Of a stretch of 64,000 nucleotides of DNA, positions 1 through 64,000 are shown in pieces. The position numbers and the translations under genes were made by a program. Origin of the DNA: Leptolyngbyaceae cyanobacterium C42_A2020_001 (GTDB lineage: Bacteria; Cyanobacteriota; Cyanobacteriia; Leptolyngbyales; Leptolyngbyaceae); NCBI GenBank assembly GCA_015272515.1, contig JACYLN010000036.1:1-64000 (forward strand), given 5' to 3'. Each line of letters starts with the position of its first letter. Position 1 is the stretch's first letter. The notes beneath the pieces are model-generated. The model worked only from the letters and a program-made list of their open reading frames with translations, searched no databases and was not told where the DNA came from.

Positions 1-19
1 CTTGCTCTTTTTTGATTCT

Positions 20-48
20 GATACCCCGTCCGCTTGCGGCGGGGTAGT
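20..48. terminator. GC-rich hairpin, probable terminator of an upstream gene
   Basis: TACCCCG and CGGGGTA flank an inner CCGC/GCGG pairing with a very short loop, followed by a moderately T-rich stretch. It probably ends a gene lying left of the window, which cannot be seen. Confidence 0.5.
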
Positions 49-330
49 TCATTGAATTTTTAAATTTGCATTCACTCTCCTGCTGTTAAGCCTGCTTTAC
101 ATTTTTGGTGCCCAATGAGCGATATTCTGAGGAATACGAAACGTGTGATCGGGTGAACAATGCTGTGACCAATAGCGAACATGGGATTCAGGCAGGAAAA
201 TTTGAGTGGTTTTACCGGCAAGCAAAGCCTGTGGGGGAGCCGCGAGCAGTGGTGGTGTTGCTGCATGGGCTGGTATGTCAGAGCTATGGCTGGCGGAATG
301 TGTTGCCGGCGCTGGCGCAACATGGTTTCT

Positions 331-339
331 GGGCGATCG
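331..339. repeat. target site duplication, left copy
   Basis: GGGCGATCG lies directly left of the element and is repeated exactly at 1182-1190. Nine bases is a normal duplication length for the IS1 family. The restored site contains the HIP1 octamer GCGATCGC. Confidence 0.9.
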
Positions 340-361
340 GGTAATGGACTAGACCTGTGGA
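340..361 (+). repeat. IS left terminal inverted repeat
   Basis: This 22-bp end pairs with 1160-1181, with a single mismatch at position 5. Confidence 0.92.
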
Positions 362-403
362 AGTGAGAGAAACTAAAAAGGTCGTTTGCCTAAAGTTTCT
401 GCC

Positions 404-691
404 ATGGTACTTGAACCAGTTCTTTGCCCAAGTTGTGGAAGTAGCGATGTCGTCAAGCATGGACAATCGAGTGAGGGAAAGCAACGCTACAAATGTCGCA
501 ATTCCGAGTGCTCTCGGTGCACGTTTATTCGAACCTATGCCTATCGAGGGTATCTGCCTGAAGTGAAGCAACAGATTGTGGACATGGCAATTAACGGCAG
601 TGGCACTCGTGACACAGCACGAGTCCTCACAATTAGTCGCACTACAGTGACGGAGACATTAAAAAAAAGATCGACACCTGAAAGCAGTTAA
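404..691 (+). CDS. insA: IS1-family InsA-like DNA-binding protein
   Basis: This is the upstream transposition ORF of the IS. It has a CPSC then YKC...C zinc-ribbon-like pattern near the N terminus, followed by a helix-turn-helix-like segment (TRDTARVLTISRTTV). In IS1 this part binds the terminal repeats and represses transposition, and when fused to the downstream frame it gives the active transposase. ATG 404 is preferred over the upstream in-frame TTG 386 because homologues begin at MVLEPV-like sequences. The frame ends shortly after the A8 run at 661-668. Confidence 0.85.
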   Translation: MVLEPVLCPSCGSSDVVKHGQSSEGKQRYKCRNSECSRCTFIRTYAYRGYLPEVKQQIVDMAINGSGTRDTARVLTISRTTVTETLKKRSTPESS

Positions 692-716
692 CCAGAAGCG
701 ACTGGCAGAACTTGAG

Positions 717-1154
717 GTGACTCAAACCATCGTTTGCCTGTGCCAATGGCAGGATTTAGAAGCTGAGGCAGACGAAATGTGGAGTTTTGTAGGTTCCAAA
801 CAACAGCAACGGTGGTTGTGGCACGCGGTTGACCATGCTACAGGCGAAGTGTTAGCGTATGTGCTTTCTCACCACCAAGATAGTGCATTTCTCCAACTCA
901 AAGCGTTGTTAGAACCCTTTGGCATCATGCAGTTCTACACCGATGGTTGGGGAGCTTATGACCGGCATATCGATCCAGCTTTTCACACGGTTGGTAAACG
1001 TTATACTCAGACGATTGAGCGCAAGCATTTAACCTTACGCACTCGAATTAAACGTTTAGCTCGCAAAACGATTTGTTTTTCTAAATCGATCTGGTTGCAT
1101 GACGTTGTCATTGGTTTGTTTATCAACCGCTACGAGTTTGGTTTAGAGGTCTAA
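717..1154 (+). CDS. insB: IS1-family InsB-like DDE transposase ORF
   Basis: The catalytic half of the transposase. Acidic residues sit in DEMWSFV, YTDGWGAY and the ERKHLTLR segment, matching the IS1 DDE pattern, with a conserved RTRIKRLARKT stretch after the Glu. GTG 717 is only a nominal start: the open frame extends left to 663, just after the A8 run, and reads on naturally from InsA if one A is skipped. From the insA frame a +1 (or -2) shift is needed, not the -1 shift of classical IS1. Transcript slippage on A8, or a one-base insertion that inactivated the element, would both explain this. Confidence 0.85.
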   Translation: MTQTIVCLCQWQDLEAEADEMWSFVGSKQQQRWLWHAVDHATGEVLAYVLSHHQDSAFLQLKALLEPFGIMQFYTDGWGAYDRHIDPAFHTVGKRYTQTIERKHLTLRTRIKRLARKTICFSKSIWLHDVVIGLFINRYEFGLEV

Positions 1155-1159
1155 CTAGA

Positions 1160-1181
1160 TCCACAGGTCTAGTCCACTACC
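1160..1181 (-). repeat. IS right terminal inverted repeat
   Basis: Reverse complement of the left end, 21 of 22 bases identical. It ends exactly where the right target duplication begins. Confidence 0.92.
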
Positions 1182-1190
1182 GGGCGATCG
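1182..1190. repeat. target site duplication, right copy
   Basis: GGGCGATCG, identical to 331-339. Confidence 0.9.
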
Positions 1191-1871
1191 CTCCCGATTG
1201 GCTGGGCTCTGGCTTTTCCGAACGACCTGATCGGCGCGATTTTCCTTACACCCCAGAAGCTTACATCACTGCACTCAATGATTTTTTGCAAGCGCTAGAG
1301 CTTGATCACTACTCTCTCGTAGTTCAGGGCTTTTTGGGTACGGTGGGGCTGCAATATGCCCTGCGCCATCCAGAACGCATCGAACGATTGGCGATTTTCA
1401 ATGCTCCCATTACCTCCGCTGCCAAGTTGCCGTGGAAAATGCAGCAGTTGGGCATTCCCCTGGTTGGCGAGATGATTACCCAAGATCCGCTCCTGGTTGA
1501 TCGCACACTGGAAGGCGGAGGTGGTTACCGCGTGGAAGATGCCGACCTGGATGTGTATCGTCGCCCCTTTTTGCAAACCTCCGATTCTGGGCGGGCACTT
1601 TTTGCTACCGTGCAAAATCTTCAGCTCAAGCAAATCACGGCTGAAATTGAAGCCGGATTCCGGGATTGGAAAAAGCCTGTGCTGGTTGCGTGGGGCGATC
1701 GCGACCCCTGGTTACCGATGGCGATCGCCGAATCCTTCACCCAATTGGTTCCTGATGCGGAATTGGTGAAACTGGAAGAAGTGGGACATTACCCGCAGGA
1801 AGACTGGCACGAAAAAGTGAACGATGCCCTGCTCTCCTTTCTGCGTCGCCAACTGTAAGCAGCGGTTGGAA

Positions 1872-4800
1872 TCAGCCAAATAGAAGTGTCATCCACTGCT
1901 GAATCTGCTGCTGCCACGTCCATTCACGGAGAAAATCGGCAGCTACCATGCCGCGATTGCGAGCCTCCTGTCGATGAGTGTAAATGTACTCCAACGTTTC
2001 CACCAGTTCTTCCACATCCGATTCGCCCCAGCCTTCAGTGCCCATTGCCGCAGTCGCTTTAACCGGACGCTGAGCATGGAGCGGAAAACCCAGGTTGTGA
2101 CGAATCAAATCCTGATTTGCCGTATTGTTTGACAACACTGTGGGAATGCCACAAGCCAGACTCGCCGCGATCGCCTGATTGAGTCCTGCTTCACACCGGC
2201 TGGGAAACACCGCTACATCTGCCTCTCGCAACACCTGCCCCAACAACGGATAAGCGATCGCCTCTATCCGCAAAACTGCATCTGGTGACAACTCTGGCAA
2301 CGGTTCAGAACCTGCCCCTGCCAGCAATAGCAACGCATCGGGATGACGAGCCTGGAAGGCTGTGAATGCTGCCAGCAAACTATCGTGTCCTTTGACATGA
2401 CTAATCGCGTTTGAGAAGACGACAAAGCGATCGCCCCAAATGCCTGTCTTCGCACCTGGATAAAACAACGTTGGATCAATGCCCTGCAACGGAATTTGCA
2501 CAGGATTCAGCCCATAGCTTCGCAACACATCCGCACTCCAGCGAGACCCTGTTGCGATCGCCCGAAACTGTTTTGCCCGTTCAATCGCTTCCGCATCCAG
2601 CGTTGTATTTTCCAATGTCACCAGCCCCACTACCTTTTCAGGATTGGGCGACGATAGCGTAACGGGATGCAGGCGATCGTCCAGGATAGTCAGTCCAATT
2701 TCGTCTGTGAGAGAGCCTACCCTTCTTATCTGCTGCAACCGCGATCGCTGCAACGGATTAGCATGGGAATTCTCAGATAACGCTTGCAGCAGAACTGGCT
2801 CAAACCGTTGACTTTGCAGCAACCCTAGCGCCAACTGCGTGCCCACAATGCCCCAATCTGTGAAGTCATCCAGTTGCCAGGTGAGGGTGAGGGATGGGGA
2901 AGTGGGGAGAGGGGGTAGGGAAGATAGGGAGGTAGAAGAGTGAATGGGTGAATGGGTAGAGGGGAGAGGTGGAGGGGTGGAGGGGTGGAGGGGTGAAGGG
3001 GTGAATGGAATCTCCCTCACTCCCCCACTCATCCACTCCCCAACTTCCTCATCTCCTGCCTCCTGCTTTCTTGCCCTAACTTCCTCCCTCAATGTTTCTG
3101 CAACTCGTTCAAACACGCCTGCCCAATCACCGGGGCTAGTTTGACGAAATAACCGCATGGTGGGATACCAGGGGGTATCGTCCCGATCCGCAATCCAGCG
3201 CCAATCAGCCGCGAACATGAGCAGCAACCACACAGGTTTACCCAATGCTCCCGCTAAATGGGCGACGGCAGTATCGACGGTGATGACGAGATCAAGCTGG
3301 GATATGGCGATCGCAGTATCCACAAACGACTGGAGGCGATCGCTCAAATCCTGCACGGGCAAATCTGGATGCGCCTGCAATTGTTTCTCAGCCTCGCCCT
3401 TTTGCAAGCTGTAGAACTCCACATTGGCAACTTCCAGCACTGGACGAAATTGCTCTAATTTACAAGACCGGAAGCGATCGTTGCGATGCCCCGGATTGCC
3501 CGCCCAGACGATACCGACCTTTAGAGGATTGGCGATGGATGATGGGTGATGGGGAGTGGGGAATGGGGAGGGAGAAGAGTGGATGGGTGGATGGGTTTCA
3601 GCGTGAGCAGTTTCGTCGAGAGTCACCGTCGAGACGCTCAGCCGAACGGTGGATGGAATCTCACTTACTCGGCCACTCATCCACTCCCTAACTCCTTCAG
3701 CTCCTGACTCCTGACTCTTCTCCACCAAAATATACGGAATATCAGCCGGAACCGTTTCAACGGTGGTGCCAAAGATGCGGGGCAGACTCATCAATGGCGC
3801 GTGCACATCGAAGTCGGGCAGGGATGAATCTTGAGCAACCAGTTGATCGATCGCAGGCATCAGCGACAACAAGGGGAGCAATGCTGCTTGACATTCCACA
3901 ATCACACGACCACCTTTAGCTTTGACGAATGGCACGTAGCGAATGAATTGCAACGTGTCGCCCATACCCTGCTCGGCGTAGAGCAAAATGGTTTTTCCAG
4001 TTAAGTCAGAGCCATCCCAGGCGGGTTGAGTCAAGGGACGAGGTGCCCAGCCGGGCTGTTGCCAACGCCATTCAATCTCCTGGAATCCTTTAGGAAACTC
4101 GCCTGTAAGCAATAGGGCGTGTCCCAGGTTTTTGTGCGCCAGTGCCATATCTGGCTTGAGGGCGATCGCTTGCTGATAACTGGCGATCGCGGCTTCGATG
4201 TGTCCTGCCCGTCGCAGTGCGTATCCCAGATTATAGTGACCATCGGCAAAATCAGGTTTGAGCGCAACCACCCGCTCAGCATGAGTCACGGCTTCAAACG
4301 GGCGATCCATTTCTAACAGTGCCGTGCTCAGGTTTTGATGCACATCGGGATGATTGGGTTCCAGAGCGATCGCCCGTTGGTAGCTGGCGATCGCCTCCTC
4401 AAACTTGCCCTGTTCTTGCAAAGCACTGCCCAAGTTTTTCCAGCCCTCGGCAAACTGGGGTTGCAATTCCACCAATCGCTGAATGTGCCGTATTGCCTCT
4501 TCAAATCGCTTCATCTGACACAAAATCACACCCAAAATGTGCAGTGCATCCGCATCATCTGGTTGTTGCTCTAACACCTGCCGCAATCGGTTTTCTGCCT
4601 CTCCTAGATTGCCGCTCTGATAGATCTGGAGAGCCGCGTTCAGGAGTTGAGCGCGATCGGTGAAAGTGGGAATGGAGGATGGGGATGATGAGGGAGGTGA
4701 GAATGATGTGGAGGTAGAAGAGTGAATGGGTGGATGGTGCGATGGAATGGCACTCACTCGCCCACTCATCCACTCCCTAACTCCCTTACCTTCTGCCTCC

Positions 4801-7800
4801 TGCCTGCCAATTTTCTCTCTCACTTCGTGCAATACGCTCTCCCAATCGCCAGCAGTGGGTTGGCGGAAAATCTGAAGGGTGGGATACCAGGGGCTATCGT
4901 CTCGGTGTAGCATCCAGCGCCAGTCGGGAGCGAAGGGCAGCAAGAGCCAGGTCGGTTTACCGAGGGCACCTGCGAGATGGGTGACTGCCGTATCGATGCT
5001 GATAACCAGATCAAGCTGCTGAATCAAGGCAGCAGTATCGACAAAATCGGGCATCAAACTCCGCAGATCGTGAATCTGTGGATAGGCTGCTAACAGCGAC
5101 TGGTCGGTGGGTTGAAGATCTTTCTGTAGGCTATAAAACGTGGTGTTGGGTAAGTTTACAAGGGGTAATAAAAGGTCTAAAGGAACGGCACGAGTGCGGT
5201 TGTAAGGGTTTTCGGGGTTTCCTGACCAAACAATCCCAACCTTCAAATTTGAGGGTGAGTTACTTGCTGGTAAGCAAACACTGGAGCGCGGCGGGTGAAT
5301 GTAGGGAACTGTTGCAGGAACCGTTTCAGCCGAGGTGCCAAAGATATAGGGGAGGCTGAGCAGCGGTGCTTGAATGTGGTAGCCGGGGGGAGAGCTGCCG
5401 TAGGGCACAAGCCGTTCCACACCAGGAAGGTTGCTGAATAGGTTCATCAGGGGGGGGTGACACTCCAGAATCACTCGTCCACCCTGCTGTACGACGAGTG
5501 GCACATAGCGCACGAACTGGATGATGTCGCCCATGCCCTGTTCGGCGTGGAGGTAAATTAGTTGTCCGTTCAGGGGCGCGCCATCCCAGCGAGGACCGGG
5601 GAAGTCGCGGAGAGATTTGAAACTGGGAAGATTAACATGCCGTCGCCACTCGTATTCTTCAAACCCGCGCTGAAGATCACCACCCAGTAATAGGGTCAGG
5701 GCTTTGTTCCAGTGGGCTTCGGCAAAGTTGGGGTCGATCGCGGTTGCCTGGTCGTAGTACTGCACAGCGGTTTGCAAGTCGCCCTCATCTCGAAAGATGT
5801 TGCCCCAGTTGTTGTATGCCTTGGCATAGTCGGGTTTGAGCGCGATCGCCTGCTGGTAATATTTCGCGGCTTCGGCAAAGTTGCCCAGTTCTTTGAAGGC
5901 ATTGCCCAAATGGTTTAATGCCTGGGGAAAATTGGGTTTGCGTTCTACTGCCTGTCGATATGCCTCTGCCGCACTGGCAAAATCACCCTTCGCATAGTGC
6001 GCCAAGCCTAAATTATTGTAGGCATCGGGATAGTCGGGGCGGGCTGCGATCGCTTGCTGATAGTGATAAATCGCCTCATCCAGCCGCGATCGCTCCCGCA
6101 GCAGGTTGGCGTAATTATTGTGAGCATCGGGATTATCGGGCTTGAGTGCCAGTGCTTTCTGGTAATAGGGCATGGCTTCATCCAGTTTGCCCTGCTCATG
6201 CAACGCCACTGCCAGGTTGTTGTACGTATCCAGATGATTGTCGTCTGCCTTGAGTGCGTTCTGGTAATGGGCGATCGCCTCATCCAGCTTGCGATCGTGG
6301 TGTGCCATCAAGCCCAGCAAATGCCAGCCATCCGCCGAGTCAGGACTTTGCTGCAAAAACGCTTCACATCCTCGTCGCGCTTCCTCAATTTGTCCTGCCT
6401 GATGCAGTTTGACCACCGCTCGCAGTTCTGTGGGCAGGGTGGTTTTGGGGGGAGAAGATGGGGTGGATGAGGAGGGTGAGGAAGAGGGGGCAGGTGGAGG
6501 AGATGAGGAAGATTTAGAAGAAACCCCTACTTTCTCTCCCTTACCTTCCCAACCTTCCCTATCTCCCTTATCTCGCCGACCCTTCTTCTTCTTCCCTGCC
6601 TGCCTTCTGCCTCCTGCCTTCTGCCTTCTGACTCCTGCCTCCTGACTTTCAACTCCCACCTTTTTCTCTAGCGCTTGCCGTACTTCTGCCAGCACAGGTT
6701 CCCAGTCTCCATAGGTGGATTGCCGAAACAACCGCATGGTGGGATACCAGGGGCTATCACTGCGATCGACCATCCAGCGCCAGTCGGGAGCGAGGGGCAG
6801 CAAGAGCCAGGTGGGTTTGCCGAGAGCACCTGCCAGATGGGTGACTGCCGTGTCGATGCTGATGATTAGGTCAAGTTGGTTGATGATGGCGGCGGTGTCG
6901 GTGAAGTCGTTGAGCTGCGATCGCAAATCCTGAACTTCTGGATGCGCCTGCAACAGCTCTATATCTTCTGGTTTGGGTTCTTTCTGCAAGCTGTAAAGCA
7001 TCACACCGGGAATGGTTGCCAGGGGCAGAAGTTCCGCTAACGGCACTGCACGAGTGCGGTTATAGGGATTTTGCGGATTGCCATCCCAGACAACACCGAT
7101 TTTGAACTGAAGGGTTGGGGAATGGGGGATAGGAGATGGGGCAGGTGAGGAAGAGAGGGAAGGAGGGGTAGGAGAGTAATGGGGTAACAGTATTCTGTTG
7201 GTTGCTACTCCCTGACTCCTTACCTCCTTACCTCCTCCACCTTCCTCACCTTCTGCCTCCTGCCTCCTGCCTTCCGTCGGCTGACGGCTCGACTGAGCGC
7301 TCGCCGAATGTCGCTCTGGGAAGCCTGATTCCTGACTCCCTTTCAACACCAAATAGGGAACTTTCGCCGGAATCGTTTCCAGCGTCGTCCCCAAAATGTA
7401 GGGCAAACTCATCAATGGCGCGTGGGTATCGAAACTGGGAAGAATGGTTTCGCCCAGTGGAATGAGTTGATCGATGTCGGGTAGGGCTTTGAATAAATTA
7501 ATCAACGGAGCGTGGCATTCGACGATGATGCGCCCGCCTTTGGCTTTTACCAGGGGCACATAGCGGATAAATTGCAAAATATCGCCCATGCCCTGTTCGG
7601 CGTAGAGCAAAATCGTTTTGCCATCGAGGGGGGAGCCATCCCAGCGGGGTTGGGAGTAGGAGCGGGAAGGATTTTGTTCAATAAAACGGCTCCACTGAAA
7701 GCGCCATTCGTACCCTTCAAAACCTTGCTTCAAGTTGCCGAGGAGTAGGTGATTTAAAGCGGTGTTCCAGTGGGCTTCGACGAAATCAGGTTTCAGTTCT

Positions 7801-9215
7801 AGTGCCCGATTATAAGCTGCAAAGGCTTCCTGCACTTGTCCAGCGTTGCGGCGGGCAATTCCCAGGTTGTTGTAGACTCCGGCAAAGTCGGGCTGGGCAG
7901 CGATCGCTTGCTCGAAATGCTCAAATGCTTCCTCAAATTCACCGATGTATTGCAGCATATTGCCCAGATTGCTGTGAACCTCCGCCATTTCTGGTTTCAG
8001 AGCAACGGCAGCACGATAACAGGCGATCGCTTCATCCACCCGCTTTTGCTCCTGGTAAGCATTGCCCAGGTTGTTATGAATTTCGGCATAACTTGGACCT
8101 AAAGAAACGGCTTGTTCTAAATAAGAGACAGCCGCTTCCAGCTTGTGCTGATCCTTAAGGACGGCTCCCAAATTGCTCAGGGCTTCCACGAAATTAGGAC
8201 GTAGTTCCAGTGCTTTTTCGTATTGGGTAACGGCTTCATCCAGCTTGCCCTGCCGCTGGAGCGCATTTCCCAAATTGTTCAGGGCTTCGGGATAGTTGGG
8301 GCGTTGTGCAATTGCCTGCCGATAGGAGGCGATCGCTTCATCCACCCGATCTAGTTCCAGCAAGAGATTGCCCAAATTATTGCAAACACCGGGGAAATTG
8401 GGTTGGAGGGTCAGCGCTTGCTGAAAAGCGGCGATCGCTTCCTCGATCTTGCCCTGGTGTTGATAGGCTAATCCCAAATTGTTGAACCCTTCTGCGTAGT
8501 TGGGTTTGAGCTGGATTAAGTGTTGGTAACAAGCGATCGCCTCCTCGTCTTTGCCCTGCTGCTGGAGCGTAGAACCGAGGCTAGTGTAGGCATCGGCGTA
8601 GTTGGGCTTGAGTGCGATCGCCTGACGAAAATAATGAACGGCTTCATCTAGCTGATTTTGCTGGCGTAACACAATTCCCAGGTTGTGGTGGGCTTCGGCA
8701 TAGTTGGGTTTCAGCCGAATTGCTTCGCGATAGCAGGCGATCGCCGCGTCGAGCTTGTCCTGATCTTTGTAAGCAATACCCAAATTGCTGTGAGCTTCCG
8801 CATACGCCGGATTCAGGCTCAATGCCTGCTGATATGCCGCGATCGCCTCCTCCAGCTTGCCCAATTCTTTCAGTGCATTGCCCAAATTGCTCAGCACTTC
8901 CGGTTGGTTAGGCTTCAGTGCTAATGCCTGCTGGTAATGCTCCACTGCTTCGGCGTGTTTGCCCTGTGCCTTCAACACAATGCCCATACTGTTGTGCGAT
9001 TCGGCTCCCGGTTGCAGGGTTAAGACTCGCTCAAAATAATTCTGGGCTTCCTCAAATCGCTTGTCTTCATACACCAGCGCTCCCAGCAAATTCAAGGCAT
9101 CCACAGAATGGGGTTGCTCCTGGAGCAATAGCTTATACACTTGCTCAGCTTCGGCAACTCGTCCGGCTCGTTGGTGTTGAAGTCCCGTTGAGAGGGTGTT
9201 TGGCTGCGTGTTCAT
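1872..9215 (-). CDS. giant TPR protein with three GT9-like modules and a C-terminal GT4-like domain
   Basis: A protein of 2447 residues, built as repeated modules. Residues ~1-490 are about 14 tetratricopeptide repeats (AxxNLGxxxxxxGxxxEAxxxYxxAxxxxP). Residues ~490-850, ~1180-1470 and ~1710-2040 are three related glycosyltransferase-like domains (each with AEQGMGD, then a late SIDTAVTHLAGALGKP-type motif, VDTAVAHLAG in the third), resembling the GT9/heptosyltransferase fold. Shorter TPR blocks (~930-1180 and ~1520-1710) separate them. Residues ~2110-2447 are a GT4-like domain (HVKGHDSLL, AVFPSRCEAGLNQAIAASLACG). No signal peptide is seen, so it is probably cytosolic and may act on sugar-decorated proteins or polysaccharides, with the TPRs as scaffold. 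Low-complexity linkers at ~623-703, 852-928, 1472-1517, 1830-1893 and 2048-2110 are encoded by repeat DNA. It converges on the split hydrolase with a 13-bp gap. The substrate cannot be inferred. Confidence 0.88.
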   Translation of the reverse strand: MNTQPNTLSTGLQHQRAGRVAEAEQVYKLLLQEQPHSVDALNLLGALVYEDKRFEEAQNYFERVLTLQPGAESHNSMGIVLKAQGKHAEAVEHYQQALALKPNQPEVLSNLGNALKELGKLEEAIAAYQQALSLNPAYAEAHSNLGIAYKDQDKLDAAIACYREAIRLKPNYAEAHHNLGIVLRQQNQLDEAVHYFRQAIALKPNYADAYTSLGSTLQQQGKDEEAIACYQHLIQLKPNYAEGFNNLGLAYQHQGKIEEAIAAFQQALTLQPNFPGVCNNLGNLLLELDRVDEAIASYRQAIAQRPNYPEALNNLGNALQRQGKLDEAVTQYEKALELRPNFVEALSNLGAVLKDQHKLEAAVSYLEQAVSLGPSYAEIHNNLGNAYQEQKRVDEAIACYRAAVALKPEMAEVHSNLGNMLQYIGEFEEAFEHFEQAIAAQPDFAGVYNNLGIARRNAGQVQEAFAAYNRALELKPDFVEAHWNTALNHLLLGNLKQGFEGYEWRFQWSRFIEQNPSRSYSQPRWDGSPLDGKTILLYAEQGMGDILQFIRYVPLVKAKGGRIIVECHAPLINLFKALPDIDQLIPLGETILPSFDTHAPLMSLPYILGTTLETIPAKVPYLVLKGSQESGFPERHSASAQSSRQPTEGRRQEAEGEEGGGGKEVRSQGVATNRILLPHYSPTPPSLSSSPAPSPIPHSPTLQFKIGVVWDGNPQNPYNRTRAVPLAELLPLATIPGVMLYSLQKEPKPEDIELLQAHPEVQDLRSQLNDFTDTAAIINQLDLIISIDTAVTHLAGALGKPTWLLLPLAPDWRWMVDRSDSPWYPTMRLFRQSTYGDWEPVLAEVRQALEKKVGVESQEAGVRRQKAGGRRQAGKKKKGRRDKGDREGWEGKGEKVGVSSKSSSSPPPAPSSSPSSSTPSSPPKTTLPTELRAVVKLHQAGQIEEARRGCEAFLQQSPDSADGWHLLGLMAHHDRKLDEAIAHYQNALKADDNHLDTYNNLAVALHEQGKLDEAMPYYQKALALKPDNPDAHNNYANLLRERSRLDEAIYHYQQAIAARPDYPDAYNNLGLAHYAKGDFASAAEAYRQAVERKPNFPQALNHLGNAFKELGNFAEAAKYYQQAIALKPDYAKAYNNWGNIFRDEGDLQTAVQYYDQATAIDPNFAEAHWNKALTLLLGGDLQRGFEEYEWRRHVNLPSFKSLRDFPGPRWDGAPLNGQLIYLHAEQGMGDIIQFVRYVPLVVQQGGRVILECHPPLMNLFSNLPGVERLVPYGSSPPGYHIQAPLLSLPYIFGTSAETVPATVPYIHPPRSSVCLPASNSPSNLKVGIVWSGNPENPYNRTRAVPLDLLLPLVNLPNTTFYSLQKDLQPTDQSLLAAYPQIHDLRSLMPDFVDTAALIQQLDLVISIDTAVTHLAGALGKPTWLLLPFAPDWRWMLHRDDSPWYPTLQIFRQPTAGDWESVLHEVREKIGRQEAEGKGVREWMSGRVSAIPSHHPPIHSSTSTSFSPPSSSPSSIPTFTDRAQLLNAALQIYQSGNLGEAENRLRQVLEQQPDDADALHILGVILCQMKRFEEAIRHIQRLVELQPQFAEGWKNLGSALQEQGKFEEAIASYQRAIALEPNHPDVHQNLSTALLEMDRPFEAVTHAERVVALKPDFADGHYNLGYALRRAGHIEAAIASYQQAIALKPDMALAHKNLGHALLLTGEFPKGFQEIEWRWQQPGWAPRPLTQPAWDGSDLTGKTILLYAEQGMGDTLQFIRYVPFVKAKGGRVIVECQAALLPLLSLMPAIDQLVAQDSSLPDFDVHAPLMSLPRIFGTTVETVPADIPYILVEKSQESGAEGVREWMSGRVSEIPSTVRLSVSTVTLDETAHAETHPPIHSSPSPFPTPHHPSSIANPLKVGIVWAGNPGHRNDRFRSCKLEQFRPVLEVANVEFYSLQKGEAEKQLQAHPDLPVQDLSDRLQSFVDTAIAISQLDLVITVDTAVAHLAGALGKPVWLLLMFAADWRWIADRDDTPWYPTMRLFRQTSPGDWAGVFERVAETLREEVRARKQEAGDEEVGEWMSGGVREIPFTPSPLHPSTPPPLPSTHSPIHSSTSLSSLPPLPTSPSLTLTWQLDDFTDWGIVGTQLALGLLQSQRFEPVLLQALSENSHANPLQRSRLQQIRRVGSLTDEIGLTILDDRLHPVTLSSPNPEKVVGLVTLENTTLDAEAIERAKQFRAIATGSRWSADVLRSYGLNPVQIPLQGIDPTLFYPGAKTGIWGDRFVVFSNAISHVKGHDSLLAAFTAFQARHPDALLLLAGAGSEPLPELSPDAVLRIEAIAYPLLGQVLREADVAVFPSRCEAGLNQAIAASLACGIPTVLSNNTANQDLIRHNLGFPLHAQRPVKATAAMGTEGWGESDVEELVETLEYIYTHRQEARNRGMVAADFLREWTWQQQIQQWMTLLFG
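2884..3075. repeat. in-frame palindromic repeat, copy C, with an 8-bp tandem array
   Basis: This purine-rich then pyrimidine-rich block encodes the linker before the GT4-like domain. It contains the same outer arms as the repeats at 3571-3695 and 4712-4785 (AGAGTGAATGGGTG and CCCACTCATCCACTCCC), and its loop is expanded by tandem GTGGAGGG units at about 2968-2994. On the coding strand it gives the GEWMSG...HSPIHSS peptide seen in the sister copies. Confidence 0.8.
3571..3695. repeat. in-frame palindromic repeat, copy B, carrying a nested insert
   Basis: It has the same arms as copies A and C and encodes REWMSGRVSEIPS...HPPIHSS in the coding frame. About 54 bp (around 3597-3650) rich in GTCGAG/CTCAGC words sits inside its loop and is bordered by duplicated GGTGGATGG, so a second element probably landed in the first. 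Confidence 0.75.
4712..4785. repeat. in-frame palindromic repeat, copy A (simplest form)
   Basis: About 74 bp with imperfectly complementary ends (AGTGAATGGGTGGATGG and CCCACTCATCCACTC). On the minus strand it encodes REWMSGRVSAIPSHHPPIHSS between GT module 2 and TPR block 3. It serves as reference for the two expanded copies. Confidence 0.8.
6598..6650. repeat. heptameric short tandem repeat within coding sequence
   Basis: About seven units of a 7-bp word (TGCCTTC, TGCCTCC, TGACTCC variants) run through the linker after GT module 1. Three units equal 21 bp, so the array encodes a degenerate seven-residue period rich in R, Q, E, A and G. Such heptameric repeats are common in filamentous cyanobacteria, usually between genes. 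A shorter similar run lies at about 7250-7275. Confidence 0.8.
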
Positions 9216-9401
9216 GGGAGAGGAGTTTGCATGAGTGCTGATTATCTTATCTAACCTCTCTCAGCATTCACCCAGCGCGCAGTTTTCTTAATGTTGAGTT
9301 ACTTTGTTACGAGAAAAGGGAGGGACGCGATCGCGGTAGTGCATGCAGGATTCCGCTTCGTCTCCTCCCAAAATTGTTCTCTTTTCCCTCAAATCAGCGA
9401 T

Positions 9402-9770
9402 CTACCAATCCAGGCTGACACGAGACCCGCAGACATAGCGCAGCATTTCGGTAGCAGCAGGAGAGGTGGCAGCAAAGCGTTGTCTACCCACATACCAGGC
9501 AGATTCACGACAGTTGGTGAATCCTTCAAGCGCCTGTCCATTTAAGTAGTAAGTGAATTGCATTCCATACCGGGTAGAGCGGATAGAGTTTGGATCAAGT
9601 TCCAAGCGATTTCCCTGGTTTGTCCAACCCCAGTAAATCTTGCCGTTGTAAGTAGCTCCACGTTCGACATTCGGCAGACAGGAGTAATAAGTGACTTGCG
9701 GGATCGCGGTAGTTTCCAGCATGAGAAAGGCAATAAACGTTCCAGCCAAAGCAGTAAATGAGTGACGCAT
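9402..9770 (-). CDS. small secreted protein of unknown function
   Basis: 122 residues. The N terminus (MRHSFTALAGTFIAFLMLETTAIPQ) looks like a signal peptide, so the mature chain of about 97 residues is probably periplasmic or extracellular. It contains three Cys (YYSCLP, FTNCRE, RYVCGS) and is rich in Tyr, Trp and Arg, which suggests a small compact fold. A GGAGA stretch a few bases before ATG 9770 supports the start. No family was recognised. It is in the same orientation as the small membrane protein just upstream. Confidence 0.65.
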   Translation of the reverse strand: MRHSFTALAGTFIAFLMLETTAIPQVTYYSCLPNVERGATYNGKIYWGWTNQGNRLELDPNSIRSTRYGMQFTYYLNGQALEGFTNCRESAWYVGRQRFAATSPAATEMLRYVCGSRVSLDW

Positions 9771-9835
9771 AGGGGATCTCCAAACATCGAAGAATTGGCA
9801 TTGGAATTGGTGCCCGCCCCCGTGCTCAACAAAAA

Positions 9836-10057
9836 CTAGTTGAACTGGCTGAAAGTACTCACCGGACGAGCATTTTGGTATTGAAACCGCCGCCGTTCGG
9901 AATCATTGATCAAGCCAACAAACAGCATCATGACGATCGCCACTGCAAAGATGCCCATAAACGCGCTGGTGCATTCACCGTTATCATCATCAACGCCATT
10001 ACGCGTACCAAAAAACACCATGAAAACCTGGTCATCATCTTTAGAACTCTTGAACAT
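9836..10057 (-). CDS. small single-pass membrane protein, unknown
   Basis: 73 residues with an Asp-rich N-terminal part, one hydrophobic segment at about residues 33-49 (MGIFAVAIVMMLFVGLI) and a basic tail (SERRRFQYQ). The charge pattern suggests a single membrane span with the Arg-rich tail in the cytosol. The ribosome binding site is weak and no homologue was recognised, so this is a moderate call. A plus-strand open frame over the same DNA looks like its shadow. Confidence 0.45.
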   Translation of the reverse strand: MFKSSKDDDQVFMVFFGTRNGVDDDNGECTSAFMGIFAVAIVMMLFVGLINDSERRRFQYQNARPVSTFSQFN

Positions 10058-10106
10058 AGGATGAATGTCTCTCTGCTAAACGATTGAGGAACTCTGGTAA
10101 CCGTGC

Positions 10107-10132
10107 TCTGAGGATTAGATCTGAGGATTAGA
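10107..10132. repeat. 13-bp perfect tandem duplication
   Basis: TCTGAGGATTAGA occurs twice back to back upstream of the NB-ARC gene. A second short array, TTCAGCATTG/TTCAGTATTG/TTCAGCGTAG, follows at 10278-10307. They could be regulator-binding repeats or simple slippage products. Confidence 0.7.
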
Positions 10133-10341
10133 AATGCGGGGGGCTTGTGGGCTAGGAAAGGGGGTCAACCAATTCCTGTCATCACTATGGCGATTCCTTT
10201 AAAGCCTTACAATTCAGCGAACTCAAGTGTTTTCTGCAAACTGAAGAATGCTGAATTCTGTATTAAGTACAGCAAACTTCAGCATTGTTCAGTATTGTTC
10301 AGCGTAGACTAGGGAACAGCATCTACCCCTCGCTAACGCTT

Positions 10342-11733
10342 ATGGACGCGGATGAGGCGCTCCGGTTCATTGAAGACTTGATTCGCACTCAGAGAGGTAA
10401 ATCTCTGAACGATTTGCAGCGCACTATTTTTCGAGGAGCGTGGCTCGGTAAAAACTACAAAGAAATTCAGCGAGACTGTAACCAGGCAGGGCTAGACCAC
10501 ATTATGCGAAATGTGGGTCCACGTCTGTGGCGGCTCTTGAGCGATTTGGTGAGTGAGCTACTGGATGAAGCCACCGAAGTTCGCAAAGATTCCCTGCGCG
10601 GTCCGATTGAGCGCTTACGCGATCGCCTATTACCGCAAACCGAACCGCACGACACTCCAACTTTGTTTGCCTGGAGTGATTCAGAGTTCGATAGTGTGGA
10701 TGATCCCTGGAGTTCCGAGAGTTTGAACTGCTATCAAGATTGGGGAACTGCGCCCGATGTCACGCTGTTTCAAGGACGGGTTCAAGAATTAACCGATTTA
10801 TACCAATGGATTGAAGATGAAGGTTGTCGCCTGGTGGCGTTGGTGGGGAGGGCGGGTATCGGTAAAACTGAGATGTCGGTTAAATTGGCAGAGCGTTTGC
10901 GCGATCGCTTTGAAGTGGTGATATGGCGATCGCTGGATCCGGCGCTTACCGGGCAATCACCCCCCCCTCCGCCGGAGTTGCTGTCAGATTTGCTGCATGG
11001 CATACCAGAACCGCCCCCGCGGCACGACCTAGCTGGCTGTATTGATTACTGGCGCAAGCATCGTTGCTTGATTGTGCTGGATGGGTTTGAAGCCGTGTTG
11101 CAGAGCAAAGTTTTGAGTGGGGAATTTCAACCAGGCTACGAAGGCTACGGCGATTTGTTGCGGCGATTGTGCGATATCCATCACCAAAGCTGTGTACTGA
11201 TCACCAGCCGCGAGAAACCGAGAGAAATTGAGGCAAGAGAAGGCGAAAAAGCTCCTGTGCGTTCGCAGACCATGCCGGGATTATGTCTAGAAGATGTACA
11301 AAACCTGTTTTTCGCACGGGGCGCATTTCTGGCATCCGAGCAAGATTGGCGATCGCTGATTCATCAATACGAAGGAAATCCTCGATTTTTGCAGCAGGTT
11401 GCTACCACAATTGCCAATGCCTTTGGTCGAGATATTTCTCGATTTCTCCATTATCAGCAAGACAAAGCTGTTTTTGTGGGCGATATTCGTCGTGCATTGG
11501 AGCAACAAATCAGCCGCTTAACTTATCCAGAAGTCAATGTAATTCGAGAACTTGCTCGGCATCGAGAACCTGCCACGCTTGAAGACATTCAACAATTCGT
11601 AAAAACTTCCATTTCGCCGCCCCATTTGCTAGAAGTTCTGTTATCACTAGTTCGGCGATCGCTGCTAAAAAGCAGTTCAACGTCTTACTCGTTACCACCA
11701 CTGTTGATTGAATATGTGGCTGAATATCTATGA
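10342..11733 (+). CDS. NB-ARC (STAND-type) ATPase without a visible sensor domain
   Basis: 463 residues from ATG 10342; an upstream in-frame TTG at 10285 lies in a repetitive region and is less likely. The first ~100 residues (EALRFIEDLIRTQRGKSLNDLQ...) match the helical N-terminal domain common on cyanobacterial NB-ARC/WD40 proteins. Next come a Walker A GRAGIGKT (~residues 168-176), a Walker B CLIVLDGFE (~241-250), a Sensor-1-like LITSREKP and a winged-helix-like end. STAND ATPases usually finish with WD40 or TPR sensor repeats, but this chain stops straight after the winged helix. It may be a natural short form, a truncated remnant, or a protein whose sensor is a separate partner. The next gene, 250 bp downstream and co-oriented, is unknown. 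Confidence 0.8.
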   Translation: MDADEALRFIEDLIRTQRGKSLNDLQRTIFRGAWLGKNYKEIQRDCNQAGLDHIMRNVGPRLWRLLSDLVSELLDEATEVRKDSLRGPIERLRDRLLPQTEPHDTPTLFAWSDSEFDSVDDPWSSESLNCYQDWGTAPDVTLFQGRVQELTDLYQWIEDEGCRLVALVGRAGIGKTEMSVKLAERLRDRFEVVIWRSLDPALTGQSPPPPPELLSDLLHGIPEPPPRHDLAGCIDYWRKHRCLIVLDGFEAVLQSKVLSGEFQPGYEGYGDLLRRLCDIHHQSCVLITSREKPREIEAREGEKAPVRSQTMPGLCLEDVQNLFFARGAFLASEQDWRSLIHQYEGNPRFLQQVATTIANAFGRDISRFLHYQQDKAVFVGDIRRALEQQISRLTYPEVNVIRELARHREPATLEDIQQFVKTSISPPHLLEVLLSLVRRSLLKSSSTSYSLPPLLIEYVAEYL

Positions 11734-11982
11734 AGTGAGCTGCGATCGAGAACAAACTCAAGTGTTTAGTGGTCAGTTAAACAACTGTCAATTATGTGTC
11801 CGAAATATAAAAACCTAGCATCATACAATCTCATTCAACACAGATAGATTTTATTTTTTCTACTGGTTGTTTTTTACCGACTGATTGTTAAGTGTTCGGC
11901 GAAATTAGTGACTGTCTTTTTTCGTTTGTTTTACGTCTGTTGATCAAAGTTCAGGTGAGCGCTACCGAGGTTCAGAGTTCCC

Positions 11983-13311
11983 ATGTCTAGCCCCTATTAC
12001 CGACCATCCAGTTATGAAGAGCAGCAGTTATACGATCATTTAATTGCCTGCCGTAAAGTAGAAACGCCCGAAGAATTGCTTGAGCGATTTCGGAGTTTGT
12101 TTGTTGATGGCATAGAGTACTCTGAACCTCACATTTTAGAAACGCTGCACAAAATTGCCATGTCTCGCACAGCAGATGAGGAGTTTAGATTTGTCCTCAA
12201 TCGTTGCTGCCGAATTTTAATCAACTTCTGGTGGTTTCAACCGTCGTATCGATGGGCAATTTTAGAACTTGTTGATTTGCTGCAAGTTCCTCCACGAGGA
12301 ACGGTAACTTTTGTTTATGCCCAACGCTTACGGAGACTTGTCCGCGATTTTATAACGACAGAAGAGTACCAGGCATTGCAACGACTGGCTCAGGTGATTG
12401 AACAAGGGGATGAGCTAGATTCGGAAGCAGCCAAAGCTCAGCGATCGCGTCACTCCCACAGCGAATGGTCTGATGCTCACGAGCACCGACAAGCTCAGGG
12501 ACCTCAACAACGGCGATCGCTGCGCGATCTGATTCATCGCTACCCCTATCTCTATCCCCACTGTCTCAGCAGCAACAGCAGCGACTCTGAATTTGATGCA
12601 ATTCGCCATCTTCAAGGAGAACGCCAGCAAAAGTTTGAGTATGACCTGTCCCGCTATGTCACCTACATGGTGCAACAGTCAAATGGTCAAACTCGCCCCC
12701 CAGCCACCCCAATCCAAAATCCAACCCTGCTCAGCGACGCGCAACTCCGCAAAACCATCAAGCACTTCACCGGACAAGTAGAACGCAAAGGTACTTACAA
12801 AGATTTGGCGCAGCGCTTCCTGGCGTATAGCTCCCAGGTAGACTCCTACCGCACCTTTAAAGAAGGACTCTATCACTACCTGGTTGGCTCCATCGACTCC
12901 ACCAGACCCGACTACGGCAAACACCACTTCAACCAGTGGCTCTACACTCAGCTAAAAAACACCCTCCCCCAAAGCGACACCCAGCAACTCAACAGCTTCT
13001 TGGTGACTCGCACCTGTCATCAACTGATTGAATCCCTCGTTGCGCCACCCCAAAACGTCAGCAATCACTTCGTCTTCGTAGATTTGATCAACAACGTAGG
13101 CGCAACCGTCACCACTGGATTACTGCTCAAATTGCTGCTGCTCTACAACAATCTCAAATCCAGTCTGGAGAAGCGCCTGGCAGTTCTGTACAAACATTAC
13201 GAACCAGTCATGGACGGGGTAGAGTGGCTAGTTGACTCTCTGGAGAACTTACAAATCGCCTTTTCCATTCACTTCGGCTCCATGAATCTTCCTTGCTTAA
13301 CTCGGTTGTAG
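11983..13311 (+). CDS. conserved-looking cyanobacterial protein of unknown function
   Basis: 442 residues, no signal peptide. Residues ~1-135 are mostly helical and rich in aromatic residues, ~140-190 is a polar linker rich in Ser, His, Gln and Arg, and ~240-442 is a second helical domain with a hydrophobic stretch (VTTGLLLKLLLLYNNL) that may be a buried helix, not a clear membrane span. The AUG is preceded by GGTTCAGAGTTCCC, a weak binding site. No motif of known enzymes was seen. It runs in the same direction as the NB-ARC gene and converges with chlN across a repeat. Confidence 0.7.
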   Translation: MSSPYYRPSSYEEQQLYDHLIACRKVETPEELLERFRSLFVDGIEYSEPHILETLHKIAMSRTADEEFRFVLNRCCRILINFWWFQPSYRWAILELVDLLQVPPRGTVTFVYAQRLRRLVRDFITTEEYQALQRLAQVIEQGDELDSEAAKAQRSRHSHSEWSDAHEHRQAQGPQQRRSLRDLIHRYPYLYPHCLSSNSSDSEFDAIRHLQGERQQKFEYDLSRYVTYMVQQSNGQTRPPATPIQNPTLLSDAQLRKTIKHFTGQVERKGTYKDLAQRFLAYSSQVDSYRTFKEGLYHYLVGSIDSTRPDYGKHHFNQWLYTQLKNTLPQSDTQQLNSFLVTRTCHQLIESLVAPPQNVSNHFVFVDLINNVGATVTTGLLLKLLLLYNNLKSSLEKRLAVLYKHYEPVMDGVEWLVDSLENLQIAFSIHFGSMNLPCLTRL

Positions 13312-13319
13312 CGGGAATG

Positions 13320-14826
<1,507 letters not shown>

Positions 14827-14845
14827 CTATTCGTTAGATCGTCAC

Positions 14846-15292
14846 CTATTCTCGGTAGCGTCCTCCCTCACAACCTTCATCCATCTTGGATACCAAACTG
14901 GCAGTTTTAGGAGTGGGTAGTTCAACCTCAGTTGTCGCAGCAGGCAGCATTTTCACAGACCCATTTGTCTCTTCGATTTCAGAGTTGCTCTTTGCATCCT
15001 CTTCTATCTGTTTGATTCTGGCAGTCACTGTTGGATGCTCGTCGGGATTAAAGTTCAGCCCCAACGCTGCCACAATTCGGTCTGGATTGCTACTCAGGTC
15101 AACAATGAGGGGTAATAATTGATTGAGCTGTGGCTCAAGAATCGATAATGTCGCCAGGATAAAGCTAGAAGAAGGGCGGCGCTGTCCATCGCAGTTGACC
15201 CAAATTCGTAAGCAAATAATCCATTGGCGATTGTCGGCATAGTAGTTGAGCCACTTTTCTTTAATGGATTTGCGAAACTGTCGAGTATTCAC
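14846..15292 (-). CDS. DUF5331-like protein between chlL and chlN
   Basis: 148 residues. The N-terminal ~90 residues (FRKSIKEKWLNYYADNRQWI...W) form a conserved domain met in cyanobacteria at this place between chlL and chlN and known, from memory, as DUF5331. The C-terminal ~55 residues are acidic and low in complexity. No catalytic motif is visible. Position and spacing (35 bp to chlN, 88 bp to chlL) suggest co-transcription and a supporting role for the dark-operative reductase, which is inference from context only. Confidence 0.75.
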   Translation of the reverse strand: MNTRQFRKSIKEKWLNYYADNRQWIICLRIWVNCDGQRRPSSSFILATLSILEPQLNQLLPLIVDLSSNPDRIVAALGLNFNPDEHPTVTARIKQIEEDAKSNSEIEETNGSVKMLPAATTEVELPTPKTASLVSKMDEGCEGGRYRE

Positions 15293-15380
15293 GGAACACC
15301 TGAATAGAATGCTGTGAGTTTTGCGTTCAACGCTATTCTCAGATACGTCTGGAATAATTCATCAAAACTCACAACTTCTT

Positions 15381-16247
15381 TCAAACCATCATCAGATCCA
15401 GTTCTGCTTCTGGAGTCTGAACTTTGGGTTGCTGAGGATTGAGATAAAAGTCTGACAGCAAAGAAAACAGTTCGCGATCGGGGGCATCGTTTGGCACAAC
15501 ACCCTCTGGTCTTGCCAAAATTTGATCTGCAATATTCAGGTAATAATCGCAGACATAACTCAGAGATGGGTCACGTTCTGCCATTTCAAACAGCGTCTTG
15601 CCCTTAACACGCGAGACACGAATATCTTCAATCAATGGCAGCACCTCCAGCACTGGCATTGGCACAGCCTCAATATACTTGTCGATCAAATCTCGTTTAG
15701 CCGTGCGATTGCCAATCAATCCTGCCAACCGAAGGGGGTGAGTCCTGGCTTTTTCGCGTACCGATGCGGCAATGCGATTGGCTGCAAACAACGCATCAAA
15801 GCCATTATCCGTAACAATCATGCAGTAGTCGGCGTAATTTAGCGGGGCGGCAAATCCACCACAAACTACATCGCCCAACACATCAAACAGAATCACATCA
15901 TATTCATCAAATGCGTTCAGTTCCTTCAGTAGCTTAACGGTTTCGCCCACAACGTAGCCGCCGCAACCAGCACCCGCAGGAGGTCCTCCCGCTTCTACAC
16001 AATCCACCCCACCATATCCCTTGTGGATAACATCTTCGGGCCACACATCTTCGTAGTGATAATCTTTTTCCTGAAGGGTATCGATAATAGTTGGAATCAG
16101 AAAGCCAGTCAATGTAAATGTGCTGTCGTGTTTCGGATCACATCCAATTTGCAGTACTTTCTTGCCACGACGAGCTAAAGCAACCGAGATGTTGCAACTC
16201 GTTGTAGATTTGCCAATGCCGCCTTTTCCGTAAACTGCGAGTTTCAC
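15381..16247 (-). CDS. chlL: light-independent protochlorophyllide reductase Fe protein
   Basis: 288 residues from GTG 16247, preceded by AGGAGA nine bases upstream. The longer frame to 16277 would add ten residues not found in the family, and (V/M)KLAVYGKGG is the standard start. ChlL is the NifH-like ATP-dependent electron donor to ChlN/ChlB. The Walker [10 protein letters not shown] is at ~7-15, and Cys95 and Cys129 ligate the [4Fe-4S] cluster shared between two subunits. The enzyme is oxygen-sensitive in vitro. First gene of the chlL-chlN unit, with a 735-bp leader region upstream. Confidence 0.98.
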
Positions 16248-16982
16248 TGTAACTGTCTCCTGGTGTTCTGTTCTCAAACTCTGCTGAAAGGTTCTTTCCT
16301 GGTCTCCCAGCCATCAAAGCAATTTCAAAAGCATATTGACTAAAAACGCTAACCTCTCCTTCGGCTTTGCTAACAGCATTATTGTCAAACTGCTGGAGTA
16401 AAGAAAGGGTCTTGAAAATTAGATCATGCCGTAAAAGCACTCTTAGTGAGGTTGAAAAGAGATTTTAGTTAACAAAAAGGCTTAATAGCCGCTCATGCTT
16501 CTTAGAGTGCATAAAAAAATTTTTATACCCCTATCTTTATATAAAAAGAAACAATGATAAAAACGATTGAGGCTTACAACCAGAGTTTTCTGGGGTCATA
16601 AAAGCCTACGTTTTCCTTGATTCACCTAAGGTGAAGGTTCAAGAGTACCGCTACTCAGTGCAGGATGCTGGTTGTTGTTGTCAAACCTTTGACAAATAGG
16701 GCTGAGGATGGGCTTTTCAAGAAAAAGGATTGACGCAGTTTGAGGCAGGCTCGGCGGAATGTTGAAAATTATAAATTTTGGGTTGTCAGCTTCGATTGTT
16801 ACGTGATTTTAATTTTTCTTCGGCAAGAACCTGCGTTTCTATCTTTAAAATTACAAAAAAGCAAAAAAGCTGCCTGTTGTTCAAAGCAGCTTTTCTTGAA
16901 TCTGTAGGATTGCAAAGTCTGGGGGAATGGTAAGTGGTGCGATCGCCTCTACCAACCTTGCTTCTGGAGATTGCGATCGTGC
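16248..16982. other. long intergenic region between chlL and sigF
   Basis: 735 bp without a convincing gene. It holds the sigF terminator (16865-16894), an inverted pair GCACTCT/AGAGTGC (around 16438-16511) and an A/T-rich tract near 16510-16560 that could include the chlL promoter on the minus strand. Open frames here overlap and lack ribosome binding sites. Confidence 0.6.
16865..16894 (-). terminator. Rho-independent terminator after sigF
   Basis: A perfect 9-bp stem AAAAGCTGC / GCAGCTTTT with a 12-base loop. On the minus strand it is followed by T-rich DNA (TTTTTTGCTTTTTTG). It lies about 90 bp past the sigF stop. Confidence 0.85.
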
Positions 16983-17759
16983 TCAACCATCCGAGCCACT
17001 CATCAACCCCTGGAGGATCTCCAACCCTTTCTTAACGCGACGCGACACGGTTACGGCACTAATCCCCAATCGCTCTGCAGTTTCCTTCTGAGTCAGGTCG
17101 TAGAGAAACACAAACTCCAAAATTTGACGAGTACGCTTCTCCAGTTGAGTCAGAGCCTGTTGCAAGCGAATTTGGTCTTCCTGCGCCAACTGAAAACTCC
17201 GATAACGACTGTCGGGTACTAGCTCTGCCAAAGACGAGGTTCCACTTTCTTCATCTCGAATCGGCGCATCTAAACTCAAAAGAGCGCGATTTTGGCAAGC
17301 CAATTTAATTTCATGCCACTCCTCTACCGAAATTTCTAAAGCTGCGGCGATTTCGGTATCATTGGGCGAACGGTTTAAACTCGTTTGTAACTCTCGCACA
17401 ACCCAAACTGCTTTTCGCTGAAGTGCTTGCCAGCGTCTGGGAATCCGTACACAAGGACTTTTGTCTCGCAGATAGTGCTGAATTTCTCCCCGAATGTAGG
17501 GAATTGCAAATGAGCTAAAGGCATGTCCCTTTGAAACATCAAACCGTTCGATCGCGCGAATCAGCCCAATGCTACCAACTTGCAAAAGGTCTTCATAACT
17601 TTCAGTGCACTGGTTAATCCAGTGATGCGCTTCTCGTCTCACCAAACCAAAGTTCAGCTCAACGAGACGATTACGAACATGAGGATTTGGTAATTGTTGG
17701 TACTCACGCAAAAGCTCTAAGCTCTCGCTTTTTAGTTCACAGTTAGCAGCAGTAGACAT
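16983..17759 (-). CDS. sigF: group 3 RNA polymerase sigma factor, SigF-type
   Basis: 258 residues with region 2 (LNFGLVRREAHHWIN...YEDLLQVGSIGLIRAIERFD), region 3 and region 4 with a C-terminal HTH (TQKETAERLGISAVTVSRRVKKGLEIL). The length and the sequence around region 2.1 match the SigF/SigB-like group 3 factors of cyanobacteria, which in Synechocystis drive pilus and motility genes. There is no nearby anti-sigma gene in the visible DNA. A clear terminator follows. The symbol rests on family resemblance and not on a full comparison with other group 3 factors. Confidence 0.85.
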   Translation of the reverse strand: MSTAANCELKSESLELLREYQQLPNPHVRNRLVELNFGLVRREAHHWINQCTESYEDLLQVGSIGLIRAIERFDVSKGHAFSSFAIPYIRGEIQHYLRDKSPCVRIPRRWQALQRKAVWVVRELQTSLNRSPNDTEIAAALEISVEEWHEIKLACQNRALLSLDAPIRDEESGTSSLAELVPDSRYRSFQLAQEDQIRLQQALTQLEKRTRQILEFVFLYDLTQKETAERLGISAVTVSRRVKKGLEILQGLMSGSDG

Positions 17760-18247
17760 GACGAATTTCAGTTGGTAGAGCAGTTGTTTAAACTCTTAAA
17801 TTTAAGGGTGATTCGATCTTGGGAATCGTGCAGTGATTGGTAGCACAACCAAACTTAGAAATGAACTAATCAACCACAAGCCGCATTCCTTACGAAACAA
17901 TTTCTCAAATAACAACGAGATGCCCTGATGCAGTATTCCCTAAGCACGAAATGATGAACCGTCGCATAATAAACCTATTCGCTTAAGGTCTCTTCCAACA
18001 ATAGCGTTTTCACGGAGTTATGCTCCCCATTTCGCTTGATTATTCTTTAGTTTTGCTATCTTCCTCCTCAAAATAAACGTCAACTGCATATAAATTATGC
18101 ACTTCTGCAACTGCCATCCAATTATTGACTCTCCCGAATCTTACGGAGAAGAAAATAAAAAAGGGGGTTAAATTCCCCCTTTAGAAATTTTTAGTGATCA
18201 AAGTTTGAATTCTAATCTTCAACTGCTCATTCTACAAGCCTTAAAAC
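17760..18247. other. intergenic region between sigF and psbO
   Basis: 488 bp. It contains the psbO terminator at 18160-18182 and presumably the sigF promoter. No ORF with a plausible start or coding pattern was seen. Confidence 0.6.
18160..18182 (-). terminator. terminator of psbO
   Basis: AAAGGGGG / CCCCCTTT stem with a 7-base loop. On the minus strand it runs into TTTTTTATTTTC. It lies about 65 bp beyond the psbO stop. Confidence 0.88.
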
Positions 18248-19072
18248 TTAGGCAGCAGATTCAATACGAGCATAGAAGACTCCACGAATTTTAACTTCTT
18301 TGGGTTCGTGAGAACCCATGTCTGTTTCAGAAGGTTGGTTGCTCTCAAAGTTTCCAGCAATTTCACCTGTTGAACCATCTACTCTAGTGACTTGTAGCGA
18401 AATCTTTCCCTTATCAAGTTGGAATCGTTTTACGTTCTCTTTCACCAGTTCTTCACTATCTGCTTGAGCAGGAAGAGCAACAGCGTTATCGTAGCCTGTG
18501 GTTAGACCACGTCCCTTCGGGTCTAAAAAGTTCGCTGTTCGATAGGATGGAACTTTGAACTCCCCTTCAAAATCGGTGGAGGCGTTGATTGCAAACAGAC
18601 CAGGTTGGGTCGTTGCAATCAGTTCCTTAATGGTAAACAAAAATGGAACACGCTCACCACCAGGTAGTTGAACAGTGACTGCCTGGAAGTCTAATCCATC
18701 CTCTTCAACAAAGGTTAGGCTGCCATCTGAATTTAATTTCAGTTGTCCCTGAACTGAGTCAATGGTTGACGTATAACGAGTCATTAATTTACTCGATACA
18801 AACTCTGCGGCTTGCCGCTTTGTACCTTCCTCTTTCACTAGAAAAGAGGTGGGTTGAAGACAAAGACTGGTGAGCTTGTAAGATTTGCCAGGCTCGATTG
18901 GAATAGAGCCACGGCTGGTTTCTGCCACTTGTAGGCAAGAGTTTGCCAGCCCAGTACCTCTAATCTGTTCGTAAGTAAGAGTCTCACGACTTTGAGCAGG
19001 GCTATCGGCACAAGCAGTCAGAAAACTGACACATAGCGCCAGAAGTGCAACGACTAAAGCACGGTACCTCAT
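18248..19072 (-). CDS. psbO: photosystem II manganese-stabilising protein PsbO
   Basis: 274 residues from ATG 19072, preceded by GAGG seven bases upstream; an open frame continues upstream but adds 35 residues foreign to the family. The N terminus is a signal peptide (RYRALVVALLALCVSFLTACA), which exports the protein to the thylakoid lumen. The mature chain has the LTYEQIRGTGLAN motif and the Cys pair (ANSCLQ, TSLCLQ) that forms the known disulfide. PsbO is a beta-barrel that shields and stabilises the Mn4CaO5 cluster. Length and sequence are normal. A strong terminator follows, so it is probably monocistronic. Confidence 0.98.
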   Translation of the reverse strand: MRYRALVVALLALCVSFLTACADSPAQSRETLTYEQIRGTGLANSCLQVAETSRGSIPIEPGKSYKLTSLCLQPTSFLVKEEGTKRQAAEFVSSKLMTRYTSTIDSVQGQLKLNSDGSLTFVEEDGLDFQAVTVQLPGGERVPFLFTIKELIATTQPGLFAINASTDFEGEFKVPSYRTANFLDPKGRGLTTGYDNAVALPAQADSEELVKENVKRFQLDKGKISLQVTRVDGSTGEIAGNFESNQPSETDMGSHEPKEVKIRGVFYARIESAA

Positions 19073-19504
19073 GAACAACCTCGATAGCGGTATAACTTTG
19101 TAACGTTTATCTCTCCGGCTTCCGTTGAAATCCAGGGAAACCCGAACGGACTTGTAATAGATAAAGGTGCCAAGCAAACAGTATTCTCAAAAGCTACATG
19201 AAACAGCCGGAGGTACTAAACGGTTACCGGATGTTGTGTAGTAGACAGAGACGTGCTTGTCCCCGAGGCTAGCGATCGCCAAAATCTTCGGCCATTCTAC
19301 TTACAGCATTTTACATGGCAATGGAGCACCTTCTGCGACCCAAAATCACCATATCCTCTTTGCATATCCAAATTGCTTGAGATAATAGATCAAAACCACC
19401 CGTGAACTTTGAGTTTGCTAGTCTCACTATGATTCAGCAACATTCGCAGTGGCTTATGTTTGTAAAGCTAAAGCCCCAGACATTACATTGAGGACTCGCC
19501 CTAG
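19073..19504. other. divergent intergenic region upstream of psbO
   Basis: 432 bp between psbO (minus) and the unknown gene at 19505 (plus). Both promoters should lie here, but no single -35/-10 pair stands out. No gene seen. Confidence 0.5.
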
Positions 19505-19861
19505 ATGAATAACTATAACGATTTTGAACTTGAGCAGTTGGAAAGCCGAATGCAAGAGGCTCTAAACTTCATCTGGGACATAGCCTACGAATCAAAAACT
19601 GAAACGCTTAAGTTGCTTGAAATCTTGAGGAAGCTCGAAAATTTGCACCAACAAATTCGTGATAGCTTCTTTCAAGAATCACTGCCAAATAATCGTCAGG
19701 CGCTGTACGCCCTTTTGAAGGACATTGAGGCAAAAGGTGGATGGCCCTACATCTATCGTGTGAAACTACAGGAACTGATGGAGAAAATGAGCAGAGATGA
19801 AATAGAGGAAATTTTCCCGCAATCATCTCAACCACCCTTTAGTAACCAATCTGAGTTGTAG
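19505..19861 (+). CDS. small helical protein of unknown function
   Basis: 118 residues, mostly charged helix with no signal peptide or membrane segment. The N-terminal ~60 residues could form a coiled coil (LEQLESRMQEALNFIW...LKLLEILRKLENLHQQIRDSFF), followed by ALLKDIEAKGGWPYIYR and a Ser/Pro-rich end. The binding site before ATG 19505 is weak (GAGGA at some distance). No family recognised. It sits tail-to-tail with psbM across the psbM terminator. Confidence 0.6.
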   Translation: MNNYNDFELEQLESRMQEALNFIWDIAYESKTETLKLLEILRKLENLHQQIRDSFFQESLPNNRQALYALLKDIEAKGGWPYIYRVKLQELMEKMSRDEIEEIFPQSSQPPFSNQSEL

Positions 19862-19917
19862 GGGATAGCGAACTACTTTGCGATCGCAGTAAAGCCTGGA
19901 AGCAAACTCAATAGCAA

Positions 19918-19948
19918 AGGGGTAGCAGGGTTAATATCTACTACCCCT
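19918..19948 (-). terminator. terminator of psbM
   Basis: AGGGGTAG / CTACCCCT stem with a 15-base loop, 16 bp past the psbM stop on the minus strand. It may also serve the convergent gene ending at 19861. Confidence 0.7.
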
Positions 19949-19963
19949 CAAAAACCATCCGAA

Positions 19964-20080
19964 CTAAGAATCCTTATTAGCCTGACTGCTCGCAGTTTGA
20001 ATATAGAGAATCAACAGGAAGACAGATGGAACCAACACGAACAGGATGCTGGCTACGAAACCTAAATCGTTGACTTGCAT
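19964..20080 (-). CDS. psbM: photosystem II protein PsbM
   Basis: A 38-residue one-helix protein starting [19 protein letters not shown] and continuing [12 protein letters not shown], almost identical to known PsbM. It sits at the dimer interface of photosystem II and helps stabilise it. It is too short for ordinary gene callers but clear by sequence. The tail (SQANKDS) is slightly longer than typical. A GGAGGGGG stretch lies about 15-20 bases upstream of ATG 20080, and a terminator follows. Confidence 0.96.
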
Positions 20081-20219
20081 AGGATCTCAACCCCCTCCCA
20101 AAAGCGATGAACAATGGACTGATACCAGAATACCATCGCGCTCCCTCATCCAAACTCGCACAAATCCTAAACAGGTTTGTAAGTTAGAGCTGTCAGAAGC
20201 ATTCCAGCTATGCATAAAT

Positions 20220-20525
20220 CTAAGTCTGCCGTGGCTTCGTTTGAATACTCACCGAACCATTAACTAGCGTTTGGCAAGCTAATCGATAAGAATCTGGTTT
20301 CTTTCTAAGCTTCCGCTTCTCAACCTCGGTTTTTTGGGAAAGGTTTTCCATTCCTTCCAACACCTCTATAACACAGGTGCCACACTGACCATAGCCTCCG
20401 CAATTCGTCATTTTTCCCATAAATGTATAGATGTCTATACCATTTTCAAGTGCTTTAAATCTCAGGTTTGCGCCATTAGCCGCAATAACCTCTTTGTTTT
20501 CTTTGACAAAACTAATTACAGTCAT
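20220..20525 (-). CDS. [2Fe-2S] ferredoxin-like protein
   Basis: 101 residues with four Cys at 42, 48, 51 and 84 (CX5CX2C and a distant C in RLACQTL), the ligand pattern of adrenodoxin/bacterial-type [2Fe-2S] ferredoxins and not the CX4CX2C of photosynthetic PetF. It is a soluble electron carrier, partner unknown. It is rich in Lys in its middle part ([14 protein letters not shown]), unlike acidic PetF, so its partner surface probably differs. It lies 139 bp upstream of psbM on the same strand; co-transcription is possible but unproven. Confidence 0.85.
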
Positions 20526-21102
20526 CGTTGCATTTACTCAACTTTAATTTAAGGATAGAGTCCTTTTACCTTCCTAATCTGCCTATGTAGCAAACCCAGC
20601 ACGTTCCCCAACAGTTCATAACTAGATCGCATCCAACTGGAAAACCGAGGTTCTTCTAAGGTAAAACGACGGATCTGGATGTGAACCAAGCATCACTCTT
20701 CCTTTGCTATCTTGCTAGGTCGAACATCTGCCCCTTCAAAGGGTAAAGAAAACTGATACCAAGATGCTCGATACCATGAAAACCTCTACATATAGCAAAA
20801 TTCTTATGGGTATCCGATGCGTGTTAAGAAATGTATCTATTAAGCAATTAGAGCGTTGTGAAGCTTTAGGTTGCTTGCAATAGACCATACCGATGGTTAC
20901 ACTTCTTTATACACTTTCATTTTTACGGATGCTTCCTAAATTGACTACAGCGATTTGGAAATTGGTGCAGATCGAGCATGGTCAGCAGGATACAAAATTG
21001 AGATAAAAGCTGGCTGGTACATTTACCAGTATCCAGCACTCTAATAAAATGCACAAAGAGGCATCGAATCTGAGCAACTTAGCTTAAGGAGGAGCGTAGT
21101 CG
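20526..21102. other. intergenic region upstream of psbB
   Basis: 577 bp between the ferredoxin gene (minus) and psbB (plus). It must hold the psbB promoter and 5' leader, and GGAGGAG lies eleven bases before the psbB ATG. Several AT-rich tracts near 20880-20960 are candidate promoter DNA, but none is convincing. No gene was recognised. Confidence 0.55.
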
Positions 21103-22635
21103 ATGGGACTACCTTGGTACCGTGTACATACAGTCCTGATTAATGATCCAGGACGATTGATCGCTGCACATCTCATGCATACCGCCCTGGTTGCTGGATG
21201 GGCTGGTTCAATGGCGTTGTACGAATTGGCAATTTTCGATCCCAGCGATCCAGTCCTTAATCCTATGTGGCGGCAGGGTATGTTTGTGTTGCCCTTCATG
21301 GCGCGCTTGGGTGTTACTGGATCGTGGGGTGGTTGGAGTATTACTGGCGAAACCGGGGTTGACCCTGGTTTCTGGTCGTTTGAAGGGGTAGCTGCTGCTC
21401 ATATTGTTCTCTCAGGATTGCTGTTCCTGGCTGCCTGTTGGCACTGGGTTTACTGGGATCTTGAGTTATTTAGAGATCCGAGAACAGGGGAACCTGCGCT
21501 CGATCTTCCTAAGATGTTTGGCATCCATCTTCTCCTTTCTGGCTTACTCTGCTTTGGTTTTGGAGCATTTCATCTAACGGGTCTATTTGGTCCAGGAATG
21601 TGGGTCTCTGATCCATTTGGAGTAACAGGTAGCGTTCAGCCAGTCGCTCCCGAATGGGGTCCTGCCGGGTTTAACCCGTACAACCCGGGAGGAATTGTGG
21701 CTCACCATATCGCTGCTGGTGTTGTTGGTGTAATTGCTGGCTTATTCCACCTCAGTGTTCGTCCACCAGAGCGTTTGTACAAGGCGCTTCGTATGGGGAA
21801 TATTGAAACGGTTCTGTCTAGCAGTATTGCTGCTGTTTTCTTTGCAGCTTTTGTTGTGGCTGGCACGATGTGGTACGGCAATGCTGCAACACCGATCGAA
21901 CTATTTGGTCCTACTCGTTACCAGTGGGATAGTGGATATTTCAAGCAGGAGATTGAAAAGCGTGTTCAATCAAGCTTGGCAGAAGGCGCTAACTTGAGTG
22001 AGGCTTGGTCTGCAATTCCTGAAAAGCTTGCGTTCTATGACTATGTAGGGAACAGTCCTGCTAAGGGTGGTTTATTCCGTACTGGTCCAATGAACAAGGG
22101 TGACGGGATTGCTCAATCCTGGCTTGGTCATGCAGTTTTCAAAGATCGCGAGGGTCGTGAACTCTCAGTTCGTCGTCTTCCCAACTTCTTTGAGAACTTC
22201 CCTGTAATTTTGACTGATGCTGATGGGGTGGTTCGTGCTGATATTCCATTCCGTCGGGCAGAGTCTAAGTACAGCTTTGAGCAGGCAGGTGTGACGGTTA
22301 GTTTCTACGGGGGCAAACTGGATGGACAAACCTTCAGTGCTCCAGCAGAGGTTAAGCGCTACGCTCGTGCCTCTCAATTAGGTGAAGCGTTTGAGTTTGA
22401 TCGTGAAACTTTGAACTCGGATGGTGTCTTCCGTACTAGCCCCCGTGGTTGGTTTACTTTTGGACATGCTGTATTTGCATTGCTCTTCTTCTTTGGGCAT
22501 ATCTGGCACGGTTCTCGAACCCTGTTTAGAGATGTGTTTGCAGGGATTGACCCTGATCTCTCGGAAGAGCAGGTTGAATGGGGCTTCTATCAGAAGGTGG
22601 GTGACAAGAGTACCCGTCGAAAAGAAGCTATTTAA
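21103..22635 (+). CDS. psbB: photosystem II CP47 chlorophyll-binding core antenna
   Basis: 510 residues, full length. CP47 binds chlorophyll a and passes excitation to the photosystem II reaction centre. It has six membrane helices with His residues in hydrophobic segments ([74 protein letters not shown]) and a large lumenal loop between helices 5 and 6. The start [19 protein letters not shown] is canonical and follows GGAGGAG. It is followed by a strong hairpin and then psbT. Confidence 0.99.
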
Positions 22636-22654
22636 GACCATCGTTTGACTAAAG

Positions 22655-22710
22655 GAGAGAGGTTTAACGTTGCCATGACTTTATGGAGAATGAGTTAGAC
22701 CTCTCTCTTT
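22655..22710 (+). terminator. long hairpin between psbB and psbT
   Basis: GAGAGAGGTTTAAC (22655-22668) pairs with GTTAGACCTCTCTC (22694-22707) over 14 positions, with one G-T pair, followed by a short T run. It could attenuate or stabilise the psbB transcript ahead of psbT. Confidence 0.75.
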
Positions 22711-22758
22711 ATCTTGATAGACTGTTCTAGTGGACGTACTCGTTGGGAGATTGTGATT

Positions 22759-22854
22759 ATGGAGAGCGTAGCTTACATTCTGATTTTGACTCTGGCGATC
22801 GGGGTTTTGTTCTTTGCGATCGCCTTCCGTGAACCTCCCAGAATTGGTAAGTAA
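22759..22854 (+). CDS. psbT: photosystem II protein PsbT
   Basis: 31 residues: [19 protein letters not shown], then [12 protein letters not shown]. This is the standard one-helix PsbT, which lies near the QA site at the dimer interface and aids repair after photodamage. GGGAGA precedes the ATG by 8 bases. It lies 123 bp after psbB in the usual cyanobacterial psbB-psbT order, and a structured terminator follows. Confidence 0.97.
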
Positions 22855-22902
22855 TTCACCTGAAGTTAATTTAAGTATTCAGGTTCCATTACCTGAGTTG
22901 TT

Positions 22903-22960
22903 CGTCCAAGATTTTTGCAGATAGCTTAAAGCTCTGCTAAAGATATGCTTGGACGTTTTT
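22903..22960 (+). terminator. terminator of the psbB-psbT unit
   Basis: Outer stem CGTCCAAG / CTTGGACG with an inner GCAGA...TCTGC stem, followed by TTTTTG. It lies about 50 bp after psbT. Confidence 0.8.
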
Positions 22961-23063
22961 GCTACAAATGTGTTATGGTCGCTGCCATGTTTGATGAGAC
23001 AACGATTGTCAATCACCCAGACTAACGGTTGAGGCGACAATGCTAGGTGTTTTCTAGTGACTC

Positions 23064-23564
23064 ATGAGTACAAGTATGGCAAATGAAGTTTTGAGTCATA
23101 ACCAGAAATCAGTTGAGCTACAGGATGTAAAAGAGATTTTGCATCGTCTAGCAAGTGAAGAACTGTTGATAGTTAATAGCCGCAGACGCAACGGATTGAT
23201 TATTTACAAGCAGTATTATGCTGAGTTTGCGGGACCTGGTGCGGCAGTCGGTGGCTTTTTTGATGTCGATTGCCAACAAATTTTGCCCGTGGGAGAACTC
23301 TCTTTGGTTTATCCGGCGGATCAAGAGGAACGGCAGAAAGCTTACTTAATTCGGCGGCAGTGGATTCGGTTGACGCATCAATTGACTGATAATCCCTTGC
23401 CAATGCAGAGAGCGCAAATGATATTAAACCAGTTTGAGAATTACTTTGGGGCTGAAACAGTTGAGCAGCTTCCTGATGAAGCATTTGCTTTGCTGGTTGG
23501 AGTTTTACCACAAACGGTTAGAATGTTACGCCAAAATTCAGCAAATTTAGGTGTGAGAGCTTAA
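23064..23564 (+). CDS. conserved-looking cyanobacterial protein of unknown function
   Basis: 166 residues, soluble, no signal peptide. The middle (RRRNGLIIYKQYYAEFAGPGAAVGGFF) and the C-terminal helical part (MILNQFENYFG...LPQTVRMLRQN) look well folded and non-repetitive. A second Met (residue 5) is an alternative start. The frame lies 209 bp downstream of psbT and ends 8 bp from the convergent hisC. No known motif; a role cannot be stated. Confidence 0.7.
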   Translation: MSTSMANEVLSHNQKSVELQDVKEILHRLASEELLIVNSRRRNGLIIYKQYYAEFAGPGAAVGGFFDVDCQQILPVGELSLVYPADQEERQKAYLIRRQWIRLTHQLTDNPLPMQRAQMILNQFENYFGAETVEQLPDEAFALLVGVLPQTVRMLRQNSANLGVRA

Positions 23565-23572
23565 ACCAGCTT

Positions 23573-24760
23573 TTAAGCGTTTGATGGCATTGCACTAGGC
23601 AAGGGGGTGGAGCCGACAATGTGGATCAAACGATGTAAGGTTCTGGAATTTTCTGTGGGAGTCCCGATGGTGATTCTTAAGCCACCAGAAATACAACGAA
23701 TTGCTGTTCCTTGTCTATTAAGAGACTGAAAAATGATTTCTGCAAAACCAGGTGTCTCTGATACAGGAACTGTAAAAACAAAGTTTGCCTGGCTCTGCCA
23801 GACTTTTAATAGGGGCTGCTGTTGAAGAGTTGTAATGAAGGTGTCTCGCTCTTGCAATATTTGAGGAATAGTTTGTAGAAGCTTTTGGCGATGCGTTAAG
23901 GCAAACTGAGCTGCCACTTGAGAAATGCTGGGTAAGTTGTAGGGGAGTCTCACTTTTTCCAGTACAGAGGCAATTTGTGGATGGGCGATCGCGTAGCCGA
24001 CCCGATAAGCTGCCAGCCTAAACGCTTTTGAAAAAGTCCGCAAGATCACCCAATTAGGATGATGCTGGATTTCACTTGCAAGGGTAGTTTGGCTGAACTC
24101 GAAGTAGGCTTCATCAATCACTACTAAAATGTTATTTGGCAATGCTTTCAGCCAAGCAACTTCTGCCGTAGTTAAAGCATTACCAGTGGGTGAATTAGGA
24201 TGAACAACGAACACAACCCGGACGGGAAGTTGTTGAGGTTGAGTGATGGCAATTTGAGCCGCTTGAAGATCAATTGCAAATGTATCGGGCGATCGAGTTA
24301 CATGCACAACTGGAATTCCCAACGTTTGTGCCAAAATTCCGTACATGGAGAAAGTTGGATCGGCGACCAGAATCGAACCTTCGCTCCGCAAACAAGTCGC
24401 AATTAAGATGGAGCGAATCAGTTCGTCCGAACCGTTTCCCAGTGAAATGTGGGAAGCCGTCAATGGGGAGTGTGTTAACCCTGCTGATTCATTGACGTAG
24501 TCCGCGATCGCCTGCTTCAAGGCGTAATGCCCCCCATCAGGATAGCGATTCGACTTAATCACATCCTGGAGTGCCCAACCCAACTCCTGTTTCAGTTCGT
24601 CGGGTAAGTCGTAGGGGCTTTCGTTGGTATCAAGTCGATCAACAACAAGCAATTCTGATTCCTGCTTGGCTCCTACAGAGTCTACAGAGTCTAAGGAGTC
24701 TTGACTGTGAGGAATGTAAGCAGTGAGTTGCGACAAGTCCGAACGGATAAAAGGCAGCAT
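23573..24760 (-). CDS. hisC: histidinol-phosphate aminotransferase
   Basis: 395 residues, class II PLP aminotransferase. It converts imidazole-acetol phosphate and glutamate to histidinol phosphate in histidine biosynthesis. Seen: [11 protein letters not shown] near the N terminus, the substrate-binding YPDG, NPNSPTGN-like [15 protein letters not shown], and the PLP Lys in [16 protein letters not shown] (about residue 243). An extra stretch at ~20-35 ([16 protein letters not shown]) is encoded by short tandem repeats of the word GAGTCT and looks like repeat DNA absorbed into the reading frame. The rest is normal for the family. Confidence 0.93.
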
Positions 24761-24844
24761 GGAGTAGAAAGATGGAGAACAGGCGATGAGGGATAAAAAT
24801 GAATAACGTTTCTATCCTGACAGATTGCATTACAAATGAATAAC

Positions 24845-26830
24845 TCAAGCTGGATAAATTCTCAAACGTCGATTGGGTTCTTCGCCAAAACTGCGGGATT
24901 TCAAGTGATAGTGTTCTACCAGTTCGTGCTGCATTTTACGAACATTGGCTGAACGAGGCAGTAGTTCTACAGGCTGTCCTCTGGGAATTACGATTTGCTC
25001 AACTGCCAGCCTTGCCTCTTCCAGCGCTTCAATCTCATCGTCGTTATCGCCCTGAATGAAGAGGTCAAGATTAGCAGCCTCAGGATTTCCTGGGTCATCC
25101 ATATCTAGCATTCGCCGTAGTCCCCGCGCAATTTGCGGAATGCTGCTGGCTTTGATGGTGTGAATTGGAATTTGGCGCGACTTCGCAATCTGCCGCAATT
25201 TTGAGTGATTTTTGACGTGCGATCGCAGCGCCAGCACCGCATCCGCACTATCAATATCTTTTGTGAGGATGACAGGCAAACTAAGCGTGCGAACTACTTG
25301 CTCTAGCTGATGTCTGCTAACTCCATAAGGATACAAATAGAGAATGTCTTCCCCATTGGGACCTAAACGACGGGCATCCTTGTCAAGCTCAGGAGACCCA
25401 GGAATCAACCGAGGTGAGAATTCGTTCGCAGGTTCTGGAGGCAGAAATGAACTTTGCAAGGATGCATCCAGCAAGCTTTCAAACTGCTGCTCTTCGGGCA
25501 ATTGTTGCAGCGCTTCTTCCGATAGCACGGGGCGCATTTGCCCAGAAGACCGCCATCCTTTGCTGCGGCTTCCGTCAAGCCGTCCTGAAAGCGGGGTAGA
25601 GTCAATCAAAAAGGCATCCCGATGCCCAAAATCTGCTTTTGTAGCACGGTTTCGCCCTTGTGTTGCAGCAAACTCATCGCTCGACAGTTCGTGCGTAATC
25701 ACCACCTTGCCCGTTTCATTGACAGTGCGTACTTGTGGATTCGGTTGCCGCCCGCGCAGCAAACTATCGATGGTTTCTGCAACGTGCTCGTGTACCACCC
25801 AGCGTTGCCGCTCCAACATTTCAACGGCGATGTCAAAGGTGGGTGGAGCCTTCCGCTCTAGAACGCTCTTCTGGCTACCGCGCCGCCGTGCTTCTTCGTC
25901 GCCTAGGGTAACCGATTGAATACCTCCCACCAAATCGGACAGGGTTGGGTTTTTAATCAGATTCTCCAACCGATTACCGTGGGCTGTCCCCACCAGTTGT
26001 ACACCTCGCTCCGCGATCGTCCTGGCAGCAAGCGCCTCCAACTCCGTCCCGATTTCATCAATTACAATCACCTCTGGCATGTGGTTCTCCACTGCTTCAA
26101 TCATGACTTGATGCTGAAGTTCAGGGCGGGCAACCTGCATTCGACGGGCACGCCCGATCGCTGGATGAGGCACATCTCCATCCCCTGCAATTTCATTGGA
26201 GGTGTCAATAATCACAACACGCTTTTCAAGTTCATCTGCTAACACGCGTGCAATTTCCCTCAAAGCGGTTGTCTTACCAACTCCAGGACGACCCAACATC
26301 AGGATTGATTTCCCACTTTCAACCAGGTCGCGAATCATGCCAATGGTGCCAAACACCGCACGACCTACCCGGCAAGTTAACCCAATAATGTCTCCACGCC
26401 GATTGCGAATTGCACTAATTCGATGGAGGGTACGTTCGATGCCAGCCCGGTTATCGCCGCCAAAATCTCCTACACGAGTAATACACTCGTCGATATCTTC
26501 CTGGCTTACAGGCGTTTCAGATAAATACTCTGCTCGACCGGGAAACCGAGCCTCTGGGCGACGACCCAAATCCAACACAACTTCAACCAACGTATCCCGT
26601 TGTGGATGCTCTCGCAGTTTCTGTTGAATGTGTGGTGGCAGAATATGCAGCAGTTTGTTGAGATCGTCCGTGGTTTGCATATCGGTTGAGGCGGAGTTGT
26701 CCACCCTGGATGCATTACTAGAAGAATTGTCAGGCATTTGAGAAATATTGCCTGCTGGGCTTAATTGACGCTCTAGAGAGTAGGCGTTGGTGGGTTGATC
26801 GGGCTGATTTGGGGCGTTTTGGCTGACCAT
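24845..26830 (-). CDS. Ycf45-like AAA ATPase with C-terminal R3H domain
   Basis: About 661 residues from ATG 26830; a longer start at 26851 adds only seven residues. Residues ~1-50 are polar and disordered. A SpoIIIAA/Ycf45-type P-loop ATPase follows, with Walker [14 protein letters not shown] near ~180 and a Walker [14 protein letters not shown]. The C-terminal part contains a second nucleotide-handling segment and ends in an R3H single-stranded nucleic acid-binding domain (RKMQH motif, then [17 protein letters not shown]). The family is conserved in cyanobacteria and some plastids, and its cellular role is not well established. It lies 54 bp from ldpA on the same strand, so the two may be co-transcribed. 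Confidence 0.88.
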
Positions 26831-26884
26831 GAACAGTGGCACAAATGGCAAGTTGTTTCAAGGCGAAAGAACGGCAGAACTAGT

Positions 26885-28102
26885 TCAACTAAGGAGGGAA
26901 TGGATGGATGGACTATGCATGATTTTGGGGGTGGGTTTAAGTTGAGAAACAAGAGAATCGGCAAGATTTACGGCTTGTTTAAGCAATTCGGGAGCCTTTT
27001 CGAGTTGTACAGGTTGGGTGAGCTGGGTAAGTGTGGACGGTTCGATCGCCGTTGAGGAAAACTTTTGGATACAAGTTGAAACAACCGTTTGGAGAGAAAC
27101 GGATTCTAACTGTTCCAGAATGGGTGTCAGTAACACTCTGGCGTAGCTGCCGTAAGCAACTCCTGCAATGTAGGGTTGCTCAGGTGGGGAAGGAGTCAAA
27201 GAATGACTGGTTTCCTGCTCAATCGGTTCAGTGGATTTGAGGAGTCCTAGCGATCTCAACTTGGGTACCGTATGGTGGTTAGTGCCACCTGCCAACTGCA
27301 CATAGCCTGGAAGCCTTGCCCGAAGAACTTTTTGCCCTAGTTTAATCGCAGCTTTTGTTGTTCCAACTCCAATATCTCCGCTCATAGGACGGCCATCCGT
27401 TTGCCAAATCAAAGGGCAAGGCAGGGGTGCGATGATGTCATACAATGCTCGGAAATAGTCGATTAAGTGGTCTCCATCTGGGCAGCTAATGGCAATCAAT
27501 TTTAGTTGCTCGATCCAAGGCTTAATTGCCATCCATAAGCGCTGAAAATCTTCCAATCGTCCCGGCTGGGTGTGGATCTCAATTGCATCGACTCCTGCTT
27601 CTAAAATCAAAGGCGCGATCGCGTGTGCCGTAGAAACATAGGAGCGCGTTGAAATATGCTGAACCGGGCAGACTGGTAAGCAGCGTCCACATCCATAGCA
27701 ACGATCAGCAATTACCCCCGACAGTGCGATCGCATTTGCCGGACAAACTGTTTCACAAGGGCGAACACATTCCGCTGGGCAATCTGCTGCAACAAACTCT
27801 GCTTTGCGAAAGTGAGGATCTTCCCCATCATTCAAACTAACCATCAACAGCGGGCTGCCAAAAATGGGTAAAGTCCTATATTGGCGATGGGCTTCGCCAA
27901 TGCAAACTGCGGCATCCAGCGCTTCCTTAGCAGCAATAATTACTGCTGGATCAGCCGCTACGTCAATACAATCTGCCCCAGCTAAGGTATAAGCCAACGT
28001 CAGATTCTGAATGGCAGGGAGGTGTTGAAAGCTGGCTCCGCAAATTAACTTGAACCAGTGACCTTCCCTCAGGGATTGCAAAGGATTATGTTGTTCAGTC
28101 AC
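26885..28102 (-). CDS. ldpA: circadian clock-associated iron-sulfur protein LdpA
   Basis: 405 residues. Two ferredoxin-type cluster motifs are present: CPAECVRPCETVCP and CYGCGRCLPVCP (CX2CX2CX3CP). In Synechococcus elongatus LdpA senses redox state through Fe-S clusters and adjusts clock period to light. The flanking TIM-barrel-like domain (LTLAYTLAGADCIDVAADP...; AGVDAIEIHTQPG) is the usual LdpA body. A C-terminal tail of ~100 residues is variable. It lies next to ndhN, an arrangement also familiar from other cyanobacteria. Confidence 0.92.
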   Translation of the reverse strand: MTEQHNPLQSLREGHWFKLICGASFQHLPAIQNLTLAYTLAGADCIDVAADPAVIIAAKEALDAAVCIGEAHRQYRTLPIFGSPLLMVSLNDGEDPHFRKAEFVAADCPAECVRPCETVCPANAIALSGVIADRCYGCGRCLPVCPVQHISTRSYVSTAHAIAPLILEAGVDAIEIHTQPGRLEDFQRLWMAIKPWIEQLKLIAISCPDGDHLIDYFRALYDIIAPLPCPLIWQTDGRPMSGDIGVGTTKAAIKLGQKVLRARLPGYVQLAGGTNHHTVPKLRSLGLLKSTEPIEQETSHSLTPSPPEQPYIAGVAYGSYARVLLTPILEQLESVSLQTVVSTCIQKFSSTAIEPSTLTQLTQPVQLEKAPELLKQAVNLADSLVSQLKPTPKIMHSPSIHSLLS

Positions 28103-28179
28103 CCTCTCATGCTAATGTGCAATCCGAAAAATTTGGAGATTGAAACCAAAATTATTTGGAATTTGCTCCATAAAACAAA

Positions 28180-28201
28180 GAGACGCTTTGGATAGCGTCC
28201 C
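28180..28201 (-). terminator. hairpin after ndhN
   Basis: GGGACGCT / AGCGTCTC stem on the minus strand, with one G-T pair and followed by TTTGTTTTATGG. It lies about 55 bp downstream of ndhN and could separate ndhN from ldpA. Confidence 0.65.
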
Positions 28202-28256
28202 TTGAAGCCAAAACTCAGCGTAGTTAAAAGCCTGCTATGTCTTACAAATTCAGACG

Positions 28257-28733
28257 CTATGCAGACAACTGCGACTGTTTGAGTGGTTCCCAACGGAAGT
28301 AGCGCTCTCCACCCATCTCTACTGCCAGCTTCACCCGGGGTTCTAGGGTAGGTAGGGTTGATAAATAATTGATTTCTTCACTAGAAAGAATATTGCCCTC
28401 AATAATCCATAACAACAACCCTTTAGATTGAGCCGGAAGCTGCTCCAATCTATACGTCACAATCGGTGGAATGAAGTAACGATAGCCAACGGCTGCTCCA
28501 TTATTTGTACTTTTCTTACCCAGGTGAGGCGGACGAACTCCATGAACTCCCGTAAGATAAGTGGCAATGTCTCCTAAACCGCGTGCCGTAATTGAGAGGG
28601 ACTGGTAACCCGCCGCCCGAATCCGTCTCCGGTACCGACCTTCAAACCCGCCCTCTAACGGCACATACAACCCTAATGCTCCATGCGTTTCCAGGTCGCG
28701 AATCAACTTTTTGCCAGTTGTCAGCAGTGCCAT
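28257..28733 (-). CDS. ndhN: NAD(P)H-quinone oxidoreductase subunit N
   Basis: 158 residues, full length. NdhN belongs to the oxygenic-photosynthesis-specific subunits of the thylakoid NDH-1 complex, which takes electrons from ferredoxin for cyclic flow and respiration. The start MALLTTGKKLIRDLE and the segment AGYQSLSITARGLGD are typical. It is divergent from the endonuclease III-like gene, and its neighbour is ldpA. Confidence 0.96.
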   Translation of the reverse strand: MALLTTGKKLIRDLETHGALGLYVPLEGGFEGRYRRRIRAAGYQSLSITARGLGDIATYLTGVHGVRPPHLGKKSTNNGAAVGYRYFIPPIVTYRLEQLPAQSKGLLLWIIEGNILSSEEINYLSTLPTLEPRVKLAVEMGGERYFRWEPLKQSQLSA

Positions 28734-28896
28734 AAATCCCTCTGCGCCTATCTCTAACCGAACTGATAATTTCTTTTACCTCAGCAGGCAGATACGGCAT
28801 GTGCCAACTGCCTTTCTCCCGTTATAGTCTCGCATACTCCTGAGAGAAGCTCAAAGTTGAAAATGATTGCTGTTTACTATCACTTCAATAGAGATA

Positions 28897-29559
28897 ATGA
28901 TGCAGCCTTTTGATATTGATCTCGCGATCACCCATCTCCGTGAAGCGGTGAAACCCTTTCCTCAAGCCGCAATGTTTGCCTTAGCCGATGAGGGGTTCAA
29001 TACGCTCTTTGAGCAACTCATCTCCTGTATTATCTCTATCCGCACCTACGATGAAGTGAGCCTGCCCGTGTCTCGACGGTTGTTCGCCCAAGCGCGCACT
29101 CCGGACAAGATGAGCAAACTATCTCTTGCCAAAATTGAGGAGTTGATTCGCGAGAGCACCTACGCCAATCGCAAAGCTGAACAAATTCACGCGATCGCTG
29201 ACCAAATCATGACCGAGTACAGCGGCGAACTACCGCAGGATGTCACCGTTCTACTCTCCTTTAAAGGTGTGGGACCAAAGTGCGCCCATCTGGCTTTGGG
29301 AGTTGCCTGCAACCTGCCTTATGTCAGCGTCGATACTCACGTTCATCGGGTTACTAACCGCTGGGGGTATGTTCAAACCACAACCCCAGAGAAAACAACT
29401 CTGGCGCTTGAGGCAAAACTTCCTCAGCCCTACTGGATTGAAATTAATCGCCTGCTTGTTCCTTTTGGAAAACATATCTGCATGGGGCAACTCCCCAAGT
29501 GTTCCACCTGCCCCCTTAGACACATGTGCCAACAAATCGGCGTGCAACGCCATCGCTAG
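28897..29559 (+). CDS. nth: endonuclease III-like DNA glycosylase/AP lyase
   Basis: 220 residues from ATG 28897 (ATG 28900 is equally possible; the TTG at 28867 is unlikely). HhH-GPD fold: hairpin LLSFKGVGPKCAHLALGVA with the catalytic Lys, and the catalytic Asp in SVDTHVHRV. A [4Fe-4S] loop CX6CX2CX5C closes the protein. It removes oxidised pyrimidines and cuts the strand by beta-elimination. Divergent enough that a second nth-like gene could exist elsewhere, so the symbol is by family. It is not part of the ribosomal cluster downstream. Confidence 0.85.
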   Translation: MMQPFDIDLAITHLREAVKPFPQAAMFALADEGFNTLFEQLISCIISIRTYDEVSLPVSRRLFAQARTPDKMSKLSLAKIEELIRESTYANRKAEQIHAIADQIMTEYSGELPQDVTVLLSFKGVGPKCAHLALGVACNLPYVSVDTHVHRVTNRWGYVQTTTPEKTTLALEAKLPQPYWIEINRLLVPFGKHICMGQLPKCSTCPLRHMCQQIGVQRHR

Positions 29560-30016
29560 CTGAAATTGGAAGTGCCAAGATCTCCTAGTTTAATTCAGAG
29601 ATTCAAAGACATTGTTTAAGGGAGATAGTTTCTGCAACCTCAAAATTTTTACAAATAAGTAGACAAAGTTCTAAAATTTCATTTATATTAGATAGCTGTT
29701 GCCTAAATGCTCGTCGCAGGTGGCTTCTCGAAAAGGCTACTTTGAATCGGCATCTCGATTCAATTTGCTCCTGTGACACGGATACTGAGTAGTTTTCTGC
29801 TCAAGTCCTCCAATTGGCGCTAGGTCGTTACATTCGCGTATTGGTCAAGCCTTGTAGGCTCTGAACGCAGGTTAATATCTTTGCCCACCTGTGAGCGATC
29901 GTAGTGGGACTAGAATTTCAACCTGTTTTGGCGAATAGATAGCCAAGAGTAGACCGCCAACCATTGCGTTGTGTCTATCTCTATATGAGTGTGTAAGAAA
30001 AGGGAGTTTAGTCACC
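29560..30016 (+). other. leader region upstream of the ribosomal cluster
   Basis: 457 bp without a recognised gene. A candidate promoter lies at 29660-29689, and the remaining ~330 bp would be a long 5' leader. AAGGGAG precedes the rplC start. Confidence 0.5.
29660..29689 (+). promoter_or_regulatory. candidate promoter of the ribosomal cluster
   Basis: TAGACA (29660-29665) and TATATT (29684-29689) are spaced 18 bp apart, close to sigma-70 consensus. It is the best match upstream of rplC but is an inference from sequence only. Confidence 0.35.
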
Positions 30017-30652
30017 GTGTCTGTCGGTATTCTCGGCACAAAGCTTGGCATGACCCAAGTGTTTGACGAGTCAGGGAAAGCCATCCCGGTCACTGTCATC
30101 CAGGCAGGACCTTGCACCGTCACGCAAGTTAAAACGAAAGAAACAGATGGTTACACTGCTGTTCAGGTTGGCTTTAAAGCGGTAACCCAGAAAGCCTTAA
30201 GCAAGCCTGAACTAGGGCATTTGGCAAAGTCCAATGCTTCTCCGGTTCGGCATCTGCGTGAATACCGCTTGGAGGGCGCTGGCGAATTTGAGTTAGGGCA
30301 GCAAATTACAGTCGACCAGTTTGCTGCTGGGCAGACAGTAGATGTAATCGGTACTAGCATTGGTCGCGGTTTTGCAGGCTATCAAAAACGTCATAACTTC
30401 AAGCGCGGGCCGATGGCGCATGGTTCTAAAAATCATCGCTTGCCTGGTTCTACTGGAGCGGGTACAACCCCTGGGCGTGTCTATCCGGGTAAGCGCATGG
30501 CTGGTCAGTTAGGAAACTCCCGAGTGACTGTTCGTAAGCTGACGGTCGTCCGAGTTGATGCTGAGCGAAACCTGCTACTGATCAAGGGCGCAGTTCCTGG
30601 TAAACCTGGTGCATTAGTGAACGTGTTGCCTGCCAAGATTGTTGGACGTTAG
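30017..30652 (+). CDS. rplC: 50S ribosomal protein L3
   Basis: 211 residues starting at GTG 30017 ([18 protein letters not shown]), preceded by AAGGGAG. A longer frame from 29969 is not supported. L3 binds 23S rRNA and reaches the peptidyl transferase centre through the loop with the GHGSKNHR-like [12 protein letters not shown]. First gene of the large cluster; rpsJ (S10), which heads the E. coli operon, is absent here, as in other cyanobacteria. Confidence 0.98.
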
Positions 30653-30735
30653 TGGGATTGAGTTGAATACCAAGAGCATCTATGTTCAGTATTTTGCCTC
30701 AATAGCCGTTGAGAGTAGAGCAAGGTTAACGAGTT

Positions 30736-31371
30736 ATGGTTGATTGTGCGGTTAAGGATTGGGAAGGGAGAGACGTTGGCAGCACTTCATTAGATCTGAA
30801 GGTGGCTGCTGAACAAAGTGCTTCTCACGTTGTTCACAGAGCATTGGTGCGCCAGCTTGCGAATGCTCGACAAGGGACGGTTTCTACCAAAACTCGTGCG
30901 GAAGTGAGTGGGGGTGGACGTAAACCCTGGCGACAGAAAGGTACCGGACGGGCACGAGCAGGGTCTAACCGTTCTCCACTGTGGCGTGGAGGTGGTGTTA
31001 TCTTTGGACCCAAACCCAGAGATTACTCCTTAAAAATGAATCGTAAGGAGCGTCGTCTTGCACTTAGAACTGCATTTCAGAGCCGAATCGATGATCTGAT
31101 TGTTGTTCAAGATTTTGCAGATAAACTACCACGTCCTAAAACAAAGGATTTGGTGAACGCCTTGAAGGGATGGGGTGTTGACACTGCTGAATCTAAGGTG
31201 CTGTTGATTTTGGCAGAGCGCAACGAGATGATTTATTTATCAGCTCGGAATATTGAAAAGCTACGTCTTATTTCTGCTAGCAATCTGAACGTATTTGATT
31301 TGCTGGTAGCCGATTATATCGTGGTAACAGCGTCTGCAATTGAAAAAATTCAGGAGGTGTACGGTGGCTGA
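30736..31371 (+). CDS. rplD: 50S ribosomal protein L4
   Basis: 211 residues. The long basic loop ([29 protein letters not shown], residues ~55-85) reaches into the exit tunnel. In E. coli L4 also represses its own operon; whether this happens here is unknown. The stop overlaps the rplW start by 8 bp, implying translational coupling. Confidence 0.98.
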
Positions 31372-31666
31372 ATTTAATCCTCGTGATCTCATGGATTTGG
31401 TTCGTCGCCCTATCATCACCGAGAAAGCGACTTTGCTATTAGAGAATAACCAGTACACCTTTGAGGTGGCTCCTAAGGCCACTAAACCGGAAATCAAAGC
31501 AGCGATTGAAACCCTGTTTGATGTCAAAGTCGTAGGAGTTAGTACCCTAAATCCGCCTCGCAAGAAGCGTCGGGTTGGTAAGTTTATGGGGCATCGATCG
31601 CTCTACAAGCGTGCAATTGTAACATTGGCTCCTGGTGATTCCATCACTTTATTTCCAGAGGTTTGA
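31364..31666 (+). CDS. rplW: 50S ribosomal protein L23
   Basis: 100 residues from GTG 31364, preceded by CAGGAGG inside the end of rplD. Family features: [13 protein letters not shown] and the C-terminal basic loop [14 protein letters not shown]23 lies at the tunnel exit and docks trigger factor and SRP. A frame opening at 31340 would add eight residues and is rejected because of the strong binding site. Confidence 0.97.
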
Positions 31667-31704
31667 TGCCTCTCTATTAGGCAAGGTAGTTAAGAGAGTA
31701 AGTT

Positions 31705-32568
31705 ATGGGCATTCGTATATATCGACCCTATACCCCTGGCACTCGTGAGCGCAGCATTTCGGATTTTGCTGAAATTACTCGCAGTGAACCTGAGAAGTCT
31801 TTGACTAAATCTCGTCACCGAGCGAAAGGACGCAACAACCGAGGTGTGATTACGTGTCGGCATCGTGGCGGTGGACACAAACGGCTTTACCGGATGGTGG
31901 ATTTCCGACGAGACAAGCACAACATTCCAGCAAAGGTTGCAGCAATTGAGTATGACCCGAATCGGAACGCTCGAATTGCACTGCTGTACTACCAGGATGG
32001 GGAAAAGCGATATATCCTTCATCCAGCGGGTTTGGCGGTAGGTGCCACGGTAATTGCAGGAGCGGATGCCCCAATCGAAGTTGGTAATGCTCTACCGCTA
32101 GCTAACATTCCGCTAGGAACCACTGTCCACAACGTGGAGCTTACTCCTGGCAAGGGCGGACAGATTGTACGGGCCGCGGGGACGAGTGCTCAAGTTGCTG
32201 CAAAGGAAGGGAATTTTGTCACGCTCAAGCTGCCTTCCAGTGAGGTGCGGATGATTCGTCGAGAGTGTTACGCAACGATTGGGCAAGTAGGTAATGCCGA
32301 TATTCGTAACGCTAGCCTGGGCAAAGCTGGGCGCAAACGTCATTTAGGGCGACGACCAGAGGTTCGTGGTAGCGTGATGAACCCGGTGGATCACCCCCAT
32401 GGTGGTGGAGAAGGGCGTGCACCGATTGGACGTTCTGGTCCTGTGACTCCCTGGGGTAAGCCTGCTCTAGGGCGGAAGACTCGGAAGAAGCGTAAGCTGA
32501 GCGACGCTTTGATTGTTCGTCGCCGTCGTAAGTCTTCTAAGCGTGGTAGAGGCGGTCGGGATTCGTAG
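31705..32568 (+). CDS. rplB: 50S ribosomal protein L2
   Basis: 287 residues, full length. It is one of the largest and most conserved ribosomal proteins, needed for subunit joining and peptidyl transfer. The signature [17 protein letters not shown] carries the His linked to activity, and the basic tail ends in KRGRGGRDS. Confidence 0.99.
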
Positions 32569-32588
32569 GGTGATAGGAGAAAAGGAAA

Positions 32589-32867
32589 ATGTCTCGTTCG
32601 CTGAAAAAAGGTCCGTTTGTTGCAGATCATCTGATGCGGAAGGTTGAAGCTCTGAACGCGAAAGGTGATAAGCAGGTGATTAAAACTTGGTCTCGTGCCT
32701 CCACGATTTTGCCTCAGATGATTGGTCATACGATCGCTGTTCATAACGGAAAAACCCATGTACCCGTCTATGTGACCGAGCAAATGGTGGGGCACAAGCT
32801 GGGTGAGTTTGCACCAACCCGCACCTTCCGGGGGCACGCGGGTAGCGACAAAAAAGCTCGTCGGTAG
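32589..32867 (+). CDS. rpsS: 30S ribosomal protein S19
   Basis: 92 residues ([20 protein letters not shown]...). S19 works with S13 at the head of the 30S subunit, near the A-site tRNA and the inter-subunit bridge. A GGAGAAAAGGAAA tract precedes the start. 34 bp separate it from rplV. Confidence 0.98.
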
Positions 32868-32901
32868 GCGTGGCTACTAGCTATCTGCTAAGGGAGAAAA
32901 A

Positions 32902-33264
32902 ATGGCTGTTGATACTGCAACTGAAGTTAAAGCGATCGCTCGCTATATCCGCATGTCTCCGCATAAGGTACGGCGCGTACTTGATCAAATTCGAGGACGT
33001 TCTTACCGTGAGGCTCTGATTATTCTCGAATTCATGCCCTATCGTGCTTGTGAGCCAATTTTGAAAGTCCTCCGGTCTGCGGCGGCAAATGCAGAGCATA
33101 ACGAAGGGTACGACCGAGCCAACCTCATTGTTAGCACTGCCTACGCCGATCAGGGACCAACGTTGAAACGTTATCGCCCTCGTGCTCAAGGACGTGCTTA
33201 CCAGATTCGGAAACCGACTTGTCATATTACAATCGCTGTCGCTCCGGGTGCCGGAGACGAGTAG
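32902..33264 (+). CDS. rplV: 50S ribosomal protein L22
   Basis: 120 residues. L22 touches all 23S domains and lines the exit tunnel with its beta-hairpin, here [22 protein letters not shown]. The start [26 protein letters not shown] is typical, preceded by AGGGAG. Confidence 0.98.
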
Positions 33265-33308
33265 TTCGTTATTAAACCGTGTATTGAGCTTGTACGAGGA
33301 CGCATCCT

Positions 33309-34055
33309 GTGGGACAGAAGATTCATCCAACTGGTCTACGCTTAGGTATTACTCAGGAGCATCGCTCTCGTTGGTTCGCTGACGAGAATCGCTATGCTGA
33401 ACTGCTGCAAGAGGACTTTAAAATCCGCCATTTTTTCCAGAAGAATCCTCTAAAGCTGAAAGGGCTTGAGAGTCCTGGAATTGCCCAAATTCGGATTGAG
33501 CGCAAAGCGGATCAGATCGATCTGGAAGTCCATACAGCTCGTCCTGGTGTCGTGGTAGGTCGCGGCGGTCAAGGGATTGAGGAACTGCGAAGTGGACTGC
33601 AGAAGGTATTGGGCGGCGATCGCCAAATCCGAATCAACGTGGTTGAAGTGGCACGAGTCGATGCTGACGCAGCGCTGATTGGTGAATACATTGCCCAACA
33701 GCTAGAGCGACGGGTTTCGTTTCGGCGAGTGGTGCGCCAAGCGATTCAGCGGGCACAAAAAGCAGGCATTGAAGGGATCAAGATTCAGGTCAGTGGTCGC
33801 TTAAATGGTGCTGAAATTGCTCGTCCTGAATGGACTCGTGAAGGGCGGGTTCCACTCCATACCCTTCGAGCTGATATTGATTACGCTTACTGCACCGCTA
33901 GCACAATTTACGGCACCCTCGGCATTAAGGTATGGGTATTCAAAGGCGAAATTCTTCCTGGACAGGAAGAACGCCCAGCTCCAACTAATCAACAGCCACG
34001 TCGTCGTCAGCAGCGTCGCCGTCAACAATTTGAAGATCGTTCAAATGAAGGATAG
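33309..34055 (+). CDS. rpsC: 30S ribosomal protein S3
   Basis: 248 residues from GTG 33309 ([15 protein letters not shown]). The KH domain has the GRGG loop ([13 protein letters not shown]), and the C-terminal half has the S3 signature. S3 lies at the mRNA entry and helps unwind mRNA. The C-terminal tail is extended with Arg/Gln-rich sequence ([14 protein letters not shown]), which is common in cyanobacteria. Confidence 0.98.
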
Positions 34056-34123
34056 AGCATGAAGTGGAAGACATAACTCTCCCTCTTAACCTCTCATCGA
34101 TTGACTTCTCAAGGTATTGAGCC

Positions 34124-34546
34124 ATGTTAAGCCCAAGAAGAACAAAATTTCGTAAACAACAACGCGGACGCATGAAGGGTTTGGCGACCCGTGGGAATGA
34201 ACTCAACTTTGGTGAATTTGGGCTACAGGCTTTGGAGCCTACCTGGATTACATCTCGCCAAATCGAAGCCAGTCGTCGTGCAATGACTCGTTACATCCGT
34301 CGAGGTGGCAAAATCTGGATTCGGATTTTTCCAGATAAGCCTGTCACCATGCGTCCTGCTGAAACTCGAATGGGTTCTGGTAAGGGAGCACCTGAATTTT
34401 GGGTTGCCGTTGTCAAGCCAGGGCGAATCATGTTTGAGATTGCTGGAGTTCCTGAGGCGACGGCTCGTGAAGCAATGCGATTAGCGCAATACAAGTTGCC
34501 GATCAAAACAAAGTTCATTACCCGCGAAACGACAGAGGAATCTTGA
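34124..34546 (+). CDS. rplP: 50S ribosomal protein L16
   Basis: 140 residues ([19 protein letters not shown]). L16 positions A-site tRNA and helps late 50S assembly. The internal [15 protein letters not shown] and [19 protein letters not shown] are signature stretches. Its stop and the rpmC start are separated by a single base. Confidence 0.99.
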
Positions 34547-34547
34547 G

Positions 34548-34760
34548 ATGGCACTATCAAAGATCGATGAGGTTCGCAGTCTGAGTGACCAAGAGCTAGA
34601 AGAGCAGATTGTTGCTGTCAAAAAACAATTGTTTGAACTGCGGTTCCAGAAAGGAACGCGACGATTAGAGAAGCCCCATCAGTTCAAACATCACCGTCAT
34701 CGGTTAGCTCAGTTGATGACGGTTGAATGGGAGCGTCAGCAGTCGCAGGCTGATAGCTAA
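34548..34760 (+). CDS. rpmC: 50S ribosomal protein L29
   Basis: 70 residues, two-helix hairpin. It lies near the tunnel exit beside L23. [30 protein letters not shown] is characteristic. Confidence 0.97.
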
Positions 34761-34821
34761 TTTCTCAGAGCGAAATACACACATTTTTATCCTTCATCTT
34801 ATTCCTTATGGAGTAATCGAG

Positions 34822-35073
34822 ATGGCAGTAAAAGAAAGAGTTGGCTTAGTTGTCAGCGACAAGATGGAAAAGACGGTGGTGGTTGCGGTAGAAAACCGAG
34901 CAGCTCATCCTAAGTACGGCAAGATTGTTGCCAAAACCAAGCGCTACAAAGCTCATGATGAAGAGAATAAGTGCAAAATTGGCGATCGCGTTCGTATTCA
35001 GGAGACCCGTCCCTTGAGCCGCACTAAGCGTTGGCAAGTGATCGATATTCTGACCACAGCAACCCAAGCGTAG
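34822..35073 (+). CDS. rpsQ: 30S ribosomal protein S17
   Basis: 83 residues from ATG 34822 ([21 protein letters not shown]). A longer frame overlaps rpmC from 34723 but has no family support. S17 is a primary binder of 16S rRNA with an OB-fold. GGAG is present before the ATG. Confidence 0.97.
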
Positions 35074-35086
35074 AGGAAGGTGACCC

Positions 35087-35455
35087 ATGATTCAGCCGCA
35101 GAGCTATCTCAATGTTGCAGATAATAGCGGTGCTCGTAAATTGATGTGCATTCGCGTGTTGGGCGGTGGCAATCGTCGCTACGCGGGCATTGGAGACATC
35201 GTTGTGGCTGTCGTGAAAGATGCAATTCCGAACATGGCAGTCAAAAAGTCTGACGTAGTGATGGCAGTAATTGTACGGACTCGTAAAACACTACGTCGGG
35301 AAAGTGGTATGAGTATTCGGTTCGATGATAACGCTGCTGTCATCATCAATAAAGATAAGAATCCTCGTGGAACTCGTGTGTTCGGTCCTGTAGCTCGTGA
35401 ACTTCGGGATAAAGAATTCACCAAAATTGTATCGCTGGCTCCGGAGGTGCTGTAA
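35087..35455 (+). CDS. rplN: 50S ribosomal protein L14
   Basis: 122 residues ([27 protein letters not shown]). L14 lies at the subunit interface and binds the silencing factor RsfS in other bacteria. Its stop TAA overlaps the rplX ATG by one base (TAATG). Confidence 0.99.
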
Positions 35456-35799
35456 TGCCAAAGACTCAAACAGTAACTCGCTATAAAATGCATGTCAAAA
35501 AAGGCGATACGGTTCAGGTCATCGCTGGCAAAGACAAAGGAAAGGTTGGTGAGGTTCTTCAAACTTTTCCAAAGGAAAGCAAGGTTTTGGTTAGGGGTGT
35601 TAATTTCCGCACCAAACACGTTAAACCTCAGCAGGAAGGTGAGTCTGGACAAATTGTGACGGCGGAAGCGCCTATCCACAGTTCCAATGTCATGCTCTAC
35701 TCTGAGAAGCAGAAAGTCGCTAGTCGCATCTCCTACACGTTCAATGCAGACGGACGGAAAGTGAGAATGCTCAAGAAGACAGGCGAAATTATTGATTAA
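35455..35799 (+). CDS. rplX: 50S ribosomal protein L24
   Basis: 114 residues with a KOW domain ([20 protein letters not shown]). L24 initiates 50S assembly by binding 23S domain I. One-base overlap with rplN indicates coupled translation. Confidence 0.98.
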
Positions 35800-35848
35800 C
35801 TTAAACCATTCCCTGACCAAGCCCAGGGATATGCGAGGAAGATAAACC

Positions 35849-36394
35849 ATGCCACAACGACTGAAAGAGCATTATCAAGAGAAAATCGTCCCGAAACTGA
35901 AAGAGCAGTTTGGCTACACTAACGTTCATCAGGTGCCCAAACTGGTCAAAATTACAGTGAACCGAGGACTGGGAGAGGCATCTCAAAATGCGAAAGCATT
36001 GGAAGCGTCGCTTGCTGAGATTGCAACGATTACTGGGCAAAAGCCTGTGGTAACAAGGGCAAAGAAGGCGATCGCAGGCTTTAAGTTGCGACAAGGCATG
36101 CCGGTAGGGATCATGGTAACCCTGCGCTCAGATCGAATGTATGCGTTTCTGGATCGTCTCGTGAATCTCTCTCTTCCAAGAATTCGGGATTTTCGAGGGA
36201 TTAGCCCCAAGAGTTTTGATGGGCGTGGTAATTACACTCTAGGAATTCGAGAACAACTCATCTTCCCAGAAATAGAGTACGACAGCATTGATCAGATTCG
36301 CGGAATGGATATTTCTATCATCACCACGGCAAACACTGACGAGGAAGGTCGAGCCTTGTTGAAAGAGTTTGGAATGCCCTTCCGGGACAGCTAG
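35849..36394 (+). CDS. rplE: 50S ribosomal protein L5
   Basis: 181 residues. L5 binds 5S rRNA and touches P-site t[23 protein letters not shown] and [14 protein letters not shown] are signatures. rpsN (S14), which follows rplE in E. coli, is missing here. Confidence 0.98.
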
Positions 36395-36416
36395 GCAGAT
36401 TGATTAAGGGAACACT

Positions 36417-36818
36417 ATGGCGGTAAACGACACGATTGCAGATATGTTGACCCGGATTCGTAACGCGAATCTGGCTCGTCACCAAACGACTGAAGTCCCT
36501 TCCACCAAAATGACTCGCAGCATTGCTCAAGTTCTAAAGAACGAAGGCTTTATTGGCGAATTTGAGGAAGTTGGCGAGGGTGTTAAGAAGCATTTAGTCA
36601 TCTCCTTGAAATATAAGGGCAAGGGTAAGCGCCCAATTATCAATTCCTTGAAACGAGTTAGTAAGCCAGGATTTCGAGTCTATTCCAACCGAAAGGATTT
36701 GCCACGAGTTTTGGGCGGCATTGGTATAGCAATTATTTCCACCTCAAGCGGCATTATGACTGACCGTGAAGCTCGGCATCAGGGCCTGGGTGGTGAAGTC
36801 CTTTGCTATGTTTGGTAA
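36417..36818 (+). CDS. rpsH: 30S ribosomal protein S8
   Basis: 133 residues ([22 protein letters not shown]). S8 organises the central domain of 16S rRNA and in E. coli represses the spc operon. The C-terminal [26 protein letters not shown] is the family end. Confidence 0.98.
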
Positions 36819-36885
36819 CTGACTGAAGGACAAACATTCAAAAGTATGCAACCTCAATCAGCGATCGAGGGATTAGGAGCAAACT

Positions 36886-37425
36886 ATGTCGCGTATCGGT
36901 AAACGTCCCATTAGTATTCCCAATAAAGTGACTGTCGCCATTGACGGTCAATCTGTAACGGTCAAAGGTCCGAAGGGTGAGTTATCTCGTGTTTTGCCAG
37001 GCGAGGTTGAGGTGACCCAGGAAGGAGAAACCGTACTTGTGAATCGTCGAGATGATTCACGGGTAGCACGTCAACGGCACGGGCTTTGTCGGACTTTAGT
37101 CGCCAACATGGTTGAGGGCGTATCTCAAGGATTCCAACGTCGGCTTGAGATTACAGGCGTTGGTTATCGTGCTCAGGTGCAGGGCAAAAATTTGACACTC
37201 AATATGGGCTACAGCCATCCTGTTCAGATTGAACCACCTGATGGGATTCAATTTGCTGTTGAAAATAACACGAACGTGATCGTAACTGGGATTGATAAAG
37301 AAATTGTTGGCAACACAGCCGCCCGAATTCGTGCGGTTCGTCCTCCCGAACCCTATAAAGGTAAGGGGATTCGCTACGCTGGTGAAGTGATTAAGCGTAA
37401 GGCTGGAAAGGCAGGTAAGAAGTAA
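36886..37425 (+). CDS. rplF: 50S ribosomal protein L6
   Basis: 179 residues, two similar domains. It lies near the factor-binding site beneath the L7/L12 stalk. The end [20 protein letters not shown] is diagnostic. A 2-bp gap separates it from rplR. Confidence 0.98.
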
Positions 37426-37427
37426 TT

Positions 37428-37790
37428 ATGAAAGTAAGTCGCAGAGAATCTACACGTCGTCGCCATGCGCGGGTTCGTCGCAAGGTCCTCGGTACTACAG
37501 AACGCCCTCGCCTTGCTGTGTTTCGCTCTAATCAGCACATTTACGTGCAGCTCATTGACGATACGCAGCATCACACGATCGCTTCTGCATCCACCGTTGA
37601 TCCCGACCTGAAAAGTGATCTGGAGTCTGGAGCAAATTGTGACGCTTCTACCAAAGTCGGAAAGCTGATTGCTGAGCGATCGCTGGAGAAAGGAATCAAA
37701 CAAGTTGTGTTTGACCGGGGTGGAAATCTGTATCACGGTCGTGTTAAGGCATTAGCCGATGCTGCTCGTGAAGCTGGCTTGGAATTCTAA
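37428..37790 (+). CDS. rplR: 50S ribosomal protein L18
   Basis: 120 residues with the basic N terminus typical of L18, which binds 5S rRNA and helps install it in the large subunit. [27 protein letters not shown] is the family end. Confidence 0.98.
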
Positions 37791-37801
37791 GGAAGGGAAT
37801 T

Positions 37802-38323
37802 ATGGCGAAAGGTCGTAAGAGCGCAAAAGCTCGTGAAAAGGAAACAGATTGGCAAGAGCGCGTTGTCCAAATCCGCCGTGTGACTAAGGTTGTTAAGGGT
37901 GGTAAAAAACTCAGCTTCCGGGCAATCGTTGTCGTTGGAAACGAACGTGGACAAGTGGGAGTCGGAGTTGGCAAAGCGGCTGATGTCATCGGCGCGGTAA
38001 AGAAAGGTGTAGCTGATGGCAAAAAGCATTTAGTCGAAGTCCCCTTAACAAAAAATAACTCCATTCCCCATCCTGCTACAGGCGCAGGGGGTGGCGCTAA
38101 AGTGATGATGCGTCCCGCCGCTCCTGGTACTGGTGTAATTGCAGGGGGTGCAGTTCGCACAGTTCTAGAACTTGCTGGTGTGAAAAATGTTTTGGCAAAA
38201 CAGCTTGGATCTGACAATCCGCTAAACAATGCCAGAGCTGCTGTAGAAGCTTTAGCTGCCTTGAGAACATTCTCCGAAGTGGCTGAGGAGCGTGGAATTC
38301 CTATTGAGAATTTGTACGCCTAG
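37802..38323 (+). CDS. rpsE: 30S ribosomal protein S5
   Basis: 173 residues. S5 lies at the mRNA entry and affects decoding accuracy. The dsRBD-like [21 protein letters not shown] and [19 protein letters not shown] are signatures. rpmD (L30) is missing between rpsE and rplO, as expected in cyanobacteria. Confidence 0.98.
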
Positions 38324-38389
38324 AAAGCTCCTTCCTAGTCAACCATTACTGAATCATTTAAAGAGTTATCGTAAGCGAGATTAGCAGCC

Positions 38390-38839
38390 ATGAGACTAAC
38401 TGACGCTCTACCAAAACAAGGTTCAAAGAAACGTGGTCGCCGTGTTGGTCGAGGCATTGCGGCTGGACAAGGCGCTAGTTGTGGTTTTGGAATGAGAGGG
38501 CAAAAATCCCGCTCTGGTCGTCCAACTCGCCCCGGATTTGAGGGGGGGCAAACTCCGCTCTATCGTCGTTTGCCTAAGTTGAAGCATTTTCCGATTGTCA
38601 ATCCGAAAGAATACACCATTATCAATGTTGGTGAATTGGCCTCTTTGCCAGCCAATACAGAAGTGACTTTGGAATCTTTACTGGAAGCTGGAATCCTCAC
38701 ATCCAACGACGGTCCTTTAAAGGTATTGGGAAACGGAGATTTTAATGTTGCGCTGCAAGTGAAGGCAGCCGCATTCACGACATCGGCTCGCGCTAAGATT
38801 GAAGCAGCAAAAGGGACTTGCGAAGTTTTAGGGGCTTAA
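38390..38839 (+). CDS. rplO: 50S ribosomal protein L15
   Basis: 149 residues with the Gly/Arg-rich N-terminal extension ([18 protein letters not shown]) that penetrates 23S rRNA. It is assembled late in 50S maturation. Confidence 0.98.
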
Positions 38840-38949
38840 AAGAAGAAAGCTTTTCAACCAACTGGTATTTTCGCTGCCGCGTCTGTTGCCCTCAGCAACT
38901 CTATTGAGAAGCGAGTTTATTTCCAAAATGCACCTTAGAGGAACTTTTC

Positions 38950-40347
38950 ATGGTTGTGAACCGAGATAAGACACCCAGTGCTCAAGAAACGTTCTCCCAG
39001 ATGGCTCAAGCGGCTGGATTGCGTGGTCGCGTTTTGTTGACAATTGGAATGCTGATCCTGGTTCGCCTGGGAATTTTTCTGCCCATTCCTGATATCGATC
39101 GCCAAGCCTTCGCCCAGAGCGTCCAAAACAACCCCGTAATCAGTTTCTTGGACATTTTTGCAGGAGGTGGGCTTTCCGCGCTGGGTATTTTCGCGCTTGG
39201 AATTTTGCCTTACATTAATGCCTCTATTATTCTTCAGCTATTAACAGCCGCGCTTCCTTCGTTGGAGAATCTCCAAAAAAACGAAGGTGAAGCAGGACGT
39301 AGAAAGATTTCTCAAATCACTCGTTATGTAGCGTTGGGGTGGGCAGTTGTTCAAAGTGTTGGATTAGCGTGGTGGGTGGTTAACAGTGGAGCCGCTCAGA
39401 TTAACGGGCAACAGGTGCTGGCACAGCGAGCGGCAAACGGTGCCTTGTCATTTGTAACGCAGACTGGCGAGGCAGTGGGGCTGGCTGCGCTGATTCCATT
39501 TATTGCTTCCACTGCGCTGGCTTTAACGGCTGGCTCAATGCTGGTGATGTGGATCGGTGAACTGGTCACTGAGCGCGGGATCGGTAATGGAGCTTCCTTG
39601 CTGATTGTGGTGAGCATCGTATCGGGTCTACCTCGATCTTTAGGGCAAACTTTGGAACTTGCTCAAACAGGCGATCGCAGCCTGGTAGGTGGGATCATCA
39701 TACTGCTTCTAGTCTTTTTGGTGATGATTGTCGGTATCGTGTTCGTGCAGGAAGGCACCCGTCGCATCCCAATTATTTCAGCTCGTCGTCAGGTGGGTCG
39801 CAAAACGTATTTGGAACGCAGTAGTTATTTGCCGCTTCGGCTGAATCAAAGCGGTGTAATGCCTATCATCTTTGCGTCTGCTGTTTTGTTTCTTCCGGTT
39901 TATATTGCTGAATTCACCCGTAATCCTCTTCTGTCACAGGTTGCTTCATATCTGAGTCCAAGTGGACCCACTCCCTGGCTGTACATTGCGTTTTACCTAT
40001 TGCTGATTCTTTTCTTCAGCTACTTTTGGACTTCTCTGGTGATTAACCCTGTCGATCTCTCGCAGAACCTTAAGAAAATGGGTGCCAGTATTCCAGGGAT
40101 TCGTCCCGGTAAAGCAACTAGTGACTACATTGAGCGAGTCTTAAATCGACTGACATTTTTGGGTGCTATTTTCTTGGGTTTAGTTGCGATCGTCCCAACA
40201 GCAGTTGAGAGCGCTACCCGCGTAGAAACCTTTCGAGGATTTGGTGCAACTTCGCTGTTGATTGTAGTTGGTGTTGCCATTGATACTGCAAAACAGATTC
40301 AAACCTACGTTATCTCTCAACGTTATGAAGGAATGGTGAATCAGTAG
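38950..40347 (+). CDS. secY: protein translocase channel subunit SecY
   Basis: 465 residues with ten predicted membrane helices. SecY is the channel of the Sec translocon, working with SecE, SecG and SecA to export or insert proteins at plasma and thylakoid membranes. The plug/helix 2 region ([27 protein letters not shown]) and the cytosolic loop with [13 protein letters not shown] are clear. GAGGAAC precedes ATG 38950. Its stop TAG overlaps the GTG of adk by one base. Confidence 0.98.
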
Positions 40348-40895
40348 TGCCTCGACTCATTTTTCTGGGAGCGCCTGGAGCCGGAAAGGGAACTCAAGCG
40401 GAAGCAGTTTCCGATCTGTTTGAAATTCCTCACATTTCTACGGGCGATATTCTGCGTTCAGCCGTTGCGGACCATACCTTGTTGGGAATTCAGGCGAAAA
40501 CTTACATGGATCGAGGTGATCTTGTTCCAGATCAGCTAGTTGTTGATCTTATTCGTGAGCGACTTGCCCAGCCCGATGCTCAATCTGGTTGGATTCTAGA
40601 TGGGTTTCCTAGAAACGTTCCTCAAGCTGAGTTTTTGGATAATTTGCTCAATAAAATTCATCAGCCCTATGACTATGTCGTGAATTTTGATGTCCCCGAT
40701 GAGGTTCTGGTTAGCCGGATGTTGGGGCGTGGACGAGCTGATGATACAGAAGAAGTAATTCGTAACCGCTTGAAGGTATATCGAGAAAAAACAGCCCCGT
40801 TAATCGATTTTTATCAAGCTTGTGAAAAACTTGCCCATATCGACGGTTCTCAGTCTATGGAAGACGTTACAGCCGCTATCAAAAAATTGGTTTAA
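40347..40895 (+). CDS. adk: adenylate kinase, short-lid form
   Basis: 182 residues from GTG 40347 ([20 protein letters not shown]). It interconverts ATP and AMP with two ADP. Walker [10 protein letters not shown] is at ~8-16 and the NMP-binding DGFPRN follows. At the LID position it has only a short loop ([13 protein letters not shown]) instead of the ~38-residue zinc-type lid of the long form. Its start overlaps the secY stop (TAGTG), a coupled arrangement. Confidence 0.97.
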
Positions 40896-41051
40896 TCTCC
40901 CTTTGCTCAAAATTTTCAAGCTTGTAGCTTTGTGTGATTCAAGTTATTTCCACTGAACCAGTTTTCTAGTCAAGTGGTTAAACCCCAAAGTTAAATAAAC
41001 GCGTTAAGATGTTTTACTCAACCAGTGTTTCAAGATTTGTAGGAGGTTCTT

Positions 41052-41279
41052 TTGTCAAAACAAGACTTGATTGAGATGGAGGGAACCGTTACAGAGTCGC
41101 TCCCAAATGCAATGTTTCGGGTCGATCTTGATAACGGATTCAACGTTTTAGCCCACATCTCAGGTAAAATTCGGCGGAATTACATCAAGATTCTTCCGGG
41201 CGATCGCGTCAAAGTCGAGCTAACCCCTTACGACCTGACCAAAGGACGAATTACATATCGACTCCGTAACAAGAAATAG
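41052..41279 (+). CDS. infA: translation initiation factor IF-1
   Basis: 75 residues with an S1/OB fold ([20 protein letters not shown]). IF-1 blocks the A site during initiation. The start is TTG 41052 ([11 protein letters not shown]), preceded by AGGAGG; no nearer ATG or GTG gives the full family N terminus. The rare start codon on an initiation factor may keep its level low. Confidence 0.97.
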
Positions 41280-41321
41280 TTGAAACATCCATCGTTGGCA
41301 GAGTAAACCCTGAATAAGCGC

Positions 41322-41351
41322 TTGACATTGTGATTTCAAAATTGATACTAT
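41322..41351 (+). promoter_or_regulatory. candidate internal promoter upstream of rpmJ
   Basis: TTGACA (41322-41327), an 18-bp spacer and TACTAT (41346-41351) lie about 30 bp before the rpmJ start. The perfect -35 box suggests that rpmJ and the genes after it can be transcribed independently of the upstream cluster. Confidence 0.6.
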
Positions 41352-41380
41352 ATTGAGTTTGTAGAACCGCCGTAAAGAAT

Positions 41381-41494
41381 ATGAAAGTTCGAGCATCGGT
41401 CAAGAGAATTTGCGAAAAGTGTCGGGTCATACGCCGTAAGGGCAGAGTTATGGTCATCTGCTCAAACCCGAAGCATAAGCAGCGACAGGGTTAG
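41381..41494 (+). CDS. rpmJ: 50S ribosomal protein L36
   Basis: A 37-residue protein ([19 protein letters not shown]...). Cys11, Cys14, Cys27 and His32 form the zinc site, so this is the zinc-binding (C+) form of L36. Usually missed by gene callers because of size. It contrasts with L31 (rpmE) in the same cluster, which lacks zinc ligands. Confidence 0.98.
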
Positions 41495-41585
41495 GAGAGA
41501 TAGGTTTAGGTCTTTAGATTTGGCTTGAAAGCGCAAATTGTGAGTGATTTAGTTAAAGCAGCAATTAGGACTAAGGGAGAGAAGC

Positions 41586-41969
41586 GTGGCACGGATTGCC
41601 GGAGTAGACCTTCCTCGCGATAAGCGAGTCGAGATTGGTCTAACCTACATTTATGGAATTGGATTGACTCGTTCCAAAGCCGTCTTGAAGGCAACTGGAG
41701 TAAATCCTGATACCCGCGTCAAAGATCTAAGTGACGCTGACGTGGCTGCTTTAAGAGCAGAGGTTGAAGGGAGCTATCAAGTTGAAGGAGATCTCAGACG
41801 ACTTGAGTCAATGAATATCAAGCGTCTAATGGACATTGGTACCTACCGAGGCAGACGACATCGCTTGGGGTTACCAGTTCGAGGTCAGAGAACTCGAACA
41901 AATGCTCGGACACGTCGAGGCGGACGTAGAACAGTGGCAGGTAAGAAGAAGGCACCTGGTAAGAAGTAA
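41586..41969 (+). CDS. rpsM: 30S ribosomal protein S13
   Basis: 127 residues from GTG 41586 ([26 protein letters not shown]). S13 contacts S19, L5 and P-site tRNA. The HhH segment ([11 protein letters not shown]) and the basic tail [15 protein letters not shown] are typical. AAGGGAGAG precedes the start. Confidence 0.98.
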
Positions 41970-42119
41970 AGTTCAGCTTGGAGCGGTTTGTGTAAGAATC
42001 TGATGCTTCGCCTTAGTCTTTGTAGAACTGTTCTATTCATTCAAGCCGCCCTTTTGCTCGGCTTCAGGCAAAAAACTCTATTTAAGCCTCCCAACATCCA
42101 TACTTCATAGAATCAGACA

Positions 42120-42518
42120 ATGGCACCAAGACAACCATCCAAACGATCAGGACCTCGCAAGCAGAAAAAGAATGTGCCCAACGGAGTGGCTTACATTCAA
42201 TCCACCTTCAACAACACGATTGTGACGATTTCAGATACCAATGGTGAGGTAATTTCCTGGGCATCTGCTGGCTCAAGCGGATTTAAGGGAGCCAAGAAAG
42301 GTACCCCATTTGCTGCCCAAACAGCCGCTGAAAATGCTGCCCGTCGTGCTTCTGATCAGGGAATGCGTCAGATTGAAGTAATGGTGAGTGGTCCTGGCGC
42401 AGGACGCGAAACTGCAATTCGTGCGCTTCAAGGAGCGGGGCTTGAAATCACTTTAATCCGTGACGTAACTCCAATTCCCCATAATGGATGTCGTCCACCC
42501 AAGCGGCGGCGAGTTTAG
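42120..42518 (+). CDS. rpsK: 30S ribosomal protein S11
   Basis: 132 residues. S11 forms part of the platform near the E-site and mRNA exit. [17 protein letters not shown] and [31 protein letters not shown] are signatures. rpsD (S4) does not follow, unlike in E. coli. Confidence 0.98.
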
Positions 42519-42672
42519 TACCTGCGCTCGTATTTGTAATTCAATAACTCTTTTAGGCATTGAAATAAGTTTGGCAAACTGTTTGAGATCATTTGCGAGG
42601 TAGCGAGGTTAATTGATGTGTTCGGTTTGTTTGAGCTTTGACTGTTTGTGATTTAGAGGGGGAGGTCGCTTG

Positions 42673-43623
42673 GTGGCACAGTTTCAAGTTGAATGTGTAG
42701 AAACTAAAACCGAAAGAGATCAAAGTCAGATTAGTCGGTTTGTTATAGAACCCCTTGAGCGTGGGCAAGGGACTACTTTGGGCAATGCTCTGCGGCGCGT
42801 GCTGCTTTCTAACCTCGAAGGCACTGCAATTACCGCTGTGCGGATTGCAGGAGTGAGCCATGAGTTTGCCACAATTCCTGGAGTTCGAGAAGATGTTTTA
42901 GACATCTTACTCAATATGAAGAAGGTAGTGTTAAAAAGCTACTCTTCTCAACCTCAGATTGGTCGTTTGACAGTGCAAGGTCCGATGACGGTCACTACTG
43001 CTCACTTTGAACTTCCATCCGAGGTGGAATTGGTAGATTCAAATCAGTATATTGCGACTTTGTCTCCAGGCGCAGTGCTTGAGATCGAGTTTCGCATTGA
43101 GAAGGGCAAAGGTTATCGTGCCGTTGAGAAAGGTCGTGACGAAACCTCTGCCCTTGATTTCCTTCAAATCGATTCCATCTTCATGCCAGTTCGGAAAGTG
43201 AATTACTCTGTTGAGGATGCCCGAATTGGTGAAGCGTTAGAAAAAGATCGCTTAATTATGGAGGTTTGGACTAACGGTAGCCTGACACCTCAAGAGGCTT
43301 TAAGTCAAGCAGCCAATATTTTGGTTGATTTATTTAACCCTCTTCGAGAGATTACGTTTGAGCCTGCGGAGGAAGATGAAGGAGAGCGGGATGATCCGAA
43401 TAATCAAATTCCAATCGAAGAACTCCAACTCTCTGTCCGAGCTTATAACTGTCTAAAACGTGCTCAGATTAATTCCGTGTCTGACTTGTTGGACTACACC
43501 CAGGAAGACCTGCTGGAAATTAAGAACTTTGGGCAAAAGTCTGCTGAGGAAGTTGTAGAAGCTTTACAGCAACGATTGGGAATTACACTTCCTCAAGAAA
43601 AATCTTCTAAAAACAACCACTAG
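42673..43623 (+). CDS. rpoA: RNA polymerase alpha subunit
   Basis: 316 residues from GTG 42673 (MAQFQVECVETKTERD); a TTG directly before it only adds one residue. GGGGGAGG is a strong binding site. The N-terminal domain (FVIEPLERGQGTTLGNALRRVLLSNLEG) drives polymerase assembly, and the C-terminal domain (LSVRAYNCLKRAQINSVSDLLDYTQEDLLEIKNFG) contacts activators and UP elements. The linker is acidic (EEDEGERDD). Confidence 0.98.
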   Translation: MAQFQVECVETKTERDQSQISRFVIEPLERGQGTTLGNALRRVLLSNLEGTAITAVRIAGVSHEFATIPGVREDVLDILLNMKKVVLKSYSSQPQIGRLTVQGPMTVTTAHFELPSEVELVDSNQYIATLSPGAVLEIEFRIEKGKGYRAVEKGRDETSALDFLQIDSIFMPVRKVNYSVEDARIGEALEKDRLIMEVWTNGSLTPQEALSQAANILVDLFNPLREITFEPAEEDEGERDDPNNQIPIEELQLSVRAYNCLKRAQINSVSDLLDYTQEDLLEIKNFGQKSAEEVVEALQQRLGITLPQEKSSKNNH

Positions 43624-43680
43624 TTGATTGTTTTTGGTGTTTGTTAAAGAGAATTGGTAGAAGTTACTTCATTTTGTTCT

Positions 43681-44031
43681 ATGCGTCATCGCTGTCGTGT
43701 TTCACAATTAGGCAAGCCTGCCGATCAGCGTAAAGCTCTTTTGAGGGCGCTTACGACTGAGTTGATTCGGAACGGTCGAATCAAGACTACAAAAGCCCGT
43801 GCTCGTGCAGTGCGTTCTGAAGCTGAACGTATGATTACGTTGGCGAAGGATGGCTCTCTCGCAGCTCGTCGTCAGGCGATGGGATACATCTATGACAAGC
43901 AGCTTGTTCATGCATTGTTTGAGCAAGCAAGTGCTCGTTATGGCGATCGCAACGGCGGGTACACTCGAATTTTGCGAACCATTCCTCGTCGGGGTGATAA
44001 CGCAGAAATGTCAATCATCGAACTGACCTGA
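43681..44031 (+). CDS. rplQ: 50S ribosomal protein L17
   Basis: 116 residues from ATG 43681 ([24 protein letters not shown]). A longer frame opens at 43654 but lacks family support. L17 lies at the exit region and is one of the last genes of the alpha operon in most bacteria. Confidence 0.97.
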
Positions 44032-44042
44032 ATTTTTGCGTA

Positions 44043-44894
44043 ATGCTTGCGAATTCATCACAGCCAACTCAACGAGTCGCCCTGGTTATTCAATACCTGG
44101 GCACTCATTTTCATGGCTGGCAGTGGCAACCGAATCATCGTACTGTCCAGGAAGAGATTGAGCAGGCATTACAGAGTGTTATTGGATATCCGGTTAGAAT
44201 TCATGGAGCTGGTCGTACTGATACTGGTGTACATGCGGCTGCTCAGGTTGCCCATTTTGAAGCACCAGAGCAAGTCCCGCCTCATCGATGGGCGGACATT
44301 TTGAATTCTCGTCTCCCTGCTGATATTTTGATTCGAGCTTCGGCATCTGTAGGTTCTAGCTGGCACGCACGATTTTCAGCAATCTGGCGGCGCTACCGCT
44401 ATTTGCTTTATACAGAAGCGTGTCCAAACCTTTTTGTTCGCCCTTTTTCGTGGCATTACTACCACAAACCATTGGATGAGTCTTTAATGCAAGAAGCGCT
44501 TACTCCATTGGTAGGTCGTCACCATTTAGCAGCATTTCATCGAGCAGGTTCAAAACGCCCCCATTCATGGGTCGATTTACAGGCGGCTGAGTGTCGTCGC
44601 AGCGGTTCCTTTATCTCGATTGAAGTTCAGGCAAGTGGTTTTCTTTATGGAATGATGCGGTTGCTGGTTGGGCTATTGGTGCAGGTGGGTCGGGGAGCGC
44701 GTTCCCCTAGCAGTTTTACTGAACTTTGGGCTTCCCAGCGTCGGGATGAAGTGAAGTATGCGGCCCCTCCTCAAGGGCTTTGTCTCTTGAGGGTTGGTTA
44801 CCCAGACTTTCCTTTTTCTCAAGAGATATGGTACGAGACTCAACCAATGTTTGTGTTTCCCTCGTTGACGAGTTCAGGAAGCATAGCCATGTAG
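44043..44894 (+). CDS. truA: tRNA pseudouridine(38-40) synthase
   Basis: 283 residues. It makes pseudouridine at positions 38, 39 and 40 in the anticodon arm. The catalytic Asp lies in GAGRTDTGVHA, with the FSAIWRRYRYLLY and FLYGMMRLLVGLLVQVG segments typical of TruA. It lies 11 bp after rplQ, a standard cyanobacterial and firmicute linkage. The last ~20 residues are poorly conserved. Confidence 0.96.
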   Translation: MLANSSQPTQRVALVIQYLGTHFHGWQWQPNHRTVQEEIEQALQSVIGYPVRIHGAGRTDTGVHAAAQVAHFEAPEQVPPHRWADILNSRLPADILIRASASVGSSWHARFSAIWRRYRYLLYTEACPNLFVRPFSWHYYHKPLDESLMQEALTPLVGRHHLAAFHRAGSKRPHSWVDLQAAECRRSGSFISIEVQASGFLYGMMRLLVGLLVQVGRGARSPSSFTELWASQRRDEVKYAAPPQGLCLLRVGYPDFPFSQEIWYETQPMFVFPSLTSSGSIAM

Positions 44895-44952
44895 ATTGAT
44901 ATTTTGACTTTCGATTTTTAGTTATTGAACTCAATTCTCAGGAACGACTGCG

Positions 44953-45408
44953 ATGAACAAGACTTACCTCCCTCCTTTAGATTCCATTGAGCGCAACTGG
45001 TATGTTGTTGATGCGACAGACCAACGGTTGGGGCGACTTGCTACGGAAGTTGCTCGCGTGTTACGTGGCAAAAACAAGCCAACCTACACCCCTTCAATGG
45101 ATACGGGTGATTTCGTCATCATTATTAATGCTGAAAAGATTGATGTGACGGGTAAGAAGCGAACCCAGAAGCTTTACCGCCGTCATTCTGGTCGTCCTGG
45201 TGGGATGAAGGTAGAAACGTTTGCCAAGCTGCAAGCTCGTATTCCTGAGCGGATTATTGAGCAGGCAGTTAAGGGAATGCTGCCTAAAAACACGTTGGGA
45301 AGGCAATTGTTTACGAAGCTTAAGGTTTATGCCGGACCTGATCATCCACATCAAGCTCAACAGCCTCAGCCCCTTGAAATTAACACTATTCCAGGAGGAG
45401 ACTCTTAA
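44953..45408 (+). CDS. rplM: 50S ribosomal protein L13
   Basis: 151 residues. It is an early assembly protein of 50[30 protein letters not shown] is the family start. TAATG joins it to rpsI with one-base overlap, as in many bacteria. Confidence 0.98.
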
Positions 45409-45815
45409 TGCAAGCAACGGAAGGGCGTGTTATGTATTTTGGAACTGGTCGTCGGAAATCGGCGATCGCTCGCGTGCGTCTAGTTCCCGGTAATGGTCAA
45501 CTAATCATCAATGGCAAACCTGGGGATCTGTATCTCCAGTTCAACCCGGACTATTTAGCAATCGCAAAAGCTCCTTTAGAAACTCTCGGTTTAGAGAATG
45601 AATACGATGTTCTGGTGAACGCCAGTGGAGGGGGGTTGACGGGACAGGCGGATGCTGTTCGTTTGGGAGTTGCTCGCGCTTTATGCCAACTCGACCCTGA
45701 CAATCGTAAACCATTAAAAATTGAGGGTTATTTGACTCGCGATCCTCGTGCGAAGGAGCGTAAAAAGTATGGTTTGCGGAAGGCTCGGAAAGCGCCTCAA
45801 TTCTCCAAACGGTAG
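45408..45815 (+). CDS. rpsI: 30S ribosomal protein S9
   Basis: 135 residues. The C-terminal RKAPQFSKR tail reaches the P-site anticodon. The [21 protein letters not shown] segment is diagnostic. ATG 45408 shares a base with the rplM stop. An upstream Gly-rich leader is absent. Confidence 0.98.
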
Positions 45816-45891
45816 AGTGTGGATTGCTTTCACTTTATTGAGTACTGCTCGTTACAATTGATTTAGTTAGAGACGTTTTAGAGATTGAATC

Positions 45892-46125
45892 ATGGCAAAG
45901 CCTGATATTCACCCAACCTGGTATCCTGAGGCAAAAGTCTACTGCAATGGTGAAGTGGTAATGACTGTTGGTTCGACCAAGCCGGAACTGCATGTTGACG
46001 TGTGGTCGGGGAACCATCCTTTCTTCACGGGAACTCAGAAGATTATCGATACTGAAGGTCGAGTTGAGCGCTTCTTGCGGAAGTACGGCATGATGGACGA
46101 AGGGGCTGGGCAAGGCAATAAGTAG
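45892..46125 (+). CDS. rpmE: 50S ribosomal protein L31, zinc-free form
   Basis: 77 residues (MAKPDIHPTWYPEAKVYCNG). It connects 50S and 30S heads. Of the four Cys of zinc-type L31 only Cys18 remains: the second pair reads DVWSGNHPFFTG in place of CxxC. It is therefore of the zinc-independent kind, although it occupies the ordinary ribosomal cluster. Such a form is common in cyanobacteria and may save zinc. Confidence 0.96.
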   Translation: MAKPDIHPTWYPEAKVYCNGEVVMTVGSTKPELHVDVWSGNHPFFTGTQKIIDTEGRVERFLRKYGMMDEGAGQGNK

Positions 46126-46185
46126 ACAATAGTCTTGTCTATCTGGTTTTCCAAATGCTCCTTCTTTTGGTGATTACGACTTCTT

Positions 46186-47301
46186 ATGGCTGAAGCTTAT
46201 CTACTTGACAAGCTCAACTCTGTAGAACAGACGTTTGATGAACTAACGCGACGACTGGCTGATCCGGACGTGGCGAAAGATCATGCTGAGTTTCAAAAGT
46301 TGGCAAAAGCTCGTTCCTCTTTAGAAGAGGTCGTTTCTACTTTTGAGACTTGGAAGCAAACTCAAGAACAACTGGCTGGTGCTCGGCAGATCTTAAAGGA
46401 GGCGGGGGGGGATCTTGAGCTTCAGGAAATGGCGGCACTGGAAGTTGAAGATTTAGAAAGCAAGTTGGAAGAGTTAGAAACTCGACTCAAGATCTTGCTG
46501 TTGCCCAGCGATCCAAATGATGACAAGAACATTATGTTGGAAATTCGCGCTGGAGCGGGTGGCGATGAAGCTAGCATTTGGGTGGGAGATTTGCTGCGTC
46601 TGTATTCTCGCTACGCGGAGACGCAAGGTTGGCGGATTAAACTGGTGAGCGAGTCTCCTGCGGATATGGGGGGATTTAAGGAGGCAATTCTTGAAATTCA
46701 GGGCGATCGCGTCTACAGCAAGCTGAAGTTTGAGGCTGGGGTACACCGAGTTCAGCGGGTTCCGGTCACTGAAGCGCAAGGACGGGTCCATACGTCAACG
46801 GCAACGGTGGCAGTCATGCCAGAAGTGGATGAGGTAGATGTCCACATTGACGCGAAGGATATCGAGATGACTACCATGCGTTCGGGTGGTGCAGGTGGAC
46901 AGAACGTGAACAAAGTGGAAACAGCCGTTGACTTGCTGCACAAACCGACTGGTATTCGCATTAAGTGTATGGAAGAGCGATCGCAGCTTCAGAACCGTGA
47001 ACGAGCAATGCAAATCTTGCGGGCAAAACTGTACGAAATCAAGATGCAGGAGCAGCAAGAAGCAGTACGGTCAGCCCGGTTGATGCAGGTCGGTACAGGT
47101 GCTCGCTCTGAAAAGATTCGTACCTACAATTACAAAGACAATCGAGTGACGGATCATCGGTTGAATCAAAACTTCTCATTGGCTCCCGTCTTAGAAGGAA
47201 ATATTGAAGAGTTGATTCAAACCTGCATCACACGCGATCAGCAAGAGCGCCTGGAGCAGTTGGCGACAGAAGAGAGCAATGGTCAACCCTCGGTTGCGTA
47301 G
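46186..47301 (+). CDS. prfA: peptide chain release factor 1
   Basis: 371 residues. RF1 reads UAA and UAG and releases the finished chain. GGQ lies in [19 protein letters not shown], and the domain 2 codon-recognition tripeptide is in the segment between [16 protein letters not shown] and HTSTATVAV. The N-terminal coiled-coil domain is normal. It is followed after 2 bp by the S4-domain gene. Confidence 0.98.
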
Positions 47302-47303
47302 TC

Positions 47304-48083
47304 ATGTTACCGCGAGATGATTTGCTGAAAGGAGTTGAGAATCGCGAGGCTGTTGCACGCGTTATTGATCAAGCAGAGTTGGCAATCAAAACGTGGGAAG
47401 TTGTTTGTAGTGATTTTTTATCACCTCCTGAACTGGTTGAGATTCAGGAAATTTTTGTGCGGTTAACGGAAGTACAGATGGTTAGCTGGGGAGGCTATCC
47501 TCAAGCGGAACGGCAGCGACTGGCGATTGCTCGCTCGGAACTGCCGTTGTCAACAGAGCAAGTTGAACTATCTGCCCTAGAAATTGCGGGCAATTTTTTG
47601 TTTGATCCAGCTTCTCATCGAGACTTTTTAGGAGCGATTTTAGGCACTGGAATTGTGCGCGATAAAGTGGGTGATGTTTTGGTGTTGGGAGAGCGAGGTG
47701 CTCAGGCAATTGTTGTGCCTGAAATGGTTGGGTTTCTAACGATGAGCTTGACCCAGGTGCGCTCGGTTCCCGTTAAAACTCGCGCAATCGATTTTAACGA
47801 ACTCAAAGTTCGCGAACCGAAGAAAAAAGAGATGATGACGGTCGAAGCGTCTACGCGGCTGGACGCGATCGCCTCTGCGGGATTTGGCATCTCACGCAGC
47901 AAGATGGTGGATTTGATTGAGGCCGGAGATGTGCGAGTGAATTGGAAAGAAACCACCAGCGCCAGCTACCTCGTAAAAGCGCACGATTTAATTGCTATTC
48001 GGGGAAAAGGGCGGGTTGAGGTTGGTGAAGTGGCGGTAACTAAGAAAGACCGCTATCGAGTACAACTCACACGCTATGTATAG
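47304..48083 (+). CDS. photosystem II S4-domain protein
   Basis: 259 residues. The N-terminal ~170 residues resemble YlmH-type proteins, and an S4 RNA-binding domain follows at ~185-250 (RLDAIASAGFGISRSKMVDLIEAGDVRVNW). The family is known in cyanobacteria and plastids as the photosystem II S4 domain protein; a direct photosystem role has not been clearly shown. Its start lies 2 bp after prfA, so they are probably translated together, consistent with a ribosome-linked role. Confidence 0.85.
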   Translation: MLPRDDLLKGVENREAVARVIDQAELAIKTWEVVCSDFLSPPELVEIQEIFVRLTEVQMVSWGGYPQAERQRLAIARSELPLSTEQVELSALEIAGNFLFDPASHRDFLGAILGTGIVRDKVGDVLVLGERGAQAIVVPEMVGFLTMSLTQVRSVPVKTRAIDFNELKVREPKKKEMMTVEASTRLDAIASAGFGISRSKMVDLIEAGDVRVNWKETTSASYLVKAHDLIAIRGKGRVEVGEVAVTKKDRYRVQLTRYV

Positions 48084-48088
48084 ATTGG

Positions 48089-48352
48089 TTAGAAGACATT
48101 TGATGAAAGAGCGCGATCGCTTTCCAAGTAGGTCTGATTTGTTGAATTACGCTCGTTCGACAGAAGCGTAACTTTTTCCCAGCCATACTCTTGAGTAATA
48201 CCTGGAAAGTTGGTTTCAAGTTGGCAGAGCATTTCACATAAAACTGCTGCGATCGCTTCGGCTTTGACCTGGTTATGGATCGTTTGAGCACACTGAAGAT
48301 AGGTCAACAGCGTCACAGCACCATTTAGTGTCAGTTGTTCGAGATCAGCCAT
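48089..48352 (-). CDS. small soluble protein of unknown function
   Basis: 87 residues, mainly helical (LEQLTLNGAVTLLTYLQCAQTI...AEAIAAVLCEMLCQLETNFPG), without signal or membrane segment. AGAGGTG lies a few bases ahead of ATG 48352 and supports the call. It faces the S4-domain gene tail-to-tail with a 5-bp gap. A structured element (48359-48405) sits in its 5' leader. No family recognised. Confidence 0.6.
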   Translation of the reverse strand: MADLEQLTLNGAVTLLTYLQCAQTIHNQVKAEAIAAVLCEMLCQLETNFPGITQEYGWEKVTLLSNERNSTNQTYLESDRALSSNVF

Positions 48353-48358
48353 ACATCA

Positions 48359-48405
48359 CCTCTAACGGAAAAAACTCGTATAGTTAGAGCTACGAGATGT
48401 AGAGG
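48359..48405 (-). promoter_or_regulatory. nested hairpin in the leader of the 48352 gene
   Basis: Outer stem CCTCTA / TAGAGG and inner stem CTCGTA / TACGAG form a two-part hairpin immediately upstream of the start codon on the minus strand. It overlaps or adjoins the ribosome binding site, so it could control translation, or simply end thiS transcription. Confidence 0.4.
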
Positions 48406-48473
48406 CGTGATTTCATGCGGTAAAGGTAAAATTACCCAGGTGGGGTAGACTGTTGAATCAACCGCCGTTTGAA

Positions 48474-48686
48474 TCAGCCACCTCCAACAATTGTGACCAC
48501 CTCCAGGCGATCGCCGGGCTTGATTTCAGTGTTCTCCCAAAATTGGCGATGTAAAATCTCACCGTTGTATTCCACTGCGACCATGCGGGGATTCATGCCT
48601 AACTGCTGCAAAAAATCAGGCAGTCGCGTGTGGGGGCTACATTGCCGCACTTCTCCATTGACTTGAAGCGATATTTGCTCGGACAT
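48474..48686 (-). CDS. thiS: sulfur carrier protein ThiS
   Basis: 70 residues from ATG 48686 (MSEQISLQVNGEVRQC). It has a ubiquitin-like beta-grasp fold ending in GGG, with the terminal Gly-Gly that is adenylated and thiocarboxylated to supply sulfur for thiazole formation in thiamine synthesis. ORF start variants up to 48713 add nine residues. No thiG or thiE neighbour is in the window; in some cyanobacteria they are separate or fused. Confidence 0.88.
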   Translation of the reverse strand: MSEQISLQVNGEVRQCSPHTRLPDFLQQLGMNPRMVAVEYNGEILHRQFWENTEIKPGDRLEVVTIVGGG

Positions 48687-48717
48687 TTGTAAGTTATTCG
48701 CCTGATACTCCAATTTT

Positions 48718-49188
48718 TTAGCTAAAGCGTTCCATAAAATCCAGCAAAATTTTCCGATGGGGTGCTCCTAGTGGACGCACTTGCCCAATTCGCGCAGAGT
48801 AGCGATCGCCCCGGTGAATATCTTCTGGTGTAAGCAGATCCAGATCCATCCCTTCAGTAAGCATTAACTCGCTCAGGTCTACCTCCAGATTACCGTAGTA
48901 GACATGACGAACCACCACCGGGTCTTCCTGGCAATTGAATAGAGTCAATTGAGGTGGACAGTATCCAATTTCCTCTAGCAGTTCCCGTCTCACACCCAGT
49001 TCTGCGGTTTCTCCTGGCTCAAGATGCCCACCAAAAAAGCCCCAGTGTCCTGGGTACAGAATGTTAGGGTAGTCGTCTCGGAGTTGCATCAAAAATTTTC
49101 CATCTTGACAGAGAATTGCCAGAGCAACGTGTGCTCGGTTTTCTTGGAGTGTGTCTACTGGATCAGTGGGCATCAGTGGGTTGTCCAT
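48718..49188 (-). CDS. Nudix hydrolase
   Basis: About 156 residues from ATG 49188 (alternatives 49173 and 49224). The Nudix box GX5EX7REXXEEXG is complete in GGHLEPGETAELGVRRELLEEIG at about residues 55-77. Enzymes of this type hydrolyse nucleoside diphosphates linked to other groups; the substrate cannot be inferred. It is close to thiS (31 bp) on the same strand, which weakly hints at a housekeeping link to thiamine phosphates. Confidence 0.85.
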   Translation of the reverse strand: MDNPLMPTDPVDTLQENRAHVALAILCQDGKFLMQLRDDYPNILYPGHWGFFGGHLEPGETAELGVRRELLEEIGYCPPQLTLFNCQEDPVVVRHVYYGNLEVDLSELMLTEGMDLDLLTPEDIHRGDRYSARIGQVRPLGAPHRKILLDFMERFS

Positions 49189-49306
49189 GCAAATGGAAAT
49201 GAAATCCGAAGCAAAGTTTATCAAACTGCCTCGCCTAAGTGTTTAATATTTCGTTAAGATTGTACTTAGTAAAAGTACACATTAGTTTCAGGCAACGTGT
49301 ACCCCT

Positions 49307-49939
49307 ATGAAAAACTCCGCATTTGTGCTCCGTCGCCTTTCAACCATTCTGGCAGTTAGTGTTTTGACTCTTACCCTGCTTGCTGCTGTGACGGGAGCTT
49401 TGTTGGCATTCAATTATGAGCCAACGGCTGGTGGTGCCTATGAATCACTAGCGGACTTGACGACACGTATTCCCTATGGTTGGCTGATTCGCCGAGTTCA
49501 TGACTTGGCGGGTAATTTGGTCATTGGGTTAGCGCTGATTCAGATGGTGGTGATGTTTTTGGGAGAACGATTTCGGCGTAGTTGGCTAACTGCCTGGATT
49601 AGCGGCATTTTGTTCATTCTGGTCGCGATCGCGCTAGGGTGGACTTCCATGATTCTGGATTGGTCACAGATCGGCTTTTGGCGATTGCGAGTTGAGCTAG
49701 GAATTATTGAGTCGGTGCCTGTGGTTGGTTCACAAATTCGCAACATTTTAACCGGCGGCGGTGGCATCGGTACTCCCACTGTGGAACATTTGTACACGTT
49801 GCACAGCTACGTCTTGGCGTTTGCAGCGGTGGTGCTGTCAATCGTTCATCTGGGAGGACTGCTGCTGCAAGAACGGGAAGTAGTGCAAGCGATCGTGCAA
49901 GAAGACAAATCTGATTCGGATGCTACGGCTCTTGTCTAG
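49307..49939 (+). CDS. cytochrome b6-like membrane protein with one altered heme site
   Basis: 210 residues with four predicted membrane helices, aligned to the N-terminal half of cytochrome b (b6). It keeps the landmarks GWTSMILDWSQIGFW and VPVVGSQIRNILTGG. The heme ligand counterparts are His65 (like His86 of b6), His166 (187) and His181 (202), spaced as in b6. The fourth position, 14 residues after His65, is Gln79 instead of His. The covalent-heme Cys near the N terminus is also missing, and the protein has no Cys. It is not part of a petB-petD pair, so its partner is unknown. A terminator hairpin follows. Confidence 0.85.
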   Translation: MKNSAFVLRRLSTILAVSVLTLTLLAAVTGALLAFNYEPTAGGAYESLADLTTRIPYGWLIRRVHDLAGNLVIGLALIQMVVMFLGERFRRSWLTAWISGILFILVAIALGWTSMILDWSQIGFWRLRVELGIIESVPVVGSQIRNILTGGGGIGTPTVEHLYTLHSYVLAFAAVVLSIVHLGGLLLQEREVVQAIVQEDKSDSDATALV

Positions 49940-49971
49940 ATCCCCTGAACAGAATCATGTGAGAAAATTTA

Positions 49972-50020
49972 AGCCGCCTCTGTAGAAAATCTCCAGGAGG
50001 GCGGCTGATCAGTTTTTAGT
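49972..50020 (+). terminator. terminator after the cytochrome b6-like gene
   Basis: AGCCGCCTC (49972-49980) pairs with GAGGGCGGCT (49997-50006), with one bulge, followed by a T-rich stretch. It may act in both directions and also end the convergent gene at 50075. Confidence 0.75.
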
Positions 50021-50074
50021 TTTCTAACTCGTCTCTACCAAGCTTCAATAGCGACACTATGAAGCTTGAAACGG

Positions 50075-50743
50075 TTAAGGTTTAAGCGGGCACGGGGTGA
50101 TGGGGAACCCACCTGCGATGATGGCAAAGTCGTCAAAGTCAGAGTCTTTGCCGGGGCGAGGAAATCCGCTATCGTCCCACTTGATTAGGTTTCCTGTCTC
50201 ACCCGCTTCAAGGTTTCCGGAGAATGCTGCAGCAACACTATTGGTTGACACATAGGTTGTTTTGGCTTGTCCAGTTCGAGGATCGACCGAATCGAGGTAG
50301 AAGGCGTAGGGAGTTCCGGCTTGAAAGCGAAATTTAATCAAATTGCTTGCCTGTCTTTCGCCATTCACAACACCACCACCTTCCACAGTGCCTCTAAAGT
50401 CAGGCTCGGTGCCTGTATCATTTCTGCCCTGCACACTGGGAGTTGTTTCGTTGAAGGGTTTGACTTCTATAAACAAAGGAGTTTTTACTCCTGTACGGGT
50501 GTCTAAAACACCGAAGGTGGATTGGAAGTAGCCGTGGGTATCGATGAGTTCAAACTCAACGATCGTATCTTCTTGAAATTGAATAGTGGTGTTGCTGAGG
50601 GCTTCCTGTGCGGGAGCAGAAGGAGGCAGGGCACTGAGTATGCCAAAACTTGTAAGACAAGCGATCGCAACACGACGGATTGCTTTTAGGGGAATCAACG
50701 GTTGAGCGAGAAATTGGTAGGAAAAATTCAACGGATCGATCAT
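50075..50743 (-). CDS. secreted protein of unknown function
   Basis: About 222 residues from ATG 50743 (MIDPLNFSYQ), with an alternative at 50764. A long N-terminal region with the hydrophobic segment VAIACLTSFGILSALPPSAPAQ is a probable signal peptide. The mature part is rich in Gly, Thr and Asp (TTIQFQEDTIVEFEL; DFDDFAIIAGGF) and resembles surface or DUF4114-like beta proteins in composition. Only one Cys is visible near its end. It is first seen in a co-oriented group of three secreted proteins. Confidence 0.6.
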   Translation of the reverse strand: MIDPLNFSYQFLAQPLIPLKAIRRVAIACLTSFGILSALPPSAPAQEALSNTTIQFQEDTIVEFELIDTHGYFQSTFGVLDTRTGVKTPLFIEVKPFNETTPSVQGRNDTGTEPDFRGTVEGGGVVNGERQASNLIKFRFQAGTPYAFYLDSVDPRTGQAKTTYVSTNSVAAAFSGNLEAGETGNLIKWDDSGFPRPGKDSDFDDFAIIAGGFPITPCPLKP

Positions 50744-50818
50744 TCTGCGACTCCTAATGAGCATTCAGCTTTCAGCAGAGAGAAAAAACAACAAAACTAG
50801 TTATGTCACACAGTAGAG

Positions 50819-51259
50819 TTACCAGGTAGCCGTGGTGCGGTTTGCGGCAGCCTCCTGAATTTCTTTGATTTTGCCTCGCAGCGTGTCTGCTTCTGCCCGC
50901 AGCGTTTCTAAATCTGTACAGGCTTGAGGATAGGGAACCCGTGGGTCACGTCGTAAAAATTGACGAGGCGGAACTGTAGGCGCATTCTGCTCTGCCGCTG
51001 CGATCGCTGCCAAACATTCCTGGTACTTCGCCGCCGAATTTTCATTTACCTGACGAACTCTGGCTAGCAATTCAGGGTCGATCGGGAAGTCTTCGTCAAT
51101 GATGGGAGCCGTACTATTCCAGATGTTGGTTCCGGTGATGTTGGAGTAGCTGCGATTGTCTCCCCGTGGACCGGGACCCGCTTGAGCGATACTGGCGATG
51201 CCAAGCGCGGCGATCGCTGATAATCCAATAGCCAAACTCAAAGATGTTTGTGGTTTCAT
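50819..51259 (-). CDS. small secreted protein of unknown function
   Basis: 146 residues with a signal peptide (LSLAIGLSAIAALGIASIAQA) and a strong GGGAGGAG site before ATG 51259. The mature part is polar and mainly helical, with a C-terminal coiled-coil-like helix (DLETLRAEADTLRGKIKEIQEAA) and two Cys (YQECLA, PQACTD) that could form a disulfide. It lies 18 bp downstream of the larger secreted gene and is likely co-transcribed with it. Confidence 0.7.
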   Translation of the reverse strand: MKPQTSLSLAIGLSAIAALGIASIAQAGPGPRGDNRSYSNITGTNIWNSTAPIIDEDFPIDPELLARVRQVNENSAAKYQECLAAIAAAEQNAPTVPPRQFLRRDPRVPYPQACTDLETLRAEADTLRGKIKEIQEAAANRTTATW

Positions 51260-51277
51260 TGCTTCACTCCTCCCTGC

Positions 51278-52441
51278 TTAAAACTTAAACGATACGCCAG
51301 CACCAAGAACGAAACGCGGCTCATACCCAGACCCTGTTACGTCACGAAAGGCGGGAGTAATCACCAGCGGAAAATTTCTAAAGGGCGCGATCGACAATCC
51401 CAGAGCCAGGTCTTGGCCTGTCCATTCCGCAATCAAACTCACCGGGCGAATGATGCGAAATGCCACATTCCCGAAAATGTTGGTGCCATTTTGGAATTTA
51501 TCGCGATCGGTATTGGAGCGGAACTGTCCATTTCCTGCACCCACCGTGAGTGAAATGCGGCTAAATGGGTCGTCTAACGAATCGCTGAGGCGAAAGATTT
51601 TGGTAGCAACCCCATAGATCGATTGTTCAAAATCATTGCGTCCGATATTGGCAAAGCCGTTCCAGCCAAAGGCAATGCTGACATCCCCCGGAAAACGACG
51701 GTGCAGTTTCCCGCTAAAACCGCCTTCTCCTGTATCTTCGCTATCAGCAAAGGTGTAACCCAATTCCAAGCCAACGTATTTGCGGGCATCGCCCAAGCCA
51801 ACACCAACACCGCCAGCACCGACAGATCCGGTATCTTCGCGCACGCCTGCCTGGAAACTGCCACTTCCCCAAACGGACCAACCATCTAACCCATACCCTA
51901 CGGGAATGTAGATGCTGAGGGCTGGAGATGCTTCAGCCTTGTAGGGTTCTGGGATGATTAGGGGGTCAACCGCGGGCGGACGAGGACAGGGACCCGAAGC
52001 CGCCTGAGCAATCTGTTCAGGTGTAAATGCCAGCATTTCGGTTTTAAGGGGACAGTTGGAAGCTGCTGACTTGATATCAACCGCGATCGCGCCTCCTAGA
52101 GACGAAGCTGGAGAAGTGATTTCAGGATCAATTGCGGTATCTGAAAACCGAGCTGGTTCTGGTGAATTGGTTGAAGATTCGAGCGATTTACGAATAGCTT
52201 GATTTGAAGCGCCTTCAACAGCAGGTTGAGTCTGAGTAGAAAAATTGTTGGTAGATACTTCTTCAGTGGGAATAACCAGGTTCGGCGCTGATTTTGCAGC
52301 AGGTTGAAGCAAAACTCTACCTGGGGATTGCACTTTTTGTAACGATGCCGGAGGATTTAATACCTCCTCTGCTAAAGCAATACTGGAACAGCCCAACGCG
52401 ATCGCGGTTGCTGCCCCAACAACGAGACCAGGATTATGCAT
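51278..52441 (-). CDS. secreted beta-rich protein, possibly outer membrane
   Basis: 387 residues from ATG 52441, preceded by GGAGGCG; an earlier start at 52465 is less likely. A signal peptide (LVVGAATAIALGCSSIALA) is followed by a low-complexity Pro/Ser-rich region to ~residue 125. The C-terminal ~250 residues have alternating polar/hydrophobic strands, many Gly and aromatic residues, and end in FVLGAGVSFKF, a terminal Phe typical of outer membrane barrels. No family was identified. Confidence 0.7.
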   Translation of the reverse strand: MHNPGLVVGAATAIALGCSSIALAEEVLNPPASLQKVQSPGRVLLQPAAKSAPNLVIPTEEVSTNNFSTQTQPAVEGASNQAIRKSLESSTNSPEPARFSDTAIDPEITSPASSLGGAIAVDIKSAASNCPLKTEMLAFTPEQIAQAASGPCPRPPAVDPLIIPEPYKAEASPALSIYIPVGYGLDGWSVWGSGSFQAGVREDTGSVGAGGVGVGLGDARKYVGLELGYTFADSEDTGEGGFSGKLHRRFPGDVSIAFGWNGFANIGRNDFEQSIYGVATKIFRLSDSLDDPFSRISLTVGAGNGQFRSNTDRDKFQNGTNIFGNVAFRIIRPVSLIAEWTGQDLALGLSIAPFRNFPLVITPAFRDVTGSGYEPRFVLGAGVSFKF

Positions 52442-52660
52442 GGATTCGCCTCCAAAACACACCATCAGTCCGCTTTGCTCTTTCTCTTTAGAAGAACCAA
52501 AACGGTACTAAAATGATATGCGCCATTTGGCAGAGCGAATATCATCCGATTGATAGAAACAAGAATTGGCACACCCACGCGTCAATCTCCTGCCAAACGT
52601 GGGATGTGAGCACTTCAGCCGTCATAGATCATTATCAAGTTTTATTGCAACTTATTCAGG

Positions 52661-53320
52661 CTAAACCTGCTTTGCCTGTTGATGAGATTGCCGCAGATAA
52701 GCAAAGACGCTTTTATCGCCAATATCAGGTGGGATGGGTTGAACCATTTTACGAAACGCGAAAACTGCAAAGAGAACCGCCCAGCTCATGAGTAAGGCTT
52801 TCTCTACAGCAACGGGAAGGATGCCACTTAAGTGCCCTAGCAGCAGCACTGGAACTAAAGGCGTTAAGATTTTGGTTTCCAGGCGGTTGAAACATACTCC
52901 TTCTTTGAAGTAGATGCCTGTGAGAGCTGCAAAGACAAAACCTACTCCAAAAATTGTTAAAGGATGCTCATAAACCGTTAAAGCAAAGGATTCTGGGTAG
53001 AAGTGAGCGATCGCGACTGATGCCACCACTCCAATCAACCAGAACGCTTGCAGCACCCGATGGAGCATCTTCATATAAATATGAATGGTAAAAAGGCTCA
53101 CTCCTAACGATGCACAAAAGACCGAGTAGAGGGGACTGATAATTTTGAGGCGTTCCAGATTATCAGGTTGCCAAAATGCGACAGCCGTTGCCGCTGCAAA
53201 ACACAATGCTGCGATCGCTAAACCACTGCGATAAATGATGACTTCCCGCCGATCATGATCATTAATCGTGAATTCGCCAAATTGTCCCTGGTAAATAATT
53301 GGTTCAGTTGTTTGAGTCAT
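52661..53320 (-). CDS. DUF2301 family membrane protein
   Basis: 219 residues with five to six predicted membrane helices and the segment GIYFKEGVCFNRLETKILTPLVP, typical of the cyanobacterial DUF2301 family. The function is unknown. A shorter plus-strand frame (52513-52791) overlaps its 3' end and is not supported. A purine-rich repeat lies directly upstream. Confidence 0.8.
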   Translation of the reverse strand: MTQTTEPIIYQGQFGEFTINDHDRREVIIYRSGLAIAALCFAAATAVAFWQPDNLERLKIISPLYSVFCASLGVSLFTIHIYMKMLHRVLQAFWLIGVVASVAIAHFYPESFALTVYEHPLTIFGVGFVFAALTGIYFKEGVCFNRLETKILTPLVPVLLLGHLSGILPVAVEKALLMSWAVLFAVFAFRKMVQPIPPDIGDKSVFAYLRQSHQQAKQV

Positions 53321-53387
53321 AAAAGGGGTGGGGATGGGGTCGGTGAGGTAGATGGGTGGTGGATAAGAAGGATGGGGAATGAATACT
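53321..53387. repeat. purine-rich short repeat tract
   Basis: GGGATGGGG-like words and GGTGGATAAGAAGGATGGGG repeat loosely between the DUF2301 gene and the SAM hydrolase gene. Composition resembles the repeats inside the giant TPR gene. Confidence 0.5.
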
Positions 53388-54206
53388 TTACTCTTTTCTT
53401 TGTTCTAGAACGATTTGGATTGGATCGCCAATGTGGAGATTTAACATTTGTTGAGCGTTGCCACAGTTGATGGCGATTTCTACCCAGCCGTGGCTGCCGA
53501 TGAGGGCAAGCGGGCTACTAGAAGGGCGATCGCGATAGGCAGTGACTCGATCTATAGAAAGGTCTGCAATCTGTACAGCCCAGGCGAAATCCGCAACATC
53601 ATTGCTATGAATATTCGTAATCAGGTTGCCAAAGTGGTCAATAGCTTGAATGCAGCCCAGGATTGAATGATTTTGACGGGTTAAGAGGGGCAATGGAAAC
53701 GAAGTTAGGGTATCGGGTGCGATCGCAGACCCTATTACTTCTAATGATATGCCGCTTGCCAGATGAGCACCGACGGGGGCAAAAATATCGCGTCCATGAA
53801 AGGTAGAACTGGGTTGGGACTCTCGCCAATATTGAGGATTGGTCAACTCAACAGCGGCTAGAACCGGGTATTGAGCTAGAACACCGCTAAACAAACCGTT
53901 GTCAGGGCCGACGAGAAATCCAGTGGGTTGAGTGGCTGAATCACCAAAGGCGATCGCAACGCCCCGGCGATCACTCCCCACCCCTGGATCTACTACAGCA
54001 ATATGAACGGTTCCCCTGGGAAAGTAGGGCACTGCGCTCATTAATGCGAAACGGGCATGAGCAATATTCTGCGGTGGAACATCATGGGTCAGGTCAATGA
54101 CGGTGAGGCAGGGGTTCACCTGAGCGATCGCGCCTTTCATAACTCCCACATAGGAATCACGAGTACCAAAATCTGTAAGGAGGGTGAGAATACCTGATCG
54201 GCTCAT
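53388..54206 (-). CDS. S-adenosylmethionine hydroxide adenosyltransferase
   Basis: 272 residues, DUF62 family, homologous to fluorinase/chlorinase. It converts S-adenosylmethionine and water to adenosine and methionine. LLTDFGTRDSYVGVMKGAI, IDLTHDVPPQNI, VDPGVGSDRR and TFHGRDIFAPVGAHLASG are signatures. A halogenase-specific loop is absent, which is why the hydroxide version is favoured. The physiological purpose of this enzyme in cyanobacteria is not settled. Confidence 0.9.
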   Translation of the reverse strand: MSRSGILTLLTDFGTRDSYVGVMKGAIAQVNPCLTVIDLTHDVPPQNIAHARFALMSAVPYFPRGTVHIAVVDPGVGSDRRGVAIAFGDSATQPTGFLVGPDNGLFSGVLAQYPVLAAVELTNPQYWRESQPSSTFHGRDIFAPVGAHLASGISLEVIGSAIAPDTLTSFPLPLLTRQNHSILGCIQAIDHFGNLITNIHSNDVADFAWAVQIADLSIDRVTAYRDRPSSSPLALIGSHGWVEIAINCGNAQQMLNLHIGDPIQIVLEQRKE

Positions 54207-54313
54207 AGCTATGCCATTTCAGCATAAATTTTTAGTAACAAAAACTACAGTTTAATATTCCTGATGCTAAACTCAAGGATAGGTGACACATAAACAACCG
54301 GAAGAAAAAGTCC

Positions 54314-54478
54314 ATGCTGAACAAAAAACGTCAGGAAAAAACAACAAAAGTCTCCGAAACCCATCGGATGAACCTACAAAGAAATTTACAGCGTCGGATG
54401 GATGCTGCTAGGGCAAGCGGCGATGAAAATTTGCTTCGTCAACTAGAAGCAGAAGCAAGTTACATCGGATTGAACTAA
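54314..54478 (+). CDS. 54-residue basic protein of unknown function
   Basis: The ORF (MLNKKRQEKTTKVSETHRMN...) encodes a Lys/Arg-rich N-terminal half and an acidic helical end (LLRQLEAEASYIGLN). It is followed 46 bp later by a near-perfect terminator, has GGAAG before the ATG, and shows no frame interruption. It resembles small conserved proteins seen in cyanobacterial genomes, but no role is known. It was too short for the larger ORF set. Confidence 0.75.
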   Translation: MLNKKRQEKTTKVSETHRMNLQRNLQRRMDAARASGDENLLRQLEAEASYIGLN

Positions 54479-54523
54479 GCGGCTTGCTTCATGCGGTTTA
54501 TGCATGTGTTCAAAACATTAAAT

Positions 54524-54564
54524 CAAATGCCCTGTTTGGTAAGACGCAGGGCATTTGTTTTTTT
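54524..54564 (+). terminator. Rho-independent terminator after the 54-residue gene
   Basis: An 11-bp stem CAAATGCCCTG / CAGGGCATTTG followed by T7. On the opposite strand it could also end the 54563 gene. Confidence 0.9.
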
Positions 54565-54751
54565 AGCCAACATATTCAGTGTCGATCTCAATATCTAGTG
54601 TGTCTTCGTCAACTCGCACATAAAGTTGATTTGGGCGACAGCAAACTTGACAGTCTTCGATGTAGGACTGTTGTCCCCCAGCACTCAAATCTACAAAAGT
54701 AGTATTAGGTTCGCCACAAAAGGCACAGAAAAACTCAGCCGTGTTTTGCAT
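54563..54751 (-). CDS. CPXCG zinc-ribbon-like protein
   Basis: 62 residues from ATG 54751 (MQNTAEFFCAFCGEPN); the longer frame to 54799 adds 16 basic residues without support. The two Cys pairs CAFCG and DCQVCCRPNQLYV make a probable zinc site, matching the small CPXCG family. No function has been assigned. It is divergent from the DUF72 gene. Confidence 0.8.
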   Translation of the reverse strand: MQNTAEFFCAFCGEPNTTFVDLSAGGQQSYIEDCQVCCRPNQLYVRVDEDTLDIEIDTEYVG

Positions 54752-54819
54752 GGTTAACAGATGATACTTGCGTTCCGATCTTCTATGATGCGGGTTCAAG
54801 AACGCGATCGCTGAGAATT

Positions 54820-55701
54820 ATGCACGGAGTCAACCCAACGGATATGCGGAATTTTTTTATGGGGTGTGCCCTATGGGGCTACAAAGATTGGGTCGGTGAG
54901 TTGTTTCCGGTAGACAGTCGCTCAGCAGATTTTTTGAAGCTGTATGGGGAGCGGTTTACGGCTGTTGAAGGCAACACCACATTTTACTCGCTGCCTGATG
55001 AGAAGACGGTAGCGCGTTGGGCAACAGAAACGCCAATTGGGTTTCAGTTTTGCCCAAAGTTTCCTAGAAGGATTACCCATAATGGGGTGCTGGCGACGAA
55101 ACTGGACGAGACGAAACAGTTTGTAACGCGGATGCAAGGATTGGGCGATCGCCTCGGTCCCATCTTTGCTCAACTGCCACCTAGCTACAGCCCTGAGCAG
55201 TGGGATGATCTGGTAACTTTTTGGGAGAAATTGCCTCATGCGAACATGGAATTTGCGTTAGAAGTTCGTCATCTTGATTGGTTTCAGCCGCCCCATGCCG
55301 AGCGACTTGCCGAACTGTTGACCCGCTTCAATACGGGGCGAGTGCTGCTCGATACACGCCCAATTTATGACGTGCCCGATGATCCACAACTCCACTCGGA
55401 GCGCAAAAAGCCAAGAGTGCCGTTGGAATTAAACATCACCGCAGCCTTCAGTTTGATCCGCTACATTAGCCATCCTGAATGGGATGTGAATCTCCCATTT
55501 CTAGAAGATTGGGTCAGTACGGTTAATCAATGGTTGCGACAAGAGCGGCGGGTTTATTTTTTTGTTCACTGTCCGTTAGAAGTGCGATCGCCTGCGAATG
55601 CGCGCGCGATTCAGCAACTTTTAGAGCATCATCAACTGCCTGTTCCACCTTTGCCGTGGAACCAACTTGAGCAACCACCTGCCCAACTTAGCTTGCTCTA
55701 A
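54820..55701 (+). CDS. DUF72 domain protein
   Basis: 293 residues, TIM-barrel-like fold. MGCALWGYKDWVGELFP, AVEGNTTFYSLP and FCPKFPRRITH are family signatures. The family resembles UV-endonuclease-type TIM barrels but is not characterised. The 3' end overlaps the convergent small gene by 14 bp. Two start codons, 54820 and 54844, are possible. Confidence 0.85.
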   Translation: MHGVNPTDMRNFFMGCALWGYKDWVGELFPVDSRSADFLKLYGERFTAVEGNTTFYSLPDEKTVARWATETPIGFQFCPKFPRRITHNGVLATKLDETKQFVTRMQGLGDRLGPIFAQLPPSYSPEQWDDLVTFWEKLPHANMEFALEVRHLDWFQPPHAERLAELLTRFNTGRVLLDTRPIYDVPDDPQLHSERKKPRVPLELNITAAFSLIRYISHPEWDVNLPFLEDWVSTVNQWLRQERRVYFFVHCPLEVRSPANARAIQQLLEHHQLPVPPLPWNQLEQPPAQLSLL

Positions 55702-55909
55702 AACTTTCTAAATAATTTCTCAATAATTGTTGAGCCTCTTCCTTTGAGGTAAGACGATGATTCACTTTGAAGAGAAAGGATGGCTCTCGCAGCGTGGATG
55801 ATCGGGCAACTTCCCATAAACAAAATGTGACACCATCCCCATGTGGGGTAATGCGATATCGGATCGTATCGGGAATTGGAACTATATCAACCGAATTAAG
55901 AACACGCAT
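55688..55909 (-). CDS. small protein of unknown function
   Basis: 73 residues with a beta-rich start (MRVLNSVDIVPIPDTIRYRITPHGDG) and a helical C terminus with LTSKEEAQQLLRNYLESF. No signal, membrane segment or Cys pair. The tail overlaps the DUF72 gene end by 14 bp, so read-through in either direction could interfere. Moderate confidence. Confidence 0.5.
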   Translation of the reverse strand: MRVLNSVDIVPIPDTIRYRITPHGDGVTFCLWEVARSSTLREPSFLFKVNHRLTSKEEAQQLLRNYLESFRAS

Positions 55910-56542
55910 ATCAACTACTCAACTGTTCAACAGGGATAGCAACTTGAAAGGGTGTTTGTTAAAAGTTGGTAGATGATTCCCAGTTCAAGTACGTGCACAA
56001 CCAGGTACACAACATAGATTAATCATTGCAAGTGAGTGGTTACTTGAATTCACCCAGGAGAGTGATGTGTGGTTGTTTTTGTAACACTGCTTTGCCCTAC
56101 TATTAAGCCTGATTTCAGAAATGATTGACGTAGCATCTTTTACCAAAATTTCTGAGCTAGGCTGGAGATGGGATTTCTATCTAGTAGTTTAGTGCAGAGT
56201 ATTAATCCTAACAAATTAAGATTCGGTGTTTACGGAACTATATTATTCAGTATCAGTGAAGATTGAGGTGCTAACGCAATTACTGAGTCTAGCAATACAC
56301 TTCAAATTGAGACTGATTTGGGTCTGGAGTTACAAAAAAACTTGGTTAGGGAGTAATTTGATTGATTTTGGTAAAGGGAACTCTCTAAATGCATCAACAT
56401 CTAAAGAGATGTTACGAATTTGTCGGAATGATGGAACGGATTGGAACGATAGGCTCAGAAAGAACTATTTGAAATTGATTCAGGTAGCGATCGCACATGA
56501 GAAAGATGTAACTCTTAGACTTAACGGAGGGAGGGGAAAGGT
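55910..56542. other. long intergenic region before the AlsS-like gene
   Basis: 633 bp without a recognised gene. A plus-strand frame (56226-56555) overlaps the next gene and lacks any domain. The region must hold the promoter and leader of the acetolactate synthase-like gene; GGAGGGAGGGG immediately before it is the strong ribosome binding site. Confidence 0.55.
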
Positions 56543-58189
56543 ATGGGCGAAATGAATACCGCTGAATTACTGGTTCAGTGTCTGGAAAACGAAGGAGTTG
56601 AATACGTTTTTGGGTTGCCAGGTGAAGAAAATCTTCATGTTTTAGAAGCACTCAAGCACTCAAGTATTCAATTCATTACGACTCGGCACGAACAGGGCGC
56701 TGCCTTTATGGCGGATGTATATGGTCGCTTAACAGGCAAGGCAGGCGTTTGCCTATCTACCCTGGGACCAGGCGCAACCAACCTGATGACAGGTGTAGCA
56801 GATGCCAATCTTGATCGTGCTCCGCTTGTTGCTATTACTGGACAAGTTGGAACTGATCGGATGCATATCGAATCGCACCAATACCTGGATCTGGTTGCCA
56901 TGTTCGCGCCCGTAACTAAATGGAACGCCCAAGTTGTTCGACCCAGCAATACTCCCGAAATTGTGCGTAAGGCATTTAAGATTGCCCAAACCGAAAAACC
57001 CGGTGCTGTGCATATTGACGTGCCAGAAAATATTGCTGCCATGCCAGTCATTGGTAAGCCGTTGGCAAAAGATGGTCAGGCAAAAACCTACGCTGCATTC
57101 TCCAGCATTGAGAAGGCGGCTGAACTCATCTCCAAAGCTAGCAACCCGCTGATCTTGGTCGGGAATGGGGCAATTCGCTCAAATGCCAGTAAAATGCTGA
57201 CTGATTTTGCGACCCGCCTCAATATTCCAGTTGCCAATACGTTTATGGGCAAAGGGGTGATTCGTTACACCCATCCCCTGGCGCTGTGGGCAGTGGGTTT
57301 GCAGCAGCGAGACTATATCAATTGTGGCTTCGATCGCTCCGATCTGATCATATGCGTCGGTTATGACCTGATTGAGTATTCACCGAAGAAGTGGAATCCT
57401 ACTGGCTCAATCCCTATTATTCATGTTGGCATGACACCTGCGGAAGTAGACAGTAGCTACATTCCCGAAGTGGAAGTTGTTGGAGATATTTCTGATTCGT
57501 TGCAGGAGATTTTGGCGCGGGCGGATCGCACGGGACAGCCTGAACCCTACGCCCTGGAACTACGGGCAGATATCTTAAAGGATTATCTCTATTACTCCAA
57601 AGATGATAGTTTCCCGGTGAAGCCGCAGAAGATTGTGTATGATGTGCGCCAGGTGATGGGGGCGGATGACATTTTGATTTCTGATGTGGGTGCCCATAAG
57701 ATGTGGATGGCGCGGCATTATCATTGCGAACGTCCCAACACTTGTATTATTTCCAATGGGTTTGCAGCGATGGGGATTGCCATTCCAGGGGCGATCGCAG
57801 CGAAATTAGTTCACCCCGAACATAAGGTAATTGCAGTCACGGGCGATGGCGGTTTTATGATGAATTGCCAGGAATTGGAAACGGCAAAACGAGTGGGAAC
57901 GCCCTTTGTCACGTTAATTTTCAACGATGGTGGGTATGGCTTGATCGAGTGGAAGCAGCATAACCAGTTTGGGGAATCGGCATTTATCAAGTTTGGCAAT
58001 CCAGATTTTGTCAAATTTGCTGAAAGCATGGGTTTGAAAGGCTATCGGGTGGAGGCTTGCACGGATCTGGTGCCCATTCTCAAAGATGCGTTAGAGCAAG
58101 ACATTCCAACGGTGATTGATTGCCCGGTGGATTATCAGGAAAACCTGCGCTTCTCTCAACGGGCAGGCGATTTAAGCTGTGTGATTTGA
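56543..58189 (+). CDS. alsS: AlsS-like acetolactate synthase
   Basis: 548 residues, thiamine diphosphate enzyme. It condenses two pyruvate to acetolactate, or a related reaction. The activating Glu is in TRHEQGAAFMADVYGR, and the ThDP-binding motif GDGGFMMN...NDGGYG is complete. VGYDLIEYSPKKWN matches the catabolic AlsS line better than IlvB, and no regulatory small subunit gene is adjacent. A second ALS for branched-chain amino acids should exist elsewhere. The start ATG 56543 has a very strong Shine-Dalgarno. Its end overlaps the histidine kinase gene tail-to-tail by 18 bp. Confidence 0.8.
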   Translation: MGEMNTAELLVQCLENEGVEYVFGLPGEENLHVLEALKHSSIQFITTRHEQGAAFMADVYGRLTGKAGVCLSTLGPGATNLMTGVADANLDRAPLVAITGQVGTDRMHIESHQYLDLVAMFAPVTKWNAQVVRPSNTPEIVRKAFKIAQTEKPGAVHIDVPENIAAMPVIGKPLAKDGQAKTYAAFSSIEKAAELISKASNPLILVGNGAIRSNASKMLTDFATRLNIPVANTFMGKGVIRYTHPLALWAVGLQQRDYINCGFDRSDLIICVGYDLIEYSPKKWNPTGSIPIIHVGMTPAEVDSSYIPEVEVVGDISDSLQEILARADRTGQPEPYALELRADILKDYLYYSKDDSFPVKPQKIVYDVRQVMGADDILISDVGAHKMWMARHYHCERPNTCIISNGFAAMGIAIPGAIAAKLVHPEHKVIAVTGDGGFMMNCQELETAKRVGTPFVTLIFNDGGYGLIEWKQHNQFGESAFIKFGNPDFVKFAESMGLKGYRVEACTDLVPILKDALEQDIPTVIDCPVDYQENLRFSQRAGDLSCVI

Positions 58190-59452
58190 TTGGCGGGGCA
58201 GTCGCACTGTAAAGGTGGTGCCGTGTCCTACTTTGCTTTGAACCGCGATCTCGCCCTGCTGCAAATCCACAAATTTCTTGACGATACTGAGTCCTAATCC
58301 AGTACCGGGAATGTTGCTGACGTTGCGCCCGCGGTGAAACGGTTCAAACAGGTAGGGGATGTCGTCGGCTGGAATGCCGATGCCCTGATCTTTCACCTGG
58401 AACGTGAACTGCTCATCTCGGCAGGTGAGCTTGAACTGGATTGGACAGTTTGCGGGAGAATAGCGAACCGAATTCGCCAAAATGTTGGTCAAGATCGATC
58501 GCAGTAACCGTTCATCGATAAGAGCTGAAAGCGTTTTGCGCTGGCAAATGAAGTGAATTGGGTTTGCGGGGGCGATCGCCTGCATTTCTTCTACCAGTTG
58601 GCGACAGAACTCTACCAAGTTCAAAGAGACGGGCTGAAGTTCAATTTTTTTCGCCTCTACTTTCCCAATGACGAGAATGTCGTCGATCATCTGCGTCATG
58701 CGATCGACGTTGGTGTGAATATCGCTGAAGTGCTGGGTCTTTTGCTGGGGTTGAAGTTGTTCGTCGTAGCGATCGAGGTAGGACACCGACAGCAAAATGT
58801 TATTCAGCGGGTTGCGAAACTCGTGACACACCATCGAAACCAGGCGCGACTTGAGTTCGTTCAATTCTTGCAGTTGAGCGTTGAGCTGTTGCAATTCGGC
58901 AGTGCGTTCCTGCACTTTCAGTTCCAGTTCTTCGTTGGCTTGTTGCAGCACGGTTTCTGCCCACTTGCGCTGGGTAATGTCGCGAAAGGCAATGACTGCG
59001 CCGATCAGTTTGCCCTGCTCATCGTGCATGGGTGTGCTGATATATTCCACGGGAAAACAAGAGCCATCCTTGCGCCAAAACACTTCGTCGTTGACTCGGT
59101 GCACAATTCCATCCTGGAATGCGGCATAAATTGGGCAGGCTTGCAGGGGATAGGATGTTCCATCGGCATGGGAGTGATGCAGAATCGCGTGCATCGATCG
59201 CCCAATCAGTTCTTCTACTGTCCAGCCAATCATCGCTGCCGCTGCTGGGTTCACGAAGGTGACGTTGCCGTGCAGATCCACGCCGTACACGCCATCTCCT
59301 ACAGAATTCAGAATAAGCTGATGCTGCCGCCGCAGGGTTTCCAGGTTGGTGTTGATGCTGGGCGGTTCATGCTCAAGGATTGGCAAGGAATCGGATAAAG
59401 GGAAGACTGGTTGCGGTTGGGCGCGATCGCGATGCAAAGATTGCTGTCCCAT
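58172..59452 (-). CDS. PAS-domain sensor histidine kinase
   Basis: 426 residues, soluble, no membrane segment. A PAS domain (~45-165, with FVNPAAAAMIGW and DITQRKWAE), a coiled coil, then HisKA with the phospho-His in MVCHEFRNPLNN (~207) and HATPase_c with NILANSVRYSP, DQGIGIP and GTGLGLSIVKKF. It is divergent from the response regulator at 59620 and most likely its partner. The sensed signal is unknown; the PAS has no clear ligand residue. Confidence 0.92.
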   Translation of the reverse strand: MGQQSLHRDRAQPQPVFPLSDSLPILEHEPPSINTNLETLRRQHQLILNSVGDGVYGVDLHGNVTFVNPAAAAMIGWTVEELIGRSMHAILHHSHADGTSYPLQACPIYAAFQDGIVHRVNDEVFWRKDGSCFPVEYISTPMHDEQGKLIGAVIAFRDITQRKWAETVLQQANEELELKVQERTAELQQLNAQLQELNELKSRLVSMVCHEFRNPLNNILLSVSYLDRYDEQLQPQQKTQHFSDIHTNVDRMTQMIDDILVIGKVEAKKIELQPVSLNLVEFCRQLVEEMQAIAPANPIHFICQRKTLSALIDERLLRSILTNILANSVRYSPANCPIQFKLTCRDEQFTFQVKDQGIGIPADDIPYLFEPFHRGRNVSNIPGTGLGLSIVKKFVDLQQGEIAVQSKVGHGTTFTVRLPRQSNHTA

Positions 59453-59486
59453 AACGAAGCAGAAGTTAAGACCAAAAACCTCACTT

Positions 59487-59500
59487 CACTATATAGTGAC
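59487..59500. promoter_or_regulatory. perfect 14-bp palindrome in a divergent control region
   Basis: TCACTATATAGTGA lies midway between the kinase and regulator genes. It may be an operator or overlap a -10 box (TATAGT). Confidence 0.5.
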
Positions 59501-59619
59501 TCTTGCCCTATTCCTCGATCCCCTTTTTCCTCTAAGCAGATCGTAGCGATCGCTACTACGTCGATCCCGGTCAACTTCTTAACTGGATTGTAACCCTTGC
59601 TGTCCAGTGCTGAAAAACC

Positions 59620-60399
59620 ATGAAAACAATTCTGGTAATTGAGGATGAAGCGCAGACACGAGATATTTTTTCACGCTGCTTAGAGTTTGAAGGGTTTCGA
59701 GCGATCGCCGCCGAGAGTGGCTCAACCGGCATCCAACTGGCTCAAACCCATCTGCCCGACCTGATCGTGTGCGATATCATGATGCCCGATCTGGATGGGT
59801 ATGCCGTATTGTCTGCCCTGCGCCAGGAAGCCGTAACTGCTGCCATTCCGGTCATTTTCTTGACTGCTAAAGTCACGATGGCAGATCTGCGTCAGGGGAT
59901 GGCATTGGGAGCCGATGATTACTTGACCAAGCCCTGCACGGTGGAGCAGTTTTTAGCCGCGATCGCGACTCGCCTCACCCGCCAGGAAACCCTCAAACAC
60001 TGGTACAGTCGCTCTACTAAATCAAATTCTATCAAAACTGCGCCCCTCTTCCCCGACTGCCCCAAGCTGGAAACCGTATTTCAGTTCATTGAAGCGCACT
60101 ATGCCGAATCACTCACCCTTAAAGATGTGGCGCAAGCGGTGGGCTATTCACCTGCCTATCTCACCAGTTTGATGCAAACTCTGACAGGGCGCACGGTGAA
60201 ACAGTGGATTACGGAACGGCGGATGGTAGAGGCGCGATCGCTGTTGCGGCATTCTGCCCAATCGGTGAGCCAGATCGCCGAAGCCGTGGGTTACTCGGAT
60301 GTGTGCTACTTCATCCGGCAGTTTCGGCAGGTGCATGGAGAGTCGCCGCAGGCATGGCGCAAAGCTCCAGAGAAAGTGATTGGGGCTGCCGCAAGTTAG
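59620..60399 (+). CDS. response regulator with AraC-type DNA-binding domain
   Basis: 259 residues. The receiver domain (1-120) has the acidic pocket (EDE at 8-10), phospho-Asp52 in VCDIMMPDLDG and the conserved Lys in DYLTKPC. An AraC/XylS double HTH (~155-250) follows (SLTLKDVAQAVGYSPAYLTSLMQ; SVSQIAEAVGYSDVCYFIRQFRQVHGESPQAWR). It sits 94 bp upstream of the ABC transporter genes and is their probable activator, and it is divergent from the kinase. This receiver-AraC layout is normal for carbohydrate or nutrient uptake control. Confidence 0.93.
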   Translation: MKTILVIEDEAQTRDIFSRCLEFEGFRAIAAESGSTGIQLAQTHLPDLIVCDIMMPDLDGYAVLSALRQEAVTAAIPVIFLTAKVTMADLRQGMALGADDYLTKPCTVEQFLAAIATRLTRQETLKHWYSRSTKSNSIKTAPLFPDCPKLETVFQFIEAHYAESLTLKDVAQAVGYSPAYLTSLMQTLTGRTVKQWITERRMVEARSLLRHSAQSVSQIAEAVGYSDVCYFIRQFRQVHGESPQAWRKAPEKVIGAAAS

Positions 60400-60505
60400 A
60401 ACCGAAAAAAAATCCTACTTTCTCAAAAATGGCTCCAGTGTCATCTCCCCAAGCTCCTGATACTGTACTAAACAACCGCAAACGAGCAAACCTGTGGCTT
60501 CTCCT

Positions 60506-62074
60506 ATGAATGCATTAATCCATGATTTTTCCCAAGCATCGCTTCGATGTCCTTGCGGTGGCACTCATCTGCCAACCGACCACTGGAAGTACACGGAAGG
60601 GATGCCTCAAGACCCGGTGGATTTGATCGATGACTTGATCAAGATGGGATTGTATAAATCTGATGTATTGTCATTGGCGAATAGCCTGACTGGTGCCGAG
60701 TTTCGCAAAGAGTTGTTTTTGCAGCAAGCGTCGGGGGGAAGTTCGGTTCGCAGGCAGTTTTGCGAAGAATTGATCAAAGAGGCGGGTGGATTTGAAGAAG
60801 CGTTCACCGCTGCCTTTGGTCCCCATGCGGCAGAATTTTTTGGCAACACGATCAAGCGGGGCAGCTACAGCCGTCGGGAGTTTATGAAGCGGGTTGTGGC
60901 ATCGGCAGCGCTGGTGGGAATGGCAAGTTGCGCCTCCCAGCAAAAGCCGGAAGCAGAATCTTCTCCAGCCGCTACAGGGGGCGGCAATCTGGAGAAAAAA
61001 GACCTGACGATTGGCTTCATTCCCATTACTTGCGCTACGCCAATTGTGATGTCTGACCCGCTCGGCTTTTACGAACGGTATGGACTGAAGGTAACAGTCA
61101 AGAAAATGCCCAACTGGGCGGCGGTGCGAGATTCGGCGATCGCCGGTGAACTGGATGCTTATCACATGCTTTCTCCAATGCCCATTTCGATCACGATGGG
61201 GTTGGGGTCTGCCGCCTTCCCAATCAAGCTTGCCAGCATCGAAAATATCAACGGGCAGGCAATCACCGTAGCGATGAAGCATAAGGACACAGTCAAGGAA
61301 GCCAAAGATTTCAAAGGCTTCAAGATCGGTGTGCCGTTCCCCTTCTCGATGCACAATTTGCTGATCCGCTATTATCTGGCTGCTGGGGGACTCGACCCCG
61401 ATAAAGATGTGCAAATCAGCCCGGTTCCCCCCCCAGACAGCGTTGCCAAGATGACGGCAGGTGAACTGGATGCGATGCTGATGCCTGACCCCTTCAACCA
61501 GCGGGCGGTGTTTGAGAAAGTCGGCTACATCCACATGCTGAGCAAAGATCTGTGGGATGGACACCCCTGTTGCGCCTTTGCTGCCAGTCAATCCTGGATT
61601 GATGCTAACCCCAACACCTTCCGGGCGGTGAATAAGGCAATTATCGATGCGGCAGCTTATGCCAGTAAGGCAGAGAATCGTCCGAAAGTCGCCGAAGCCC
61701 TGATTGAGCGCAAGTATTTGAACCAACCTTTCCCTGTGGTGCAGGCAGTGTTGACGGGCAATTTTGAGAATGGGCTAGGCGAGACGCTGAATGTTCCGGA
61801 TCGCATTGGTTTCGATCCCTATCCCTGGAAGAGTTTTGCCAAGTGGATCGCGTCTCAACTGGTGCGCTGGGATTTGATGCCAGCCGACAAAGCCAAGTAC
61901 GACCAAATTGCCAACGACATTTTTATGACGGAGCTAGCAGCGGAACTCCAAAAAGAAGTGGGGCAAACTCCTCCCACTGAAACTGCCAGAGTCGAAAAAC
62001 TCAAGTTCGATAGCTTTGACCCGGCAAATCCTGCGGCTTACGTGGAAGCTCAGGTCAAGAAATTTAATGTGTAA
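60506..62074 (+). CDS. NrtA/CmpA-like ABC substrate-binding lipoprotein with a long N-terminal extension
   Basis: 522 residues from ATG 60506; GTG 60494 is an alternative. Residues ~165-520 are a periplasmic binding protein of the NrtA/CmpA/TauA-like (NMT1/ABC substrate-binding) class (LTIGFIPITCATPIVMSDPLGFYERYGLKV). Ahead of it lies a twin-arginine-like signal SRREFMK at 122-128, a hydrophobic stretch and a lipobox ending at Cys142. Unusually, ~120 residues precede this signal: RCPCGGTHLP near 14-23, a helical middle and PHAAEFFGNTIKRGSY. A Tat lipoprotein signal is normally at the very N terminus. The segment may be a separate cytosolic domain later removed, or a true start may be further in, but no good alternative ATG with a binding site is evident. 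The substrate is unknown. Confidence 0.85.
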   Translation: MNALIHDFSQASLRCPCGGTHLPTDHWKYTEGMPQDPVDLIDDLIKMGLYKSDVLSLANSLTGAEFRKELFLQQASGGSSVRRQFCEELIKEAGGFEEAFTAAFGPHAAEFFGNTIKRGSYSRREFMKRVVASAALVGMASCASQQKPEAESSPAATGGGNLEKKDLTIGFIPITCATPIVMSDPLGFYERYGLKVTVKKMPNWAAVRDSAIAGELDAYHMLSPMPISITMGLGSAAFPIKLASIENINGQAITVAMKHKDTVKEAKDFKGFKIGVPFPFSMHNLLIRYYLAAGGLDPDKDVQISPVPPPDSVAKMTAGELDAMLMPDPFNQRAVFEKVGYIHMLSKDLWDGHPCCAFAASQSWIDANPNTFRAVNKAIIDAAAYASKAENRPKVAEALIERKYLNQPFPVVQAVLTGNFENGLGETLNVPDRIGFDPYPWKSFAKWIASQLVRWDLMPADKAKYDQIANDIFMTELAAELQKEVGQTPPTETARVEKLKFDSFDPANPAAYVEAQVKKFNV

Positions 62075-62920
62075 GTGAGTCAACTCATGACGAATGACCT
62101 ACTTCAGCCTGCGATCGCGCCTCAGGCAAAACCATTCCGGTTAAACACCAGCCAAAAAGCGCTGATCTTGTTTTTCGTGATTCTGGCGGTTTTTCTGGCG
62201 TTGTGGGAATTGGGCGCGGCGCTCAAGATCTTTCTGCCGATCATGCCCTCTGCCAGCCAAACCCTCAAGGATTTTTGGTTCTGGATTTCCGATCCGTTCT
62301 TCGACTATGGTCCAAATGACAAAGGGATTGGTTTGTTGCTGCTAACCAGTCTGCGGCGCGTCATGATCGGGTTTTTGATCGGATCTGCGATCGCTGTTCC
62401 CCTCGGCATTCTGATTGGATTATCGCCCGTCGTTTCCCAAGCTGTTGACCCGTTCATCCAGATTTTGCGCCCGGTATCGCCGCTGGCATGGCTACCGTTG
62501 GGGCTGGCACTAATGCGCGATTCTGAAAAAACGGCGCTGTTTGTAATTGCCATTACCAGTACCTGGCCCACCTTGATGAACACCAAATTTGGCGTGAGCA
62601 ATGTGGATTCGTCCTATCTGAATGTGGCGAAAACGCTGGGTGCCTCCCGCTGGCGCACGATTCGCAAAGTGATTTTGCCTGCGGCGGCACCTAGCATCGT
62701 GGCAGGGTTGCGGATCAGCATGGGCATTGCCTGGTTGGTGATTGTGGCAGCAGAAATTCTGCTCAGTGGCGGCATTGGCTACTTCATCTGGAATGAGTGG
62801 AACAATCTGAAAATCACCAGCATCATCACGGCAATTTTGATTGTGGGTTTGGTGGGGGTGTTGCTGGATCGCTTGTTTGCTTTGTTGCAAAGTTGGGTGT
62901 CCTTTGGACAGAGGTCTTAA
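62075..62920 (+). CDS. ABC transporter permease, NrtB/TauC-like
   Basis: 281 residues from GTG 62075, or 277 from ATG 62087. Five to six membrane helices, with the EAA loop (VAKTLGASRWRTIRKVILPAAAPSIVAGLRI). The gene starts directly at the stop of the binding protein gene, so they are coupled. It forms the channel with the ATPase that follows. Confidence 0.92.
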   Translation: MSQLMTNDLLQPAIAPQAKPFRLNTSQKALILFFVILAVFLALWELGAALKIFLPIMPSASQTLKDFWFWISDPFFDYGPNDKGIGLLLLTSLRRVMIGFLIGSAIAVPLGILIGLSPVVSQAVDPFIQILRPVSPLAWLPLGLALMRDSEKTALFVIAITSTWPTLMNTKFGVSNVDSSYLNVAKTLGASRWRTIRKVILPAAAPSIVAGLRISMGIAWLVIVAAEILLSGGIGYFIWNEWNNLKITSIITAILIVGLVGVLLDRLFALLQSWVSFGQRS

Positions 62921-62923
62921 CCT

Positions 62924-63808
62924 ATGCGCTCCTCCTACATCAATCCCGTATCTGCCCCGATGGAAACCGCTGCCCATCTTTCGATTCAAAACGTCTCCAA
63001 AATTTATCCAGGACGGCGATCGCTGCTGGATAAAACCCTGCGCCGCACTTCCCCCGATTTCACTGCGATCGCTGACATCGACCTGGAAATTGAACCCAAT
63101 ACCTTTGTCTCGATCATTGGTCCATCGGGCTGCGGCAAATCGACACTGCTCAACATCATTGCCGGATTGTCTTACCCCACCACGGGCGCGATCGTCCTCA
63201 ACGGTAAACCGATTACCGGACCTGGACCCGATCGCGGGGTGGTGTTCCAAAACTATGCCCTCATGCCCTGGATGACGGTGGCAGAAAATATTCGATTCGC
63301 CGTTGAAACGGTCTATCCCGCCATGCCGCTGGCACAGCAGAAGAACATCGTGCACGAATATATCAACCTGGTGGGGTTGCGGAGAGCGGAGCGCAAACAT
63401 CCCCATGAACTATCTGGTGGCATGAAGCAACGCGTCGGGATTGCCCGTGCTCTGGCGATCAATCCTCAAATGCTGCTGATGGATGAACCCTTTGGCGCGT
63501 TGGATGCCCTGACTCGTGGCTTTTTGCAAGACGAAATCGAACGCATCTGGGAGCAGGAGCGCAAAACTGTGATCCTGATTACCCACAGCATCGAAGAAGC
63601 CTTATTACTCTCCGACAAGATTGTAATGATGACTCGTGGCCCCGCTGCCCGCATTGCTCAGGTGCTGGATGTCCCATTTCCTCGCCCCCGCAAGCGCGAA
63701 CAACTCGACCAATACCCCGAATACCACGAGTTAAAGGCAGCGATGGAACACCATCTTTCCTTTGAAACCCGTGTGGTTGAAGAATCTCGTATTAAAGCCA
63801 CCGCTTAG
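62924..63808 (+). CDS. ABC transporter ATP-binding protein, NrtD/SsuB-like
   Basis: 294 residues. Walker [11 protein letters not shown]-loop [11 protein letters not shown], signature LSGGMKQRV, Walker [12 protein letters not shown] and the H-loop [12 protein letters not shown] are all intact. A four-base gap follows the permease stop. The subunit powers import through the 62075 permease. The C-terminal tail is unlike NrtC, which carries a solute-binding domain, so this is the simple ATPase type. Nitrate, bicarbonate, cyanate and sulfonates are family substrates, but none can be assigned. Confidence 0.94.
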
Positions 63809-63830
63809 GAGCACGATGGGTGACCATTTC

Positions 63831-63938
63831 GCCCTCACTTCCCCAACCCTCCTCTTCCAAATCTGGGCGAGGAGGGAGCTTAAAACTCTTTCCGGCTCCC
63901 TTCTCCTAGCATTGGGAGAAGGGCTGGGGATGAGGGCA
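63831..63938. repeat. imperfect inverted repeat downstream of the transporter
   Basis: Outer arms GCCCTCACTTCCCCAACCCTCC and GGGCTGGGGATGAGGGC pair well, and inner GGAGGGAGC pairs with GCTCCCTTCTCC. It is of the CCCTCA...TGAGGG type frequent between cyanobacterial genes. It may end transcription of the ABC genes. Confidence 0.8.
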
Positions 63939-63988
63939 CACGTTTACTAGCAGAAATACAAATTTAGATGAGCTTACAGGAGCGAACC

Positions 63989-64000
63989 ATGCCACAAGCC
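63989..64000 (+). CDS. start of a further gene, cut by the window edge
   Basis: ATG CCA CAA GCC follows AGGAG seven bases upstream. Only four codons are visible (MPQA), so it cannot be identified. It may belong to the same uptake locus. Confidence 0.5.

Follow-up and report, generated by a model that had tools for sequence, protein, structure and literature searches.

In-frame copies of a dispersed ~80-bp repeat in conserved genes of a Leptolyngbyaceae cyanobacterium

The host gene and its three repeat copies

The stretch of DNA analyzed here (the window) comprises 64,000 nucleotides of contig JACYLN010000036.1 from Leptolyngbyaceae cyanobacterium C42_A2020_001. One gene in it, called as an open reading frame, hosts three copies of a short repeat (Table 1). 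The host protein contains three modules, each made up of TPR and glycosyltransferase family 9 (GT9, heptosyltransferase-like) regions, and a C-terminal group-1 glycosyltransferase; Pfam searches of its C-terminal 1062 aa identified TPR families, PF01075 and PF13692. Orthologues of 2400 aa and 2341 aa are present in the relatives G002 and G001, respectively, and dN/dS of the gene against G002 is 0.07.

A first-pass annotation of this DNA had described three insertions of one palindromic repeat in this gene, all in one orientation and one frame, encoding EWMSG...HSS-type peptides and lying only in linkers. The three copies are present, essentially where that annotation had placed them, and share one orientation and the frame EWMSGRVSEIPS...HPPIHSS. 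Their in-frame translations are KGVREWMSGRVSAIPSHHPPIHSS for copy A, EGVREWMSGRVSEIPST...THPPIHSS for copy B and EEVGEWMSGGVREIPF...THSPIHSS for copy C. The left arm, GAGTGGATGAGTGG, occurs exactly at 3025-3038, 3673-3686 and 4762-4775. With up to three mismatches it has 19 matches in the window, compared with 4.8 expected and a maximum of 11 in 100 shuffles, and the right arm, CCACCCATTCACTCTTC, has 3 matches compared with 0.12 expected. The octamer units of the array in copy C follow one another at 8-nt spacing.

Table 1. Positions of the host gene and of repeat-type features within it
Feature	Positions	Strand	Description
Host gene	1872..9215	minus	2447-aa protein, open reading frame call
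Copy A	4710..4789	minus	Full-length element with canonical right end CCATTCACTCTTCTACCTCC; peptide KGVREWMSGRVSAIPSHHPPIHSSTSTS; end of module 2
Copy B	3567..3700	minus	Composite with nested hairpin; peptide EGVREWMSGRVSEIPSTVRLSVSTVTLDETAHAETHPPIHSS; between the GT9 halves of module 3
Nested insert in copy B	3594..3647	minus	GTTCGGCTGAGCG...GCTGAAACC; marks the composite subfamily
Copy C	2928..3052	minus	Element expanded by an octamer array (CCACCCCT)n; peptide EEVGEWMSGGVREIPFTPSPLHPSTPPPLPSTHSPIHSSTS; end of module 3
Other repeat-type insert, module 1	7092..7270	minus	QEAEGEEGGGGKEVRSQGVATNRILLPHYSPTPPS / EAEGEEGGGGKEVRSQGVATN...; relative at the copy-B site of G002 (L277, module 3)

Module 3 was modeled by AlphaFold2 with a mean pLDDT of 81.6 and a pTM of 0.75. 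In this model, the segments encoded by copy B (residues 321-380), which lies between the two halves of the GT9 fold, and by copy C (residues 543-581) have pLDDT values below 50 and are predicted to be disordered. A different repeat-type insert is found in module 1, and its relative in G002 lies in module 3; this suggests either exchange between modules or the movement of another repeat.

Anatomy and folding of the element

The full-length element is about 80 bp long, with composites reaching 134 bp, and its rough consensus reads GTGAGGGAGTTAGGGAGTGGATGAGTGGGCGAGTGAGTGAAATTCCATCCACCCATC...CCATTCACTCTTCTACCTCC. A purine-rich, octamer-periodic left half is followed by a pyrimidine-rich right half, and the centre, GTGAAATTCCATC, is non-periodic and specific. 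In several unrelated genes the right end lies at a fixed distance of 59 bases from the core. This end is recognizable in only about 15-19 of 84 copies, most copies being without it, and 15 of the 19 copies that keep it carry GTAG on its reverse strand. Neither a target-site duplication nor a sharp left boundary was found, and no duplication was seen in alignments of genes and intergenic regions with G001 and G002, relatives that are distant and have low-complexity flanks at these sites. Several copies, those in L108, L116, L259 and L202 and at window positions 3594-3647, share the internal position of a nested second hairpin (GGCTGAGCG...).

Of the earlier description as palindromic, the arms stand, matching well beyond shuffled sequence, but the palindrome is imperfect and the hairpin weak. 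When the 84 copies were folded and compared with shuffles, the mean z was about -0.7 to -0.8, values for single copies spanned 0.15 to -3.3, and only 17-18% fell below -2; a long stable stem-loop with terminal inverted repeats was not found among them. The consensus fold has 7 pairs and little covariation. A stable hairpin was therefore rejected as the defining feature, the signal being weak. Identity with a known RNA family was likewise rejected, as the covariance models of Rfam 15 gave no match at the gathering threshold in window positions 1-10000.

Genome census and placement

A gap-free 60-column core, taken from an alignment of 20 copies, was used as a sequence-only model for a genome-wide census. 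The search scored 150 of 1920 candidates, and weak copies may be missed; it gave at least 115 matches at E<=0.1 and 86 at E<=1e-3 with strict filters. Merging 88 of the E<=0.1 matches yielded at least 84 copies, 66 of them intergenic and 18 within called genes. Simple arm searches agree with a dispersed family: the left arm has 66 matches genome-wide (30 for a reversed control), and an extended arm, GTTAGGGAGTGGATGAGTGG, has 54 at up to three mismatches (7 for the reversed pattern). Thus, the genome search proposed with the first-pass annotation does recover copies both between and within genes.

Genes were called with a home-made dicodon score trained on 154 long open reading frames, by which 84% of the window is coding. 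Relative to these calls, the copies are strongly depleted in coding DNA (p about 1e-36). Intergenic copies lie near the 3' ends of genes, usually just past a stop codon, and only 9 of the 66 are located between divergent genes. The family nevertheless occupies about 15 working genes, several of them housekeeping genes. Antisense in-gene matches of the simple arm pattern (in L080, L082 and L117, and the second match in L090) were discarded as octamer arrays or partial right arms.

Orientation and frame bias

Among the 18 in-gene copies, 17 are in the sense orientation. The lone 'antisense' copy is located 18 nt inside the 5' end of a called gene, an end that is probably miscalled. All 17 sense copies share the frame E-W-x-S-(G/E)-x-(V)-x-E-(I/T)-P. 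The congener G002 provides a replicate: 5 of its 12 copies are in genes, and all 5 are sense and in the identical frame. The frame and orientation bias that the first-pass annotation had asked to be counted is thus present in two genomes.

Is this bias a property of insertion itself? Tandem intergenic copies were found in the same orientation in 23 cases and in the opposite orientation in 14 (p=0.19), indicating that insertion itself has no strong orientation bias. Stop codons were considered as the sole cause and rejected. Among the 66 intergenic copies, open frames were counted as A0 21, A2 18, A1 13, S0 16, S1 4 and S2 4; antisense frames are open at least as often as the sense frame, and together with the near-random tandem orientation this makes stop codons alone insufficient. 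Since some hosts are paralogous, the 17 in-gene copies represent about 9-10 independent events; with four kinases and three secreted-type proteins each treated as paralogues, the conservative count is 9 host groups. All 9 are sense, which gives p=0.004 against a 1:1 expectation and 3e-5 against the open-frame expectation (sense 0.32). Fisher's test of 17:0 against 23:14 gives p=0.002, or 0.04 when the 9 groups are used. The sense peptides are more hydrophilic (KD -0.8 to -1.0) than the antisense peptides (0 to -0.5). The orientation bias would then reflect selection on the encoded peptide, the sense frame being the more hydrophilic one.

Host proteins

Pfam assignments place the element within the MoCF_biosynth domain of MoeA, within the pantoate ligase of PanC-Cmk, within the PLP barrel of LysA, and between the homocysteine and pterin domains of MetH. 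Further hosts confirmed by Pfam are a PMT_2 mannosyltransferase (GT39-like), a DUF5682 protein and a hybrid histidine kinase. By eye, the element was recognized in the same HATPase loop of four more kinases and near the C-termini of three secreted filamentous-type proteins, and RecJ and MenE were recognized among the hosts in G002. Inserts within single Pfam domains show that the element is not confined to inter-domain linkers. The earlier claim of placement only in linkers thus fits the window protein, in which copies B and C are predicted to be disordered, but not the hosts elsewhere, in which the element sits in loops inside single domains.

Between this genome and G002, dN/dS of the hosts is 0.04-0.09 over 334-2121 codons, indicating that the host genes are working and under strong purifying selection. 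The insert adds a harmless-looking loop to such a protein. Five histidine kinases (L100, L066, L256, L201 and L081) share the position of the element, a HATPase loop that immediately precedes the DTGKG / DTGPG motif. As L081 belongs to a different kinase group, this loop was probably hit more than once.

Orthologues and repeats at the same loops

The element is absent from the MoeA, MetH, PanC, LysA, GT39 and DUF5682 orthologues of relatives. The reciprocal case is provided by RecJ and MenE, in which the element of G002 is absent from orthologues elsewhere. At every gene site examined, the element is missing from relatives, with the exception of diverged copies A and C in the G002 orthologue of the window gene. 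The diverged counterpart of copy A in G002 has no equivalent in G001, G026, G005 or ULC077. Neither the G002 nor the G001 orthologue contains copy B, and in G002 the site is occupied by a different repeat peptide. The comparison with orthologues suggested in the first-pass annotation thus shows the same modules without the elements.

The loop is short and clean in LysA (G001 and G002), PanC (G001) and MoeA (G001). Other repeat-like peptides occupy the same loop in MoeA (G005), PanC (G002 and G005), LysA (G005 and G026), RecJ (this genome) and MenE (all relatives shown). Ten intergenic sites were located in G002, one of them (C74) without a matched right flank, and the element is absent from all of them. 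Most have another purine-to-pyrimidine repeat in place of a clean empty site, and no sharp empty site or target duplication was found at these ten loci, where other repeats are present or divergence of the flanks is too great. At such sites, turnover of low-complexity DNA in place could therefore look like insertion.

Peptides of other repeats (ERQEAMERQEAEGRGQKGAG..., GGEGGEGDEGSEGGEGG...) were observed in L304 (MoeA, G005), L306 (DUF5682, G001) and L295 (PanC, G005), as if the MoeA, DUF5682 and PanC loops were hot spots, whichever family a repeat came from. A third family of repeats (IQNSKFGS...SPEAKIQNSS, DNA like GAATTTTGAATTTTGG..GGTGAGTCAGCGG) lies in frame within L090 (LysA) and L341 (RecJ of this genome), and similar DNA comes after octamer arrays in L082 and L103. 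On the strength of the MoeA, PanC, LysA, RecJ, MenE, DUF5682 and TPR-GT loops that hold other repeat-like peptides, it may be suggested, at somewhat short of even confidence, that certain surface loops of conserved enzymes in cyanobacteria act as standing harbours, in which successive lineage-specific repeat families invade or replace the occupant, always in a viable frame and orientation. If so, genomic repeats would continually renew protein loops.

Kinship and distribution of the copies

The MoeA copy, which lies in an unlinked gene, is the nearest relative of copy C (89% over 94 nt) and also of copy A. The closest match to the methionine synthase copy is an intergenic copy. The composite subfamily, defined by the nested hairpin, comprises copy B, one other gene, three intergenic sites and MenE of G002. 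Its sequence matches the C119, C134 and C16 copies, and the peptide STVRLNPFSD is encoded by the copy at C130:54388 and STVRLN by MenE of G002. Scattered nearest relatives and a composite subfamily form the pattern that copying between unlinked sites gives. Judged by these relationships, the composite subfamily has spread as a unit, with the relatives of copies scattered over unlinked genes.

Among 58 genomes searched, strict hits number 86 in this genome, 12 in G002, 8 in G020 and 4 in G017, and most genomes have none; the 56 relatives other than G002 have 0-8 each. Within this set, strong copies are restricted to one cyanobacterial genus.

Origin of the in-gene copies

The findings are probably best accounted for by a lineage-specific, non-autonomous dispersed repeat of about 80 bp that copies itself and whose survival within genes is limited by loop, orientation and frame. 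New copies of such an element would mostly be placed immediately 3' of genes. Those landing in genes would persist only where they fall in a surface loop or linker and are oriented and framed so as to yield a hydrophilic peptide (EGVREWMSGRVSEIPSTHPPIHSST). Movement would occur as DNA, through insertion or ectopic conversion and often into earlier repeats, and the inserts would be tolerated rather than useful. The first-pass idea of a cyanobacterial in-frame mobile-type repeat was right in substance, mobility being inferred from comparative data.

Other origins were weighed against this. Copies A and C occupy homologous module ends, and the likeness of the module-1 insert here to the module-3 insert of G002 suggests some inter-module exchange; the trio might thus have arisen when the TPR-GT modules were duplicated or underwent gene conversion with one another, with copies elsewhere incidental. 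The first-pass annotation had named this outcome, together with an absence of frame bias and a purely intergenic placement of other copies, as what would contradict it. What was found is different: orthologues have the same modules without the elements, the MoeA copy is the nearest relative of both C and A, and the element occurs in at least 14 other genes. Module duplication is accordingly considered very improbable. Fusion of neighbouring genes, by which intergenic copies became linkers, would suit the location of intergenic copies just past stop codons and often between same-strand genes, but MoeA, LysA, PanC, DUF5682 and the HATPase proteins are single conserved proteins broken inside one domain, and their orthologues are continuous without the element. 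Fusion is hardly credible as a general origin, and it was rejected for the single-domain enzymes examined with Pfam and orthologues.

In-place expansion, in which purine- and pyrimidine-rich tracts grow by slippage and converge without movement, draws on the octamer periodicity, the expanded array of copy C and the other purine-to-pyrimidine repeats at the same sites of G002. It does not readily explain the specific non-periodic centre, the right end fixed relative to the core, a composite subfamily with a nested unique hairpin at several loci, or the restriction of the family to one genus, and we regard it as unlikely. Alternatively, the peptide might benefit its hosts, perhaps as a flexible spacer or a contact site, and owe its spread to selection instead of selfish copying; the single frame and single hydrophilic peptide common to all hosts and the purifying selection on host genes would fit this. 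However, the hosts are unrelated and share no common pathway, most copies are intergenic, many with stops in the peptide frame, orthologues manage without the element, and the inserts are predicted to be disordered, so that this explanation is judged quite unlikely.

Comparison with known repeats

In-frame palindromic repeats have been described from the obligate intracellular bacteria Rickettsia and Wolbachia (PMC2229807, PMC3733652). Rickettsia palindromic elements (RPE) are 105-146 bp long, have terminal inverted repeats and lie in frame in 19 protein genes, and one RPE-bearing product was shown to be translated and active (PMC2229807). Like RPE and the Wolbachia repeats, the cyanobacterial element is dispersed, around 100 bp in size, both intergenic and in frame in conserved genes, with an open frame that is tolerated. 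Unlike them, it resides in a free-living cyanobacterium, consists of a weak octamer-periodic purine-to-pyrimidine half-palindrome of about 80 bp, and has unrelated repeats at the same loops in relatives. The RPE likeness noted in the first-pass annotation thus extends to the mode of action but not to a stable stem-loop with terminal inverted repeats. From this comparison, we class the element as a separate lineage-specific family that is RPE-like in mode of action, and claim neither membership nor common descent.

Enterobacterial RU sequences are also found in frame, as gene fusions (PMC2759123). RU-1/ERIC, RU-2 and RU-3 resemble the present element in being small non-autonomous repeats whose reading frame is fused in genes (PMC2759123). 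RU sequences are MITE-like, and target duplications are listed for RU-1 and RU-2 (PMC2229807), whereas in the cyanobacterial element neither the ends nor any duplications are sharp.

Within cyanobacteria, REPs and G-rich heptamers that are mostly intergenic have been reported (PMC3733652, PMC4692102). The Nostoc repeats (Elhai et al. 2008), as represented in papers that cite that work, and GTAG-REPs (PMC3733652) are similarly small, multi-copy and mostly between or downstream of genes; relative to the Nostoc repeats as so described, the in-frame, single-orientation copies in housekeeping genes are the new part. The G-rich heptamers of Nostoc and Xanthomonas are pure tandem arrays under-represented in coding strands (PMC4692102), whereas the present element is an octamer-periodic composite with a unique centre and is read through in genes. 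The literature that was searched contained no account of a cyanobacterial repeat family read in frame.

A free-living cyanobacterium with such repeats in MoeA, MetH, PanC, LysA and, in a congener, RecJ would show that repeat-driven insertion of peptide loops is a general means by which proteins change, rather than a peculiarity of reduced genomes. The same enzymes with and without the insert exist in one genus, making the proposal directly testable. The findings also call for caution with predicted cyanobacterial proteins, in which long loops rich in proline, serine and glutamate may be repeats that are translated.

Transposases and other mobile elements

No dedicated transposase or parent insertion sequence was found for the element. 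RAYT/IS200 was considered as a candidate mobilizer, and no correlation was found: Y1 transposases number 6 in this genome and 42 in G002, and their counts do not track the copy number of the element. About 40 identical IS200-type transposase copies, a recent burst, were observed in G002 (L339), compared with 4 in this genome. An IS1-like element lies at window positions 340-1181, bounded by 22-bp inverted ends of 95% identity (340-361 and 1160-1181). It contains open reading frames at 386-691 and 717-1154, and a T/A run between them suggests frameshifting. An alpha/beta-hydrolase-like gene, present in pieces at 107-344 and 1286-1858, appears to be interrupted by this element.
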